A stretch of 64,000 nucleotides of DNA, from positions 1 through 64,000 of the forward strand of contig NZ_NSDM01000013.1 in NCBI RefSeq assembly GCF_030852425.1, written 5' to 3'. A program made the translations under genes and the position numbers. This DNA comes from Saccharothrix longispora (GTDB lineage Bacteria; Actinomycetota; Actinomycetes; Mycobacteriales; Pseudonocardiaceae). Shown piece after piece: positions 1-64,000 of this stretch (its first letter is position 1; every line of letters begins with the position of its first letter). The notes beneath the pieces are model-generated. The model saw nothing but the letters and a program-made list of their open reading frames with translations, was not told where the DNA came from and did not search any database.

Positions 1-117
1 TAAATTTACTGGCTATTCGGCACGCTGTTGAGTTCTCAAAGAACACGCGCTCACCATCTTGTCCCGCGTCTTACCGCGGTTCATTCCGGGGCTTTGTGTT
101 TCCGGTGTTTCGCTTGT
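1..117 (-). other. rRNA operon leader with boxA-like antitermination element
   Basis: Read on the minus strand, positions 42 to 23 give a TTTGAGAACTCAACAGCG sequence. This is the hallmark leader element found upstream of 16S rRNA in actinomycetes and associated with Nus/boxA antitermination. It contains the short inverted repeat TTGAG-TT-CTCAA. The stretch is AT-richer than the rest of the window. No 16S body is present, so the operon must continue beyond the left edge, transcribed leftward. The leader identity is from recognition of the conserved motif; the operon itself is inferred. Confidence 0.75.
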
Positions 118-123
118 GTCTGA

Positions 124-153
124 AGCTTAGCCGGTTCGTTTTCGCGGTGTCAA
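124..153 (-). promoter_or_regulatory. rrn promoter, proximal
   Basis: On the minus strand a perfect -35 TTGACA (153-148) is followed after 18 bases by -10 TAAGCT (129-124). Transcription would start near 117 and run into the boxA-like leader. A consensus -35 is uncommon in this GC-rich DNA and fits a strong rRNA promoter. Confidence 0.7.
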
Positions 154-318
154 ATCGGCCGGTTCCGGCTTCCTCGCTCCGCGTTGAATCCCGCTTCGCA
201 TTCAGTTTATCCCGCTCCCGGTGCCCGAGGCAGCACGCTGTGCTGCTTGTTCTTGCTCCGGGGGTTTCGCCGCGCTCCGTTCCGGTCTGTCCCGGCCCGT
301 TCCGCGCTGGCAGGGAGA

Positions 319-347
319 AACTTACACGAGCGGGTCCCGATAGTGAA
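319..347 (-). promoter_or_regulatory. Possible distal rrn promoter
   Basis: On the minus strand TTCACT (347-342), 17 bases, then TAAGTT (324-319) form a weaker promoter upstream of the proximal one. Tandem promoters are usual for actinomycete rRNA operons. The region 154-413 otherwise holds nothing I recognise, and codon use there does not support extending the MASE1 gene upstream. Confidence 0.4.
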
Positions 348-413
348 ATCGGGGGGCGGTCCGGCGTATCCCCGCAGCTAGACGTGGTGCTGTCCCCCGC
401 ATCGGAGGATGCT

Positions 414-1397
414 GTGCCGGTGCCGCCCTCCCCCAGCCCGCGCCCGTGGGGCTCGTACATCGTCCGCGTGCTCGTCGTCGCTGCGTGCTACTACCTGGGA
501 GCGCGCCTGGGTCTGCTCCAGGCGCTGGTGAACGACCAGGTGACCCCGTTGTGGCCGCCGACGGGCGTGGCGGTGCTGGCGCTGCTGGTGGGCGGGCTGC
601 GGTTGTGGCCCGGTGTCTCGCTCGGGGCACTGGTGGTGAACGCGTCGCTGAGCGACCTGCCGTCGGTGCTGGCGATCTGCGCCGGCAACACCCTGGCGCC
701 GGTGGCCGCCTGCCTGCTGCTGCGGCGAGCGGGCTTCCGCCTCGAACTGGACCGGACGCGGGACGCGATGGCACTCGTCCTCCTGGGCGCGCTCGCGGGG
801 ATGGCGGTGAGCGCGACGATCGGCTCGGCGGCGCTGCTGGCGAGCGGGGTCGTGGGCGGCGACCGGTTCTGGTCGACGTGGGCGGTGTGGTGGACGGGTG
901 ACGCGCTGGGCGTCCTGGTGCTCGTGCCCCTCGCGCTGGCGCTGCGGTCCCCGCGGTGGCGGCGGCCGGCGGTGCGGCGCTGGGTGGAGGCGGCGGCGCT
1001 GGTGGGCAGCCTGACGGTGGTGATGCTGATCGCGACGACGACGGACGTCCGCCTGATGTACCTGGTGTACCCGTTCCTGATCTGGGCGGCGCTGCGCTTC
1101 CAGCACCTGGGCACGGCGCCGTGCGCGTTGATCGCGACGACGTTGGCGGCGCGGGGCGCGGCGATGAGCACGGGTCCGTTCGCCGGGATGGATCTCCTCG
1201 TGCGGATGGTGGGTCTCCAGGCTTATAACGGGACGGCGGTGCTGACGGCACTGCTGCTGTCGACGGTGATCGCGGAGCGGAACGCGGCGCGGGCGGCGAT
1301 CGAGCGGACGGTGGAGCAGTTGACCGAGGTGGTGGGTCGCTACCAGCCCGCGCCGTTGGGCGACCTGCTGCCGCCGCGTCGGCCGGAGGGGCCTTGA
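414..1397 (+). CDS. Stand-alone MASE1-type membrane sensor protein
   Basis: Predicted 327-residue integral membrane protein of about eight helices matching the MASE1 sensory domain, including the family-typical stretch VTPLWPPTGVAVLALL near residue 45 and a conserved W-x-x-W-W-T-G-D-A-L-G segment. MASE1 is normally the N-terminal input domain of diguanylate cyclases and histidine kinases; here it ends after a short tail (about residue 315) with no output domain. The GTG at 414 is chosen because GGAGG lies 5 bases upstream; an open frame continues further upstream but overlaps the rrn promoter region. It overlaps the next gene by 4 bases, so the two are translationally coupled. The ligand cannot be told from sequence. 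Confidence 0.8.
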   Translation: MPVPPSPSPRPWGSYIVRVLVVAACYYLGARLGLLQALVNDQVTPLWPPTGVAVLALLVGGLRLWPGVSLGALVVNASLSDLPSVLAICAGNTLAPVAACLLLRRAGFRLELDRTRDAMALVLLGALAGMAVSATIGSAALLASGVVGGDRFWSTWAVWWTGDALGVLVLVPLALALRSPRWRRPAVRRWVEAAALVGSLTVVMLIATTTDVRLMYLVYPFLIWAALRFQHLGTAPCALIATTLAARGAAMSTGPFAGMDLLVRMVGLQAYNGTAVLTALLLSTVIAERNAARAAIERTVEQLTEVVGRYQPAPLGDLLPPRRPEGP

Positions 1398-2476
1398 GCG
1401 TGGACGTGGTCGTGGTGGGTGGCGGTCCGGCGGGTCGGGCGTTGGCGCGGGCGTGCGTCGAGCGCGGGTTGGGGACGGCGCTGGTGGACCCGACCCCGGA
1501 GCGGAGGTTCCGGGCGACGTACGCGGCGTGGGCGGACGAGCTGCCCGAGGGCGCGCCGGTCGCGGTGTCGGCGTCGCGGTCGCGGGTGGTGACGACCGAG
1601 GAGCACGCGGTGGCGCGCGGGTACGCGGTGCTGGACAACGAGCGGCTGTGGCGGTTGCCGGCCTCGGTGGACGTGGTGGCGGGCCGGGTGGTGGGCCGGT
1701 CGGCGTCGTCGGTGCGGTTGGCGGACGGCCGGGTGCTGTCGGGGCGGGTGGTGGACGCGTCGGGCGCGGTGGGCGGGTCGGGTGCGGCGCAGACGGCGGT
1801 GGGCGTGGTGGTGCCGGCCGGGGCGGCGCGGTCGTTCGTGGACGCCGACGAGGCGGTGGTCATGGATTGGCGCAAGCCGCCGGTGGCGACGACGGTGGAC
1901 CCGACGTTCCTGTACGCGATCCCGGTGTCGGCGACGCACGTGCTGCTGGAGGAGACGTCGTTGGCGCGGCGGCCGGGGCTGCCGCTGGCGGAGCTGCGGC
2001 TGCGGTTGCACGGGCGGTTGGCGGCGCGCGGCGTCGCGGTGCCGGCGGACGAGGAGCGGGTGCGCATCCCGCTGGACGGTCGACCGAGGGACTGGGCGTT
2101 CGGGGCGGCGTCGGGGTTGATCCACCCGGCGACCGGTTACAGCGTGGCGGCGGCGTTGCGGCGGGCGCCGGTGGTGGCGGCGGCGTTGGCGGAGGGGCGA
2201 CCGGTGGTGCGGCCGGTGGCGGAGCGGGTCGTGCACGCGATGTGGTCGCGTGGTCTGGCGTCGTTGTTGGCGATGCGCCCGGACGAGGTGCCGGAGTTCT
2301 TCCACCACTTCTTCCTGCTGCCGGACGACCACCAGCGCGCGTACCTGGGCGGGCACGGCGACCTGCGGGGGACGCTGGCGGCGATGCTGCACCTGTTCCG
2401 CGACGCGTCGTGGGCGATGCGGGCCCGCATGGCATTTCCTGTGCGAACGGCCAAAAGTGCGGGAACACCCGGTTAA
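1394..2476 (+). CDS. Lycopene cyclase (CrtL/CrtY type)
   Basis: FAD/NAD-dependent lycopene beta-cyclase, which would close the ends of lycopene to make cyclic carotenoids at the membrane. The N-terminus carries the dinucleotide-binding GGGPAG motif (residues 9-14). Further family landmarks are the VMDWR motif near residue 155, the FLYAIPV...LLEETS stretch that follows it, and the late GLIHPATGYSVA segment. Length of 360 residues is normal. The TTG start at 1394 overlaps the upstream stop and has a GGAGGGG ribosome site 3 bases away. No other carotenoid gene is nearby; its neighbours are a sensor and a cyclic-di-GMP type protein, which is unusual for a carotenoid gene. Confidence 0.85.
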   Translation: MSVDVVVVGGGPAGRALARACVERGLGTALVDPTPERRFRATYAAWADELPEGAPVAVSASRSRVVTTEEHAVARGYAVLDNERLWRLPASVDVVAGRVVGRSASSVRLADGRVLSGRVVDASGAVGGSGAAQTAVGVVVPAGAARSFVDADEAVVMDWRKPPVATTVDPTFLYAIPVSATHVLLEETSLARRPGLPLAELRLRLHGRLAARGVAVPADEERVRIPLDGRPRDWAFGAASGLIHPATGYSVAAALRRAPVVAAALAEGRPVVRPVAERVVHAMWSRGLASLLAMRPDEVPEFFHHFFLLPDDHQRAYLGGHGDLRGTLAAMLHLFRDASWAMRARMAFPVRTAKSAGTPG

Positions 2477-2516
2477 CGCCCTCGCCGGCGGCGGGTCGGG
2501 CGGGCACGATTCGGAG

Positions 2517-4220
2517 GTGCCCGCCTTGCTGGACGACGTTCGCTTCGCCTTCCAGCCGCTGTTCAACCTCCACACCGGGGGTGTCGTCGCGGTCGAGGCG
2601 CTGGCCCGGCCGCACGACGGCAGCGTGCAGGACCTGCTCCAGGCCGCTTTCCGCGCGGGGTACCTGGCGAACACCGACGTGGCGCTCGCGTGCCGCGCGG
2701 TCCGCCACGCGGCCGACCACGGGCTGGGCGTGCCGCTGCACGTGAACCTGCTGGCGATGACGATCGCGGACCGGCCGGAGCTGGTGGCGCCGCTGTACGC
2801 GGTGCTGCGGGAGACCGGTCGCGACCCGTCCGACCTGGTGGTGGAGGTGGGGACGCCGTACTCGCGGGCGCCGCGCCGGCTGCTGGTGAAGGGGCTGCGG
2901 CGGTTGCGCGAGGACGGGTTCCGGTTGGGCCTGGACGGGGTGGGCGAGGGTGATTCCCCGCTGTCGCTGCTGACCGAGGTGCGGCCGGATGTGGTCAAGC
3001 TCGACCGCGAGGTGGTGGTGGCGCTGCCCGCGGACCCTGCGCGGTTCGCGCTGGTGCAGGCGTTGCAGCACCTGTGCGAGCACACCGGGTCGCTGGTGGT
3101 GGCCGAGGGTGTGGAGACGGAGGCGCAGCTGGCCGCGCTGCGCCGGCTGGGCGTGCGGTTGGCGCAGGGCAACCTGCTGGCGGCCGCGCAGCGGCGGCCC
3201 CGGGTGGACGCGACGATCGCGGCGGTGCTGAGCGAGGTCAGCGACCCCGAGGCGACGACGAAGACGATGACGGGGCCGGTGCGGCGCGGCGCGGGGCCGC
3301 GGGTGACGGACTTCCTGCACCCGGCGACGACGTTGCCGGACTCGGCGACGTCGGAGGAGGTGCTGGAGGTCCTGGGCAGCCGGCCGACGGTGACCGGGGT
3401 GGTGCTGGTCGACGCCGAGGACCGGCCGAGCTGGACGGTGGACCGCAACCGGTTCCTGCTGGCGGTGACGGGGCCGTTCGGGCACGCGCTGCACGCGAAG
3501 CGCGAGGCGGCGCGGCTGGCGGACCGGCCGAAGCTGATCGGCGCGGAGTCGAGCGCGTTGGAGCTGCTGGACGTGGTGGCGCACGCGCACCGCGAGCGCA
3601 CGAACGACGACCTGGTGGTCGTGGACGCCGACGACCGGTGCCTGGGCGTGGTGCGGGTGGCGGACGTGGTGCGGGGCATCGCGGAGCTGAAGGTGGAGCA
3701 GGCGGCGGCGTTGAACCCGTTGACGCGCTTGCCGGGCACGGACTCGTTCGCGCGCGAGGTGGACCGGCGGGTCCTGGGCGGTGAGCTGTTCGCCGTGGGC
3801 TGGTTGGACGTGGACGGGTTCAAGCGGGTGAACGACTCGGTGGGGTTCGCGGCGGGCGACGACCTGATCCGGGCGATCGGGCGGGCGTTGACGGAGGGCG
3901 CGGGGTCCCACCCGGGCGTGCACGTCGGTCACGTGGGCGGTGACGACTTCCTGGTGGTGGCGGGGTTGGACGAGATCGTGCCGTTCTCGGCGGCCGTGCT
4001 GGACGCACCGTTCGACGCGGAGGGCCACGCGGTGACGTTGTCGCTGGCGACGTTGATCTGCGCGGCGGGGTCGGTGGTCTCCTACCGGGAGGTGTCGCGG
4101 TTGCTGGCGCCGTTGAAGGAGCACGCGAAGTCGTTGCGCGGCACGAGCTGGGTGCTGGGTCGGCCGGGGAGCGACCACGTGGACGTGCTGCGCGGCGGGC
4201 CGCACCTGGCGGTGGGCTGA
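2517..4220 (+). CDS. EAL-CBS-GGDEF cyclic-di-GMP signalling protein
   Basis: Soluble 567-residue protein. An EAL phosphodiesterase-type domain comes first (about 8-245, EAL at 27-29), then a CBS-like pair (about 263-395), then a GGDEF-type domain (about 400-567) whose signature reads GGDDF at 474-478. In the EAL domain most catalytic positions remain (E27, the N in VNLL, E in VVEVG, K in VKLDR, E in VVAEGVET), but the metal-binding pair usually written DDFGTG reads DGVGEG, so one Asp is lost and phosphodiesterase activity is doubtful. The RxxD inhibitory site before GGDDF is absent. The start is uncertain: GTG 2517 fits the domain start, GTG 2457 would overlap the lycopene cyclase. It may be the output partner of the MASE1 protein two genes upstream. 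Confidence 0.82.
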   Translation: MPALLDDVRFAFQPLFNLHTGGVVAVEALARPHDGSVQDLLQAAFRAGYLANTDVALACRAVRHAADHGLGVPLHVNLLAMTIADRPELVAPLYAVLRETGRDPSDLVVEVGTPYSRAPRRLLVKGLRRLREDGFRLGLDGVGEGDSPLSLLTEVRPDVVKLDREVVVALPADPARFALVQALQHLCEHTGSLVVAEGVETEAQLAALRRLGVRLAQGNLLAAAQRRPRVDATIAAVLSEVSDPEATTKTMTGPVRRGAGPRVTDFLHPATTLPDSATSEEVLEVLGSRPTVTGVVLVDAEDRPSWTVDRNRFLLAVTGPFGHALHAKREAARLADRPKLIGAESSALELLDVVAHAHRERTNDDLVVVDADDRCLGVVRVADVVRGIAELKVEQAAALNPLTRLPGTDSFAREVDRRVLGGELFAVGWLDVDGFKRVNDSVGFAAGDDLIRAIGRALTEGAGSHPGVHVGHVGGDDFLVVAGLDEIVPFSAAVLDAPFDAEGHAVTLSLATLICAAGSVVSYREVSRLLAPLKEHAKSLRGTSWVLGRPGSDHVDVLRGGPHLAVG

Positions 4221-4272
4221 CCGTCCGCGTGGTTCACCGCATAGGCGCCTGTGCACCCACGCCGATCACTCA

Positions 4273-4294
4273 TAGCATCCAGGGTGTCACCCTG
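4273..4294 (+). promoter_or_regulatory. Operator-like palindrome with -10 element before the ligase gene
   Basis: A perfect inverted repeat CAGGGTG-T-CACCCTG lies at 4280-4294, directly after a possible -10 TAGCAT (4273-4278). It ends three bases before the GAGGAGG ribosome site of the next gene. Its position at the expected transcription start suggests a repressor site; the regulator is unknown. Confidence 0.45.
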
Positions 4295-4310
4295 TGCGAG
4301 GAGGCCCTCG

Positions 4311-5429
4311 GTGAGCAAGGCGACCGCCATGCCGCTCCCGCGTCCGGTGTCGGACCTGCCCCTGTCGGTGGGCGTGGAGGAGGAGTTCCTGCTGGTCGAC
4401 CCCGGCACGGGCGCGTTGCGGCCGATCGCGGGGGCGGTGCTGGGCGGGGCGGACGGGGAGCTCGACCTCCAGCCCGAGATGACGGCGTTCCAGGTGGAGA
4501 GCGCCACGGCGGTGTGCCGGACCATGGCGGAGGTGCGCGAGCAGCTGTCGGCGGCGCGGCGGGAGCTGGCGGCGCTGGCGGCGCGGCACGGGGCGCGGGT
4601 GGTGGCGACGGGCACGCCGGTGCTGCCGGAGCGGAGGCCGCCGCCGTTGACCGAGGGCGAGCGGTACCGGGCGATCGCGGCGGAGTTCGGGTCGCTGGTG
4701 GACTCCCTGACGATCTGCGGGTGCCACGTGCACATCGGCATCCCGGACCGGGAGACGGGTCTGCTGATCTGCAACCACCTGCGGCAGTGGCTGCCGGTGC
4801 TGCTGGCGGTGAGCTCGAACTCGCCGTTCGGGGAGGGGCGGGACACCGGGTACGCGAGCTGGCGGTACCTGCTGTGGAGCCCGTGGCCGTCGGCGGGCGC
4901 GCCGCCGTGGTTCTCGTCGGTGGAGGACTACCGGTCGGGCACGCGGTCGCTGCTGGAGTCGGGGGCGGCGCTGGACGAGGCGATGGTCTACTGGGACGTC
5001 CGGTTGTCGGTGAAGCACCCGACGGTGGAGCTGCGGGTGTGCGACGTGGCGGCGACGGTGGACGAGGCGGTGCTGGTGGCGGCCCTGGTGCGGGCGGTCG
5101 CGGCGATGGCGGTGGCGGGTGCGCCCGCGTTCCCCGTGTCGGACCGGGCGTTGCGGGCGGCGCTGTGGCGGTCGGCGCGGGACGGATTGGCGGGGGCGGG
5201 CTTCGACCCGCGCAGCGGCCGGTTGGTGCCGGCGGCGGACCTGCTGCGGGGGTTGGTGGACCGGGTGCGGCCGGCGTTGCGGGCGGCCGGTGACGAGGAG
5301 CTGGTGGTGGACGGGGTGGAGCGGTTGCTGGTGGACGGCACGGGGGCGGCGCGCCAGCGGCGGGCGTTCGCACGGCGCGGGGAGATCTCGGACGTGGTGT
5401 CGTTCCTGGTGGAGCAGACCCTGCGCTGA
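4311..5429 (+). CDS. Carboxylate-amine ligase, glutamate-cysteine ligase family 2 (YbdK-like)
   Basis: 372-residue enzyme of the YbdK/GCS2 family, which couples ATP hydrolysis to amide bond formation between a glutamate-like acid and an amine or cysteine. Seen directly are the N-terminal VGVEEEFLLVDP motif (acidic metal/substrate site), the GCHVHIGIPDRE segment, NSPFGEGRDTGYASWR, and HPTVELRVCDVA near residue 240, all family landmarks. The start GTG 4311 has a strong GAGGAGG site 6 bases upstream; a longer frame from 4251 lacks one. The true substrate in actinomycetes is unclear: they use mycothiol rather than glutathione, so I would not call it a glutathione enzyme. It is monocistronic, with a terminator downstream. 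Confidence 0.85.
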   Translation: MSKATAMPLPRPVSDLPLSVGVEEEFLLVDPGTGALRPIAGAVLGGADGELDLQPEMTAFQVESATAVCRTMAEVREQLSAARRELAALAARHGARVVATGTPVLPERRPPPLTEGERYRAIAAEFGSLVDSLTICGCHVHIGIPDRETGLLICNHLRQWLPVLLAVSSNSPFGEGRDTGYASWRYLLWSPWPSAGAPPWFSSVEDYRSGTRSLLESGAALDEAMVYWDVRLSVKHPTVELRVCDVAATVDEAVLVAALVRAVAAMAVAGAPAFPVSDRALRAALWRSARDGLAGAGFDPRSGRLVPAADLLRGLVDRVRPALRAAGDEELVVDGVERLLVDGTGAARQRRAFARRGEISDVVSFLVEQTLR

Positions 5430-5540
5430 CGGCCGGGCGTGGTGGCGGCGGGGACGGTGGGCGTGGCCGGCCAGGGCATCGCACCACCCTGGTTCCCCGC
5501 AAGCGTTCGCGGGCCGGTTCCACCGGTGGTCGGAGTGACA

Positions 5541-5568
5541 GCAGGGGTCCCCGGACGGGGACCCCTGC
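5541..5568. terminator. Bidirectional hairpin terminator
   Basis: Perfect 13-base stem GCAGGGGTCCCCG / CGGGGACCCCTGC with a two-base centre, placed between converging genes (ligase rightward, suf operon leftward). No T-run follows, as is common in high-GC actinomycetes. The stem sequence is partly shared with the hairpin at 18828. Confidence 0.75.
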
Positions 5569-5637
5569 GGAGCACGTGGGCCGTCAGGTCGACGGCGGTG
5601 GGTGCGGGTGCTGCCTGTGTTGCCGGTGCCGCCCGTG

Positions 5638-6033
5638 TCAGACGGTGAAGCCGAGGGCGCGCAGCTGCTCGCGCCCGTCGTCCGTGATCTTCTCCGGGCC
5701 CCACGGCGGCATCCAGACCCAGTTGATGCGGAAGTCGTCGACGATGCCGCCGCCGCCACCGCCGACCAGGGCGGACCTGGTCTGGTCCTCGATGACGTCC
5801 GTCAGCGGGCACGCCGCGGAGGTCAGGGTCATGTCGATGACCGCCACGTTGTCCTCGTCGACCCGGATGTCGTACACCAGGCCCAGGTCCACGACGTTGA
5901 TGCCCAGTTCCGGGTCGACGACGTCGCGCATGGCCTCCTCGACGTCGTCCAGGGCGGCCACCTCGGCCTTCGGCGCGGGCGGTTCGGGCATGCCCTCGAC
6001 GCCGCGCACGACGTCCTCCTCGGTGCTGCTCAT
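5638..6033 (-). CDS. sufT: SufT-like MIP18/DUF59 family Fe-S maturation factor
   Basis: 131-residue protein of the DUF59/MIP18 family. Landmarks are DPELGINVVDLGLVYDI and the conserved Cys in TSAACPLTDVIEDQ. Members help load Fe-S clusters onto target proteins and typically end the actinobacterial suf operon. The first 30 residues are a Glu/Pro/Ala-rich extension before the domain. Its ATG overlaps the sufU stop by 4 bases, and GAGGGAG stands upstream. This is the last gene of the leftward suf transcript, followed by the hairpin at 5541. Confidence 0.88.
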   Translation of the reverse strand: MSSTEEDVVRGVEGMPEPPAPKAEVAALDDVEEAMRDVVDPELGINVVDLGLVYDIRVDEDNVAVIDMTLTSAACPLTDVIEDQTRSALVGGGGGGIVDDFRINWVWMPPWGPEKITDDGREQLRALGFTV

Positions 6034-6472
6034 GGGTTCGCTCCCTCGCTGCGCGCCACGGCGTCCTTGAAAGCCATCCAGCCCAGCAGCGCGCACTTGA
6101 CGCGCGCCGGGTACTTCGCCACGCCCGCGAACGCGATGCCGTCCTCCAGGACGTCCTCGTCCGGTTCGACCTTGCCGCGGCCCTGCATCAGCTCGACGAA
6201 GGCGTCCATCTTCTCGAACGCCTCGGCCACCGGCTTGCCGACCACCAGGTCGGTGAGCACCGACGTGGACGCCTGGCTGATGGAGCAGCCCTGGCCGTCG
6301 TAGGACACGTCGGCGACCGTGCCGCCGTCCAACCTGACCCGCAGCGTCACCTCGTCGCCGCACGTCGGGTTGATCTGGTGCGACTCGGCGTCGAACGGGT
6401 CGCGCAGGCCGCGGCCGTGGGGGTTCTTGTAGTGGTCCAGGATGATTTCCTGGTACATCTGCTGGAGCTGCA

Positions 6473-6473
<1 letters not shown>
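6030..6473 (-). CDS. sufU: SufU zinc-dependent sulfurtransferase / Fe-S assembly protein
   Basis: 147-residue SufU. The three conserved cysteines (C38 in NPTCGD, C63 in GQGCSIS, C127 in VKCALLGW) and D40, which together form the zinc site in characterised SufU, are all present. SufU accepts persulfide sulfur from SufS, its neighbour, and hands it to the SufBCD scaffold. It overlaps sufS at one base (TGATG-type junction) and sufT by 4 bases, so the three are coupled. Confidence 0.93.
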
Positions 6474-8573
<2,100 letters not shown>

Positions 8574-8607
8574 TGGTGCTCAGTTCTCCTGGTGTGGCGG
8601 GCGGAAG

Positions 8608-8928
8608 TCAGTTCGTGGTGGTGGCGACGTCGACGTACACGTCGTCACCGCGGAGTTCGACGGCGAACACGTCGACCGGTTCGGTGGCGGGCGGCGAGGA
8701 CGGGCGGCCGGTGCGCAGGTCGAAGCACGACCCGTGCAGCCAGCACTCGACGCCCTTGCGCGTCACCTCGCCCTCGCTGAGCGCGACCTCGGCGTGGGTG
8801 CAGAGGTCGCGCAGCGCGTGGACGGTGTCGCCGTCGCGGACGAGCAGGACGGGGGTGGGCTCGTCGCCGACCTCGAACGCGACCGGCTTGCGGTCGTCGA
8901 GGTCGGTGACGGAGCACACCCGGAGCAT
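8608..8928 (-). CDS. Rieske-type ferredoxin of the suf operon
   Basis: 106-residue small Rieske [2Fe-2S] protein resembling the non-heme-iron ferredoxin subunits of dioxygenases. Cluster ligands are visible as C43-x-H45 and C62-x-x-H65. It has no signal peptide, so it acts in the cytoplasm. Its ATG shares one base with the sufD stop (TGATG), giving tight coupling. The same insertion between sufD and sufC is known from Streptomyces suf operons. It may provide electrons for cluster building or be a first client; that role is inference. Confidence 0.88.
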   Translation of the reverse strand: MLRVCSVTDLDDRKPVAFEVGDEPTPVLLVRDGDTVHALRDLCTHAEVALSEGEVTRKGVECWLHGSCFDLRTGRPSSPPATEPVDVFAVELRGDDVYVDVATTTN

Positions 8929-10100
8929 CAGGCCCCCACCGCTTCCAGTTCCGCCTCGATGGCGGCTTCGAGGCGCTCGCGCACCTCGGGAACGGTGATC
9001 TTGAGCAGGATCTCGTGGAAGAAGCCGCGCACGACGAGGCGGCGGGCCTGGTCCTCCGGGATGCCGCGGGCCTGGAGGTAGAACAGCTGCTCGTCGTCGA
9101 ACCGGCCGGTGGCGCTGGCGTGGCCCGCGCCCTCGATCTCGCCGGTCTCGATCTCCAGGTTGGGCACGGAGTCGGCGCGCGCGCCGTCGGTGAGCACCAG
9201 GTTGCGGTTGAGCTCGAAGGTCTCGGTGCCCTCGGCCGCGGCGCGGATCAGGACATCGCCGATCCACACGGTGTGCGCGCCCTCGCCCTGGAGCGCGCCC
9301 TTGTAGACCACGTTGCTGCGGCAGTTGGAGACCGCGTGGTCGACGAAGGTGCGGTGCTCCAGGTGCTGGCCCGCGTCGGCGAAGTACAGGCCGAGCAGCT
9401 CGGCGTCGCCGCCGCGCCCGGTGTAGGTGACCACCGGGGTGAGCCGGACGAGGTCGCCGCCGAGGGTGATGACGGTGTGCCTGAACGAGGCGTCGCGGCC
9501 CAGCTTGGCGTGGTGCGCGGAGACGTGCACCGCGTCGTCGGCCCAGTCCTGGATGGCGACGACGGTGAGGTGCGCGCCGTCGCCGACGACGAACTCGACG
9601 TTGTCGGCGTAGGCACCGGAGCCGCGGTGGTCGAGGACGACGACGCCCTCGGCGAACGGCTCGGCGTTCACCTGGAGGTGGCCGTAGGCCACCTGGCCCC
9701 GGCCCGGGCCGGTCACCGTGACGGTGGTCGGCTCGGACTTCGCGTCACCGGGGAGGGTGATCACGGTGGCCTCGGTGAACGAGTTCCACGCCTGGGCGGC
9801 GATGCGGTCGCCGGGGGTGCCGGCCACGCCGAGGCGCGCGTCGCCGCGGGTGGCCGTCCCGACGGCGACGCCGCCGGGGGCCTGCACGTCGACGGTGGCG
9901 GCACCGGTGGCGGGGGCGCCGTCGTGCAGGCCGGCGAGGCGCTTCATGGGGGTGAAGCGCCAGATCTCCTCGCGACCCCCGGGCACCTCGAAGGCGTCCA
10001 CGTCGAACGACGCGAAGTGGTCGGCCCGGGAGGAGACGGGGGCACCCGCGCCGTGCGAGTGCGCCGTCAGGCCGTGCTGGTCTTCGGTGGTGACGGCCAT
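8928..10100 (-). CDS. sufD: SufD Fe-S cluster scaffold protein
   Basis: 390-residue SufD, partner of SufB in the SufBC2D scaffold. The C-terminal FELNRNLVLTDGARADSVPNLEI region and the GHASATGRFDDEQLFYLQARGI segment are typical of the SufB/SufD beta-helix core. The N-terminal 35 residues are His/Ala/Gly-rich. It starts one base after the sufB stop. Confidence 0.94.
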   Translation of the reverse strand: MAVTTEDQHGLTAHSHGAGAPVSSRADHFASFDVDAFEVPGGREEIWRFTPMKRLAGLHDGAPATGAATVDVQAPGGVAVGTATRGDARLGVAGTPGDRIAAQAWNSFTEATVITLPGDAKSEPTTVTVTGPGRGQVAYGHLQVNAEPFAEGVVVLDHRGSGAYADNVEFVVGDGAHLTVVAIQDWADDAVHVSAHHAKLGRDASFRHTVITLGGDLVRLTPVVTYTGRGGDAELLGLYFADAGQHLEHRTFVDHAVSNCRSNVVYKGALQGEGAHTVWIGDVLIRAAAEGTETFELNRNLVLTDGARADSVPNLEIETGEIEGAGHASATGRFDDEQLFYLQARGIPEDQARRLVVRGFFHEILLKITVPEVRERLEAAIEAELEAVGA

Positions 10101-10101
10101 G

Positions 10102-11543
<1,442 letters not shown>

Positions 11544-11547
<4 letters not shown>

Positions 11548-12299
11548 GCGGGCTCCCCTCCATCTGAAGTCCGTGCGTCGGCGTCGCCGACCCGGTTCGG
11601 GCCGTCGGCGTGCGCCGGAGCGGTCCTGGGTGTGTTCGGGATGTGCGTCGTGCACACGGCATCGCCGCGGGCGATGGTGGCCAGGCGCTGGACGTGCGTG
11701 CCGAGCAGGTCGGCGAACGCCGCCGTCTCGGTCTCGCACAGCTGCGGGAACTCGGCGGCGACGTGCGCGACCGGGCACAGGTGCTGGCAGAGCTGCTCGC
11801 CCGCTCCCACGTGTCGCGCCGAGGCAGCGTAGCCCTCCCGGGTCAACGCGGCCGCGAGGGCCTTGGCCCGGTCGGCCGCGTCGGGTTGGGCCACGATGGC
11901 CTCCCGGTGCTGGTCCACGAACGCGGTGACGCGGCGCTGCGCGAAGGCCCGTACCGCCTCCTCCCCGCCCTGTTCGGCGAGGAATCGCAGCGCGGCGACG
12001 GCGAGGTCGTCGTAGGCGTGCCCGAAGCGGGACCGCCCCTGCTCGGTCAGCAGGAAGAGCTTGGCCGGGCGCCCCCGGCCGCGCTGGGTGCGCCGGGGCG
12101 CCTCCCTGCTGGTCGCCTCGCCGTCCGCCACCAGCGCGTCGATGTGCCGGCGCACCGCCGTGGGGCTGAGGCCCAGCCGGTCCGCGACCGAGGCCGCGGT
12201 GACGGGGCCCTGCTCCAGCAGCAGCCGGGCGACGGCGTGCCGGGTCCGGCCGTCGTGCCCCGCGGGCACGCCGGTGGAGTCGGTCCCGACGTTTTTCAC
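11544..12299 (-). CDS. sufR: SufR, Fe-S-sensing repressor of the suf operon
   Basis: 251-residue regulator with an N-terminal ArsR/DeoR-like winged helix (about 15-85, including [20 protein letters not shown]). The C-terminal sensor has cysteines C171, C175, C188 and C216, the spacing expected for Fe-S ligands in SufR. When its cluster is lost, SufR releases the operon in known members. It heads the operon and overlaps sufB. GTG 12299 is chosen: 22 upstream residues in frame would run through the promoter and operator. With the -10 so close, the message is probably leaderless. Confidence 0.92.
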
Positions 12300-12312
12300 A
12301 ACACCAGTGTTG
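12299..12312. promoter_or_regulatory. SufR operator CAAC-N6-GTTG
   Basis: The sequence CAACACCAGTGTTG is a perfect inverted repeat (CAACAC-CA-GTGTTG) and matches the CAAC-N6-GTTG site described for cyanobacterial SufR. It spans the -10 element and touches the first base of the sufR start codon, so bound SufR would block its own transcription. Confidence 0.75.
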
Positions 12313-12334
12313 CCTATTTCGGCGACGCTCGCAA
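12306..12334 (-). promoter_or_regulatory. suf operon promoter
   Basis: On the minus strand TTGCGA (12334-12329), 17 bases, then AACACT (12311-12306). Six bases separate the -10 from the GTG at 12299, the arrangement of a leaderless transcript. The -10 is embedded in the SufR operator. Confidence 0.55.
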
Positions 12335-12415
12335 AGATCACCCTGCATCGGGTGACCCGACTCACGCGCCGGGGGCGGTCGCTACCCTTCGGACGTGGCG
12401 GCGGGCGGAGTGGTG

Positions 12416-13978
12416 ATGGCGAACCGGAGCGCGATCGGCGAGGCCGCTCCCCTCGACGCGCCGGAGCAGCGGCAGCTCGACGTGATCCGCCGGTGGGGCA
12501 CGGTCGGGGCGCTGCTGCTGGCCGTGGGCTCGCTGGGCTCGGGCGCGGCGCCGGTGTTCAGCCCGCTGCCGGGCACGCCGGTGCTGGGGCTGTTCCCGCG
12601 GATGCCCAGCGCGTCGATGGCGGTGGCCTGGACGGGCATCTTCCTGATCGTCTCGGCGTGGCTGTGGCTGGGCCGGTTCGCCCGGCCGGGCCGGCCCCGG
12701 CTGATGACCCGCAGCCAGCTCGACCGGACGCTGCTGATGTGGATCACGCCGCTGGTGTTCGTGCTGCCGATGTTCAGCCGGGACGTCTACAGCTACCTGG
12801 CGCAGTCGCAGATCGCGGCCAACGGGCAGGACCCCTACGAGCTGGGGCCGGCCACGGCGCTGGGCGTGGACCACCCGCTGACCACGAACGTGCCCAACAT
12901 CTGGCGCGAGACGCCCGCCCCGTACGGGCCGCTGTTCCTCGCCGCGGGCCGGGTCATCTCCATGGTGACCGGCGACAGCGTGCTGCCCGGCGTCTTCCTG
13001 CACCGGCTGCTGGTGCTGCTGGGCCTGGCGATGATCGTGTGGGCGCTGCCCCGGCTGGCCCGGCGCTTCGGCGTGCCGCCGGTGAGCGCGCTGTGGCTGG
13101 GCGCGGCGAACCCCCTGGTGCTGTTCCACCTGGTCGTCGGCGTGCACAACGAGGGCCTGGCCATCGGCCTGATGCTGGTGGGCCTGGAGCTGGCGCTGCG
13201 GCGCATGCCGACGACGCCGGGCGCGCCGATGACCCGCGACGAGCTGCTGTGGATCGTGCTCGGCACGACCATGATCACGATGGGCGCGGCGGTGAAGATC
13301 CCCGCCGCGCTGGCGCTGGGCTTCCTCGGCGTGATGATCGCCCGCCGGTGGGGCGGCCGGTTCCCCGACCTGCTCAGGGCGGCATTGCTGCTGCTGGTCA
13401 TCTCGGGCGTGGTGATGGTCGGCACCTGCGTCGGCACCGGCCTCGGGTTCGGCTGGGTGCAGACGCTGAACACCGCCGGCACGGTCAAGAGCTGGATGTC
13501 GCCGCCCACCGCGATGGGTTTCACGGGCGGCGGCCTGGGCCTGCTGCTGGGCCTGGGCAACCACACCGAGTCGATGATCGTGCTGATGCGCCTGGTCACG
13601 CAGGGCGTGTCGGTGGTCATCGCGGCGACGCTGCTGTGGAAGGCGTTCCGGGGGCGCATCAAGGCCGTCAACGGCCTGGGCGCGGGCCTGGGCGCGGTGC
13701 TCGTGCTGGGGCCCGTGCTCCAGCCCTGGTACGTGCTGTGGGCGGCGTTGCCGCTGGCCACGGCCGTGCTGGCACGCCGCTTCCGGGTGTTCGCGACCAC
13801 CGCCAGCGCGGTGATCGCGGTGATCCTGCCGCCCACGGGCTCGGCGTTCGACGGCCGCGCCTACATCGTGCCGCAGGCCGTCACCGGCGCCCTGATCGCG
13901 TTCGCGGTGTGCGTGTTCGTGGCCCGCAAGCAGGTGTTCCCGCTGATCAGGAAGGACCCGCTGCCCGGCTCGGCGTGA
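12416..13978 (+). CDS. mptB: MptB-like polyprenol-phosphate mannose alpha-1,6-mannosyltransferase
   Basis: 520-residue GT-C glycosyltransferase with about a dozen membrane helices. It would extend the mannan core of lipomannan/lipoglycan on the outer face of the membrane using polyprenyl-phosphomannose. Seen directly are the early acidic motif MFSRDVYSYLAQSQ (GT-C catalytic loop) and ETPAPYGPLF after it. The mycobacterial mptB also lies next to sufR, supporting the name. ATG 12416 has GGCGGAG 7 bases upstream; GTG 12395 is an in-frame alternative. It diverges from sufR across about 100 bases. Substrate specificity is inferred. Confidence 0.85.
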   Translation: MANRSAIGEAAPLDAPEQRQLDVIRRWGTVGALLLAVGSLGSGAAPVFSPLPGTPVLGLFPRMPSASMAVAWTGIFLIVSAWLWLGRFARPGRPRLMTRSQLDRTLLMWITPLVFVLPMFSRDVYSYLAQSQIAANGQDPYELGPATALGVDHPLTTNVPNIWRETPAPYGPLFLAAGRVISMVTGDSVLPGVFLHRLLVLLGLAMIVWALPRLARRFGVPPVSALWLGAANPLVLFHLVVGVHNEGLAIGLMLVGLELALRRMPTTPGAPMTRDELLWIVLGTTMITMGAAVKIPAALALGFLGVMIARRWGGRFPDLLRAALLLLVISGVVMVGTCVGTGLGFGWVQTLNTAGTVKSWMSPPTAMGFTGGGLGLLLGLGNHTESMIVLMRLVTQGVSVVIAATLLWKAFRGRIKAVNGLGAGLGAVLVLGPVLQPWYVLWAALPLATAVLARRFRVFATTASAVIAVILPPTGSAFDGRAYIVPQAVTGALIAFAVCVFVARKQVFPLIRKDPLPGSA

Positions 13979-14067
13979 CCCGCGCGGGCGTGTAACCCCC
14001 TGCCCCGGCCGGGCGAGGTAGGGGTATCGGTGTCAGGTAGGACGTGGCCTCGGGGGAGGAGCGCGCG

Positions 14068-17000
14068 ATGTCCGACGTGCCGCAGGAGCAGATCCGGTTC
14101 GCGGTGGTGCTCAACGGCGGGGTGAGCCTGGCCGTGTGGATGGGCGGGGTGGTGCTCGAACTCGACCGCCTGACCAGGGGCGACGGCCCCTACGCCGCCC
14201 TGCTCGACATGGTGTGCGGGACGGCGCGCGCCGACGTCATCACCGGCACCTCGGCGGGCGGCATCAACGGCGCCGCGCTGGCGTTGTCGCAGGTCAACGC
14301 CAACGCGCGGGTGGAGCGGCTGCGGGACCTGTGGGCCGAGCAGGGCCGCATGGAGCAACTGCTGCGCACCCCGTTCCGGGGGCAGCCGGTGTCGCTGCTG
14401 CGCGGCGACGAGTTCTTCCTGCCCCGCCTGCACGAGGCGCTGGAGCGGCTGACCGCCGACTTCGAGCCGACCCCGCGCGACGAGCGGCCGGTGGACCTGC
14501 GGATCACCACGACGCTGCTGGCGGGCGTGCCGACGGTCACCCACGACGACCTGGGGCAGACCATGGTGCAGTCCACGCACCAGGGCAGCTTCTCGTTCCG
14601 CCGCGACCCCGGCGAGGGCGACCGGGACGACTTCACCGCCGAGGACCTGCCCGGCCTGGTGGGCCGCATGGCGCTGGCCGCGCGCTCCTCGGCGTCGTTC
14701 CCGTTCGCGTTCGAACCGTCGTTCATCCCGGTCGCGCCCGGCGCCCCGGACGGGGCCAGGCCGAACATGGACGGCGTCGCGTCCTGGTCCAACGGCACCG
14801 ACAACCGGTCGCGCTTCGCCGTGGACGGCGGCGTGCTGGTGAACACCCCCACCCGGGAGGCGCTGGAGGCCATCGACCGGATGCCCGCCGAGGGGCCGGT
14901 GCGGCGGGTGATGCTGCTGGTGTTCCCGCACGCCCCCGAGGCCGTGGTCGAGCCGGTCGCCCCGGTGGACGGCGCGCTGCCCAGCACCGTCGCCACCGGC
15001 GCGAAGCTGCTCGCCGCCCTCACCGGCCAGAGCGGCCGGACCTACGTCGACCGCATCGAGCAGCACAACCGGGACGCGGCGTCGCGGCGCGGCGGGCGCA
15101 ACGCCCTGCTCGACCGGCTGGCCGCCGACGGCCCGGTGGTGGAGAAGCTCTACGCGCTGGCCGGCACCCTGCACGAGCACTACGAGGACGTGCGCATCCG
15201 GCACGCCGCGCGCGACGTGACGACCCGGCAGTTCGAGGTGCCCGGCGCGAACGCCGCAGGCTGGACGTTCGAGCGGGTGCGCGCGGCGGCCGAGGCGGCG
15301 CAGCGGCGGCACCGCGCCCGGCACGGCGGCCTGCCGTACGTGCCCGCCCGACCGCAACCCGCCGCGCTGCCCGCGCACGGCTGGCCGTGGGGCATCACGA
15401 TGGCCGAGCGGCTCGTGTCCGCCGCGATGGACCTGCTCAAGCGCCTGGTGTGGGTGATGCCCGACGCGCAGCGGCTCGCCCTGGCCCGCACCGACCTCTA
15501 CGACGCGCGGACGCGGCTGCGCGCGGCCCGCGCCGAACTCGACGGGCACTGGACCACCGCCACCACCGAGGAGCTGGACCAGGGGTACTGGGAGCTGCGG
15601 GTCCGGCGGTTCGCGGAGAGGATGCTGGACGAGCCCGACGGCATCGGGCAGCGGGTGCGCGAGCAGGTCGACCGGATCGCCCGCGTCCTCGGCGAAGCGC
15701 ACGACACCCTCATCCGGTTCGACGACGACGGGCTGCGCGTCGGTGTGCTGCGGTCGTGGCACCGGCTGCTCACCGACCCGCCCACCGCCGGGGAGACCGC
15801 GGCCGGGCTGACCGGGGACGCGCTGCGGCTGTCGCGGGTGCTGGCGCTGGAGGTGGCGACCACGTGCCTGGCCGACGACACCCGCGGCGGCCTCGACCAG
15901 GCCGTCGAGCTGGTGCAGATCAGCCTCCGGACGCGCAACGCGTTCGCCGAGTACAGCCTCACCCCCGACGACAAGGCCGGCGGCGCGTCCCTGGGCCGGT
16001 TCTCCGGGTTCCTCAAGCGGTCGTGGCGCGTCAACGACTGGATCTGGGGCCGCATGGACGGCGCCACCATGCTGTGCAGGGTCCTGTTCGACCCGAAGCG
16101 GCTGCTGCGCGCCGACCGGCTGCGCGGCGGCGACGGCGACTCCGCCGAACGGGCGTCGCGGCGGGTGGACGAACTGGTGCGCGAGCTGTTCGGCGACTCG
16201 CTGCCCGACGAGCTGGCGCCGTGCGCGGCGCGCGCGAAGACCGCGCTGGCCGCCGTGTACGCCGACCCCGACGGGGACCACCCGCCGACGTGCGCGCCGC
16301 TGGCCGAGCTGGCCGCGTGGGCGCTGCACACCCGCATCGCCTGCGAGGAGCTGCCCGCGCTGCGCGCCGCGATCCTGGCCGACCGGCACGAGGGCGCGGA
16401 CCGGCGCTCGCGCGGCGAGCTGTTCCTGGAGGAGCAGGCCGCGCTGCTGGCGAAGCTGCCCGCGCGCACCGACGCCGAGCGCGTCGAGGTCGGCGTGCGG
16501 GCGCTGGCCGCGTTCGACCGGGCCGGCATCGGGCGCGAACCCCTCGTGCAGGAGGCGAGCAGCGACCAGGTGATCCGCACGGCGGCGACCGCGGCGGCGG
16601 TCGCGATCACCGTGGCCGACAGCGAGAACTCCGGCCTGGGCACGGCGAAACCGCTGACCAGGACGTTGCGCGGGGCGGCGCTGCTGCCGTACTGGACGAT
16701 CACCGGGCTGACCCGCGGCGGGCAGCTCGCCCAGTTCCTCGGGCTGCTCGGGTTCGCCCTCGGCGGCGCGCTGCTGGTGCTGGCCCTGTTCGACCTGCTG
16801 CCGCCGTGGGCGGTGGGCCCGGCGGCGGCGCTGGGGTCGGGCACCCTGCTCGCCGCGTTCGGCTACGCCGCGCTGCGCTCCGGCACCCTGCTGCACGGCC
16901 TGGTGCTGCTGTCGCCGGTGATCCCGCTGGTCACCGTCGCCATCGACCGGGTGCGCGACGAGATGGCCGACGGCAAGGCCGCGGCGCAGGCCACCACCGG

Positions 17001-17730
17001 CATGGTCGCCGTGGGCGGCGTGCTGCTGGTCGTCGTCGCGCTGCTGGTGATCGGCAGCCTGCCCGCGCCCGTCGGCACGCCGCTGGCCGTGCTCTCGAAG
17101 ATCAGGCTCAAGCCCAGGCTGCTGCTGCGGGTGCTGGTGGCGGCCGCGATCGTGGTGGGCGTGTGGGCGTTCGTGCGCTTCCGGCTCTACGACCTGCCGC
17201 CCGCGCTGGTGATCGCCGGCACGGTCGTGGCCGTCGTGTTCGGCGGCGTCACCTCCTACGCGCTGGGCAGCTCGCTGCGCCGGTGGCGGCAGGTCGGCGA
17301 CCGGTGGGAGACCGAGGCCGCCGAACCGCCCGCGTCGGCCACCGCCGGCTGGGCCGCCGTGTACGGGGCCGTACTGCTGGTCGTGGCGGCCGTCGTGCAG
17401 GTGTTCTCGCTGCGGTTCACCGGCTGGGAGGCGGTGCTGGCCACGGCGCTGTCGTTCGGCCTCGTGCTGCTGCTGGTCACCACGTGGTGGGTGCCGCTGC
17501 GGGCGCGCCGCACCATCGCCACGTCCCTGGTGGAGCAGATGTCCGTCGTGGACTTCGACCCGGACGAGGTGGCCGACGCGCTGCTCAAGCGCCTGGAGGG
17601 GCACGGGATGCTGTTCAAGTTCCTGACCGAGCTGGACCCCTCCTCGGGCAGGCCGCGGCTGGGTCCGGCGGGGCACCGGGTCGCGCAGCGCGCCGCCCGC
17701 CTGTCCAGCTCGGGCGTCGACGTGGACTGA
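14068..17730 (+). CDS. Giant patatin-like phospholipase with membrane C-terminus
   Basis: 1220-residue protein. The N-terminal 300 residues form a patatin-type lipid acyl hydrolase: glycine-rich loop NGGVSLAVWMGG, nucleophile S62 in GTSAGGING, and D253 in VDGGVLVN form the expected Ser-Asp dyad. The middle (about 300-860) is helical and unassigned, and residues about 865-1150 hold a string of hydrophobic helices. Architecture resembles the patatin-related/DUF3376 group found in actinomycetes. The ATG at 14068 follows GGGGAGGA by 7 bases; a GTG 24 bases upstream is less likely. It is followed after 73 bases by an unknown gene that may be a partner. The lipid substrate and orientation are unknown. 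Confidence 0.8.
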   Translation: MSDVPQEQIRFAVVLNGGVSLAVWMGGVVLELDRLTRGDGPYAALLDMVCGTARADVITGTSAGGINGAALALSQVNANARVERLRDLWAEQGRMEQLLRTPFRGQPVSLLRGDEFFLPRLHEALERLTADFEPTPRDERPVDLRITTTLLAGVPTVTHDDLGQTMVQSTHQGSFSFRRDPGEGDRDDFTAEDLPGLVGRMALAARSSASFPFAFEPSFIPVAPGAPDGARPNMDGVASWSNGTDNRSRFAVDGGVLVNTPTREALEAIDRMPAEGPVRRVMLLVFPHAPEAVVEPVAPVDGALPSTVATGAKLLAALTGQSGRTYVDRIEQHNRDAASRRGGRNALLDRLAADGPVVEKLYALAGTLHEHYEDVRIRHAARDVTTRQFEVPGANAAGWTFERVRAAAEAAQRRHRARHGGLPYVPARPQPAALPAHGWPWGITMAERLVSAAMDLLKRLVWVMPDAQRLALARTDLYDARTRLRAARAELDGHWTTATTEELDQGYWELRVRRFAERMLDEPDGIGQRVREQVDRIARVLGEAHDTLIRFDDDGLRVGVLRSWHRLLTDPPTAGETAAGLTGDALRLSRVLALEVATTCLADDTRGGLDQAVELVQISLRTRNAFAEYSLTPDDKAGGASLGRFSGFLKRSWRVNDWIWGRMDGATMLCRVLFDPKRLLRADRLRGGDGDSAERASRRVDELVRELFGDSLPDELAPCAARAKTALAAVYADPDGDHPPTCAPLAELAAWALHTRIACEELPALRAAILADRHEGADRRSRGELFLEEQAALLAKLPARTDAERVEVGVRALAAFDRAGIGREPLVQEASSDQVIRTAATAAAVAITVADSENSGLGTAKPLTRTLRGAALLPYWTITGLTRGGQLAQFLGLLGFALGGALLVLALFDLLPPWAVGPAAALGSGTLLAAFGYAALRSGTLLHGLVLLSPVIPLVTVAIDRVRDEMADGKAAAQATTGMVAVGGVLLVVVALLVIGSLPAPVGTPLAVLSKIRLKPRLLLRVLVAAAIVVGVWAFVRFRLYDLPPALVIAGTVVAVVFGGVTSYALGSSLRRWRQVGDRWETEAAEPPASATAGWAAVYGAVLLVVAAVVQVFSLRFTGWEAVLATALSFGLVLLLVTTWWVPLRARRTIATSLVEQMSVVDFDPDEVADALLKRLEGHGMLFKFLTELDPSSGRPRLGPAGHRVAQRAARLSSSGVDVD

Positions 17731-17803
17731 GCGCCGACGTGGGCCGGGCACCGGTGTGGACCGGGCGCGGGGGCGCCGGACCGCTCGGGGAGAATCGCCG
17801 CCC

Positions 17804-18784
17804 GTGACGGTTCTCGCGGTGGCCGAGCGGACGGCAGGCACCTCCGACCCCCGGACGCTCGACGTGTACGGGCGGTCGGTGGTGCGCGACGCCCTGGGCG
17901 TGGACGCGCGCGGCACGGGCGACGGCGTGCGCCTGTGGTCGCTGCTGCTGGCCGGCGCGGCGCGGTTCGGCGAGTCGTTCCCCGGCGCGGTCGCCGAGGT
18001 CCTGCGCACCTCGGGCGACCGCCTCAGGACCCTCGTCCACGACCCGGCCGCGCGGACCGCGCTGGCCGACGCCGACCCGGTCGACGACACCGACCACGCC
18101 CACCACCTGGCGCTGCTCGCGACCGCCGCGGCCGAGGGCGTGGACCTGGCAGACCCCCGCGCGCTGGCCCTGCTCGGCATGGACGACGGCCACACGACGG
18201 ACTTCGCGCTGCGCCTGTGGGGCTGGACCGTGCTGGGCTCCGACCTGTCGGACGGCACCCTCACCCTCACCGCGGCGGTCGAGGAGCGGACACCCCTGTT
18301 CACCGCCCTGGCCGCCGCCGTGCCCCACCACACGCCCGGCGCCGACCGGATCGTCGTGGAGCTCAACGGCGAGCACCGCCTCGCCGGCCCGGTGGAACCG
18401 TGGGCGGCGTTCCACACCCGCTCCCCCGACGCCGACCGCGTGCTCGTCCTGGTCGAACTGCTGGGCACCTGGACGTTCGACGACCAGCCGGCCATGACCC
18501 GCGCGGTGAGCCGCCGCCTGCTGGCCGGCTGGGTGGAGGAAGCGGGCACCCGCGACCCGCGCGCCGCGGTCTCCCGCCTGCGCCGCCTGCGCGAGGCCGC
18601 CGTGCGACTGGGGGACGACGAGCTGGCCGCCGCGATCCGGTCGCGCATCGCCGCGCTGCGCGACCCGGCGTCGATCTCGTTGGAGGACCTGGTGAGGTTG
18701 CGCGAGTGGCGCACCGCCCCGATGCCGGGACCGGAGGCGCTGAGCGACGACCTGCGCTCGCTGAGGACCGCGCGCGGCCTCTGA
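17804..18784 (+). CDS. Hypothetical protein next to the patatin
   Basis: 326 residues, not recognised. It is soluble, without signal peptide or membrane helix, rich in Ala, Asp, Arg and Leu, with strong coding bias. A central block (about 105-215) alternates hydrophobic strands, and the C-terminal third (about 230-305) is helical with many Arg and Glu. GTG 17804 is chosen for GGGGAGA 10 bases upstream. It sits 73 bases after the patatin gene and ends before a terminator hairpin, so the two are probably one transcript. A regulatory or substrate-presenting role for the patatin is only a guess from context. Confidence 0.7.
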   Translation: MTVLAVAERTAGTSDPRTLDVYGRSVVRDALGVDARGTGDGVRLWSLLLAGAARFGESFPGAVAEVLRTSGDRLRTLVHDPAARTALADADPVDDTDHAHHLALLATAAAEGVDLADPRALALLGMDDGHTTDFALRLWGWTVLGSDLSDGTLTLTAAVEERTPLFTALAAAVPHHTPGADRIVVELNGEHRLAGPVEPWAAFHTRSPDADRVLVLVELLGTWTFDDQPAMTRAVSRRLLAGWVEEAGTRDPRAAVSRLRRLREAAVRLGDDELAAAIRSRIAALRDPASISLEDLVRLREWRTAPMPGPEALSDDLRSLRTARGL

Positions 18785-18827
18785 CCGGTGGACCGGGACC
18801 GTCGGTGGTCGCCGGCAGGATGAAGAA

Positions 18828-18855
18828 CAGGGGTCCCCCGGGCGGAGGACCCCTG
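18828..18855. terminator. Bidirectional hairpin terminator
   Basis: Stem CAGGGGTCC / GGACCCCTG (9 bases) with a further imperfect inner stem, between converging genes. The same GGGGTCC/GGACCCC core occurs in the hairpin at 5541. Confidence 0.65.
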
Positions 18856-18888
18856 CACGGCGTTCACCGGTTCCGGCCGGCCGCGCCG

Positions 18889-20994
18889 TCACGCCGCCAG
18901 CGGCTCCCGCGCCACCGCCGGCAGGCCGAGCGCCGTCGCGTACAGCGACTCGAACGTGTCCAGCGTCGTGCCGATGGCGTGCGCCGCGATCAGCTCCCCC
19001 GACGCGGCGCCCATCCGCGCCGTCACCGCCGGGTCCGCCGTCACCGCGCGCAGCCGGTCCGCCAGCCCCCGCACGTCGCCCGGCGTGAACAACCACCCGT
19101 TGCGCCCCGGCCGGCACAGGTGCGGCAGCGCCATCGCGTCCGCCACCACCACCGGCTTGCCCGCCGCCATCGCCTCCATCGTCGCCAGGCTCTGCAGCTC
19201 CGCGATCCCCGGCATGCAGAACACGTCCGCCGCCGCGTACGCGTCCAGCAACTCCTCCTCCGGGACGAACCCCCGGAAGCGGACCCGGTCGGCGATGCCC
19301 AGGTCCCGGGCCAGCAGCTCCCACTCCGCGCGGCACGAGCCGTCACCGACCAGGTCCACCCGCAGGCCCGGCACGAGCGCCGCCGCGCGCAGCAGCTCGT
19401 CCACCCGCTTCTCCTCGTCCAGGCGCCCCACGAACAGCACCGTCGGCCGGTCCGACGACGCCACCCGCCGCCCCCGGTAGCGGTCGATGTCGATCCCGCA
19501 CGACACCGGCACCGCCCGCGCCGGGAAACCGTTGTCGTGCAACAGCTCCACCGCGCGCGGCGTCGGCGCCGTCACCACGTCCGCCACGCCGAACACCCGC
19601 CCCAGGTCCCGCCACGCCCACCGCGACGCCACCCCCCGCAACCACGCCGGCACCCTGGCGTGACCGAACAGGTTCTCCGGCATGAAGTGGTTCGTCGCCA
19701 CCGTCGGGATGCCCGCCGCGACCGCCTGCCGCAGCACGTACCGCCCCACCACGAAGTGCGCCTGCACGTGCACCAGGTCCGGCTCCACCTCCCCCAGCAG
19801 CACCTCCACGTCGCGCCGCACCTCCCACGGCAGGCCGATCCGGAACGTGCGGTGGAACGGCGTCCGGTGCGACCTCAACCGGTGCACCGTGATGCCGTCC
19901 ACGCGCTCCGTGCGGGCCTCCCCCGACGGCGACACGCACACCACGTGCACGTCGTGGCCGCGCCCCGCCAGGCCGGTGGCCAGGCGGTGGGCGAACCGGG
20001 CCGCGCCGTTCACGTCAGGCGGGAACGTCTCCGCGGCGATCACGATCCGCAAGGCGCGTCCGTCGTTCACTGTCGTCTCCGATCTGGTGGTGACTGCTTG
20101 GGTGGCGACCACCTGGGTGGTGCCTGCCTGAACTGGAACCGACTGGGCCGGGACCGACTGGGCCGGGGCTGCCCGACGAGCGGGGAGCGCACGGGGTGCG
20201 CGGGCCAGCGCCACCACGCCACCGACGGCGACGAGGGCGCAGGCGAGTTCGGCCAGGGCCACCGCGCCGCTGGTCCGGGTCGCCTCACCCAGCACCCCCG
20301 CACCCAGGCCCACGGCCACGAGCGGGTCCACCACGGTGAGGCAGGCGACCGCCACGTGCGGCGGTCCACTGGCGTAGGCGTGCTGGATGAACCAACCGCC
20401 GAGGACGAGGGCGACGCCGATGCCCGCCACCGAGAACGCGGTGCTCCACGACACCCCGCCGCGCTGCACGTCCTGCGACACCGCGCGCATGAGCACCGAC
20501 ACGAAGCCGTACGCCACACCGCCGGCCGCGCCGAACCCCAGCGACCGCGCCACCGGCCCCGACGCCAGGACACCCACCAGCCCCGGCACCGCCACCAGGC
20601 CCAGCGCCACCAGCGCCGCCCTCAGCTCGGCCTCCGGGGCCACCACCGTGGCCGTCGCGCTGCCCGCCGCCAGGAACACGAACGCCCCGACACCGGCCGT
20701 GGTCACCACGACGGCGGGCAGCTCGCGCCGCCGACCGTCCAACAGCGCCGTCACCCCGATGGCCACCACGCCCACCGGCTGCACCACGCTCAACGGCGCC
20801 ATCCCCAACGCCGCCGCGTGCACACCGGCCCCCGCGACCAGCAGCACCAGCCCGGACAACCAGCGCGGCCGGCGCACCAGCTCCAGCACCCGCAGCGGCC
20901 CCCCGCCCGCCCGCACCGCCTCGTGCTGCAACCGGGCCGCGAACGCGAAGAACACCGCGCCCACCACCGCCAGCCCCACGGCCAACCACGTCAC
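18889..20994 (-). CDS. Fusion of DMT-type transporter and GT4 glycosyltransferase
   Basis: One uninterrupted 701-codon frame. Residues 1 to about 275 are a drug/metabolite-type transporter with about nine to ten membrane helices, including the MAPLSVVQPVGVVAIGVTAL stretch typical of NIPA-like members. A Gln/Thr/Ser/Pro linker with short repeats (about 275-308) follows. Residues 309-701 are a GT4-type retaining glycosyltransferase with AAETFPPDVNGAARFAHRLA at its start and the E-x7-E region (IAELQSLATMEA) near its end. There is no stop between the parts. A GTG at 20070 with GGAGA 6 bases upstream could also start the glycosyltransferase alone. The GTG at 20994 overlaps the stop of the DUF998-like gene by 4 bases. 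Donor, acceptor and transported substrate are unknown. Confidence 0.78.
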   Translation of the reverse strand: MTWLAVGLAVVGAVFFAFAARLQHEAVRAGGGPLRVLELVRRPRWLSGLVLLVAGAGVHAAALGMAPLSVVQPVGVVAIGVTALLDGRRRELPAVVVTTAGVGAFVFLAAGSATATVVAPEAELRAALVALGLVAVPGLVGVLASGPVARSLGFGAAGGVAYGFVSVLMRAVSQDVQRGGVSWSTAFSVAGIGVALVLGGWFIQHAYASGPPHVAVACLTVVDPLVAVGLGAGVLGEATRTSGAVALAELACALVAVGGVVALARAPRALPARRAAPAQSVPAQSVPVQAGTTQVVATQAVTTRSETTVNDGRALRIVIAAETFPPDVNGAARFAHRLATGLAGRGHDVHVVCVSPSGEARTERVDGITVHRLRSHRTPFHRTFRIGLPWEVRRDVEVLLGEVEPDLVHVQAHFVVGRYVLRQAVAAGIPTVATNHFMPENLFGHARVPAWLRGVASRWAWRDLGRVFGVADVVTAPTPRAVELLHDNGFPARAVPVSCGIDIDRYRGRRVASSDRPTVLFVGRLDEEKRVDELLRAAALVPGLRVDLVGDGSCRAEWELLARDLGIADRVRFRGFVPEEELLDAYAAADVFCMPGIAELQSLATMEAMAAGKPVVVADAMALPHLCRPGRNGWLFTPGDVRGLADRLRAVTADPAVTARMGAASGELIAAHAIGTTLDTFESLYATALGLPAVAREPLAA

Positions 20995-21617
20995 GACCGC
21001 ACCTCCCGGCGCAGCGCCGCGACCGCCAGGAGGAACAGCACGCAGTACAGCAGCGCGAACAGGACCCGCTCGAAAAGACCGATGACCACCGCGCCGGAAC
21101 CCGGGAACAACACCGCCACGTGGCTCAACATGAATACGACCGACGTGATACCCGCGGCCACCGAAAACCGACGCAGAGCCGTACTCGCGATGAACGTCCG
21201 GGAAATCAACCACCCCGCCAGCGGCAACGCCGCGAACATCACCGCCCCCGCGTACCGGTGCACCGCCCCCGAGAACGACGTCGGCGAACCGGACGGGTCC
21301 GTCGGGAACACCGTCGCCACCGCCAACCCCGCCGACCACAGCCCCAACAGCACCGCCACCGGCCCCCGCCTGGGCAAACCCGACCGGACCAGCGCCACCA
21401 GGAGCGCCGCCGACGCCGCCGCGAGCGACAACGCCGTCACCGCCAGCAGCCCCGCCCCGTCGTCCACGAAGATGTAATCGCTGATCGTGTGCGTGATCGG
21501 ACTCAACTCGCCCACCGACGACACGTGCAGGTAAACAATCGGGAACAACGACAGCACAAGCCCCCCGACGGCCAACGGCACCACCGCCGCCCGCCGGTCC
21601 CCCCGGATTTCCGCCAT
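20991..21617 (-). CDS. DUF998-like integral membrane protein
   Basis: 208-residue membrane protein with about six helices. The motif SPITHTISDYI after the first helix and VFPTDPSG in the middle resemble the DUF998 family, whose function is unknown. The ATG at 21617 has only a weak AGGA upstream. It overlaps the transporter-glycosyltransferase gene by 4 bases, so the two are co-translated; together they may form a membrane glycosylation or export unit. Confidence 0.72.
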   Translation of the reverse strand: MAEIRGDRRAAVVPLAVGGLVLSLFPIVYLHVSSVGELSPITHTISDYIFVDDGAGLLAVTALSLAAASAALLVALVRSGLPRRGPVAVLLGLWSAGLAVATVFPTDPSGSPTSFSGAVHRYAGAVMFAALPLAGWLISRTFIASTALRRFSVAAGITSVVFMLSHVAVLFPGSGAVVIGLFERVLFALLYCVLFLLAVAALRREVRS

Positions 21618-21739
21618 ACCGGGATCCTGCTGCCGAAAGGACGCCGGAGGATATCCGGAACACCCCCGAGGAAACCCTGACCCCACCCGGAGAACCCTGG
21701 TGGGGCTGACCCCACCACCCGCACGGCACGCCGACGCCC

Positions 21740-21745
21740 TAGGCT
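21740..21745 (+). promoter_or_regulatory. -10 element of ABC exporter operon
   Basis: TAGGCT ends 8 bases before the GTG at 21754. No ribosome site is visible, so a leaderless message is likely. No convincing -35 was seen. Confidence 0.45.
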
Positions 21746-21753
21746 TCCCCGTC

Positions 21754-22688
<935 letters not shown>

Positions 22689-22692
<4 letters not shown>

Positions 22693-23474
22693 CCCACCCC
22701 CGCTTCACCCCCGGCACCTTCACCCCCGCACCCGGCCGCGGCCGGCTCGGCCGCATGCTCCTCGCCCAGGCCCGCACCGAAACCCTGCTCACCCTGCGCA
22801 ACGGCGAGCAGATCCTGCTCACCGTCCTCATCCCCGTCGCGCTGCTCGTCGCCATGACCCTCATGACGATCATCCCCGCGCCCGACCCGCGCGTCGCCAC
22901 CTCCACCGCGCGCGTCCTCGCCCTCGCCGTCATCTCCTCGGCGTTCACCGGCCAGGCCATCGCCCTCGGCTTCGACCGCCGCTACGGCGTCATCAAGCGC
23001 CTCGCCGCCACCGCCCTGCCCCGCTGGCTCCTCGTCGCCGGCCGCGTCACCGCCGCCCTCGCCGTCGTCGCCGTCCAGGTCGCCATCATCACGGTCGTCG
23101 CCCTCCTGCTCGGCTGGGACCTCCCGCCCGCCGGCGGCCTGCTGTGGACCGTCGCGCTCCTCGTGCTCGGCACCCTGTCCTTCGGCGCCCTCGGCGTCCT
23201 CCTCGGCGGCGCGCTGCGCGCCGAGATCGTCCTCGCCCTGGCCAACATCGTCTGGTTCGTGCTGCTGCTCATCGGTGGCGTCGCCCTCGGCGTCGAGGAC
23301 CTCCCCGGCCCCCTCGCCACCGTCGTCGACCTGCTGCCCTCCGCCGCACTCGCCGAAGCCCTCACCACCACCGTCGTCGACGGCGCCGCCCCCGGCGCCG
23401 GGCCCGTCGCCGTCCTGCTCGCCTGGGGCCTCGCCGCCGGAGCCCTCGCCACCCGCACCACCAGGGTCGACTGA
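22689..23474 (+). CDS. ABC exporter permease (ABC-2 type)
   Basis: 261-residue membrane protein with six helices, partner of the preceding ATPase. The stretch FDRRYGVIKRLAATALPRW between helices two and three is typical of ABC-2 permeases. The GTG overlaps the ATPase stop by 4 bases. Confidence 0.86.
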
Positions 23475-23505
23475 CCCCGCCCGGCAACCCTCAGGAACCG
23501 GTACC

Positions 23506-23511
23506 TACCAT
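23506..23511 (+). promoter_or_regulatory. -10 element for ctaA
   Basis: TACCAT ends 6 bases before the GTG at 23518, the spacing of a leaderless transcript; no Shine-Dalgarno is present between them. Confidence 0.5.
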
Positions 23512-23517
23512 CGGGAC

Positions 23518-24471
23518 GTGTCCGTCCCACCCTGGTTCACCCGCTTCCTCGGCACGTTCCAGCGCGCCTTCGCCATCGCCGTGGTCATCGCCCAGGGCGG
23601 CATCGCGGTCACCGGCTCGATCGTGCGGGTGACCGGGTCGGGCCTCGGCTGCCCCACCTGGCCCCAGTGCTTCGAGGGCAGCATGGTGCCCGTCGAGCAC
23701 CCCGAGGTCGCCTCCCTGCACCAGTGGGTCGAGTTCGGCAACCGCACCCTCACCGGCGTCGTCGGCGTCATCGCCGCCCTCTGCGTCCTCGCCGCCTGGT
23801 TCGACCGGCCCCGTCGGCGCCGCGTCGTCACGCTCGCGCTCATCCAGTTCGGCGGCGTCGTCCTCCAGGCCGTCGTCGGCGGCCTCACCGTGCTCACCGG
23901 CCTGCTCTGGTGGACCGTCAGCGTCCACTTCCTGATCTCGATGGCGCTCGTCTGGTTCGCCGTGCTGCTCGTCGCCGCGCTCCGCGAGGGCGACGAACCC
24001 GCCCGCCCCCTCGTGCCCCGGCCCCTGATGGCGCTCCAGGTCGTGCAGGCCGCCGTCCTCGGCCTCCTGCTCCTCGCCGGGACCTTCGTCACCGCCGCGG
24101 GCCCCCACGCGGGCGACGCGGACACCCCCCGCCTCGACGCCCCCGTCGACACCCTCGCCCAGTTGCACGCCGACCTGCTGTTCCTGTTCCTCGGCATGCT
24201 CGTCGCGCTCGGCTTCGCCCTGCGCGGCCACCCCGTGCCCCGCCGCCCCTACTGGCTGCTCGTCGCCGTCGTGCTCGCCCAGGGCGTGCTCGGCATGGTC
24301 CAGTACTGGACCGGCGTGCCCGAGGTGCTGGTCTCACTGCACGTGCTGGGCGCGGGCGCGGTGGTCGTCGCCACCGCCGCCCTGTGGACCTCGACCCGCG
24401 AACGGGCTCACTTCGTCGACGACGGCCTGCGCTCCCACACGGCGGGCAGCTCCGTCGCCAGCCACGCGTAG
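23518..24471 (+). CDS. ctaA: Heme A synthase (COX15/CtaA family)
   Basis: 317-residue protein with eight membrane helices that oxidises the methyl group of heme O to give heme A for cytochrome c oxidase. The first extracellular loop carries the conserved GSGLGCPTWPQCFEG with its cysteine pair. Conserved helix histidines appear in SLHQWVEFGNR, SVHFLIS, QLHADLL and SLHVLGAG. Its product follows that of CtaB, encoded at 38289. Its last 64 bases overlap the opposing GbsR-like gene. Confidence 0.9.
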   Translation: MSVPPWFTRFLGTFQRAFAIAVVIAQGGIAVTGSIVRVTGSGLGCPTWPQCFEGSMVPVEHPEVASLHQWVEFGNRTLTGVVGVIAALCVLAAWFDRPRRRRVVTLALIQFGGVVLQAVVGGLTVLTGLLWWTVSVHFLISMALVWFAVLLVAALREGDEPARPLVPRPLMALQVVQAAVLGLLLLAGTFVTAAGPHAGDADTPRLDAPVDTLAQLHADLLFLFLGMLVALGFALRGHPVPRRPYWLLVAVVLAQGVLGMVQYWTGVPEVLVSLHVLGAGAVVVATAALWTSTRERAHFVDDGLRSHTAGSSVASHA

Positions 24472-24872
24472 AGGTCGTCCACGGCGCGCAGCCGCATCGC
24501 CCGCTCCGGGTCGCCGCTCATCAACCGCATGCCCGACTCGGTCAGCTCGCGCACGCTGATCAGCGCGTCCAGCTTCGTCTGCACCAGGTCGGCCCAGCGC
24601 TTCTCGTTGATGCGGTACTGCGACGCCTGCCGGCCGCGGCGCGTGCGCTTCGTCACGAGGCCGGCGTTGACCAGGAACTTCATGTTCGTGCTGATCGAAC
24701 CGCTGCTCGCCTCCAGCTCCTGGGACAGCTCGGCGGCGGTCCGCTCGGTCGGTTGGCACACCAGCAGGTAGCCGAGGATGCGCCCGCCGATCAGCGGGAT
24801 GCCCTCCTTCTCGAAGTGCGCCGCGAACCGCTCGATCCACGCGGACAGCCGGGTTTCCCGTCCCACGCTCAT
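24408..24872 (-). CDS. GbsR/MarR-type transcriptional regulator
   Basis: 154-residue winged-helix regulator. The helix-turn-helix (about 45-85: RTAAELSQELEASSGSISTN, then LVNAGLVTKR) is followed by a wing and a C-terminal dimerisation helix. The form resembles the GbsR branch of MarR regulators. A GAGGGGG site stands before the ATG. The 3' end overlaps ctaA antisense by 64 bases. It may regulate itself through the inverted repeat upstream, or the ABC exporter; the target is inference. Confidence 0.82.
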   Translation of the reverse strand: MSVGRETRLSAWIERFAAHFEKEGIPLIGGRILGYLLVCQPTERTAAELSQELEASSGSISTNMKFLVNAGLVTKRTRRGRQASQYRINEKRWADLVQTKLDALISVRELTESGMRLMSGDPERAMRLRAVDDLYAWLATELPAVWERRPSSTK

Positions 24873-24902
24873 GCGTCCCCCTCAGCTCCGGTCGACCGTC
24901 TT

Positions 24903-24928
24903 CTTCGGTAGACACTGAAGCCATAGTA
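24903..24928 (-). promoter_or_regulatory. Promoter and imperfect operator of the GbsR-like gene
   Basis: On the minus strand TACTAT (24928-24923) is a good -10, and just downstream (24920-24903) lies the imperfect inverted repeat CTTCAGTGTCTACCGAAG (arms CTTCnGT and ACnGAAG). The placement suits autoregulation. No clear -35 was seen. Confidence 0.45.
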
Positions 24929-24965
24929 GGTCGCATGCCCGATCTTCTCGCGAGGCGCGCCGGGT

Positions 24966-25490
24966 TCAGAGCCGGCGCAGGCCCGCGAGCACGCGCTCCA
25001 TCAGCCCGAGGTCGGGTTCCCCGCCGTCGCCGGAACCGGTCCGGTGCACGTCGATCAGGCCCCGCTCGGCCATGTCGCCGAGCAGGACCTTCGCCACCCC
25101 CAGCGGCAGCCGCAGCAGCGCCGCGACCTCCGCCACCGACCGCGGCGCCCCCACGAGCGAGATCACCTCGTGGTACTCGGCCTTCAGGCCGCCCGGGTAC
25201 TCCCAGTCGACCGCGGACACCAGCGTCTCGACCTCCAGCTGGTACGACGAGGTGGTGCGGCCACCGGTCCACGAGTAGGCGCGGACGATCGACGCCGCCT
25301 CCTCGCGGGGGTAGTCGAAGTCGTCGTCCTCGTCGTCGAACACCGGGCGGTGCGGCCTGGTGTCCCCCGTCGCCCCGGCCGGTGGCTGCTCCGGCACGGC
25401 CTTGCCCGACCGGCGCCGGCGCGAGTCGAAGCTGAACCCGTTGAGCAGGTCGGCGAACGCCTGCTCGTTCGGTGGCTCCCGATCGCTCAT
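24966..25490 (-). CDS. DUF742 protein (conservon CvnC-like)
   Basis: 174-residue DUF742 protein. An acidic linker (FDDEDDDFDYPREE, about 50-63) precedes the domain with SIVRAYSWTGGRT at its start and winged-helix-like ISLVGAPRSVAEVAALLRLP after it. Such proteins are the third member of actinomycete conservons. The ATG at 25490 lies 7 bases after the roadblock stop. Usually a small GTPase gene (CvnD) follows at once; here the next gene is an unrelated regulator. Confidence 0.87.
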   Translation of the reverse strand: MSDREPPNEQAFADLLNGFSFDSRRRRSGKAVPEQPPAGATGDTRPHRPVFDDEDDDFDYPREEAASIVRAYSWTGGRTTSSYQLEVETLVSAVDWEYPGGLKAEYHEVISLVGAPRSVAEVAALLRLPLGVAKVLLGDMAERGLIDVHRTGSGDGGEPDLGLMERVLAGLRRL

Positions 25491-25497
25491 GACCACC

Positions 25498-25941
25498 TCA
25501 CGCGGAAGGGCGGGCCATCATCCGCTTCGCGCCGTGGAGCTGAGCGCGCAGCTCTGGGGTGAGGAGCTGGCCGACCTGCTCGACGACGACCGTCATCTCG
25601 TAGGCGACCTGCCCCACGTCGGCGTCCGGCGCGGCCAGCACCGCGAGGCACGAGCCGTCCCGGATCGACATCAGCAGCATGATCCCGTACTGCATCTCGA
25701 TCACCGAGCGCAGCACCGCGCCGCCGTCGAAGCAGTGCGACGCCGACTCCGTGAGGCTCGCCACGCCGGCCGCGATGGCCGCCAACTGGTCCGCCCGGTC
25801 GTTCGGCAGCCCGTTCGACGCGGTGAGCAGCAGGCCGTCCACCGAGATCACCACGGCGTGGGCCACCCCCGGCACGCGCTCGGCGAAGTTGCCCACCAGC
25901 CAGCCGAACCGGTCGACCTGCCGCGACTTCTGCGTGCTCAT
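25498..25941 (-). CDS. Roadblock/LC7 protein (conservon CvnB-like)
   Basis: 147-residue roadblock/LC7 domain protein; the core from VPGVAHAVVISVDGLLLTAS to VVVEQVGQLLTP is typical. These proteins are thought to act as regulators of the partner GTPase and to bind the histidine kinase. The ATG overlaps the kinase stop by 4 bases. Confidence 0.9.
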   Translation of the reverse strand: MSTQKSRQVDRFGWLVGNFAERVPGVAHAVVISVDGLLLTASNGLPNDRADQLAAIAAGVASLTESASHCFDGGAVLRSVIEMQYGIMLLMSIRDGSCLAVLAAPDADVGQVAYEMTVVVEQVGQLLTPELRAQLHGAKRMMARPSA

Positions 25942-28520
25942 CCACTCTCCTGCCCAGCTCTGTTCCCACCGGATTCCCGCTCACCTTGCCGGACGCCGGT
26001 CTGGTAGCTGGCGAGGAAACCGCGTGTCGCCTGCGGATCCCTCCGTACGGGTGCCACCACATCGGGCGCACCCGGCCGTTCCGGCACAAGGTTGGTGCGG
26101 GGCCGCCTCTTCGGCAGCCCCGCCGGGTTCTCGTCCACGGGCGCCTCCCCGCGCTCGTGGGTGTCCGCGGCGCGGTGCCGCGCGGGTTCCGCGGGGCTCG
26201 ACGGCGCCCTGGTGCCGCCGAACCAGACCGACCCGGCGCGCCCGGGGCCGTCACCGGCGGGCGTGGCCGGGGTCGGCGCGTCGGGGGCGGTGGTGCCGCG
26301 GAACGGCGCCCAGCCGTCCTCCTCCAGCGGCACGACGGGAGGCAGGCCGGGCTTCGGCAGGACGGGCTGCGGCAGCGACGGCCGGCCCGAGCGCGGCGGC
26401 AGGTCCACCGCCGCGCCGTCGGGGGGTCCGGCGTGCGGCGCCGCCCGGTGCGCGCCGGGCACGGGCAGCCGGCCCGGACCCGGTCGGCCCACGACCGGCA
26501 GGGGACCGGACGGCGGTCCACCGGCCTGGGGCTGTGCCAGCCGCTGCGCCACCGGACCGCCGACCTGGGCGGGCACCGGGCGCGCGGGTGCCGAGGAGAC
26601 GGCGCGGACCAGTTCGGCGGGCAGCGCCACGACGGCGCGCAGGCCGTCGCCCTGCTCGCGCAGCACGACCTCGATGCCGTGCCGCCCGGCGAGCCTGCCG
26701 ACCACGTACAGGCCGAGCTGGCGGGACACCGGCAGCTCGCCGGACTCGTCCTCGGCGGCGAGCGCGATCCGGCGGTTGGCCTGCGCCAGGTCCTCCTCCG
26801 CCATGCCGACGCCCAGGTCGACCACGTCGACCAGCACGCCCCCGCCGGGGCGCGGCCGGCCGCCCACCACGACCTGGGTGCGCGGCGGCGAGAACGTGGT
26901 CGCGTTGTCCAGCAGCTCGGCGACCAGCCGGACCAGGTCGCCCGCGGCGTAGCCGACGACCTCGACGGACGGCGTGGTCTGCACGACGACGCGCTGGTAC
27001 TGCTCGATCTCGGACGCGGCGGCGCGCAGCACGTCGCCCAGCGGCACCGGGCGGGTGAAGCGGCGGGCCACGTCGCTGCCGGAGAGCACCATCAGGTTCT
27101 CGTTGTTGCGGCGCATCCGGGTGGCGAGGTTGTCCAGCTTGAACAGGTTCGCCAGCTGCTCGGGGTTCTCCTCCTGGCGCTCCAGCTCCTCCATGAGCCG
27201 GAGCTGCCGCTCCACGAGGCCCTGGCTGCGGCGGGACAGGTTGGTGAACGCGTTGCGCATGCCGGTGCGCAGGGCGGCCTGCTCGGCCGCGGAGCTGACC
27301 GCCTGCCGGTGCACCGCGTCGAACGCGCGCGCCAGCTGGCCCAGCTCCTCCCGGGTGTGCACGGGCACGGGCTCGACGGTCACGTCGTGGGCGCTGTTCT
27401 CGCGCAGCTGCGCGACCAGCGCGGGCAGGCGGTGCTCGGCGACGTCCAGCGCGGCGGTGCGCAGGGCGCGCAGCGAGCGCAGCAGGTAGCTGCCGACCAC
27501 GAAGCCGATGGCCGCGGCGGTGAACAGGGACGCCAGCAGGATCACCGAGGCCGCGCCGGCCAGGTCGGACGTGGAGTCCTGGAGGCGGGACGCGGTGGTG
27601 TCCAGCCGCGCCTCCAGGCCGCGCATCACGACGCCGAGCTGCTTGAGCGTGCCCTGCGAGCCGCTGTTCCACTCGTCGACGTCGACGTCGCGGACCGCGG
27701 CCGGGTTGGCGCGCACGTCCTGGAGGACGCGGTTGCGCACGTCGACGTCGGGGCCGGAGACGGCGGCGCGGTAGTCGGCCTGCTGCTCGGGGGTGGCGAC
27801 CGCGGAGAAGTCGGCCAGCTTGTCCTGCTGGCGGGTCCAGGACTGCTCCAGCGAGGTGCGCTCGGTGTCGAGCAGGGAGCCGCGGCCGGCGCCCGCGAGG
27901 ACGACGGCGTGCTGCCAGGACACCTGCTCGCCCGCCATGGCGAGGTTGTGCAGGGCGGTGGCCGTGCCGGACAGGGCCGGGTCGCCGAAGTCGCCGACCA
28001 TGGCCTGGTCGAAGTCCATCAGGGCGCGCAGCACCACGCTGTAGCCGCCGATGCCGCCGGAGAGGTCGACGCTGCCCGCGAGCACCCGGTCGCGCAGCTG
28101 CGGCAGGCCGTCGAGCTGCACGACCACGTCCCGGTACCGGGCGGCGGTGACCTCGCCGAGCGTGCTGGTGCGCCCCATCAGGTTCTTCACGCCCGCGGCC
28201 GCGGTGTCGGTGGCGCGGGTCAGGTCGCGGTAGTCCCGGGCGTCGACGCCACCGTCGTCCGCGCGCCGGGCGGCGAGGGCGCGTTCGGCCTGGACGCCCT
28301 CGATCAGCGGGTCGAGGCCGGCGCGCAGCGTGACGAGGCGCTGCATCGCGGAGTAGTTGTCCGCGCTCGTGACGTAACCGCGGATCTGCACGAGGCCCGC
28401 GCCGACGGCGACGAGGACCGGCACCGCCAGCACGGCGGCGAGCTTGACCGGCAGACGCCAATTCCGCCAGTCCGCGACGGCTCTCCACCACTGCCCGCGC
28501 GCGTTGTTGTCGCCAGTCAC
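25938..28520 (-). CDS. Sensor histidine-kinase-like protein (conservon CvnA-like)
   Basis: 860-residue membrane sensor. The first helix is at about 28-46, then an extracytoplasmic region of about 275 residues resembling nitrate/nitrite-sensing (NIT) domains. A second helix is at about 325-348, then HAMP, a coiled region with the conserved LATRMRRNNENLMVLSG block, and a GHKL ATPase domain (N-box LVAELLDNATTFSPP). The last 210 residues are a Pro/Gly/Arg-rich tail. As usual for conservon kinases, the phospho-acceptor His box is not obvious. GTG 28520 has only a weak ribosome site. It heads the three-gene operon. Confidence 0.88.
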   Translation of the reverse strand: MTGDNNARGQWWRAVADWRNWRLPVKLAAVLAVPVLVAVGAGLVQIRGYVTSADNYSAMQRLVTLRAGLDPLIEGVQAERALAARRADDGGVDARDYRDLTRATDTAAAGVKNLMGRTSTLGEVTAARYRDVVVQLDGLPQLRDRVLAGSVDLSGGIGGYSVVLRALMDFDQAMVGDFGDPALSGTATALHNLAMAGEQVSWQHAVVLAGAGRGSLLDTERTSLEQSWTRQQDKLADFSAVATPEQQADYRAAVSGPDVDVRNRVLQDVRANPAAVRDVDVDEWNSGSQGTLKQLGVVMRGLEARLDTTASRLQDSTSDLAGAASVILLASLFTAAAIGFVVGSYLLRSLRALRTAALDVAEHRLPALVAQLRENSAHDVTVEPVPVHTREELGQLARAFDAVHRQAVSSAAEQAALRTGMRNAFTNLSRRSQGLVERQLRLMEELERQEENPEQLANLFKLDNLATRMRRNNENLMVLSGSDVARRFTRPVPLGDVLRAAASEIEQYQRVVVQTTPSVEVVGYAAGDLVRLVAELLDNATTFSPPRTQVVVGGRPRPGGGVLVDVVDLGVGMAEEDLAQANRRIALAAEDESGELPVSRQLGLYVVGRLAGRHGIEVVLREQGDGLRAVVALPAELVRAVSSAPARPVPAQVGGPVAQRLAQPQAGGPPSGPLPVVGRPGPGRLPVPGAHRAAPHAGPPDGAAVDLPPRSGRPSLPQPVLPKPGLPPVVPLEEDGWAPFRGTTAPDAPTPATPAGDGPGRAGSVWFGGTRAPSSPAEPARHRAADTHERGEAPVDENPAGLPKRRPRTNLVPERPGAPDVVAPVRRDPQATRGFLASYQTGVRQGERESGGNRAGQESG

Positions 28521-28850
28521 CAGACAAGCCCCGGAAAGTCCGTAGTTGTTTCACAGTCGAACGACGCCGCAACCTTTTCGGCGCGGACGGGCGGATGTTG
28601 CTGCGCGATAGTAGGTGGTGGACAGGCGGGGGACAACGACCTTGCGGTAGGTCCTCATCCGATCGGCGGAGCGTGACGGTCGGAAGTTTTCCGGTTAACC
28701 GCGCAAGCGGGGGGCCGCTGCCGGCCAGGGCCGGTGGTCGTGTCCAGGTCGGCGGGGGCGTTGACTAGCCGGCCGGCGCGGTTACGCTGAGCGCCCGCCG
28801 GCTGCCGGAGCACCCCGTTGCGCGGCGTGCACAATTCCCGTGGAGGATTG
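28521..28850. promoter_or_regulatory. Divergent promoter region, conservon / DUF485-symporter
   Basis: 330 bases without a gene between divergent operons. Rightward, TTGACT (28761-28766), 16 bases, TACGCT (28783-28788) form a good promoter for the DUF485 gene, giving a leader of about 55 bases. The half nearer the conservon is relatively AT-rich (28540-28620), as expected of a promoter, but I could not fix its elements. Confidence 0.55.
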
Positions 28851-29267
28851 ATGACGAAGGCGATCCTGCCTCCGACGGATTCGCGACACGCCCGCGGCGG
28901 ACGCGGCTTCGCCACTTTCGACGAACCGCCGCCGCCGTTGTTGGTCGACGAAGCGGGAGAACCGGACTTCGTCGCCCTTCGCGACAGCGCCGATTTCCAG
29001 GAGCTGCGCCGACGAACGATGATCTTCGTCGTGCCCGCCACGTGCGGATTCCTGCTCTGGTACCTCGGGTACGTGTCGCTGTCGGCGTGGGCGCCGGACT
29101 TCATGGGCACGCCGGTGCTCGGGGTGATCAACGTGGGCCTGCTGTTCGGCCTGCTCCAGTTCGTCACGACGATCGCGCTGACCCTGGCGTACGCCCGCTA
29201 CGCGCGGCGCAGGCTGGACCCGCAGGTGGCCGCGGTCCGCTCGCTCACCACGGAGGACCGCGCCTGA
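28851..29267 (+). CDS. DUF485 membrane protein, symporter partner
   Basis: 138-residue protein: a soluble N-terminus of about 50 residues, then a DUF485 domain with two membrane helices. The segments DFQELRRRTMIFVVPAT and GLLFGLLQFVTTIALTLAYA are typical. DUF485 proteins are encoded directly before ActP-type acetate symporters, as here (TGATG junction). GGAGG stands 4 bases before the ATG. It is probably an accessory subunit or stability factor of the symporter. Confidence 0.9.
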   Translation: MTKAILPPTDSRHARGGRGFATFDEPPPPLLVDEAGEPDFVALRDSADFQELRRRTMIFVVPATCGFLLWYLGYVSLSAWAPDFMGTPVLGVINVGLLFGLLQFVTTIALTLAYARYARRRLDPQVAAVRSLTTEDRA

Positions 29268-30844
29268 TGGGCGGCAACACCGCGATCAACCTCGGCGTCT
29301 TCGGCGTCTTCGTGCTGATCACCCTGTTCATCGTGTACCGCGCGGGCAGCCGCAACTCGACGGCGGCGGACTACTACGCCGCGGGGTCGAGCTTCACCGG
29401 GCCGCAGAACGGCATCGCGCTGTCCGGCGACTTCCTGTCCGCCGCGTCGTTCCTCGGCATCTCCGGCAGCATCGCGGTCAACGGCTACGACGGGTTCCTC
29501 TACTCCATCGGCTGGGTCGTGTCCTGGCTGATGGGCCTGATGATCATCTCGGAGCGGCTGCGCAACACCGGCCGGTTCACCCTCGGCGACGTGCTGGCGT
29601 TCCGGATGCGGCAGCGGCCCGTGCGCGCGGCGGCGGCGAACGTGACGCTGGTGATCTCGCTGTTCTACATGATCGCGCAGATGGCGGGCGCGGGCGCGCT
29701 GATGGCGCTGCTGCTGGACGTGCACACCAAGGGCGGCCAGGCGGTCGTCATCGCCGTGGTGGGCATCGTCATGGTGCTGTACGTGCTGCTGGGCGGCATG
29801 AAGGGCACCACGTGGGTGCAGATCATCAAGGCCGTCTTCCTGATCCTGTGCGTGACCCTGATGACGGTGTTCCTGCTCGGCAAGTTCGGGTTCAGCCTGT
29901 CGGCGATCCTGGAGACCGCGTCGCGCAACACCCCGCTCGGACCGGAGGTGCTGGAGCCCGGAGCCCGGTACGGCGGCACCACGCTGAGCCGGCTGGACTT
30001 CCTGTCCCTGGCGCTGGCGCTCGTGCTGGGCACCGCGTCGCTGCCGCACGTGCTGATGCGCTTCTACACCGTGCCGAACGCCCGCGAGGCGCGCCGCTCG
30101 GTGGTATGGGCGACGTGGATGATGGCGATCTTCTACCTGTGCACGCTGGTCATCGGCTTCGGCGCGCTGGCGCTGGTGGGCGCCGAGGACATCAGGTCCG
30201 CGCCGGGCGGCGAGAACTCCGCCGCGCCGCTGCTGGCCTACGAGGTCGGCGGCGCGGTGCTGCTGGGCGTCGTCAGCGCCGTGGCGTTCGCGACGATCCT
30301 GGCGGTGGTGGCGGGGCTGACGCTGACGGCGTCGGCGTCGTTCGCGCACGACGTGTACGCCAACGTGATCAAGCACGGCCGGGCCGACCCGAGCTCGGAG
30401 GTCCGCGTCGCCCGCCTGACCGCGGTGGTCGTGGGCGTGCTCGCGATCGCCGGCGGCATCGCGGCCAACGGGCAGAACGTCGCGTTCCTGGTGGCGCTGG
30501 CGTTCGCGCTGGCCGCGTCGGCGAACCTGTCGACGATCATCTACTCGATGTTCTGGAAGCGGTTCAACACGCCGGGCACCCTGTGGGCGGTCTACGGCGG
30601 GCTCGGCTCGTGCATCGTGCTGATCGCCTTCTCCCCCGCGGTGTCGGGCACGAAGACGTCGATCTTCCCGGACGTCGACTTCGCCTGGTTCCCGCTCGGC
30701 AACCCGGGCCTGGTCTCGATCCCGTTCTCGTTCCTGTGCGGCTACCTGGGCACGGTCCTGTCGAAGGAGGAGCCCGACCCGGTCAAGCAGGCCGAGATGG
30801 AAGTCCGCTCCCTGACCGGCATCGGCTCGGGCCTCCGCCCCTGA
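29267..30844 (+). CDS. Cation/acetate symporter, ActP-like
   Basis: 525-residue sodium:solute symporter with about 13 membrane helices. The early helices read SLSGDFLSAASFLGI-like (ALSGDFLSAASFLGISGSIA), typical of ActP; NVTLVISLFYMIAQMAGAGAL and a late SANLSTIIYSMFWKRFNTPG are also characteristic. It would take up acetate or another short monocarboxylate. Coupled to the DUF485 gene by a one-base overlap. The substrate is inferred from family and partner. Confidence 0.88.
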   Translation: MGGNTAINLGVFGVFVLITLFIVYRAGSRNSTAADYYAAGSSFTGPQNGIALSGDFLSAASFLGISGSIAVNGYDGFLYSIGWVVSWLMGLMIISERLRNTGRFTLGDVLAFRMRQRPVRAAAANVTLVISLFYMIAQMAGAGALMALLLDVHTKGGQAVVIAVVGIVMVLYVLLGGMKGTTWVQIIKAVFLILCVTLMTVFLLGKFGFSLSAILETASRNTPLGPEVLEPGARYGGTTLSRLDFLSLALALVLGTASLPHVLMRFYTVPNAREARRSVVWATWMMAIFYLCTLVIGFGALALVGAEDIRSAPGGENSAAPLLAYEVGGAVLLGVVSAVAFATILAVVAGLTLTASASFAHDVYANVIKHGRADPSSEVRVARLTAVVVGVLAIAGGIAANGQNVAFLVALAFALAASANLSTIIYSMFWKRFNTPGTLWAVYGGLGSCIVLIAFSPAVSGTKTSIFPDVDFAWFPLGNPGLVSIPFSFLCGYLGTVLSKEEPDPVKQAEMEVRSLTGIGSGLRP

Positions 30845-30854
30845 CCCCCGAGAG

Positions 30855-31703
30855 TCAGCGGGAGAGGGCGGTTCGGACGGCGGAGGCGAAGCGGAGCGGG
30901 GCGGTGGGGTCGTTCTGGCGGAAGCCCAGCGAGGGTTCGACCAGTTCCAGCTCCATCAGCACCGGGGAGCCGGTCGCGTCGGGGACCAGGTCCACGCGGG
31001 CGTAGAGCAGCTCGTGGCGGGGCACGGAGAGCAGGGCCGACGCGGCGTCCAGGACGTCCTCGGCCACGCGGCGCTGGGCCGGGGTGGGGGTGGCGCCGGA
31101 GAGGCGTTCCAGGACGTAGAGGCCGGACTCGTCGTACTCGGCGTCCGGGGTGAGCATCGCGCCCTTGGCGAAGGCGTGCGAGTACTGGCCGCCCAGGAAC
31201 ACCACGGCGGTCTCGCCCAGGGAGTCCACCCGGGACTGGTACGGCTGCACGAGCGCCGGGCCGTCGAGGGACGCCAGGTGTCGCGCCGCCGTCCCGTGGT
31301 CGCCCGCCGCCACGCGCAGCACGCCCCGGGAGCCCGCGCCGACCGCGGGCTTGACGACGAACTCGCCGTCGGGCCAGTCGGTGAACCCGGGGGTGGCCAA
31401 CGCGGTCGGCACGATCGGGACGCCGGCCCGCGCGAGGTCCACCAGGTACGCCTTGTCCGTGTTCCACCGCACGACGGAGGCCGGGTTCACGAGGCGGGGT
31501 TGCGCGTCGCACCACGCCAGGAACTCGGGCAGCCGCTCGGGGTAGTCCCAGGTGGACCGCAGCACGACGAGGTCCGCGTCGAGCGGCGTGCCCCACTCGG
31601 CCCACGCGGCGTGCACGCCGACGTCGGCGAGGGCGTCGATCAGCGCCGCGTCGTCGCCGTCGCCCTCCGGCAGGGACGCGCAGGTGGCGAAGAGGACCTT
31701 CAC
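30855..31703 (-). CDS. ATP-grasp domain protein
   Basis: 282-residue ATP-grasp enzyme related to RimK/glutathione-synthetase-like ligases. It would join a carboxylate to an amine or thiol with ATP. Visible are a Rossmann-like N-terminus, the VLRSTWDYPERLPEFLAW segment, the ATP-binding VVKPAVGAGSRGV (about 118-130) and a metal-binding MELELVEPSLGF near the end. GTG 31703 overlaps the upstream small gene by 4 bases. It converges with the symporter, only 10 bases apart. The substrate is unknown. Confidence 0.82.
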   Translation of the reverse strand: MKVLFATCASLPEGDGDDAALIDALADVGVHAAWAEWGTPLDADLVVLRSTWDYPERLPEFLAWCDAQPRLVNPASVVRWNTDKAYLVDLARAGVPIVPTALATPGFTDWPDGEFVVKPAVGAGSRGVLRVAAGDHGTAARHLASLDGPALVQPYQSRVDSLGETAVVFLGGQYSHAFAKGAMLTPDAEYDESGLYVLERLSGATPTPAQRRVAEDVLDAASALLSVPRHELLYARVDLVPDATGSPVLMELELVEPSLGFRQNDPTAPLRFASAVRTALSR

Positions 31704-32029
31704 CGGCCGGCCATCTTCCGCCGGTGGGCCGGGCCGATCTTCACCGCGGCCGTGGTCTCGCGGTCCCACTCGTGCTTCTCCACGTCGGCCGCCGCCTCGA
31801 CGACGGCCTCGGCCGTCGCCACGTCCGGCAGCACGACGTCGCCCATCGCGCCGTCGTCGCCCACGAGCACGATCCGCGCGCCGGCGCGGCCGACGTTCTC
31901 CACGACGGCGCGCACGGGCTTGCCGTGCGCGGCCACGAAAGCGGACGCGGTCTTCACACCGCGCTCGACCTTCCGGGGGTCGACCTTCCTGTCCTCGCCC
32001 TTGTCCTCAGCACCCTTGTCCTCAGCCAC
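31700..32029 (-). CDS. Small hypothetical protein coupled to the ATP-grasp gene
   Basis: 109 residues, not recognised. The first 25 residues are charged (MAEDKGAEDKGEDRKVDPRK), then an alpha/beta core follows (AVVENVGRAGARIVLVGDDG). It overlaps the ATP-grasp gene by 4 bases and is its likely functional partner. GTG 32029 has a -10 TAGTCT 6 bases upstream and no ribosome site, so translation is probably leaderless. Confidence 0.68.
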   Translation of the reverse strand: MAEDKGAEDKGEDRKVDPRKVERGVKTASAFVAAHGKPVRAVVENVGRAGARIVLVGDDGAMGDVVLPDVATAEAVVEAAADVEKHEWDRETTAAVKIGPAHRRKMAGR

Positions 32030-32035
32030 CCGCCC

Positions 32036-32041
32036 AGACTA
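32036..32041 (-). promoter_or_regulatory. -10 element for the small protein/ATP-grasp operon
   Basis: TAGTCT on the minus strand, 6 bases before GTG 32029. It is back to back with the duplicated rightward elements at 32053 and 32154. Confidence 0.45.
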
Positions 32042-32050
32042 GAACCTGCC

Positions 32051-32171
32051 GGTAACTTCCGTGCCGTGAGCGGCCTCACCCGGCCGGGGACGAACGTCAA
32101 CGGGCAAAGCCGAACGGGCACCGCGCCGCCGCCCGAACCGACTGACCTGCGGGTAACTTGCGTGGTCGTGA
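32051..32171 (+). repeat. Duplicated promoter-start element
   Basis: Two near-identical copies (32051-32069 and 32152-32171) each read GGTAACTTnCGTG followed by a GTGA. Each places -10 TAACTT 7 to 8 bases before an in-frame GTG (32066 and 32168) of the same DUF885 gene. They lie 101 bases apart. Confidence 0.6.
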
Positions 32172-33763
32172 CCGAAACCACGAGCCTCGACCAGCTGGTC
32201 GCGCAGTTCCTGACCTGGCACTTCGACCACAACCCGGGGATCGCCGCGATGCTCGGCTCCCCGGCCCACGACCACACCCTCGGCGACTTCGGCGCCGCCG
32301 CGTTCGCCCGGCGGGACCGCGAGGCCGGCGCCTGGCTCGACCGGTTCGCCGCGGTGCGGACCGACGACCTGGAGGGCTCGGTGGACCGGGACCTCGTGAT
32401 CTCGGTGCTGCGCGGCCTGCGGGCGAGGGCGTCCTGGCCGGAGTGGCGGCGCGACCCGTCGGCCTACACCGGCGCCGTGTTGTTCCCGCTGTTCACGGCG
32501 TTCCTGCACCGGTTGCGGCCGGAGCCGGAGCTGGTGGCGAGCGTGGTCGGGCGGCTCGCCGAGGTGCCCTCGGTGCTGGCCGCGTGCCGCGCGAACCTGG
32601 ACCCGGGGCTGGCGTCGGCGAAGATCGTGCGCCGGGGCGCGGCGCAGGCCAGGACGGGCCGGGCGTTCCTCACCGGCACGCTGCCCGCCGAGGTGTCCGA
32701 CCCGGCGCTGCGGGCGGAGTTGGCCGAGGCCGCCGAACCGGCCGCGCGCGCGTTCGACGAGCTGGCCGCGTTCCTCGACGAGTTCGAGACCCGGGCGGCC
32801 GGCGACTGGCGGATGGGCGAGGAGCTGTACTCGCGGTTGCTGGTCGACCAGGAGGTGCTGGGCTACGGCGCGGCGGAGCTGCACGAGCGCGGCAAGGCGG
32901 CGTACGCGGAGCTGGAAGCGGAGATGCGCGAGCTGGCGGGCCAGGACGACTGGCACGCGGTGATGCTGTCGCTCCAGGACGACTACCCGCCGACGCCGGA
33001 GGACATGCGCGCCGAGTACGAGGCGGAGACGCGGCGGGCGCGGGAGTTCCTGGCCGAGCACGGCCTGGTGACGCTGCCCGAGGGCGAGGACTGCCGGGTG
33101 GTGCCGTCGCCGACGTTCCAGCGGCCGGTGCTGTCGGTCGCCTCGTACATGTCGCCGCCGCCGCTGACCGACCGGCGGACGGGGCACTTCTTCGTGCCGT
33201 TCCCGCCGGACGGGTTCACCGCCGAGCAGACCGCGCAGCGGCTGCGCACGAACTCGCGGGCGCAGATGGCCTCGATCGCGGTGCACGAGGCGTACCCGGG
33301 CCACCACTGGCACCTGTCGTGGCTGGCCGCGCAGGACCGGCCGGTGCGCAAGGTGTTCCGCACGCCGTACTTCTCCGAGGGCTGGGCGCTGTACGCGGAG
33401 AAGCTGCTGCGCGAGCACGGCTACTTCACCACGCGCGAGAAGGAGCTGGCGCACGTCGAGGCGCGGCTGTTCCGGGCGGCCCGGATGATCGTGGACACCG
33501 CCCTGCACTGCGGCGACATGGGCGTCGAGGAGGCCGAGCACTTCATGACGACGAAGGCGTCGCTGACGCCCGGCACGGCCGCGGGCGAGGTGACGAGGTA
33601 CTGCGCGTGGCCGACGCAGGCCCCGTCCTACCTGACGGGAGCGCTGGAGATCGACCGCATCCGCGGGGAGTACACGGGCTCGCTGCGCGACTTCCACGAC
33701 ACGTTGGCCGGTTCCGGCGCGCTGCCGCTGGGACTGGCGCGCCGGGTCGCGCTCGGCGGGTGA
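32168..33763 (+). CDS. DUF885 protein, predicted zinc metallopeptidase
   Basis: 531-residue DUF885 protein, largely helical and soluble. It contains the zinc-type motif HEAYPGHH at 373-380, followed about 25 residues later by YFSEGWALYAE that would give the third ligand; this pattern is like gluzincin carboxypeptidases. No signal peptide is visible. GTG 32168 is preferred (TAACTT 8 bases upstream, leaderless); the in-frame GTG 32066 would add 34 Pro/Thr/Arg-rich residues. It is followed 29 bases later by the quinone oxidoreductase gene. Peptide substrate unknown. Confidence 0.85.
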   Translation: MTETTSLDQLVAQFLTWHFDHNPGIAAMLGSPAHDHTLGDFGAAAFARRDREAGAWLDRFAAVRTDDLEGSVDRDLVISVLRGLRARASWPEWRRDPSAYTGAVLFPLFTAFLHRLRPEPELVASVVGRLAEVPSVLAACRANLDPGLASAKIVRRGAAQARTGRAFLTGTLPAEVSDPALRAELAEAAEPAARAFDELAAFLDEFETRAAGDWRMGEELYSRLLVDQEVLGYGAAELHERGKAAYAELEAEMRELAGQDDWHAVMLSLQDDYPPTPEDMRAEYEAETRRAREFLAEHGLVTLPEGEDCRVVPSPTFQRPVLSVASYMSPPPLTDRRTGHFFVPFPPDGFTAEQTAQRLRTNSRAQMASIAVHEAYPGHHWHLSWLAAQDRPVRKVFRTPYFSEGWALYAEKLLREHGYFTTREKELAHVEARLFRAARMIVDTALHCGDMGVEEAEHFMTTKASLTPGTAAGEVTRYCAWPTQAPSYLTGALEIDRIRGEYTGSLRDFHDTLAGSGALPLGLARRVALGG

Positions 33764-33792
33764 CGGATCAGGACACGCACGGAGGAGCGGTT

Positions 33793-34767
33793 ATGCCCAA
33801 GGCTGTGGTGGTGCGCGCGACCGGTGGCCCGGAAGCGCTGGAGTTCACCGACGTGGAGGCGGAGTCACCCGGCGCGGGCGAGCTGCTGGTGGACGTGGCG
33901 GCCGCCGGGGTGAACTTCATCGACTGCTACCACCGCGAGGGCCGCTACCCGCTGCCGCTGCCGTTCGGCATCGGCCTGGAGGGCACCGGTCGGGTGAGCG
34001 CGGTCGGCCCGGACGTGTCCGGGTTCGCGGTGGGTGACCGGGTGGCCTGGGCGCAGGCCCTGGGCAGCTACGCCGAGCAGGCCGTCGTGCCCGCCGCGGG
34101 CGCGGTGCCGGTGCCCGACGGGGTGGACGACGACACGGCGGGCGCGCTGCTGCTCCAGGGGCTCACCGCGCACTACCTGGTCGTGTCCACCTACCCCGTC
34201 CAGCGGGGTGACGTGGTGCTCGTGCACGCCGCCGCGGGCGGGGTGGGGCTGCTGCTCGTGCAGTTGGCGAAGGCGCGCGGCGCGCGGGTGGTCGGCACGG
34301 TGTCCACGCCGGAGAAGGAGGCGCTGGCGCGCGGCGCGGGCGCCGACGAGGTGATCCGGTACGACGAGGTCGCGGACTTCGCGCCGGTGGTGCGGGAGCT
34401 GACCGGCGGGGTGGGCGTGGCGGCGGTGTACGACGGGGTCGGCCGCACCACGTTCGACGGCAGCCTGGCGAGCCTGCGGCCGCGGGGCGTGCTGGCGCTG
34501 TTCGGCGGGGCCGGCGGCGCGGTGCCGCCGTTCGACCCGCAGCGGCTCAACGAGGCGGGTTCGGTGTTCCTGACCCGGCCGTCGCTGGGCGCGCACGTGG
34601 CGACGCGCGAGGAGCTGGAGTGGCGCGCGGGCGAGCTGTTCGCCGCCGTCGCGGACGGGTCGCTGCGGGTGCGGGTCGGCGGGCGTTACCCGCTGGCCGA
34701 GGCGCGGCGGGCGCACGAGGACCTGGAGGGCCGCCGCACGACGGGCAAGCTGCTGCTCGTGCCCTGA
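33793..34767 (+). CDS. NADPH:quinone oxidoreductase (Qor-type MDR)
   Basis: 324-residue zinc-free medium-chain reductase of the QOR family. The N-terminal GroES-like domain includes GVNFIDCYHREGRYPLPLPF, and the NADPH-binding Rossmann fold has HAAAGGVGLLLVQLAKA near 150. GGAGGAG lies 5 bases before the ATG. Its position between ctaB and ctaA corresponds to the qor gene of the mycobacterial order. It reduces small quinones in known members. Confidence 0.9.
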   Translation: MPKAVVVRATGGPEALEFTDVEAESPGAGELLVDVAAAGVNFIDCYHREGRYPLPLPFGIGLEGTGRVSAVGPDVSGFAVGDRVAWAQALGSYAEQAVVPAAGAVPVPDGVDDDTAGALLLQGLTAHYLVVSTYPVQRGDVVLVHAAAGGVGLLLVQLAKARGARVVGTVSTPEKEALARGAGADEVIRYDEVADFAPVVRELTGGVGVAAVYDGVGRTTFDGSLASLRPRGVLALFGGAGGAVPPFDPQRLNEAGSVFLTRPSLGAHVATREELEWRAGELFAAVADGSLRVRVGGRYPLAEARRAHEDLEGRRTTGKLLLVP

Positions 34768-34800
34768 GCACGGGCGTCCGGGGCGGGGTCCCGGGAGCGG

Positions 34801-34833
34801 CGAGGGGGCCCGCACGTCGGCGGGCCCCCCTCG
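34801..34833. terminator. Bidirectional hairpin terminator
   Basis: Stem CGAGGGGGCCCGC / GCGGGCCCCCCTCG, 12 to 13 bases with one bulged C and a six-base loop, between the converging quinone reductase and FKBP genes. Confidence 0.72.
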
Positions 34834-34850
34834 CGCGCGGTGGTGCGGGA

Positions 34851-35444
34851 TCAGCCCTCGACCTTGACGGCGTCCACGACGAAGATCAGCGTCTCGCCGG
34901 GCTGGATGTCGCCCTTGCCGTTGGGGTAGCCCTTGTCCGACGGCACGACGAGCAGGCGCCGGCCGCCCTCCTTCAGGCCGATGAGGCCCTCGTTCCAGCC
35001 CTGGATGACACTGGCCTGGCCGATGTTGGTCAGCTCGAACGGCTGGCCGTTGTCCCACGACGCCTCGCGCGTGCGCTGGTCGCGGAAGGTGGCCAGCACG
35101 TAGTGCAGCGACGCGGTGGAGCCCTGCTTGATCTCCGGGCCGGTGCCCTCGGTGATGTCCTCGACGAGCAGCCCGTCCTGCGGGGTGCAGCCGGTGGGGA
35201 CGGTGATGGCCGGCTTCTCGCCGGGCGCGCCGGTCACCACGTACTGGGCGACCTCGCACGGCGGGCCGCTGGGCTCGGGCAGGTCGGCCTCGCTCGCCCT
35301 GGTCGGGTCGGCCTGCTGCTGGGCCGTGGCGCTCGGGGTGTTGGTCAGGGTGGACGGCCGGTCGCTCGCCGTGCACGCGGTCAGCGCCAGACCGGCGGAC
35401 AACAGGGAGACGATGGCCAGGGCCGTACGGCCGACAGTACGCAT
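34851..35444 (-). CDS. Lipoprotein FKBP-type peptidyl-prolyl isomerase
   Basis: 197-residue secreted lipoprotein. The signal peptide ends in a lipobox LTAC with C24 as the lipidated residue. A Thr/Ser/Gln/Ala-rich spacer follows, then an FKBP domain (about 95-197) with ASLHYVLATF, VIQGWNEGLIGLKEGGRRLLVVP and a C-terminal GETLIFVVDAVKV strand. It would help fold proteins outside the membrane. A possible -10 TAACAT lies 8 bases before the ATG. Monocistronic. Confidence 0.9.
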   Translation of the reverse strand: MRTVGRTALAIVSLLSAGLALTACTASDRPSTLTNTPSATAQQQADPTRASEADLPEPSGPPCEVAQYVVTGAPGEKPAITVPTGCTPQDGLLVEDITEGTGPEIKQGSTASLHYVLATFRDQRTREASWDNGQPFELTNIGQASVIQGWNEGLIGLKEGGRRLLVVPSDKGYPNGKGDIQPGETLIFVVDAVKVEG

Positions 35445-35584
35445 GGTTGCCGATGTTATGGGTCGACCCCGGGCGACCCACGGCAGGCCCCACCGGCAGG
35501 CCCAACGCCGGTCACCGTGCGCTGTCGTCGATCTACGAAATTATCCGCAAATGTGCCACTAACTACCGCTTCCGCCGTTGCCTA

Positions 35585-35609
35585 CGCGCGCGTACAGTAA
35601 CTGCGCGCA
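35585..35609. promoter_or_regulatory. Inverted repeat upstream of the three-gene cassette
   Basis: The centre CAGT-A-ACTG (35595-35603) is a perfect palindrome, flanked by GCGCG and CGCGC arms. It lies about 60 bases before the GTG of the cassette's first gene in a relatively AT-rich intergenic region (35445-35666). It could be an operator; the regulator is unknown. Confidence 0.4.
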
Positions 35610-35666
35610 CTTGATCGGATACCGAGGGCATTCGGCCGTTCAGGTGGAAGCCAAGGAGGTGACATC

Positions 35667-36674
35667 GTGTCCGCGGAGCCGCGGGGCGTCCGCAGCAACC
35701 TGTTACAGGAATTGTTCTGGACCCGTACGGGCTTGCTCCTGCTGACCCTCGTCGTGACTTCCGGTATCTGCCTGACCATTTCCAGCGCGATGGATCAAGG
35801 TGTGGCCCGGACGCTCGTCACCGCGCTGGGCACCGGCACCATGGTGTCCGCGGTGGTCGGGTTCGGGCAGACGCTCATCACCAGCTCCGCGACGCAGCGC
35901 GCCCTCGTGGCGCCGGTCGTCGAGGAGAGCCGGAAGGCGCTGCGCGAGCTGACCGCCGAGTACCGCGCGCTCGACCGCGAGTTCTTCCCCAGCCACGTGT
36001 TCGAGCCGACGGCGAGGCCCGACCCGGCGTTCAACCAGGTCATGATGCAGGACCTGGAGCGGACCCGGCTGTACGTGTTCCGCGGCTTCGCGGGTCGCTA
36101 CGCGGCCTGCCGGCTGCTGCTGTCGCAGACGGAGTGCGAGCTCAAGGCCGTCCTGGCCGATCCACGGGACGGCGACGCGATCAGCGGGCGCGCCCGCTAC
36201 CTGCTGCGGCACGAGGGCGCGGACGGCGACTACGACACGATCGTGGCCCGGTTGCGCGAGCAGATCCACGTCGGCCTGGTGGGCCTGTTCCTGGCCCGCG
36301 GGCGCTGCTCGAACATCGACCTGACGATCGTGTCGGACCCGCCGCTGGACCGGCTGGAGCTGTTCGACGACAGCGCCTGGCTGACCCTGTACAGCAACAC
36401 CAGCGCGGGCGTGGTGCGCCTCTACCCGCGTACGCTGCGGTTCACCGAGGGGTCGTTCGTCTACGGGATGGAACGCACCGAGTTCCTGCGCATCAGCAAT
36501 TCCAAGGCAGGGCTCCACATCTCCATCACCCCGGGCACCAGCCGGTTCGACTTCCTCGCCCTGTTCGAGAAGATCACCGGGACTCCGCTCACCGACGACG
36601 GGTTCCGAGAGCTGGAGGAGAAGTTCCACCGGTTCCGCAAAGAATTCTCCGCGTCCGCTCAGTTGGGGAGCTGA
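35667..36674 (+). CDS. Uncharacterised two-helix membrane protein
   Basis: 335 residues, not recognised. Two membrane helices near the N-terminus (about 18-40 and 47-70) are followed by a cytoplasmic domain of about 260 residues. That domain alternates strands and helices (for example DLERTRLYVFRGFAGRYAACRL and IDLTIVSDPPLDRLELF) and vaguely recalls degenerate phospholipase-D-like folds, but no catalytic HKD motif is present. GTG 35667 has an excellent AAGGAGGTG ribosome site. The next gene starts 6 bases after its stop. It may be the membrane sensor or anchor of a small system with the following cupin and HD proteins. Confidence 0.75.
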   Translation: MSAEPRGVRSNLLQELFWTRTGLLLLTLVVTSGICLTISSAMDQGVARTLVTALGTGTMVSAVVGFGQTLITSSATQRALVAPVVEESRKALRELTAEYRALDREFFPSHVFEPTARPDPAFNQVMMQDLERTRLYVFRGFAGRYAACRLLLSQTECELKAVLADPRDGDAISGRARYLLRHEGADGDYDTIVARLREQIHVGLVGLFLARGRCSNIDLTIVSDPPLDRLELFDDSAWLTLYSNTSAGVVRLYPRTLRFTEGSFVYGMERTEFLRISNSKAGLHISITPGTSRFDFLALFEKITGTPLTDDGFRELEEKFHRFRKEFSASAQLGS

Positions 36675-36680
36675 TAAGTC

Positions 36681-37328
36681 GTGCCGACCGAGTCCACCGG
36701 GTTCTCCGCCCTCGCGGAACTCGCCACGCTCATCTCCGTGGCCGACCTCCCTGTCGTCGACCACTGGGGACACGTCGAGAGGCGTTTCCGGGAGTGGGCG
36801 GACCGCCCCGGGCTGCGGGAGGGGTTGCGCGGGCACCTGCGCGCCCTCTCACCGCAGGACGAGATGCGGGTGGTGGCCAGATCGCGCGAGACCACGACCC
36901 ACTTCGCGTGGTGCCTGCGCGACGAGCCGGCCGAGCCCTTCACGTTCTGGCTGCACGAGTACAAGCCGCAGTGCGACTGGCGGCCGGGCTACGCCGACTC
37001 GATCCACAACCACCGCTACCACTTCTGCACCACCATCCTGCAAGGCTCCTACCTGCACGAGCGCTTCGACGCCGAGGTGGCCCACGACGACCGGGCGATC
37101 CTGGCGACCACGCTGCTGCGCAGCGCCCAGGCGGTGGAGGGCAACTCGGGCACGATGCTCGCGCACGAGTTCCACCGCATCCCGAAGGCCGCCGACGACA
37201 CCTTGACGTTCCTGGTCAAGTCGCGCGCGGTGCGCCCGTGGAGCCTCAGCTACGACCCGGACACCCGCACGAGCCACCGCCACGTGCCGGTCGAGTCGAG
37301 GTTGGAGGTGCTGACGCAGAGTCTTTAG
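36681..37328 (+). CDS. Cupin-like protein
   Basis: 215-residue soluble protein with a probable cupin beta-barrel in its C-terminal half. Possible metal ligands are H109, H111 and H114 in SIHNHRYHF and H162/H165 in AHEFHRI; GSYLHERF between them fits the first cupin motif. The pattern resembles cysteine-dioxygenase-type cupins, but I do not assign a reaction. The N-terminal 100 residues are helical. It begins 6 bases after the membrane protein and is surely co-transcribed with it. Confidence 0.72.
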   Translation: MPTESTGFSALAELATLISVADLPVVDHWGHVERRFREWADRPGLREGLRGHLRALSPQDEMRVVARSRETTTHFAWCLRDEPAEPFTFWLHEYKPQCDWRPGYADSIHNHRYHFCTTILQGSYLHERFDAEVAHDDRAILATTLLRSAQAVEGNSGTMLAHEFHRIPKAADDTLTFLVKSRAVRPWSLSYDPDTRTSHRHVPVESRLEVLTQSL

Positions 37329-37386
37329 GCCCCATCGCGGTCCTGCGCGCGCTTACCATCGGCCCACCCGACACGGGAGGGGCCCG

Positions 37387-38049
37387 ATGAGCACTGCCAC
37401 GACGAACGGCGCCGCGACGGTCGCGACGAGGTCGATCACCGAGGTCGAGCGCGAGGTGTGGCGCCTGTGCCACGACCTGGCCGCCCGCCTCCAGTTCCAC
37501 GGCTGGCACCACGTCAGCTTCGTGCGTGACAAGGCCGTCCACTTCGCCCGGCGCAACGGCTCCGACGTCGCGCTGGTCGAGGCGGCCGCCCTGGTCCACG
37601 ACGTGAACTACATGGTCCGGCGCAACTCGCTGCCCGTGGACGGGCGCAACCTGCGCCTGGACATCCTGGCCCGCGCGGGCGTCCCGGACGACGTCGCGGC
37701 GCGCGTCGACGAGGTGGTCGAGGAGGCCGAGATGCGCACCCGCCACCGCGACATCTCGCCGGAGGCGCAGGCGCTGTCCGACGCGGACACCCTGTTCAAG
37801 GCCCTGCCGGTGACGCCGGTGGTGCTGGCCCCCAAGTACCTCGAGGAGAACGGGATCACGCTGCGCGAACTGGCGCACAAGATCGTCGGCGAGCAGCGGA
37901 ACAAGCACGACGCGGGGTACTACTTCTACGACCCGGAGGCGGCGGCGACCTACTCCCGGTGGGCGACGGCCAACCTGGAGCTGTGGTCGTGCATCGTGGA
38001 GTCGCTGGACGACCCCACGGTGAACGACCTGCTCACGGCCGTGTCCTGA
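37387..38049 (+). CDS. HD-domain phosphohydrolase-like protein
   Basis: 220-residue HD superfamily protein. Metal ligands are visible: H41/H42 in GWHHVSF, H71-D72 in LVHDVNY and a late Asp in LSDADTLFKAL (about 131-134). Such enzymes cleave phosphate esters or nucleotides, and a few are diiron oxygenases. GGGAGGGG precedes the ATG, and a possible -10 TACCAT (37354-37359) lies in the 58-base gap, so it may have its own promoter besides reading through from the cupin gene. Substrate unknown. Confidence 0.8.
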   Translation: MSTATTNGAATVATRSITEVEREVWRLCHDLAARLQFHGWHHVSFVRDKAVHFARRNGSDVALVEAAALVHDVNYMVRRNSLPVDGRNLRLDILARAGVPDDVAARVDEVVEEAEMRTRHRDISPEAQALSDADTLFKALPVTPVVLAPKYLEENGITLRELAHKIVGEQRNKHDAGYYFYDPEAAATYSRWATANLELWSCIVESLDDPTVNDLLTAVS

Positions 38050-38288
38050 GGCGTCAGTCGTCGGTCGCCCGCAGGTCGGTGGTGCGCTCCCGCCTCTTCG
38101 ACGGTCCCGACGGGCTCGACGAAGTCGCGCGGCACCGGCCTGCGCCCCTCTCCGGATCGACGGGGCGCGGGGGTCGGCGCGGGCACGCCGAACACGTTTG
38201 TCCGCAATCATGCGGAAAGGGGGTCACGTGGTGAGCACGGAACGTGACCGCGATCGACGCGGTTACCACGCCGGTGTGATCAGGGGGA

Positions 38289-39212
38289 TCAGAACGGCCA
38301 GCCGAGGACCGGCAGGCCGACCACCGCGTCCACGGCGAGGCCGCAGAACACGAGCATCAGGTACAGGTTCGACAGGTGGAAGAACTTCATCGTGTTCGTC
38401 GACCCGCCGCGCCGCACGACGCCGTGCAGGCGGTGCGCGAACACCGCGAACCACACGCCCGAGGCGGCGGCGACCGCGAGGTAGATCCACGACGTCACCG
38501 GAGCCAGCAGCAGGGTGCACACGACCGTGATCCACGAGTAGATGACGATCTGCCGGGTCACCTGCTGCGCCGTCGCCACCACCGGCAGCATCGGCACGCC
38601 CGCCCGCGCGTAGTCCTCCTTGAACTTCATCGCGAGCGCCCACGTGTGCGGGGGCGTCCAGAAGAAGATCACGCCGAACATCACCAGCGCGGGCCACGCC
38701 ACGGTGCCGGTCACCGCCGACCAGCCGATGATCACCGGCATGCAGCCGGCCATGCCGCCCCAGATGATGTTCTGGGAGGTCCGGCGCTTGAGCACCAGGG
38801 TGTAGACGAAGATGTAGAACAGGATCGTGGCCACCGCGAACACGGCGGACATCAGGTTCGTGGTCAACCACAGGAACCCGAACGACACGACGCCGAGCAC
38901 GATGCCGAAGACCAGCGCGTTGCGCGGCGGGATCGAGTCCTTCGCCAGCGGCCGGGCGCTGGTGCGCTTCATCACCGAGTCGATGTCGGCGTCCACGTAG
39001 CAGTTGAGCGCGTTCGCCGAACCCGCCGCCAGGGTGCCGCCGGCCAGGGTGCAGGCGATCAACCACAGCGGCGGCAGGCCGCGCTCGGCCAGCAGCATCG
39101 CCGGGATCGTGGTGATCAGGAGCAGTTCGATCACCCGGGGCTTGGTCAGCGCCACGTACGCACCGACGACCTGTCGGGGCGACCGCGCCGGGGCCTCGGT
39201 GACGGCACTCAT
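38289..39212 (-). CDS. ctaB: Protoheme IX farnesyltransferase (heme O synthase)
   Basis: 307-residue UbiA-type prenyltransferase with about nine helices that attaches farnesyl to heme B, giving heme O. The first Asp-rich motif is N-x-x-x-D-x-D-I-D ([17 protein letters not shown]), and [20 protein letters not shown] is the family signature. The ATG at 39212 has GAGGAG 9 bases upstream. Divergent from tkt across 255 bases, the arrangement seen in many actinomycetes. The product is used by CtaA at 23518. Confidence 0.93.
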
Positions 39213-39467
39213 GACAGGGCGCTCCTCGTCGGTCCGGGGGAATGAGCAGATCGTAACCGCGTGTTGGAGACGAAGCCCGTTCGGGTAGTCCCTGAACGCA
39301 CCAACCACGCTTGTGCGTACACCCACAGAGCGTGAGTCGCACGAGCGTCCGCTGTCCGGACTAGGCTGGCCGGTGGACCTTGGGAACCGCGGATCGGGCC
39401 TGACGGACACGATTAAGTTCACCGCCAGCCGTCAACCGCCGCCTACTGAGTTTGGAGCTGGAAGTCA
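39213..39467. promoter_or_regulatory. Divergent ctaB/tkt promoter region
   Basis: 255 bases between divergent genes. Leftward a -10 TACGAT (39255-39250) suits ctaB. Rightward, TAGGCT (39362-39367) and TTAAGT (39413-39418) are possible -10 elements for tkt, without clear -35 partners. Confidence 0.35.
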
Positions 39468-41561
39468 GTGTCCGTCACCGATGACATCGCCCGGTTGACC
39501 GAAGCCCGCCTGCCCGACGACTGGACCGACCTGGACCGCCGTGCGGTGGACACCGCGCGCGTGCTGGCGGCGGACGCCGTGCAGAAGGTCGGCAACGGCC
39601 ACCCCGGCACCGCCATGAGCCTCGCGCCGCTGGCGTACACCCTGTTCCAGCGGGTGATGCGGCACGACCCGGCCGACCCCGACTGGATCGGCCGCGACCG
39701 GTTCGTGCTCAGCGCGGGCCACTCCAGCCTGACCCTCTACATCCAGCTGTACCTGAACGGGTACGGCCTGGAGCTGGACGACCTCAAGGCGCTGCGCACC
39801 TGGGGCTCGAAGACCCCGGGCCACCCCGAGCACCGGCACACGCCCGGCGTGGAGATCACCACCGGCCCGCTCGGCCAGGGCCTGGCCTCCGCGGTCGGCA
39901 TGGCGATGGGCGCCCGCCGCGAGCGCGGCCTGTTCGACCCGGACGCCCCCGTCGGCCGCAGCCCGTTCGACCACGACATCTTCGTGATCGCCTCCGACGG
40001 CGACATCGAGGAGGGCGTGACCAGCGAGGCGTCGTCCCTGGCGGGCACGCAGAAGCTCGGCAACCTCACGGTGATCTACGACGACAACAAGATCTCCATC
40101 GAGGACGACACGACGATCGCGCTGTCCGAGGACACCGCGAAGCGCTACGAGGCGTACGGCTGGCACGTGCAGGTCGTCGAGGGCGGCGAGAACGTCGCCG
40201 GCATCCTCGAGGCCCTGGAGAACGCGAAGGCCGAGACCGAGCGCCCGTCGTTCATCCTGCTGCGCACCATCATCGGCTACCCCTCGCCGAACAAGCAGAA
40301 CACCGGCGCGGCGCACGGCGCGGCCCTGGGCGCGGACGAGGTCGCCGAGGTCAAGCGCATCCTCGGCTTCGACCCGGAGCAGACCTTCGAGGTCTCCGAC
40401 GAGGTCATCCGGCACACCCGCGCGGTGATCGGGCGCGGCGAGCGGGCCAAGGCCGAGTGGCAGGAGTCGTTCGACGCGTGGGCCGCGAAGAACCCCGAGC
40501 GCAAGGCGCTGCTGGACCGCCTGATCGGCCGGAGCCTGCCCGAGGGGTGGACCGACGCGCTGCCGTCGTGGGACCCGGACCCCAAGGGCGTGGCGACGCG
40601 CAAGGCGTCCGGCGAGGTGCTGAACTCGCTCAAGGACGTGCTGCCGGAGCTGTGGGGCGGCTCGGCCGACCTGGCGGAGTCGAACAACACCACCATGAAG
40701 GGCGTCGACTCGTTCGGCCCCGAGGGCATCTCCACCAAGATGTGGAACGCCAACCCGTACGGCCGCACGCTGCACTTCGGCGTCCGCGAGCACGCCATGG
40801 GCTCGATCCTCAACGGCATCGCGCTGCACGGCCCGACCCGCCCGTACGGCGGCACGTTCCTGGTGTTCAGCGACTACATGCGCCCGGCGGTCCGGCTGGC
40901 CGCGCTGATGAAGTCCCCCGTCGTCTACGTGTGGACGCACGACTCCATCGGCCTCGGCGAGGACGGCCCCACCCACCAGCCGGTCGAGCACCTGGCCGCG
41001 CTGCGCGCCATCCCCGGCCTGACCGTGCTGCGCCCCGGTGACGCGAACGAGACGGCCGCCGCCTGGCGCGCCACGATCGAGAACCCCGAGGGCCCCAAGG
41101 GCATCGCGCTGACCCGGCAGAACCTGCCGGTGCTCGCGGGCACCAGGGAGAAGGCCACCGAGGGCGTCGCGCGCGGCGGCTACGTGCTGGCCGGCGAGGG
41201 CGACCCGGAGCTGGTGCTGATCGCCACCGGCTCGGAGCTGCAGATCGCCGTCGAGGCGCGCGAGGTGCTGGAGGCCGAGGGCGTCGCGACCCGCGTGGTG
41301 TCCATGCCGAGCGTCGAGTGGTTCGACGCGCAGGACGAGGCGTACCGCGAGAGCGTGCTGCCGCCGTCGGTGAAGGCGCGCGTCGTCGTCGAGGCGGGCA
41401 TCGCCCAGCCGTGGCACCGCTTCGCGGGCGACGCGGGCGAGATCGTCTCCATCGAGCACTTCGGCGCCTCCGCCGACTACCAGACGCTGTTCCGCGAGTT
41501 CGGCTTCACGACCGAGAACGTCGTCGCCGCGGCGCGCCGGTCGCTGGCCCGGACCAAGTAG
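39468..41561 (+). CDS. tkt: Transketolase
   Basis: 697-residue thiamine-diphosphate enzyme that moves two-carbon units in the non-oxidative pentose phosphate pathway. GNGHPGTAMSLAPLAY near the N-terminus and the ThDP motif ASDGDIEEG (about 172-180) with YDDNKISIE are intact, and the central DLAESNNT and C-terminal domain are full length. GTG 39468 has GGAGCTGGAAG upstream. It is the first gene of the tkt-tal-pgi-zwf-opcA-pgl operon. Confidence 0.96.
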   Translation: MSVTDDIARLTEARLPDDWTDLDRRAVDTARVLAADAVQKVGNGHPGTAMSLAPLAYTLFQRVMRHDPADPDWIGRDRFVLSAGHSSLTLYIQLYLNGYGLELDDLKALRTWGSKTPGHPEHRHTPGVEITTGPLGQGLASAVGMAMGARRERGLFDPDAPVGRSPFDHDIFVIASDGDIEEGVTSEASSLAGTQKLGNLTVIYDDNKISIEDDTTIALSEDTAKRYEAYGWHVQVVEGGENVAGILEALENAKAETERPSFILLRTIIGYPSPNKQNTGAAHGAALGADEVAEVKRILGFDPEQTFEVSDEVIRHTRAVIGRGERAKAEWQESFDAWAAKNPERKALLDRLIGRSLPEGWTDALPSWDPDPKGVATRKASGEVLNSLKDVLPELWGGSADLAESNNTTMKGVDSFGPEGISTKMWNANPYGRTLHFGVREHAMGSILNGIALHGPTRPYGGTFLVFSDYMRPAVRLAALMKSPVVYVWTHDSIGLGEDGPTHQPVEHLAALRAIPGLTVLRPGDANETAAAWRATIENPEGPKGIALTRQNLPVLAGTREKATEGVARGGYVLAGEGDPELVLIATGSELQIAVEAREVLEAEGVATRVVSMPSVEWFDAQDEAYRESVLPPSVKARVVVEAGIAQPWHRFAGDAGEIVSIEHFGASADYQTLFREFGFTTENVVAAARRSLARTK

Positions 41562-41582
41562 AGACTTCAGGGAGTTGACGAG

Positions 41583-42698
41583 ATGAGCAACAGCAATCCG
41601 CTGGCCGAGCTCAGCGCCGCGGGCGTGTCGATCTGGCTGGACGACCTGTCCCGCGAGCGGCTGAGCACCGGCAACCTGGCGAGCCTGATCGCGGAGAAGA
41701 ACGTGGTCGGCGTGACCACGAACCCGACGATCTTCGCCGCCGCGCTGTCCGACGGCGCGGCCTACGACGAGCAGGTCCGCGAGCTGGCCGCCCGCGGCGC
41801 GGACGTCCACGCCACCGTGCGCGAGGTCACCACGACCGACGTGCGCCACGCGTGCGACCTGTTCCGCGACACCTACGACGCCACCGACGGCGTCGACGGC
41901 CGCGTGTCCATCGAGGTGGACCCGCGCCTGGCCAAGGACAGCGAGCGCACCGCCGCCGAGGCGCTCGACCTGTGGAAGACCGTCGACCGGCCGAACCTGA
42001 TGGTGAAGATCCCGGCCACGATCGAGGGCCTGCCCGCGATCACCCGCACCCTCGCCGAGGGCGTGAGCGTGAACGTGACGCTGATCTTCTCCGTCGAGCG
42101 CTACCGCAAGGTGATGGAGGCGTTCCTCACCGGCCTGGAGCAGGCCAAGGCCAACGGCCACGACCTGCGCACCATCCACTCGGTCGCGTCGTTCTTCGTG
42201 TCCCGCGTGGACAGCGAGATCGACAAGCGGCTCGACGCGATCGACAGCCCGAAGGCGAAGGAGCTGCGCGGCAAGGCCGCCATCGCCAACGCCGTGCTGG
42301 CCTACGCCGCCTACGGGGAGACCTTCACGGGCGAGCGCTGGGAGGCCCTCGCGGCCGACGGCGCCCGCGCGCAGCGTCCACTGTGGGCGTCCACCGGCGT
42401 GAAGGACCCGAACTACTCCGACACCCGGTACGTCGACCAGCTGGTCGTGCCGAACGTGGTCAACACGATGCCCGAGAAGACCCTGCACGCGGTCGCCGAC
42501 CACGGCAGGATCGAGGGCGACACCGTGACCGGGCGGGCCGACCAGGCGCAGCAGGTCTTCGACGAGCTGGTCGAGGTCGGCATCGACCTCGACGACGTGT
42601 TCATCACGCTGGAGACCGAGGGCGTCGACAAGTTCGAGAAGTCCTGGGCGGAGCTGCTCGACACGGTGACCGGACAGCTGGACCAGGCCAAGGGCTGA
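41583..42698 (+). CDS. tal: Transaldolase
   Basis: 371-residue class I aldolase of the longer actinobacterial/cyanobacterial type. [14 protein letters not shown] at the start and the Schiff-base region NLMVKIPAT (Lys near 144) are visible, plus [11 protein letters not shown]. It exchanges three-carbon units between sugar phosphates. It starts 21 bases after tkt with a GGGAG site. Confidence 0.95.
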
Positions 42699-42711
42699 GG
42701 ACGAGGACAAC

Positions 42712-44328
42712 ATGACCGAGGTGATCTCCGTGGAGATCGTCCGCACACCGAACCAGGACCAGGTCGACACCGTCATCGGTGACCTGGTCCGGGATTCGGC
42801 GCCGAGCAAGCTGACCGCCGGCGACGCCACGCTGTGGGGTCCCGACGCGGAACCCGAGGCGTCGATCCGCCTGGCGTGGACGACGTTGCACGAGACGTCC
42901 CGCCCGCTGGTCGCGGAGATCACCGCGCTGCGCGACGAGCTGCTCGCCGAGGGCGTGGACCGCGTGGTCCTCGCCGGGATGGGCGGCTCGTCGCTGGCGC
43001 CCGAGGTGATCACCGGCACCGCGGGCGTGCCGCTGGTCGTCCTCGACACGACGGACCCGGGCCAGGTCGCCGACGCGCTCGCCGGCGACCTGGAGCGGAC
43101 GGTGCTGGTGGTGTCGTCCAAGTCGGGCGGCACCGTGGAGACCGACAGCCACCGGCGCATCTTCGAGCGGGCGTTCGCCGACGCGGGCGTCGACGCCGCG
43201 TCGCGGATCGTCGTGGTGACCGACCCGGGCTCGCCGCTGGAGCGGGCCTCGCGCGAGGCCGGCTACCGCAGGGTGTTCCTGGCCGACCCGAACGTGGGCG
43301 GCCGCTACTCGGCGCTGACCGCGTTCGGCCTGGTCCCCTCGGGCCTGGCCGGCGCGGACGTGTCGGCGCTGCTCGACGAGGCCGCCGCCGCCGCGCCGCT
43401 GGTGTCCGCCGACTCGGCCGACAACCCGGCCGTGGTGCTGGCCGCGACGTTCGGCGTGGCGCACGCGCAGGGCGCCGAGAAGGTCGTCTTCGCCGACACC
43501 GGCTCCGGCATCGCGGGCTTCGGCGACTGGGCCGAGCAGTTGATCGCCGAGTCCACCGGCAAGAACGGCACGGGCCTGCTGCCGGTCGTCGTGGAGGGTC
43601 CGGGCGCGCCCGGCTTCGTCGACGCCGGTTCCGACGCCACGACCGTCGCCATCGGACCGGCCACCGGCTCGTCCACGCTGTCCGTCGAGGGCAGCCTGGG
43701 CGCGCAGTTCCTGGTCTGGGAGTACGCGACCGCACTGGTCGGGCGGGTGCTCGGGATCAACCCGTTCGACCAACCCGACGTGGAGGCGGCGAAGAAGGCG
43801 GCGCGCGCGCTGCTCGACTCCCCCGCCTCGTCGTCGGCGGCGCCGCTGTTCACCGACGGCCCGATCGAGGTGTACGCGAGCGAGGGCTGGCTGTCCACCG
43901 ACGTGAAGACCACCGCCGACGCGCTCGCGGCGCTCGTCGCCGCCTCGTCGCCGCACGGCTACCTGTCCGTGCAGGCGTACCTGGACCGGGTCGACGACGC
44001 CTCGTTCGCCCTCGTCCGCCCGGAGCTGGCGCGGCGCTCGCACCTGCAGACCACCTTCGGGTGGGGCCCGCGGTTCCTCCACTCGACCGGGCAGTACCAC
44101 AAGGGCGGCCACCAGAACGGGGTGTTCCTCCAGCTCACGGGCGTGTCGGAGACCCACCTCGACGTGCCGGAGCGCCCGTACGACCTCAGCACGCTGCAAC
44201 TGGCCCAGGCCATCGGCGACGGGCAGGTGCTGGCCGAGCGGGGCCGTCCGGTGCTGCGGCTGCACCTGACCGACCGCGTCGCCGGGCTCGCGCAGCTCGT
44301 CGAGGCAATCCAGGAGGACGGTTCGTGA
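42712..44328 (+). CDS. pgi: Glucose-6-phosphate isomerase
   Basis: 538-residue isomerase of the actinobacterial form, encoded inside the pentose phosphate operon. SIS-type sugar-phosphate motifs are visible: GMGGSSLAPEVI, VSSKSGGTVET, FLADPNVGGRYSALTAFGL and late GWGPRFLHSTGQYHKGG. It links glucose 6-phosphate to glycolysis beside Zwf. It starts 13 bases after tal and overlaps zwf by 4 bases. A bifunctional transaldolase role is unlikely as tal is separate. Confidence 0.9.
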   Translation: MTEVISVEIVRTPNQDQVDTVIGDLVRDSAPSKLTAGDATLWGPDAEPEASIRLAWTTLHETSRPLVAEITALRDELLAEGVDRVVLAGMGGSSLAPEVITGTAGVPLVVLDTTDPGQVADALAGDLERTVLVVSSKSGGTVETDSHRRIFERAFADAGVDAASRIVVVTDPGSPLERASREAGYRRVFLADPNVGGRYSALTAFGLVPSGLAGADVSALLDEAAAAAPLVSADSADNPAVVLAATFGVAHAQGAEKVVFADTGSGIAGFGDWAEQLIAESTGKNGTGLLPVVVEGPGAPGFVDAGSDATTVAIGPATGSSTLSVEGSLGAQFLVWEYATALVGRVLGINPFDQPDVEAAKKAARALLDSPASSSAAPLFTDGPIEVYASEGWLSTDVKTTADALAALVAASSPHGYLSVQAYLDRVDDASFALVRPELARRSHLQTTFGWGPRFLHSTGQYHKGGHQNGVFLQLTGVSETHLDVPERPYDLSTLQLAQAIGDGQVLAERGRPVLRLHLTDRVAGLAQLVEAIQEDGS

Positions 44329-45866
44329 GCACTCCGCTCAAGCGCAACCCGTTGCGCGACGCGCGGGACAAGAGGCTGCCGCGCATCGCCGGCCCCAGCG
44401 GCCTGGTGATCTTCGGCGTGACGGGCGACCTGTCGCGCAAGAAGCTCATGCCCGCCATCTACGACCTGGCCAACCGGGGCCTGCTGCCGCCGGGCTTCGC
44501 GCTCGTCGGCTTCGCCCGCCGCGACTGGGCCGACCAGGACTTCATGCAGGTCGTGCACGAGGCCGTCAAGGAGCACGCGCGCACGCCGTTCCGGCAGGAG
44601 GTCTGGGACCAACTCGCCGAGGGCATGCGGTTCGTGCAGGGCACCTTCGACGACGACGTCGCGTTCGACACGCTGGCCACGACGCTGGCCGACCTCGACC
44701 GCGACCGCGGCACGGGCGGCAACCACGCGTTCTACCTGTCGGTGCCGCCCAGCGCGTTCACCACGGTCGTCAACCAGCTCAAGCGGGCCGGCCTGGCCAC
44801 GCCGCCGACCGACAGCCCCGGCCAGTGGCGCCGGGTCGTCATCGAGAAGCCGTTCGGCCACGACCTGTCCAGCGCGAAGCAGCTGAACAAGATCGTGAAC
44901 GACGTCTTCCCCGAGGAGTCGGTGTTCCGCATCGACCACTACCTCGGCAAGGAGACGGTGCAGAACATCCTGGCGCTGCGCTTCGCGAACCAGCTGTACG
45001 AACCCATCTGGAACGCGAACTACGTCGACCACGTGCAGATCACCATGGCCGAGGACATCGGCCTGGGCGGTCGCGCGGGCTACTACGACGGCATCGGCGC
45101 CGCCCGCGACGTGATCCAGAACCACCTGCTCCAGCTCCTCGCGCTGACCGCGATGGAGGAGCCGGTGTCGTTCCGGCCGAGCGACCTGCGCGCCGAGAAG
45201 GTCAAGGTGCTGTCGGCGACCCGGGCGATCGGGCCGTACGACGAGACCACGGCGCGCGGCCAGTACACCGGTGGCTGGCAGGGCGGGCAGAAGGTGCCCG
45301 GCCTGGTCGAGGAGGGCGGCTTCGCGAAGGACTCGGTCACCGAGACCTACGCGGCGATCACCTGCGAGGTGAACACCCGCCGCTGGGCGGGGGTGCCGTT
45401 CTACCTGCGCACCGGCAAGCGGCTGGGCCGCCGCGTCACCGAGGTGGCCGTGGTGTTCAAGCGCGCGCCGCACCTGCCGTTCGACGACACCGCCACCGAG
45501 GAGCTGGGGCAGAACGCCCTGGTCGTGCGGGTACAGCCGGACGAGGGCGTGACCATGCGGTTCGGGTCCAAGGTGCCCGGCAACAGCATGGAGGTCCGGG
45601 ACGTCACGATGGACTTCGGCTACGGCCACGCGTTCACCGAGTCCTCCCCCGAGGCGTACGAGCGGCTGCTGCTGGACGTGCTGCTCGGCGAGCCGTCGCT
45701 GTTCCCCAAGAACGACGAGGTCGAGCTGTCCTGGCAGATCCTGGACCCGATCATCGACCACTGGGGTCGCCACGGCACGCCCGAGAAGTACAAGGCGGGC
45801 ACCTGGGGCCCGGTGTCGGCGGAGGAGATGCTGGCGCGGACCGGCAGGAACTGGAGGCGTCCGTGA
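44325..45866 (+). CDS. zwf: Glucose-6-phosphate 1-dehydrogenase
   Basis: 513-residue enzyme that makes NADPH from glucose 6-phosphate. The nucleotide site FGVTGDLSRKKLMPAIYDL (about 28-46) and the substrate motif RIDHYLGKETVQN are intact, as is the PLRTGKRL-like FYLRTGKRLG. GTG 44325 overlaps pgi by 4 bases and has AGGAGG 7 bases upstream. It needs OpcA, encoded next. Confidence 0.96.
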   Translation: MSTPLKRNPLRDARDKRLPRIAGPSGLVIFGVTGDLSRKKLMPAIYDLANRGLLPPGFALVGFARRDWADQDFMQVVHEAVKEHARTPFRQEVWDQLAEGMRFVQGTFDDDVAFDTLATTLADLDRDRGTGGNHAFYLSVPPSAFTTVVNQLKRAGLATPPTDSPGQWRRVVIEKPFGHDLSSAKQLNKIVNDVFPEESVFRIDHYLGKETVQNILALRFANQLYEPIWNANYVDHVQITMAEDIGLGGRAGYYDGIGAARDVIQNHLLQLLALTAMEEPVSFRPSDLRAEKVKVLSATRAIGPYDETTARGQYTGGWQGGQKVPGLVEEGGFAKDSVTETYAAITCEVNTRRWAGVPFYLRTGKRLGRRVTEVAVVFKRAPHLPFDDTATEELGQNALVVRVQPDEGVTMRFGSKVPGNSMEVRDVTMDFGYGHAFTESSPEAYERLLLDVLLGEPSLFPKNDEVELSWQILDPIIDHWGRHGTPEKYKAGTWGPVSAEEMLARTGRNWRRP

Positions 45867-47062
45867 TCATCGACCTGCCCTCGACGACCACGTCCCAGGT
45901 CAACAGCAAGCTCGTGCAGCTGCGCGAGGAGGGTGGCGCGGTCACCCTCGGCCGGGTGCTGACGCTGGTGATCGTGACGGACGACGGCGCGAAGACCGAG
46001 GACGCCGTGGACGCGGCGAACGACGCCAGTCGCGAGCACCCGTGCCGGGTGATCGTGGTGGCCCGCGGCGCCCGCAAGGCCGCGCCGCGGCTGGACGCGC
46101 AGATCCGCGTCGGCGGCGACGCGGGCGCGTCCGAGGTGATCGTGCTGCGCCTGTACGGCGAGCTGGCCAACGAGGGCGCCTCGTGCGTCGTGCCGCTGCT
46201 GCTGCCGGACACCCCGGTCGTGGCGTGGTGGCCGAACGAGGCTCCCCCGGTGCCCGCCGAGGACCCGATCGGGCAGCTCGCGCAGCGCCGCATCACCGAC
46301 GCGGCGGCCGAGAAGAACCCGATCAAGGCGCTGGAGCAGCGGCGCGCGTCGTACACGCCCGGTGACACGGACCTGGCGTGGACGCGGCTGACGCTGTGGC
46401 GGGCCATGATCGCGTCGGCGTTCGACCTGCCGCCGTACGAGAAGGTCACCGAGGCCGAGGTGAGCGGGGAGAGCGACTCCCCGTCGACCGACCTGCTGGC
46501 CGCGTGGCTGGCCGCGTACCTGAAGGTGCCGGTGAAGCGGTCCAAGGCGGCGCGCGGCGAGGGCATCGTGGACGTGCGGCTGGAGCGCCGGTCGGGCGTC
46601 GTGGAGCTGGCGCGCCCGGACGGCAAGGTCGGCACGCTGTCGCAGCCGGGCCAGCCGGAGCGCCGGGTCGCGCTGCAACGCCGCCAGGTGCGGGACTGCC
46701 TGGCGGAGGAGCTGCGGCGGCTCGACCCGGACGAGGTGTACGAGACGGCGTTGAAGGCGCTGGGCAAGGTCGTGCGCGGCCGGACCGCGGTGAAGTCGAC
46801 CGCGGCGTCGCGCAAGCAGGCCCCGGCCGCCGCGCCGGCCACGCCCGACGCGGGTGCGACCTCGTCCGGTCCGTCGCCGAAGGCGGCTCCCGTGAAGGCG
46901 ACGGCGAAGGCCGCCGCGCCGAAGACCGCGACCCCCAAGGGCTCGGCTCCGAAGGGCGCGGCTCCCAAGGCCGCGTCCCCGAAGGCGAAGGACGACGGCG
47001 CTGCCGACCCGAAGGCCGCGAAGTCGCGCGCCAAGGCGTCGAAGTCGAAGGCGGGCTCGTGA
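45863..47062 (+). CDS. opcA: OpcA, glucose-6-phosphate dehydrogenase assembly protein
   Basis: 399-residue OpcA, an allosteric and assembly partner of Zwf. The family core (about 1-300) includes VLTLVIVTDD, HPCRVIVVARG and PVVAWWPNEAP. The last 90 or so residues are an added Ala/Pro/Lys tail with repeated K-A-A-P-K and A-P-K-G units ending in a basic SRAKASKSKAGS, resembling histone-H1-like tails; most OpcA proteins end before this. It overlaps zwf and pgl by 4 bases each. Confidence 0.92.
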   Translation: MIIDLPSTTTSQVNSKLVQLREEGGAVTLGRVLTLVIVTDDGAKTEDAVDAANDASREHPCRVIVVARGARKAAPRLDAQIRVGGDAGASEVIVLRLYGELANEGASCVVPLLLPDTPVVAWWPNEAPPVPAEDPIGQLAQRRITDAAAEKNPIKALEQRRASYTPGDTDLAWTRLTLWRAMIASAFDLPPYEKVTEAEVSGESDSPSTDLLAAWLAAYLKVPVKRSKAARGEGIVDVRLERRSGVVELARPDGKVGTLSQPGQPERRVALQRRQVRDCLAEELRRLDPDEVYETALKALGKVVRGRTAVKSTAASRKQAPAAAPATPDAGATSSGPSPKAAPVKATAKAAAPKTATPKGSAPKGAAPKAASPKAKDDGAADPKAAKSRAKASKSKAGS

Positions 47063-47781
47063 GCGTGCCCGAGGTGGTGGTGCACCGTGACGGCGACCTG
47101 CTGGCCGCCGCCACGGCCGCGCGCCTGCTGACCGCCCTGGTCGACGCCCAGGCCGCGCGCGGCACGGCGTCGCTCGTCCTCACCGGCGGGCGGACCGGCA
47201 TCGCCGTGCTGGAGCAGGTGCGCTCCTCGCCCGCCCGCGACGCGGTGGACTGGAGCCGCGTCGACCTGTGGTGGGGCGACGAGCGGTTCCTGCCCTCCGG
47301 GCACCCGGAGCGCAACGAGACCCAGGCGCGCGAGGCGCTGCTCGACCACGTCCCCGCCGCGCGGGCGCACGTGGTGGAGCCCTCGGACGGCCGGTTCGGC
47401 GACGACCCGGAGGCCGCCGCCGCCGCGTACGCCGAGGAGCTCGGCTCCGCGCCGGAGTTCGACGTGTGCCTGCTCGGCGTCGGCGAGGAAGGGCACGTGG
47501 CCTCGGTCTTCCCCGACTCCCCCGCCGTGCGCGAGCGCGACCTGGCCGTGGTGGCCGTCCGGGACTGCCCGAAGCCGCCGCCGACCAGGGTGAGCCTGAC
47601 CCTGCCGACGATCCGCGCGTCCCGCGAGGTGTGGCTGATGACGACGGGTGCGGCGAAGGCCGCCGCCGTCGCGACCGGCCTGGGCGGCGCACCCGAGGCG
47701 GACCTGCCCGCGGCCGGCGCGGTGGGCCGATCTCGGACCCTCTGGCTGCTCGACACCGCCGCGGCGGCCAAGCTCCCCTGA
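47059..47781 (+). CDS. pgl: 6-phosphogluconolactonase
   Basis: 240-residue Pgl/DevB-type lactonase that hydrolyses the product of Zwf. LTGGRTGIAVLEQV, WWGDERFLPSGHPERN and LLGVGEEGHVASVFPDSP are the expected motifs. GTG 47059 overlaps opcA by 4 bases. Last gene of the operon, followed by a strong terminator. Confidence 0.93.
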   Translation: MSVPEVVVHRDGDLLAAATAARLLTALVDAQAARGTASLVLTGGRTGIAVLEQVRSSPARDAVDWSRVDLWWGDERFLPSGHPERNETQAREALLDHVPAARAHVVEPSDGRFGDDPEAAAAAYAEELGSAPEFDVCLLGVGEEGHVASVFPDSPAVRERDLAVVAVRDCPKPPPTRVSLTLPTIRASREVWLMTTGAAKAAAVATGLGGAPEADLPAAGAVGRSRTLWLLDTAAAAKLP

Positions 47782-47792
47782 CCCGTTCGACC

Positions 47793-47835
47793 CACGACTG
47801 CCGCCGCGCCCCTCCGGGGCCCGGCGGCAGTCGTG
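47793..47835 (+). terminator. Strong terminator of the pentose phosphate operon
   Basis: Perfect 14-base stem CACGACTGCCGCCG / CGGCGGCAGTCGTG enclosing a second small hairpin GCCCC-TCC-GGGGC, 12 bases after the pgl stop. Confidence 0.85.
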
Positions 47836-48000
47836 TCCGTGCCCTCACCCTCATCGTGTCCGCTCTGCGGACGTTCACGCTCGCAACTTTGTCCTCCGCG
47901 CCGCGTCCCGTATACGTGATCAGGCTGTCTCGAAGAGTGAGGATGCGGAATCGGACCTGGTCCGGGTCCGACTCGGGGTCGTGATCGGGAAGGGCGGGTC

Positions 48001-49266
48001 ATGCCAAGCACGATGACGGCGCAGTACGGTGAGGACCGGCGGATGGCTGACGCGGGAGGACCCACCCTGTCCGGCAACGCTGTCGAGAGGCTGCCGGGCG
48101 GTCGGGTCGACGGTGCTCCGACCGAACCGGTCCCGCGCGCTGCCCTGCGGGCCCTCCTCGGCCGGTACCGCCAGTGGGCGTTCGACGTGGCGGCCGTGGT
48201 GGTGGCGGCGCTGGACGTGTGGCTGCGGGTGGTGCCCGAGGCCGAGGCGTACAACTACGTGCTGTCGATCCTGTCCGTGGTGGCGCTGGTGCTGCGCCGG
48301 CGGTTCCCGTTCCTGGTGGTGCTGCTGACCGTGCCCGGTTTCCTGGCCGGGTGGGCGCAGCTGGCGGCGATGATCGCGCTCGGCACGCTGGCGCGGCGCA
48401 AGCTGCTGACGACGCAGACCTTCATCGCGGCGGGGCTGGTGTGGTTCAGCCGGTTCTTCCTGTGGCCGATCGACCAGTTCCTCGCGCTGGAGTGGTCGAC
48501 GCACGTCCACGACGCGATCTACGGGTGCCTGGTCGCCGGGATGCCCGTGGCCATCGCCCTGCTCGCCCACGCCCGCGAGGAGCTGTCCGCGAAGATCGCC
48601 GACCTGGCGGTCAGCCGCGAACGGGAGCGGGTGCTGCACGCGCACGCCGTGCGGGCCGACGAACGGGCACGCCTGGCCCGCGAGATGCACGACGTGGTGT
48701 CGCACCAGGTGAGCCTGATCGCGATGCAGGCCGGCGCCCTGCGGGTGGCGGCGGACGACCCGAACGCCCAGCAGGTGGCGGGGGTGATCCGGAACCTGAG
48801 CACCCGGACGTTGGACGAACTGCGCCAGCTCGTCAGCGTCCTGCGCACGACCGACGGCGACGACTCCCCCCAACCGGGGATCGAGGACCTGCCGGCCCTG
48901 GTGGCCGGCGCGGGCATCCCGACCACCCTCACCGTGCGGGGCGAGGTGGAGGGCCTGCCCGCTGCCATCTCCGGGGCCGCCTACCGGACGGTCCAGGAGG
49001 CCCTGACCAACGTCCGCAAGCACGCGGGGAGCGCCCCGACCACCATCCAGGTGACCACGACGGAAGAACACCTGCGGGTGACGGTGGAGAACAGCGCCCC
49101 GGCCGACCCCCACGCCGGGGGCGCCTTCCCCAGCGGCGGCCACGGCCTGGTGGGCCTGCGGGAACGGGCCGCGCTGCTGGGCGGGGAGTTCGAAGCCGAG
49201 CACACCGCCGCCGGCGGCTACCGGGTCCGGGTCACGTTCCCGCTGCGCCACCCGCGCTCGACCTGA
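48001..49266 (+). CDS. Orphan sensor histidine kinase (NarL-type partner class)
   Basis: 421-residue kinase of the HisKA_3 type. Four or so helices occupy about 60-190, then the dimerisation box with H230 (LAREMHDVVSHQVSLIAMQ), the N-box VQEALTNVRKHA and the G-box GGHGLVGLRERAALLGG. No response regulator gene is adjacent on either side, although such kinases are usually paired. ATG 48001 follows a GGGAAGGGCGGG stretch; other in-frame ATGs at 48013 and 48043 are possible. Signal unknown. Confidence 0.88.
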   Translation: MPSTMTAQYGEDRRMADAGGPTLSGNAVERLPGGRVDGAPTEPVPRAALRALLGRYRQWAFDVAAVVVAALDVWLRVVPEAEAYNYVLSILSVVALVLRRRFPFLVVLLTVPGFLAGWAQLAAMIALGTLARRKLLTTQTFIAAGLVWFSRFFLWPIDQFLALEWSTHVHDAIYGCLVAGMPVAIALLAHAREELSAKIADLAVSRERERVLHAHAVRADERARLAREMHDVVSHQVSLIAMQAGALRVAADDPNAQQVAGVIRNLSTRTLDELRQLVSVLRTTDGDDSPQPGIEDLPALVAGAGIPTTLTVRGEVEGLPAAISGAAYRTVQEALTNVRKHAGSAPTTIQVTTTEEHLRVTVENSAPADPHAGGAFPSGGHGLVGLRERAALLGGEFEAEHTAAGGYRVRVTFPLRHPRST

Positions 49267-49360
49267 CACACCCGGGCAGGCCTCCCGCCGCCTCGATGCC
49301 CCGCTCTCGCCCGCCGCGACCTGCGCGTACCCGGAGCCGCCAATCGCGATCGGGTGGGCA

Positions 49361-51112
49361 TCAGGCCGACCACCGGCTGACCGCGGCCCGGCGAGTGGCC
49401 ACGGCCGTGCACACGGCCGCCACCACCCCGACCCCGCCGCGCACGACCGCCTGCCACAGGTCCGGCGTGTGCCGGAGCAGGACCGAGGCCAGCAGCCACA
49501 CCGCGACCCCCGCCCCGAACCCCGACGGCGCGGCCGGCACCACCGCCGCGGTGCCGGCGCGACGTCGCCGCAGGGCGCGCAGCCCGGACTCCAGGTACGC
49601 GAGCGTGAACAGCAGCAGCAGCACGCCACCCGCGCCCATGAGGCTGACCGGCGGGTGGGTGGTGGGCTGGAGCGAGTACTCCCGCGTCTCGCCGCCCGCG
49701 GTCACCGCCGCGACCACCGCGCCGCCGATGACCCAGCGGCCGGCGCCCGGGAGCTCGAACGCCGGCGGCGAGGCGGTGGGGTGGCCGGGACGTCGGCGAG
49801 CGTGATCCCGGCCGCGGTCAACGTCAGGCGGGTGGGTGTCCGGGTGTCCGAGGTGGCGCCGGGGGCGGCGCCGGTGTCGGGGGCGGCCGGGGCCGGGGGC
49901 GGCCGGGGCCGGGACGGGTTTGCCCAGGTCCGCGGTCAACACGGGGAGGGACCGGGTCGGCAGGGTCAGCGGGAGGCTGACCAGCAGGACCGCCGCCAGG
50001 GCCGCGGCCAGGGCGAACCAACGCGCGGGTGCGGGGCGGGCGGGCACCTGTGCCGCCGGGACCGGGGGGTGGGAGCCCGGTCGCGCCGGTGCCGTCGGGG
50101 TGGGCCGGGGGGTCGTGAGGGGCTCGGACCGGGAGGTCCGGGGACTCGCGCGGTACGGGCCGTGTGGGGTGGGTGGCGGCGGGAGGGCGGGCGGTTGGCG
50201 GCGGTGGCCACGTGGGGGGTCAGGTGGACGGGGGTGGTGAGGTGGAGGAGCCAGTCCCGGCCCGAGAGGTCCGCCGCGGCCTGGGCGAGGTCCGCGGCGA
50301 AGGTTTCCGCGTTGCGGTAGCGGGAGCGGGGTCCCGCTCGATGCTCCGCATGATCACACCCGCGAGCGGATCGGGTACCTCGGTCAGGGGCGGGGTTCCC
50401 GGTGGACGTGCCGTTGGATCATCGCCGGCGGGCCGCCTCCGGTGTCGAACGGGAGCCTGCCGCTGAGGAGCTCGTAGAGGACGGTGCCCGCTCCGTAGAC
50501 GTCCGCCGCCGGGGTCAGGGGGTGCCCAGCGGCTGCTCGGGCGACAGGTAGGCGGGCGTGCCCAGCACCTGGCCGCCGTGGGTGACCAGGGTGGCGGCCT
50601 CGCTCACCACCTGGGAGATGCCGAAGTCGGCGACCTTGAGCACCCCGCCGGCGGTGAAGAGGAGGTTCTTCGGCTTCACGTCCAGGTGCAGCACCCCGGC
50701 GCCGTGGGCGGCGTGCAGGCCGGCCGGCGTCGCCAGGCCGAAGGCGCACGACTGGGCTGGTGTCACACCTTCGGCCGTGAACTTCGACCACACCGTGCCA
50801 CCGTCGAGCTTCTCCATCACCAGCAGGTGCTCACCGCGGTCCTGGACGTAGTCGTGGACGGGACTATGTGCGGGTGGTCGAGGTGGGCCGGCAGGCGTGC
50901 CTCGTGCTCGAACCGGGCGCTCATCCGGGCATCCTCGGCGAGCACGCCGGGTAAGCGCTTCACCGCGACCGGCCGCCCAGTGGCCGGTGCACCGCCGCGT
51001 ACACGACGCCCATGCCGCCGCGCCCGATCTGCCCGCCCACGTCGTACTGGGGCAGTGCGGCCACGACGTTCGGCGGCGCGGGCGGGGCCGGGGAGGGCGG
51101 GGTGCCGGTCAC
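49361..51112 (-). pseudogene. Membrane Ser/Thr protein kinase, broken by multiple frameshifts
   Basis: Pieces of one Pkn-type kinase lie in order in different frames. They are: glycine loop GQIGRGGMGVVY (about 51040), invariant lysine PVAVKRL (about 50965), EKLDGGTVWSKF, catalytic HLDVKPKN (HRD with Leu for Arg), VADFGIS, GTPAYLSPEQ, VYGAGTVLYELLSGRLPF, GVIMRSIERDP and an end of lobe DWLLHLTTPVHLTP. A Pro-rich linker, one helix (RWFALAAALAAVLLVSLPL), an outer domain and three more helices follow. Joining them needs at least six one-base additions, each restoring a G/C run (near 50977, 50861, 50520, 50388, 50330, 49798), plus three or so more near 50100 and 49900. GTG 51112 overlaps the downstream-facing neighbour by 4 bases. 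It is either a decayed gene or an intact gene with sequencing errors. Confidence 0.82.
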
Positions 51113-51987
51113 GCCGTGCCGCCGGGCAGGGGGCGGGTGATGCGCTGGGTCGCCTCGGGGTCGTGGACGGGGCGGCTGTCGGACCGGTCCGCGGCGGGGT
51201 GCGGGGATCGCGTCGGGGTGGGCGGCAGGTCGTTCGGTTCGTCCTCGGGGTGCGGGGTCAGGTAGCCGAGCAGCAGGGCGGCCGCAGCAGCACCGAGGAT
51301 GAACGGGATCTCCGCGGCCGGCGACGGTGCCGCCACGCGCAGCACCGACAGGGAGATGACGGCCACCAGGCCGGTGCCCACACCGGCGGGCAGGAAGCGC
51401 ATCGCCCGCTGCCAGCGGTTCTCGGGCAGCCTCCGCCGGGCCAGGGCGAGCAGGGCGCCCGTCCACGCCAGGACGGTCAGGCCGAACACCGCCAGGCCGA
51501 ACACGCCGTACACCGACCACGCGGAGCCGCGCACGTCACCGGTCGCGCCGACGGACGCGATGACGTCGCGCCGCACGTCCAGCACCTCCAGCGACGTGGG
51601 CAGCAGCCCGGTGGCCTGTGCCGCCAGCTGTCCCAGGTCCAGGACGAACGCGCGGGTGACGCTCTGCTTCGGCGGCACGTCGAACGGCACGGTGGTGTCG
51701 TAGGAGAAGAACGTCAGGGCGAGCGCCGTGCCGGACAGCCGGACCGTCTTGACGTGCTTCACCGTGTCGGTCCCGTTGTGGATGGTCACGGAGATGCGGG
51801 ACGCGGCGGTCGGGTCGAGCACCAGGACGTCCTCGCCCACCGGGGTTCCGTCCACAGTGGCGCGCATCGTGACGGTGTCGCCCGCCTGGAGCGCCGAGGG
51901 GTGCGCGGCCGAGGACACCGCCGGGGCGGCGGCCAGGAGCATCCCGCACAGGAGCAGTGAACCGGCGCTGCCCATAATGCGTCTCAC
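51109..51987 (-). CDS. Secreted/membrane protein upstream of the kinase
   Basis: 292 residues, not recognised. A signal peptide (about 5-27, ending VSSAA), then a beta-rich extracytoplasmic domain of about 110 residues, then three membrane helices (about 155-178, 200-220, 228-245) and a charged Pro/Asp/Arg cytoplasmic tail. The overlap with the kinase (4 bases) suggests they act together, for example as an external sensing partner. GTG 51987 has GAGGTG upstream; ATG 51975 is an alternative start. Confidence 0.75.
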   Translation of the reverse strand: MRRIMGSAGSLLLCGMLLAAAPAVSSAAHPSALQAGDTVTMRATVDGTPVGEDVLVLDPTAASRISVTIHNGTDTVKHVKTVRLSGTALALTFFSYDTTVPFDVPPKQSVTRAFVLDLGQLAAQATGLLPTSLEVLDVRRDVIASVGATGDVRGSAWSVYGVFGLAVFGLTVLAWTGALLALARRRLPENRWQRAMRFLPAGVGTGLVAVISLSVLRVAAPSPAAEIPFILGAAAAALLLGYLTPHPEDEPNDLPPTPTRSPHPAADRSDSRPVHDPEATQRITRPLPGGTA

Positions 51988-52030
51988 AGGGGCACCTCGA
52001 AGTGGTACGCGGACTGGTCCGGGGGTCGGT

Positions 52031-52984
52031 ATGCGATCGGCAGGAACATTAGCTCTACTCGGTGCCCTGGCGGGTGGCGTTGCCGTGCTCGTGGCCGGAC
52101 CGGTGTCGGCGCGGCAGCAGGCGGTCGCGGTGGTGTCTCCGGAGTCGGGTCCGGTGGGCAGCACGTTCACGCTGAGCTGGTCCGGTGTGTACCTCGACCC
52201 GGACTGCTCGGACTACGCCGTGCAGATCCTGTGGGACGCGCGGCAGGTGGTCGGCAGCGGGCGGCACTCGGGGCGTGGTCGGGGTTCGGGGACGGGGACG
52301 GTGCCGGCGGGGGCGTCGGTGGGCGCGCACCGGGTGACGGCGCGGCCGGTGTGCGCGGCGTCGGCGCACCCGACGGACGGCTTCACGGTGACCGGCACGC
52401 CGGCGACGACCACCACGACCACGGCCGCGGTCACGACGACCACGACCGCTCCCCCGCCCGCGACCACCACGGCGACCGCGGTCACGACGACCACCTCGGC
52501 CACGAGCACGACGACCGCGACGACGACCGCTCCGGTGACGACGACGGACAGCCCGCCGCCCCCGGGTGCGACGACGACGGCGCCGTTCGACGGTGACGGC
52601 GCGTTGACGCTCGACCGGGACGACATCCAGCCGGGCGACCCGCTGACGGCGACCGGCACAGGCTGCGAGCCGGGTTCGGTGGTGTCGCTCAGCTCGTTGG
52701 GCGAGGACGTGGGCACGGCGAAGGCGGACGGGGCGGGCACGTTCAGCGCGCGGGTGGAGTTCGCGACGATCCAGCCGGGCAGGCACGTGGTCCGGGCCGA
52801 TTGCGGGGTGGTGCTGGTGGGGAGCGTGGACGTGGCGCTGACCAGTTCGACGGGCGGGACGACGTCCACGCTGGTGGTGCTGGTGTTCTTCCTGCTGGTG
52901 GGGGCGGTGCTGGTGCGGCGGCAGTTCGCGGGGGTGTTCGGCGGGCGCGACCGGGAGGTTCACGCCCGGGAGGATCGCGCCTGA
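52031..52984 (+). CDS. Cell-surface protein with Thr-rich linker
   Basis: 317 residues, not recognised. Signal peptide (1-26, ending GPVSA), a beta-rich domain with two cysteine pairs (about 30-115), a linker of about 65 residues that is mostly Thr with Ala and Pro, a second beta domain with IQPGDPLTATGTGCEPGS (about 195-275) and a C-terminal helix with a short basic tail. The Thr-rich part may be O-mannosylated. It diverges from the kinase-associated membrane gene. GGGGGTCGG stands before the ATG. Probably wall-anchored through its last helix. Confidence 0.75.
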   Translation: MRSAGTLALLGALAGGVAVLVAGPVSARQQAVAVVSPESGPVGSTFTLSWSGVYLDPDCSDYAVQILWDARQVVGSGRHSGRGRGSGTGTVPAGASVGAHRVTARPVCAASAHPTDGFTVTGTPATTTTTTAAVTTTTTAPPPATTTATAVTTTTSATSTTTATTTAPVTTTDSPPPPGATTTAPFDGDGALTLDRDDIQPGDPLTATGTGCEPGSVVSLSSLGEDVGTAKADGAGTFSARVEFATIQPGRHVVRADCGVVLVGSVDVALTSSTGGTTSTLVVLVFFLLVGAVLVRRQFAGVFGGRDREVHAREDRA

Positions 52985-53007
52985 GGGAGGGGACCACCCG
53001 GTCACGT

Positions 53008-53050
53008 GCGAAGGCCCCCGCCCGACCGGGTGGTCGGTGGGGGCCTTCGC
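53008..53050. terminator. Bidirectional hairpin terminator
   Basis: Perfect 12-base stem GCGAAGGCCCCC / GGGGGCCTTCGC with a 19-base loop, between the converging surface-protein and rbpA genes. Confidence 0.75.
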
Positions 53051-53066
53051 GTGTCCTCGCGAGCGA

Positions 53067-53411
53067 CTAGGGCTCTTCGCGCTGCTTGCGCAGCTTGGTG
53101 AGCGCCTCTTCCAGGATCGCCTCGCCGTCCGCGTCGGAGCGCCGCTCCTTCACGTAGGCCAGGTGCGTCTTGTACGGCTCGTTGCGCGGCGGAGCAGGGG
53201 GTGCCTGCTCGTCGCGCCCCGCCGGAAGTCCGCACCGGGGGCAGTCCCAGTTCTCGGGGATCTCCGCTTCGACCGCGAACGACGGCCGAGACTCGTGCGC
53301 GTTCGCGCACCAGTACGACACCCGACGTCGGGGCGCGGACTCGCCGCGCTCCGATTCGCCCATCGGGCCTGCGCCGACGCGGGTACCGCGAATCGCGTTA
53401 CCACCAGCCAT
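53067..53411 (-). CDS. rbpA: RbpA, RNA polymerase-binding transcription activator
   Basis: 114-residue RbpA, which binds the housekeeping sigma factor and RNA polymerase and stabilises open complexes. The core (about 28-80) has VSYWCANAHESRPSFAVEAEIPENWDCPRCGLPAG with the zinc-ligand-type cysteines, and the C-terminal PYKTHLAYVKERRSDADGEA is the sigma-interacting part. It lies 44 bases after secG. Confidence 0.95.
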   Translation of the reverse strand: MAGGNAIRGTRVGAGPMGESERGESAPRRRVSYWCANAHESRPSFAVEAEIPENWDCPRCGLPAGRDEQAPPAPPRNEPYKTHLAYVKERRSDADGEAILEEALTKLRKQREEP

Positions 53412-53455
53412 CGACCCTCACACCCCCACCACGTGGTTTCCCTGTGTCTGTCAGA

Positions 53456-53686
53456 TCAGAGCTTGTTGAGCAGACCGACGCCCACGATGGCGATGACCCA
53501 GACCGCGCCGACGAACAGCGTCAGCCGGTCGAGGTTCTTCTCCACCACGCTGGAACCGGACAGGCTCGACTGCATACCGCCGCCGAACAGCGAGGACAGA
53601 CCGCCGCCGCGCCCTCGGTGCAGCAGCACCAGCAGGATGAGCAGCAAGCTGGAGACGATCAACAGGATCTGAAGGAACAGGATCAT
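53456..53686 (-). CDS. secG: SecG, preprotein translocase subunit
   Basis: 76-residue SecG with two membrane helices (about 3-23 and 53-73) separated by a Gly/Ser-rich loop containing GRGGGLSSLFGGGMQSS, the family signature. Its place after tpiA is the usual actinobacterial order. It lies 89 bases after tpiA. Confidence 0.94.
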   Translation of the reverse strand: MILFLQILLIVSSLLLILLVLLHRGRGGGLSSLFGGGMQSSLSGSSVVEKNLDRLTLFVGAVWVIAIVGVGLLNKL

Positions 53687-53775
53687 TTCTTCCTCGCTGT
53701 CAGGCAGGTGACGCCACAGAGTACCCGGTCGACTGCCGACCGTGGACCACCTCGGTGGGATGCGTGTCTACCGGA

Positions 53776-54564
53776 TCAGGGTAGTGGTCCGCCGGCGGCG
53801 AGTGCGCAGAGCTTCGCGAACTCGTCCGCGTCCAGGCTGGCGCCGCCGACCAGAGCACCGTCGACGTCCTTCTGGCCGATCAGCTCGGCGATGTTGCCGG
53901 ACTTGACCGAGCCGCCGTAGAGCACCCGGACGGCCGAAGCGACCTCTTCGCCGTGCAGTTCGGCGAGCTTGGCCCGCAGGGCCGCGCACACCTCCTGCGC
54001 GTCGGCGGACGAGGCGACCTTGCCGGTGCCGATGGCCCACACGGGTTCGTAGGCGATGACGACCCCGGCGACCTGCTCGGCGGTGAGGCCCTTGAGGCCC
54101 TCGACGAGCTGGGTGGTGCAGTGCTCGACGTGGCCGCCGGCGTCGCGGACGTCGAGCCGCTCGCCGAGGCAGAAGATCGGGGTGACGCCGTGCTTGAGCG
54201 CCGCCTTGACCTTCCTGTTGACCAGGGCGTCGTCCTCGCCGTGGTACTCGCGGCGCTCGGAGTGGCCCACGGTGACGTAGGTGCAGCCGAGCTTGGCGAG
54301 CATGGGGCCGGACACGTCGCCGGTGTAGGCGCCGGAGTCGTGGGGCGAGAGGTCCTGCGCGCCGTACTTGAGCAGGAGCTTGTCGCCGTCGACGAGGGTC
54401 TGGATGGACCGGATGTCGACGAACGGCGGGAGGACGGCCACCTCGACCTTGGCGAAGTACTTCTCCGGGAGGGAGAAGGCGATCTTCTGCACGAGGCCGA
54501 TCGCTTCGAGGTGGTTGAGGTTCATCTTCCAGTTGCCCGCGATGAGGGGCTGCCGCTGTGCCAT
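53776..54564 (-). CDS. tpiA: Triosephosphate isomerase
   Basis: 262-residue TIM-barrel enzyme. N-x-K in GNWKMNLN, the catalytic His in [10 protein letters not shown], the Glu in [13 protein letters not shown] and the phosphate-binding YGGSVKSGN and [10 protein letters not shown] are intact. The ATG overlaps the pgk stop by one base. Confidence 0.96.
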
Positions 54565-55727
54565 CAGTCCTCCAGGACCTTCACGCCGGGCAGTTCCTTG
54601 CCCTCGAGGAACTCCAGTGAGGCGCCGCCGCCGGTGGAGATGTGCGAGAACCCGTCCTCGGGGAGGCCGAGGGCGCGCACGGCCGCGGCGGAGTCGCCGC
54701 CGCCGACGACGGTGAACGCGTCGCTCTTCACGAGGGCCTCGGCGACGGCGCGGGTCCCGCCGGCGAACGCCTCGAACTCGAACACGCCCATCGGGCCGTT
54801 CCAGAACACGGTCTTGGCGTCGGCCAGCTTCGAGGCGAACAGCTCGCGCGTGGCCGGGCCGATGTCGAGGCCCTGCCGGTCGGCGGGGATGGCGTCGGTG
54901 GCGACGACCTCGTGCTCGGCGTCGGGCGCGAAGTCCGCGGCGGCGAGGACGTCGACGGGGAGGACGAGCTCCACCCCGCGCTCCTCGGCCTCCTCGAGGA
55001 AGCCCGCGACCTGCTCGACCTGGTCCTCCTGGAGCAGCGAGCCGCCGACCTCGTGGCCCTGGGCCTTGAGGAAGGTGTAGGCCATGCCGCCGCCGATGAG
55101 GAGCCGGTCGACCTTGGTGAGCAGGTTCTTGATGACGCCGAGCTTGTCGGAGACCTTGGAGCCGCCGAGGGCCACGACGTACGGGCGCTGGAGGTCGTCG
55201 GTGAGCTTGCGCAGCACCTCGACCTCGGCGAGGACGAGGCGGCCCGCGTAGTGGGGCAGCTTCTTCGCCACGTCGTAGACGCTGGCCTGCTTGCGGTGCA
55301 CGACGCCGAAGCCGTCGGAGACGAACGCGTCGGCCTTGGCGGCGAGCTCGTCGGCGAGGGCGGCGCGCTCGGCGTCGTCCTTGCTGGTCTCGCGGGCGTC
55401 GAAGCGGATGTTCTCCAGCAGCACGACGGTGCCGTCGCCGGCGGTCCCGGTGCCGATCTCGACCGGGGTGCCGAGCAGTTCGCCGAGGCGGACCGCGACG
55501 GGCGCGAGGGAGAACTCGGGGTCGGGTTCGCCCTTGGGGCGGCCCAGGTGGGCGGCGACCAGGACGCGGGCGCCCGCGTCCACGAGCGCCTTGATCGTCG
55601 GCACCGACGCGCGGACCCGGCCGTCGTCGGTGATGCGGTCGCCGTCGAGGGGGACGTTCAGGTCGGCGCGCACGAGGACGCGCCGACCCGAGACACCCTC
55701 GCTGAGCAGGTCGTCGAGAGTCTTCAC
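54564..55727 (-). CDS. pgk: Phosphoglycerate kinase
   Basis: 387-residue glycolytic kinase. [10 protein letters not shown] at the start, [22 protein letters not shown] and the C-terminal [14 protein letters not shown] with [22 protein letters not shown] are the family landmarks. GTG 55727 lies 22 bases after the gap stop. Confidence 0.96.
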
Positions 55728-55749
55728 AGCGAGTGGTCCGCCTCTTCGC

Positions 55750-56990
<1,241 letters not shown>

Positions 56991-57791
56991 TCACCCGACC
57001 ACGGCCGCGGTCACGGTCGGTGAGCGCCACCCGGCGCGGGCGGTGAGGAGCGGCTGGAAGAACCCGGTGTCCGCCGGTTCGTGCCACACCGCGTCGGTGA
57101 AGCCGGCGTCGGCGGCGAACCCGGCGAGGCGGTCCCGGCCCAGCGCCCAGTAGGTGGTGCGGTGCACGCTGGTCGACCACCGCCCGTCCGCGGGGGCGAG
57201 CTGGAACAGCTCCAGGTCGTAGTGCTCGCCGTCGTCGTGCCAGTCCCACAGCTGGAAGCTGACCGCCCGGCCGCCCGGCCCGGCCGAGGCGTGCACGGGG
57301 GTGGCGGTGGGGCGGTCGCGCAGCAGCTCGTCGTACGGACGGGTGGTGACGACGAGCAGACCGCCCGGCACGAGCACCCGCCGCATCGACGCGAGGGCCG
57401 CGCGCACGTCCTCGGCGGTGAGCAGGTGCGGCAGGGAGTTGTCCGCGCACACCACGGCGTCGAAGCGCCCCGACCGCACCGGCAGCGCCCGCATGTCGGC
57501 CGCCGCGCACGGCAACCCCAGGTCGCGGTTCCGCGCCTCGCGGGACGCGCGGACCGCGGCCGCCGGGCTGACGTCGGTGGCCACGACGCGGTGGCCGAGC
57601 GCGGCCAGGCCCACGGCCTGCGTGCCGATGCCGCACGCGCAGTCCAGCACGTCCTTCGGACCGGGCCCGAGGGCGCGGCGGAGCACCCCGTCGAGCGCGG
57701 CGGCCTGCCGGGCCACCGAGGCCTCCCAATCCGCGTAGAGCAGGTGGTAGCGCTCGGCGATCCCGTCGTAGAACCCGCGCGGCGACGTCAC
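56991..57791 (-). CDS. Class I SAM-dependent methyltransferase
   Basis: 266-residue methyltransferase. The SAM-binding motif I is VLDCACGIGTQAVGLA (about 48-63), motif II VVATDVSPAAA, and FDAVVCADNSLPHLL is near 110. The N-terminal FYDGIAERYHLLYADW is common in small-molecule methyltransferases. It lies 19 bases after whiA on the same strand and may be part of that transcript. Substrate unknown. Confidence 0.88.
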   Translation of the reverse strand: MTSPRGFYDGIAERYHLLYADWEASVARQAAALDGVLRRALGPGPKDVLDCACGIGTQAVGLAALGHRVVATDVSPAAAVRASREARNRDLGLPCAAADMRALPVRSGRFDAVVCADNSLPHLLTAEDVRAALASMRRVLVPGGLLVVTTRPYDELLRDRPTATPVHASAGPGGRAVSFQLWDWHDDGEHYDLELFQLAPADGRWSTSVHRTTYWALGRDRLAGFAADAGFTDAVWHEPADTGFFQPLLTARAGWRSPTVTAAVVG

Positions 57792-57810
57792 GGCGCGGAC
57801 GGTACGCGCG

Positions 57811-58797
57811 TCAGACCTCGGCTTCGAGCATGTCCGCGGTGACCGCCGACTCGGTGTCGGGCATGCCCAGCTCCCTGGCCCTCTTGTCGGCCATCGCCAG
57901 CAGGCGGCGGATGCGGCCGGCGACCGCGTCCTTGGTCATCTGCGGGTCCGACAGCTGGCCCAGCTCCTCCAGCGACGCCTGCCGGTGCGCCAGGCGCAGC
58001 GCGCCCGCCGCGGCCAGGTGGTCGGGCGCCTCCGCGCCGAGGATCTCCAGGGCGCGCTGCACGCGTGCGGCGGCGGCGACGGCGGCGCGGGCCGAGCGGC
58101 GCAGGTTCGCGTCGTCGAAGTTCGCCAGCCGGTTCGCCGTGGCGCGCACCTCGCGGCGCATCCGCCGCTCCTCCCAGGCCAGCACGCTGTCGTGCGCGCC
58201 CAGGCGGGTCAGCATCGCGCCGATCGCGTCGCCGTCCCTTATCACCACGCGCTCCGCGCCGCGCACCTCTCGCGACTTCGAGCCGATGCCCATCCGGCGG
58301 GCCGCGCCGACCAGCGCCAGCGCCGCCTCCGGTCCCGGGCAGGTCACCTCCATCGAGGAGGAGCGGCCCGGTTCGGTGAGCGAGCCGTGCGCCAGGAACG
58401 CGCCGCGCCACGCCGCCTCCGCGTCGCACACGCCGCCGGACACGACGGGGGCGGGCAGGCCGCGCACCGGCCGGCCGCGCGGGTCCAGCAGGCCCGTCTG
58501 GCGGGCCAGGCCCTCCCCGTCCTTGACCACGCGCACCACGAACCGGGTGCCCTTGCGCAGCCCGCTCGAGGTGATCGTGAAGACGTCGGACTGGTGCCCG
58601 TACAGCTCGTGGATCTCCCGGCGCAGCCGCCGGGCCGTCGAGCCCAGGTCCAGCTCCGCCTCCACGACGACCCGGCCGCCCACGATGTGCAAACCGCCCG
58701 CGAAGCGCAGCAGCGACGCGACCTCCGCGCGGCGGCAGCAGGTCTTGGAGACGGCCAGCCTGCTCAGCTCGTCCTTGACCGCAGACGTCATCGCCAC
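57811..58797 (-). CDS. whiA: WhiA sporulation regulator
   Basis: 328-residue WhiA: an N-terminal LAGLIDADG-type fold (about 25-220) and a C-terminal helix-turn-helix (about 270-320, [24 protein letters not shown] as two adjacent parts). The conserved start [12 protein letters not shown] is present. WhiA controls cell division and sporulation genes with WhiB in Streptomyces. Start GTG 58797 or ATG 58791; either overlaps yvcK. Confidence 0.95.
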
Positions 58798-59819
58798 GGT
58801 GCCTCGCCTCCCCTGGTCTCGCTGTCGTCCGACAGCGTTCTACTCGACGCCCCGGTGGCCCCGTCGGCGGGGCCGTGCAACGCCGCCCGGATGCTCGACG
58901 CCAGCGCGGCCGGGTCGTGGCGGTCCGGCGTGCCCTCCCGGGCGATCCGCGCGAGGTGCGCTTCGGCCCCGAGAGCTGCGGCGGCGCGGCGCAGCCGGTC
59001 CGGCACGGGCACGGCGCCCGCGTCGGCGATCACCGCGTCCACCCGCAGCCGCGGGGCGTGCTCGCTGAGCACGTCCAGGTGCAGCTCCGGGGAGAAGCCC
59101 GCTGTTTCGCCCGGTTGGGGGACGAGGTTGAGCACGACGACCTTGCGCGCGGGGGTGCGCACGAGCGCGTCGTGCAGTTCCGGCACCAGCAGGTGCGGCA
59201 GCACGCTGGTGAACCACGAGCCCGGTCCGAGCAGCACCACGTCCGCGCCGAGCACCGCCTCCACGGCGTCCGGGCAGCCGCGCGGCGCCTCGCCGGGACC
59301 GCCCGGGCCGTGCAGGCGGATGCGCTGCACGCGGCCCGGCGTGGTGGCGATCGCGACCTGCCCGCGGATGCGGCGCGGCACGTCGGCGTCCTCGTCCAGG
59401 CCGGTGACGTCGGCCTCGATCTCCAGCGGCTCGGTGCACATCGGCAGCACGCGCCCGCGCACGCCGAGCAGCCGGCCCGCCTCGCGCAGCACCGCGACCG
59501 GGTCGCCGAGCTGCTCCAGCAGGCCCGCCAGCACGAGGTTGCCCACGGCGTGCCCGGCGAGCGCGCCCGTGCCGCCGAACCGGTGCTGGAACAGGGCCGA
59601 CCACATCGCGCCCGCCTCGTCGTCGGAGGCCAGCGCCACCATCGCCTTGCGCAGGTCGCCGGGCGGCAGCAGGCCCAGCTCCCGGCGCAGCCGCCCCGAG
59701 GAGCCGCCGTCGTCGGCGACCGTCACCACGGCCGTCACGTCGTCGGTCACCCGGCGCAGCGCGGTGAGCGTGACGTGCAGCCCGTGCCCACCGCCCAGCG
59801 CCACCGCTCTCGGGCTCAC
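58788..59819 (-). CDS. yvcK: YvcK/CofD-like gluconeogenesis factor
   Basis: 343-residue YvcK-type protein that binds UDP-sugars and influences wall synthesis and carbon switching in other bacteria. [16 protein letters not shown] near the N-terminus, [23 protein letters not shown] and [19 protein letters not shown] are conserved. GTG 59819 overlaps rapZ by 4 bases; its stop overlaps whiA by about 10 bases. Confidence 0.92.
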
Positions 59820-60699
59820 TCGCGTCCCAGGTCCCGGTGCACGACCTTCACGGCCATGCCGTCCTCCGCGGCCAGCCGGCCCGCCAGCTCCTCGGAGATG
59901 GCGACGCTGCGGTGCTTGCCGCCCGTGCAGCCCACGGCCAGCGTCAGGTACCGCTTGCCCTCGCGCCGGTAGCCGGCGCCGATGAGCCGCAGCAGCTCGT
60001 GGTAGCGGTCCAGGAACTCGTCCGCGCCCTCCTGCGTGAGCACGTAGTTGCGCACGTCGCCGTCCAGGCCGGTCTGCTCGCGCAGCTCGGGGATCCAGAA
60101 CGGGTTGGGCAGGAAGCGGACGTCCATGACCAGGTCGGCGTCCATCGGCAGGCCGTACTTGTAGCCGAACGACAGCACCGTGACGCGGGTGCGGGTCGCC
60201 GACTCGGTGCCGAAGGTGTCCTCGATCTTGGCGCGCAGCTGGTGCACCGACAGTGCCGAGGTGTCGAGCACCAGGTCGGCTTCCTCGCGCAGCGGCGTGA
60301 GCAGGGCCCGCTCGGCCTCGATGCCGTCCGCGAGGCGCCCGTCGGCCTGGAGCGGGTGGCCGCGGCGCACCGACTCGAACCGGCGGATCAGCACGTCGTC
60401 GGTGGCCTCCAGGAACAGCACCTTCGGCTTGTAGCCGCGGGCGTCGAGGTCCTTGATCACCGCCGCGAGGTCCTCGGTGAACGCGCGGCTGCGCACGTCC
60501 ATGACGACCGCGACCCTGGTGATGGCACCCCTGGCCTGCGCGCCCAGCTCCACCATGGTCGAGATCAGCTCGGGCGGCAGGTTGTCCACCACGAACCAGC
60601 CCAGGTCTTCCAGGCACTTCGCGGCGGTGCTGCGGCCCGCTCCCGACAGGCCGGTCACCACCGCTACCTCGATGCCGGACTTCTCGCCGGCCGGTGCGT

Positions 60700-60703
<4 letters not shown>
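59816..60703 (-). CDS. rapZ: RapZ/YvcJ-type nucleotide-binding protein
   Basis: 295-residue P-loop protein. The Walker A reads GLSGAGRST (18-26), with Arg in place of the usual Lys as in actinobacterial members; VVDNLPP follows, and [24 protein letters not shown] and [10 protein letters not shown] (C-terminal) are conserved. In E. coli RapZ guides decay of a small RNA; the role in actinomycetes is not settled. It overlaps uvrC by 4 bases. Confidence 0.93.
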
Positions 60704-62694
<1,991 letters not shown>

Positions 62695-62700
62695 GCGACA

Positions 62701-62706
62701 AGCGTA
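62701..62706 (-). promoter_or_regulatory. -10 element of uvrC operon
   Basis: TACGCT on the minus strand, six bases before GTG 62694, with no ribosome site between; no clear -35. Confidence 0.5.
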
Positions 62707-62766
62707 CGTGCGGGCACCGACAGCGCATCGCCTGGCCACTCCCGGCGCAGGTCAGTGCGTCTGCTA

Positions 62767-62799
62767 GGCGGGGCGGCCCCGGGGGCGGGCCGCCCCGCC
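62767..62799 (-). terminator. Hairpin terminator after the first Rieske gene
   Basis: Perfect 13-base stem GGCGGGGCGGCCC / GGGCCGCCCCGCC with a seven-base loop, 18 bases after the stop at 62817 and before the uvrC promoter. Confidence 0.8.
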
Positions 62800-62816
62800 G
62801 GGGCGCGGGGCGCGGG

Positions 62817-63299
62817 TCAGGCGAGGACGACCTGGCCGTCCCGGACGGTGACGGGCACCGCGGTGAGGCCCTTCGTCGCCGGTCCCTTGGTGACCGCGCC
62901 GTCGGAGGTGTTGAACCGGCTGCCGTGCGCCGGGCAGGTCAGCACGCCGTTCTCCGGCGGGGCGACGGCGGTGCCCTGGTGGGGGCAGGCGGCGTCGTAG
63001 GCGGTGACCGAGTCGCCGGTGCGGACGATGACGAGCGGCTTGCTGGTCGCCGGGTTGCCGGCGATGGCGCCGCCGCCGTCGGGCACGTCGGCCAGGGCGA
63101 TGATGCTCGCCTGCCCGCCCCCGGCGCCGCCGGTCGGGGTGCCCGCGCCACCCGTGGTGCCGCCGCCGGTGGTGGCGCCGCCGGTCGACGCGGGCTCGCC
63201 GCCGCCGCACGCGGCCAGCCCGCCGGGCACGGCGAGCGCGACCAGTACGCCGCACAGCATCGAGCGACGGGACAGCCCTGCTTGCTCCACGGAACTCAC
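62817..63299 (-). CDS. Tat-exported Rieske [2Fe-2S] lipoprotein
   Basis: 160 residues. The N-terminus has a twin-arginine signal (LSRRSMLCGVLVAL) and a lipobox ending LAAC, then a Gly/Thr-rich linker (about 35-65) and a Rieske domain with C-P-H in CPHQGTAV and C-x-x-H in CPAHGSRF. Tat export fits a protein folded around its cluster before secretion. GTG 63299 has GGAGG upstream. A paralogue lies immediately upstream. Redox partner unknown. Confidence 0.9.
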   Translation of the reverse strand: MSSVEQAGLSRRSMLCGVLVALAVPGGLAACGGGEPASTGGATTGGGTTGGAGTPTGGAGGGQASIIALADVPDGGGAIAGNPATSKPLVIVRTGDSVTAYDAACPHQGTAVAPPENGVLTCPAHGSRFNTSDGAVTKGPATKGLTAVPVTVRDGQVVLA

Positions 63300-63457
63300 G
63301 ACAGGTCCTCCGCAACGTGGTGGGTGGTGGTGGTCGTTCGGATCACACAGGCAATACGACACCACGTGAAGCGGGGTTCAACATCCCGGGGAGCGCCGGG
63401 TGTTCTTCAGGAAAGCAACACGTTCGGGCAACGGTGGGCGACCCAGGGGGCGGCGCG

Positions 63458-63868
63458 TCAGGCGAGCAGCACGTCGCCACCGGACACGGTGACCGCGACC
63501 TCGGCCAGGCCCTTCGGCGACGGGCCGGACAGCACGGCGCCGGACGACGGGTCGAACGCGCTGCGGTGCGTCGGGCAGGTGATCACGCCCGCCGTCGGCG
63601 GGTTGACCGTGGTGCCCTGGTGCGGGCACGCCGGGTCGAACGCGCGCAACTCCGACTCCGACGGCCTGACCAGCAGCAACCGGCCGTCCGCGCCGACGTC
63701 GACCAGGGCGCCGGAGCCCACGGGCACGTCGGCGAGCGCGGCGACGCGGTCACCCGGCCGGGCGGAGCCGACACCGGGGCGGCGGGTCGGTCCCCCGGTG
63801 CCGCAGGCGGTCAGGGCGAGCAGTCCGCACAGCAGCGTCCGTCGGTCCACACCTCCATCTTCACCCAT
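63458..63868 (-). CDS. Second Tat-type Rieske [2Fe-2S] protein
   Basis: 136 residues, a shorter paralogue of the neighbour. Signal DRRTLLCGLLALTAC has two arginines and a lipobox; the Rieske ligands are in CPHQGTTV and CPTHRSAF. The linker is Arg/Gly/Pro-rich rather than Thr-rich. ATG 63868 is taken as start; a GTG six codons later sits right after GGAGGT. 158 bases separate the two genes, so each may have its own promoter. Confidence 0.88.
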   Translation of the reverse strand: MGEDGGVDRRTLLCGLLALTACGTGGPTRRPGVGSARPGDRVAALADVPVGSGALVDVGADGRLLLVRPSESELRAFDPACPHQGTTVNPPTAGVITCPTHRSAFDPSSGAVLSGPSPKGLAEVAVTVSGGDVLLA

Positions 63869-63884
63869 CCGGTGGAGTCGGCGA

Positions 63885-63912
63885 CGCCGCGGGTCCGGTG
63901 GGACCCGCGGCG
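63885..63912 (-). terminator. Hairpin terminator after the gene at the right edge
   Basis: Perfect 12-base stem CGCCGCGGGTCC / GGACCCGCGGCG with a four-base loop, 13 bases after the stop at 63926. Confidence 0.78.
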
Positions 63913-63925
63913 GGTGACGGGACCG

Positions 63926-64000
63926 TCAGCGGTCCTGGGCGACCGCCGCGCGCGCGAGGGCGAGGACCGCGGTGAACGGCGGGAACCAGTGCCGCGAGTG
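63926..64000 (-). CDS. C-terminal fragment of a gene cut by the window edge
   Basis: The last 24 codons and TGA of a leftward gene. The visible peptide begins HSRHWFPPFTAV and ends ARAAVAQDR. It has good codon bias and is followed by a terminator hairpin. Too short to identify. Confidence 0.55.
   Translation of the reverse strand, partial: HSRHWFPPFTAVLALARAAVAQDR

Follow-up and report, generated by a model that had tools for sequence, protein, structure and literature searches.

A NIPA/DMT-like transporter and a GT4 glycosyltransferase fused in one reading frame in Saccharothrix longispora and its relatives, with what looks like a retained inner start

Results

Organization of the fused gene

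We analyzed a stretch of 64,000 nucleotides of Saccharothrix longispora DNA, referred to here as the window. The organism is a high-GC actinomycete, and the closest named relatives among the best 80 of 511 matches, a set from which records very near the window may be absent, belong to Saccharothrix; Actinosynnema, Lentzea, Umezawaea and Amycolatopsis are more distant. The gene under study lies on the minus strand (20994 to 18889), starts with GTG at 20994, ends with a stop codon at 18891-18889 and forms a single open frame of 701 codons. The initial annotation had described a transporter that continues through a linker into a GT4 glycosyltransferase without a stop; inspection of the frame revealed that it is open as described, on the minus strand, which that annotation had left unstated. 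It had also pointed to an internal GTG at 20070 with its own ribosome site, and this arrangement was found in the sequence, in the order GATCGGAG, a 6-base spacer and GTG. The features of the locus are as follows.

18889..20994, minus strand: fused gene; 701 aa, about 73 kDa, comprising a NIPA/DMT-like membrane domain, a linker and a GT4 glycosyltransferase; frame intact in all 24 same-genus genomes
20185..20994, minus strand: membrane domain, DMT/NIPA-like; residues 1-270; end-to-end DMT_1 match below cut-off and NIPA2 profile match
20071..20184, minus strand: variable linker; residues 271-308
20077..20084, minus strand: inner Shine-Dalgarno element GATCGGAG; core GGAG at 20077-20080; conserved in an alignment not anchored on the site
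20068..20070, minus strand: inner start codon GTG; residue 309; start of the putative free glycosyltransferase
18892..20070, minus strand: predicted free glycosyltransferase product; 393 aa, about 42.5 kDa; residues 309-701
19174..19200, minus strand: E-x7-E motif; residues 599-607
20991..21803, minus strand: DUF998 membrane-protein gene upstream of the fusion; start provisional; Pfam DUF998 E 2.1e-22
20991..20994, minus strand: GTGA overlap of the DUF998 stop and the fusion start; read from the window sequence
18828..18855, minus strand: hairpin of 12 pairs just 3' of the fused gene

Analysis of the glycosyltransferase half revealed scores above cut-off for both GT-B halves (PF13439, 91.9 bits, cut-off 28.5; PF00534, 120.7 bits, cut-off 26.4). 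The E-x7-E motif of retaining GT-B enzymes, at residues 599-607, was intact, with E599 present in 98% of 53 aligned rows and E607 in 100% of 52. The linker is thus followed by a full GT4 enzyme, as had been claimed. Among the NCBIfam equivalogs shown, the glycosyltransferase scored far under every cut-off and no subfamily was assigned. The hairpin 3' of the gene is strong and likely a terminator; folding as good as that of the hairpin occurred in 2 of 200 shuffles, and a terminator scan found 1 site compared with 1.4 expected by chance.

The fusion recurs among relatives

A survey for matches identified them in 140 of 249 genomes of the family and 59 of 394 genomes of the class. The locus set comprised 100 stretches picked for spread, the genus included, together with 4 earlier loci. 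Transporter and glycosyltransferase were fused in 52 of these 104 loci and were separate neighbors in 47, so that the two were adjacent or fused in 99; the loci were selected by similarity to the window protein, and these counts are not population frequencies. The remaining 5 loci were scored as having no adjacent transporter, which lay more than 700 bases away in two (L101, L107) and was missing in three (L124, L127, L129). Both halves were present in all 23 other same-genus genomes (among 60 related genomes), and a single in-frame chain with no stop was found in 24 of 24 same-genus genomes including the window's own; these genomes are related, and their number is not a number of independent events. 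Sequencing error or misassembly was ruled out by the agreement of the 24 genomes, several of them within one contig, and a consistent separation of the two genes in relatives was ruled out by the 52 fused loci. The initial annotation had proposed a search of relatives and had named a stop hidden near the linker, or genes that are always separate elsewhere, as outcomes that would speak against a fusion; the search revealed a recurrent fusion, and both outcomes are excluded.

Of the named loci (the best 80 of 511, overlapping with the 104-locus set), 38 were fused and 42 separate; among these, Micrococcaceae, Microbacteriaceae and Brevibacteriaceae were separate in 29 of 29 cases. The comparison of loci shows a fusion spread over several genera. 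A tree of 118 rows was built from the locus set without L113, L123, L125 and the 5 unpaired loci, and with 22 of the 80 named loci added. This tree contained a fused clade in which 37 of 37 rows were fused (support 100/99; one pair of rows identical). The minimum number of changes between fused and separate states was 6 (bootstrap range 5 to 6 when the separate label was scored; 4 forced by well-supported branches alone), on trees that place some long branches together and for which no root was inferred; the fusion was therefore gained, or lost again, more than once. Correlation between the distance matrices for transporter and glycosyltransferase was 0.909 over 99 loci (maximum of 500 permutations, 0.170) and 0.903 in the 47 separate pairs. 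The two halves travel together, and plain vertical descent of neighbors would give the same correlation.

The membrane half resembles NIPA/DMT transporters

The initial annotation had assigned the first half to a DMT/NIPA-type transporter. It gave a match to NCBIfam DMT_1 that is end-to-end but weak (26.7 bits, cut-off 50). A profile built from 25 such membrane domains matched 133 positions, part of its length, to NIPA2 from the structure bank (E 2.4e-9). When four separate relatives were scanned with DMT_1, two passed the cut-off (59.8 and 82.4 bits) and two fell below it (35.2 and 26.0). The window protein scored 20.1 bits with Pfam PF05653 (Mg_trans_NIPA), under the cut-off of 26.2. Averaged hydropathy revealed roughly 8 to 10 hydrophobic stretches. 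The membrane half is NIPA/DMT-like in sequence and differs from those transporters in falling under the curated cut-offs and in carrying a fused enzyme.

These matches raise the question of what is transported. The closest solved relative, NIPA2, bears the name of a magnesium transporter and not that of a lipid carrier; the PF05653 cut-off was exceeded in 3 of 6 family members tested (L110, L123 and L060, with L117, L056 and the window below it); and these genomes contain, at other places, lone relatives of this half at about 40% identity. All three observations would suit a membrane half that moves an ion such as Mg2+ and acts only as an anchor or regulator for the enzyme, with no lipid flipped. 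We regard this as possible but unlikely, since pairing with a glycosyltransferase in 99 of the 104 chosen loci is unexpected for plain ion uptake, and the DMT group at large includes carriers of many organic substrates.

The reading frame is kept through a variable linker

The linker, counted between the C-terminal edge of the membrane-domain match and the inner start, spanned 8 to 219 codons in 32 genes, with 11 different lengths of 24 to 657 bases. These lengths are all multiples of three because the genes are fused, and the evidence lies only in the survival of the frame through at least 10 length changes. All 32 genes had a stop in the +1 frame within the linker or the 30 bases after it, so a shift to +1 would divide the gene once more; the remaining frame was often free of stops. 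All three relative frames were used in the separate pairs (11, 6 and 30). Because these genes share descent and their clade was recognized by being fused, no probability is attached to the kept frame. Three loci of the same genus (L147, L148 and L149) had linkers of 141 to 219 codons rich in Pro/Asp/His/Ala/Arg repeats, with the frame and the inner start both kept.

A linker that is hypervariable, of low complexity and up to 219 codons long (L147) would also be a plausible place for the read-through chain to be cut, in which case two separate proteins would be the working products and the fusion would have no role of its own. We consider this improbable. The frame outlived the changes in linker length although a +1 shift would have met a stop, and the repeated changes between fused and separate states on the 118-row tree indicate a fusion that arose or was undone more than once.

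The inner GTG has the properties of a start site

There were 102 in-frame ATG, GTG or TTG codons from residue 10 onwards, and residue 309 was the only one at which start codon and Shine-Dalgarno core were conserved together in the genus (in 22 of 24 genomes; the other two had ATG one codon downstream, behind the same GGAG). The next best site reached 33%. The inner site was identified in 37 of 37 rows of the fused clade and at 43 of 52 fused junctions, and was absent from the other 9; a GGAG-type core is a short sequence, and L109, which was classed as keeping the site, may be a chance case. Among windows of junction size taken from these genes, 7.3% contained an in-frame start behind such a core, compared with 43 of 52 junctions. 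A chance Shine-Dalgarno sequence was ruled out by this difference and by the conservation at residue 309. Both kinds of fusion were also observed within single genomes (G019, G105 and G039), as two fused copies of which only one has the inner start; the locus pairs are L078/L140, L097/L054 and L128/L089.

Conservation was also examined base by base. The third base of codon 304 was A in 28 of 28 aligned genes although the residue varied (Arg in 75%), and among the arginine codons of five window genes AGA accounted for 0.9%, and AGA and CGA together for about 2%. An invariant A combined with a varying residue and rare codons indicates selection on the bases and not on the residues. Per-base conservation in 32 genes was 0.91-1.00 at seven of the eight bases from -14 to -7 (0.78 at the eighth), 0.94-1.00 at the start codon, 0.34-0.78 at -40 to -15 and 0.47-0.78 at -5 to -1; this profile was anchored on sites chosen for core and start, and is partly shaped by that choice. 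The base after the inner start codon was A in 97%, with a variable residue. The site did not stand out by its duplex energy with the 16S tail alone, since many in-frame codons were as good or better (15 of 95 in the window gene), and conservation and mRNA openness replaced this measure as tests. In a sliding third-position test the site was outranked by conserved stretches elsewhere, mostly in the glycosyltransferase, and did not reach the top windows of four codons.

Openness was measured as the folding energy of 50 bases. The inner start of the 32 fused-clade genes had a mean of -8.7 kcal/mol compared with -19.5 over the remainder of those genes, and 29 of 32 fell in the weakest tenth. Values were similar at 11 further fused loci that have the site outside the clade (mean -10.0; 9 of 11 in the weakest tenth) and at the glycosyltransferase starts of 38 separate pairs (mean -9.3; 33 of 38); 42 of the 47 separate pairs had a Shine-Dalgarno start by the rule used, and 38 entered this test. 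The same rule identified 96 other in-frame Shine-Dalgarno places in the fused genes, with a mean of -19.3 (11 of 96), and the matching place in the 9 fusions that do not have the site had a mean of -22.9 (0 of 9). The transporter's own start was not open (-17.5); as this is a real start, not all starts at the locus are distinguished by openness, and the transporter's start may depend on coupling to DUF998 through the overlap. Judged by its sequence, GTG 20070 looks like a real start. The proposal in the initial annotation that it could release the transferase separately thus gains strong comparative support from conservation, chance rate and openness, and the gene would most likely give two forms of the glycosyltransferase, one tethered to the membrane (73 kDa) and one free (42.5 kDa).

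Two other uses of the junction were weighed. The Shine-Dalgarno-like core lies exactly between the two domains, where a conserved GGAG could make ribosomes pause so that the membrane half inserts before the enzyme is made, with the fusion as the only product; this appears quite improbable, as a pause needs neither a start codon nor open mRNA, yet both are kept, as at the starts of the separate genes, and the site is missing from 9 of the 52 fusions. That some ribosomes shift to +1 in the linker and stop, giving the transporter alone and three products per gene, would fit the +1-frame stop found in or just after the linker in all 32 genes and the A after the inner start, but that A is expected from an ancestral GTGA overlap and from start context, and we hold such a shift to be very improbable.

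Origin and operon context

Solihabitans fulvus is the sister of the fused clade (join support 97/93), and its genes are separate. The transporter TGA overlaps the glycosyltransferase GTG in this species as GTGA, behind GGAGGA. The A that follows the inner start in the fused genes would fit a trace of such an ancestral overlap. The start of the fusion itself read ATGA or GTGA in 31 of 32 genes, with the overlap verified in the window gene, and DUF998 lay upstream in 32 of 32 fused-clade genes; the DUF998 gene is probably in the same operon as the fusion. In the full locus set DUF998 lay on the upstream side at 62 of 104 loci and on the downstream side at 7, and the other 35 gave no match to the one query used, by which divergent copies may be missed. 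A DUF998 clone has been recovered in an esterase screen (PMC6302743), which points to no function for the present gene.

Several neighboring features were also recorded. A gene for a 1228-aa patatin-like phospholipase with DUF3376 (14044-17730, plus strand) is convergent with the fusion and adjoins it in 30 of 32 fused-clade loci, one of the two misses being a short locus. An open frame of 1668 aa (13861-18867, minus strand) lies antisense to the patatin gene and is most likely an effect of high-GC composition and no gene. A MarR/ArsR-like regulator gene (24408-24872, minus strand) and a CtaA/COX15 gene (23275-24471, plus strand) overlap tail-to-tail by 64 bases. At 24966-28520 on the minus strand, genes for a NIT-HAMP-HATPase sensor kinase, a roadblock/LC7 protein and a DUF742 protein stand in a row, which is the conservon (CvnABC) arrangement of actinomycetes.

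Discussion

We consider it likely that this gene is a fusion that has kept both of its parental products, a tethered enzyme of 73 kDa and a free enzyme of 42.5 kDa, from an ancestral overlapping operon. The ancestral operon would have carried DUF998, a NIPA-like DMT transporter and GT4, with the transporter stop overlapping the glycosyltransferase start as GTGA. A small frame change, for which one upstream shift would be enough, would then have abolished the stop between transporter and glycosyltransferase. Ribosomes translating the transporter would run on into the glycosyltransferase and produce the membrane-tethered form, while the retained Shine-Dalgarno sequence and GTG would allow ribosomes also to load inside the gene and produce the free form. 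More tentatively, the glycosyltransferase may glycosylate a lipid or a lipid-linked acceptor on the inner side of the membrane, and the transporter half may move the glycosylated product, or a related substrate, across it in the manner of UgtP and LtaA.

The comparison with UgtP and LtaA is drawn because glycosyltransferase and transporter are paired and fused here; the coupled flip-and-glycosylate function suggested as conceivable in the initial annotation is likewise based on the types of domain and their pairing. In Staphylococcus aureus, a glycolipid synthase, UgtP (YpfP), and the flippase of its product, LtaA, are encoded in one operon (PMC11237490). The likeness is that the genes for glycosyltransferase and transporter are adjacent and co-inherited at the loci chosen here. 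The difference is that UgtP and LtaA are two separate proteins, and that LtaA belongs to another transporter family, the MFS. MprF joins an enzyme and a membrane translocator in one chain, but it is an aminoacyl-phosphatidylglycerol synthase with other folds and another substrate. CheA, IF2 and ClpB are encoded by bacterial genes with an in-frame internal start that yields a long product and an N-terminally shorter one; in the present gene, by contrast, the inner start appears to be inherited from a formerly separate gene, and the long form combines a transporter with an enzyme. Inner starts and gene fusions are, as these examples illustrate, each already known kinds. Full-text literature outside most subscription journals yielded no description of a glycosyltransferase fused to a transporter of this kind, and among the papers listed on bacterial fusions, inner starts, LtaA and NIPA2 we noticed no direct precedent.

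The chances appear evenly balanced for a broader proposal, namely that the gene represents a lasting half-way state in which the read-through frame and the inner ribosome site are both under selection. Tethered and free pools of the enzyme would then be set in ratio by the two starts. The state occurs in several separate lineages, and fusions that have lost the inner site would be left with the tethered form alone.

The family shows three states, namely a separate pair (overlapping in the sister of the fused clade), a fusion with the start kept and a fusion without it. With these states side by side, gene fusion becomes testable step by step with natural controls, some of them within one genome. 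A fusion kept together with its inner start suggests how coupled genes can merge and yet keep a separate product. For annotation, such a gene may be recorded as one product when two are likely. The fusion also provides a hint that an uncharacterized NIPA-like membrane family works with a glycosyltransferase and, if it is true that the membrane half moves the glycosylated product, the gene would encode a one-chain make-and-flip machine built on a new type of transporter.
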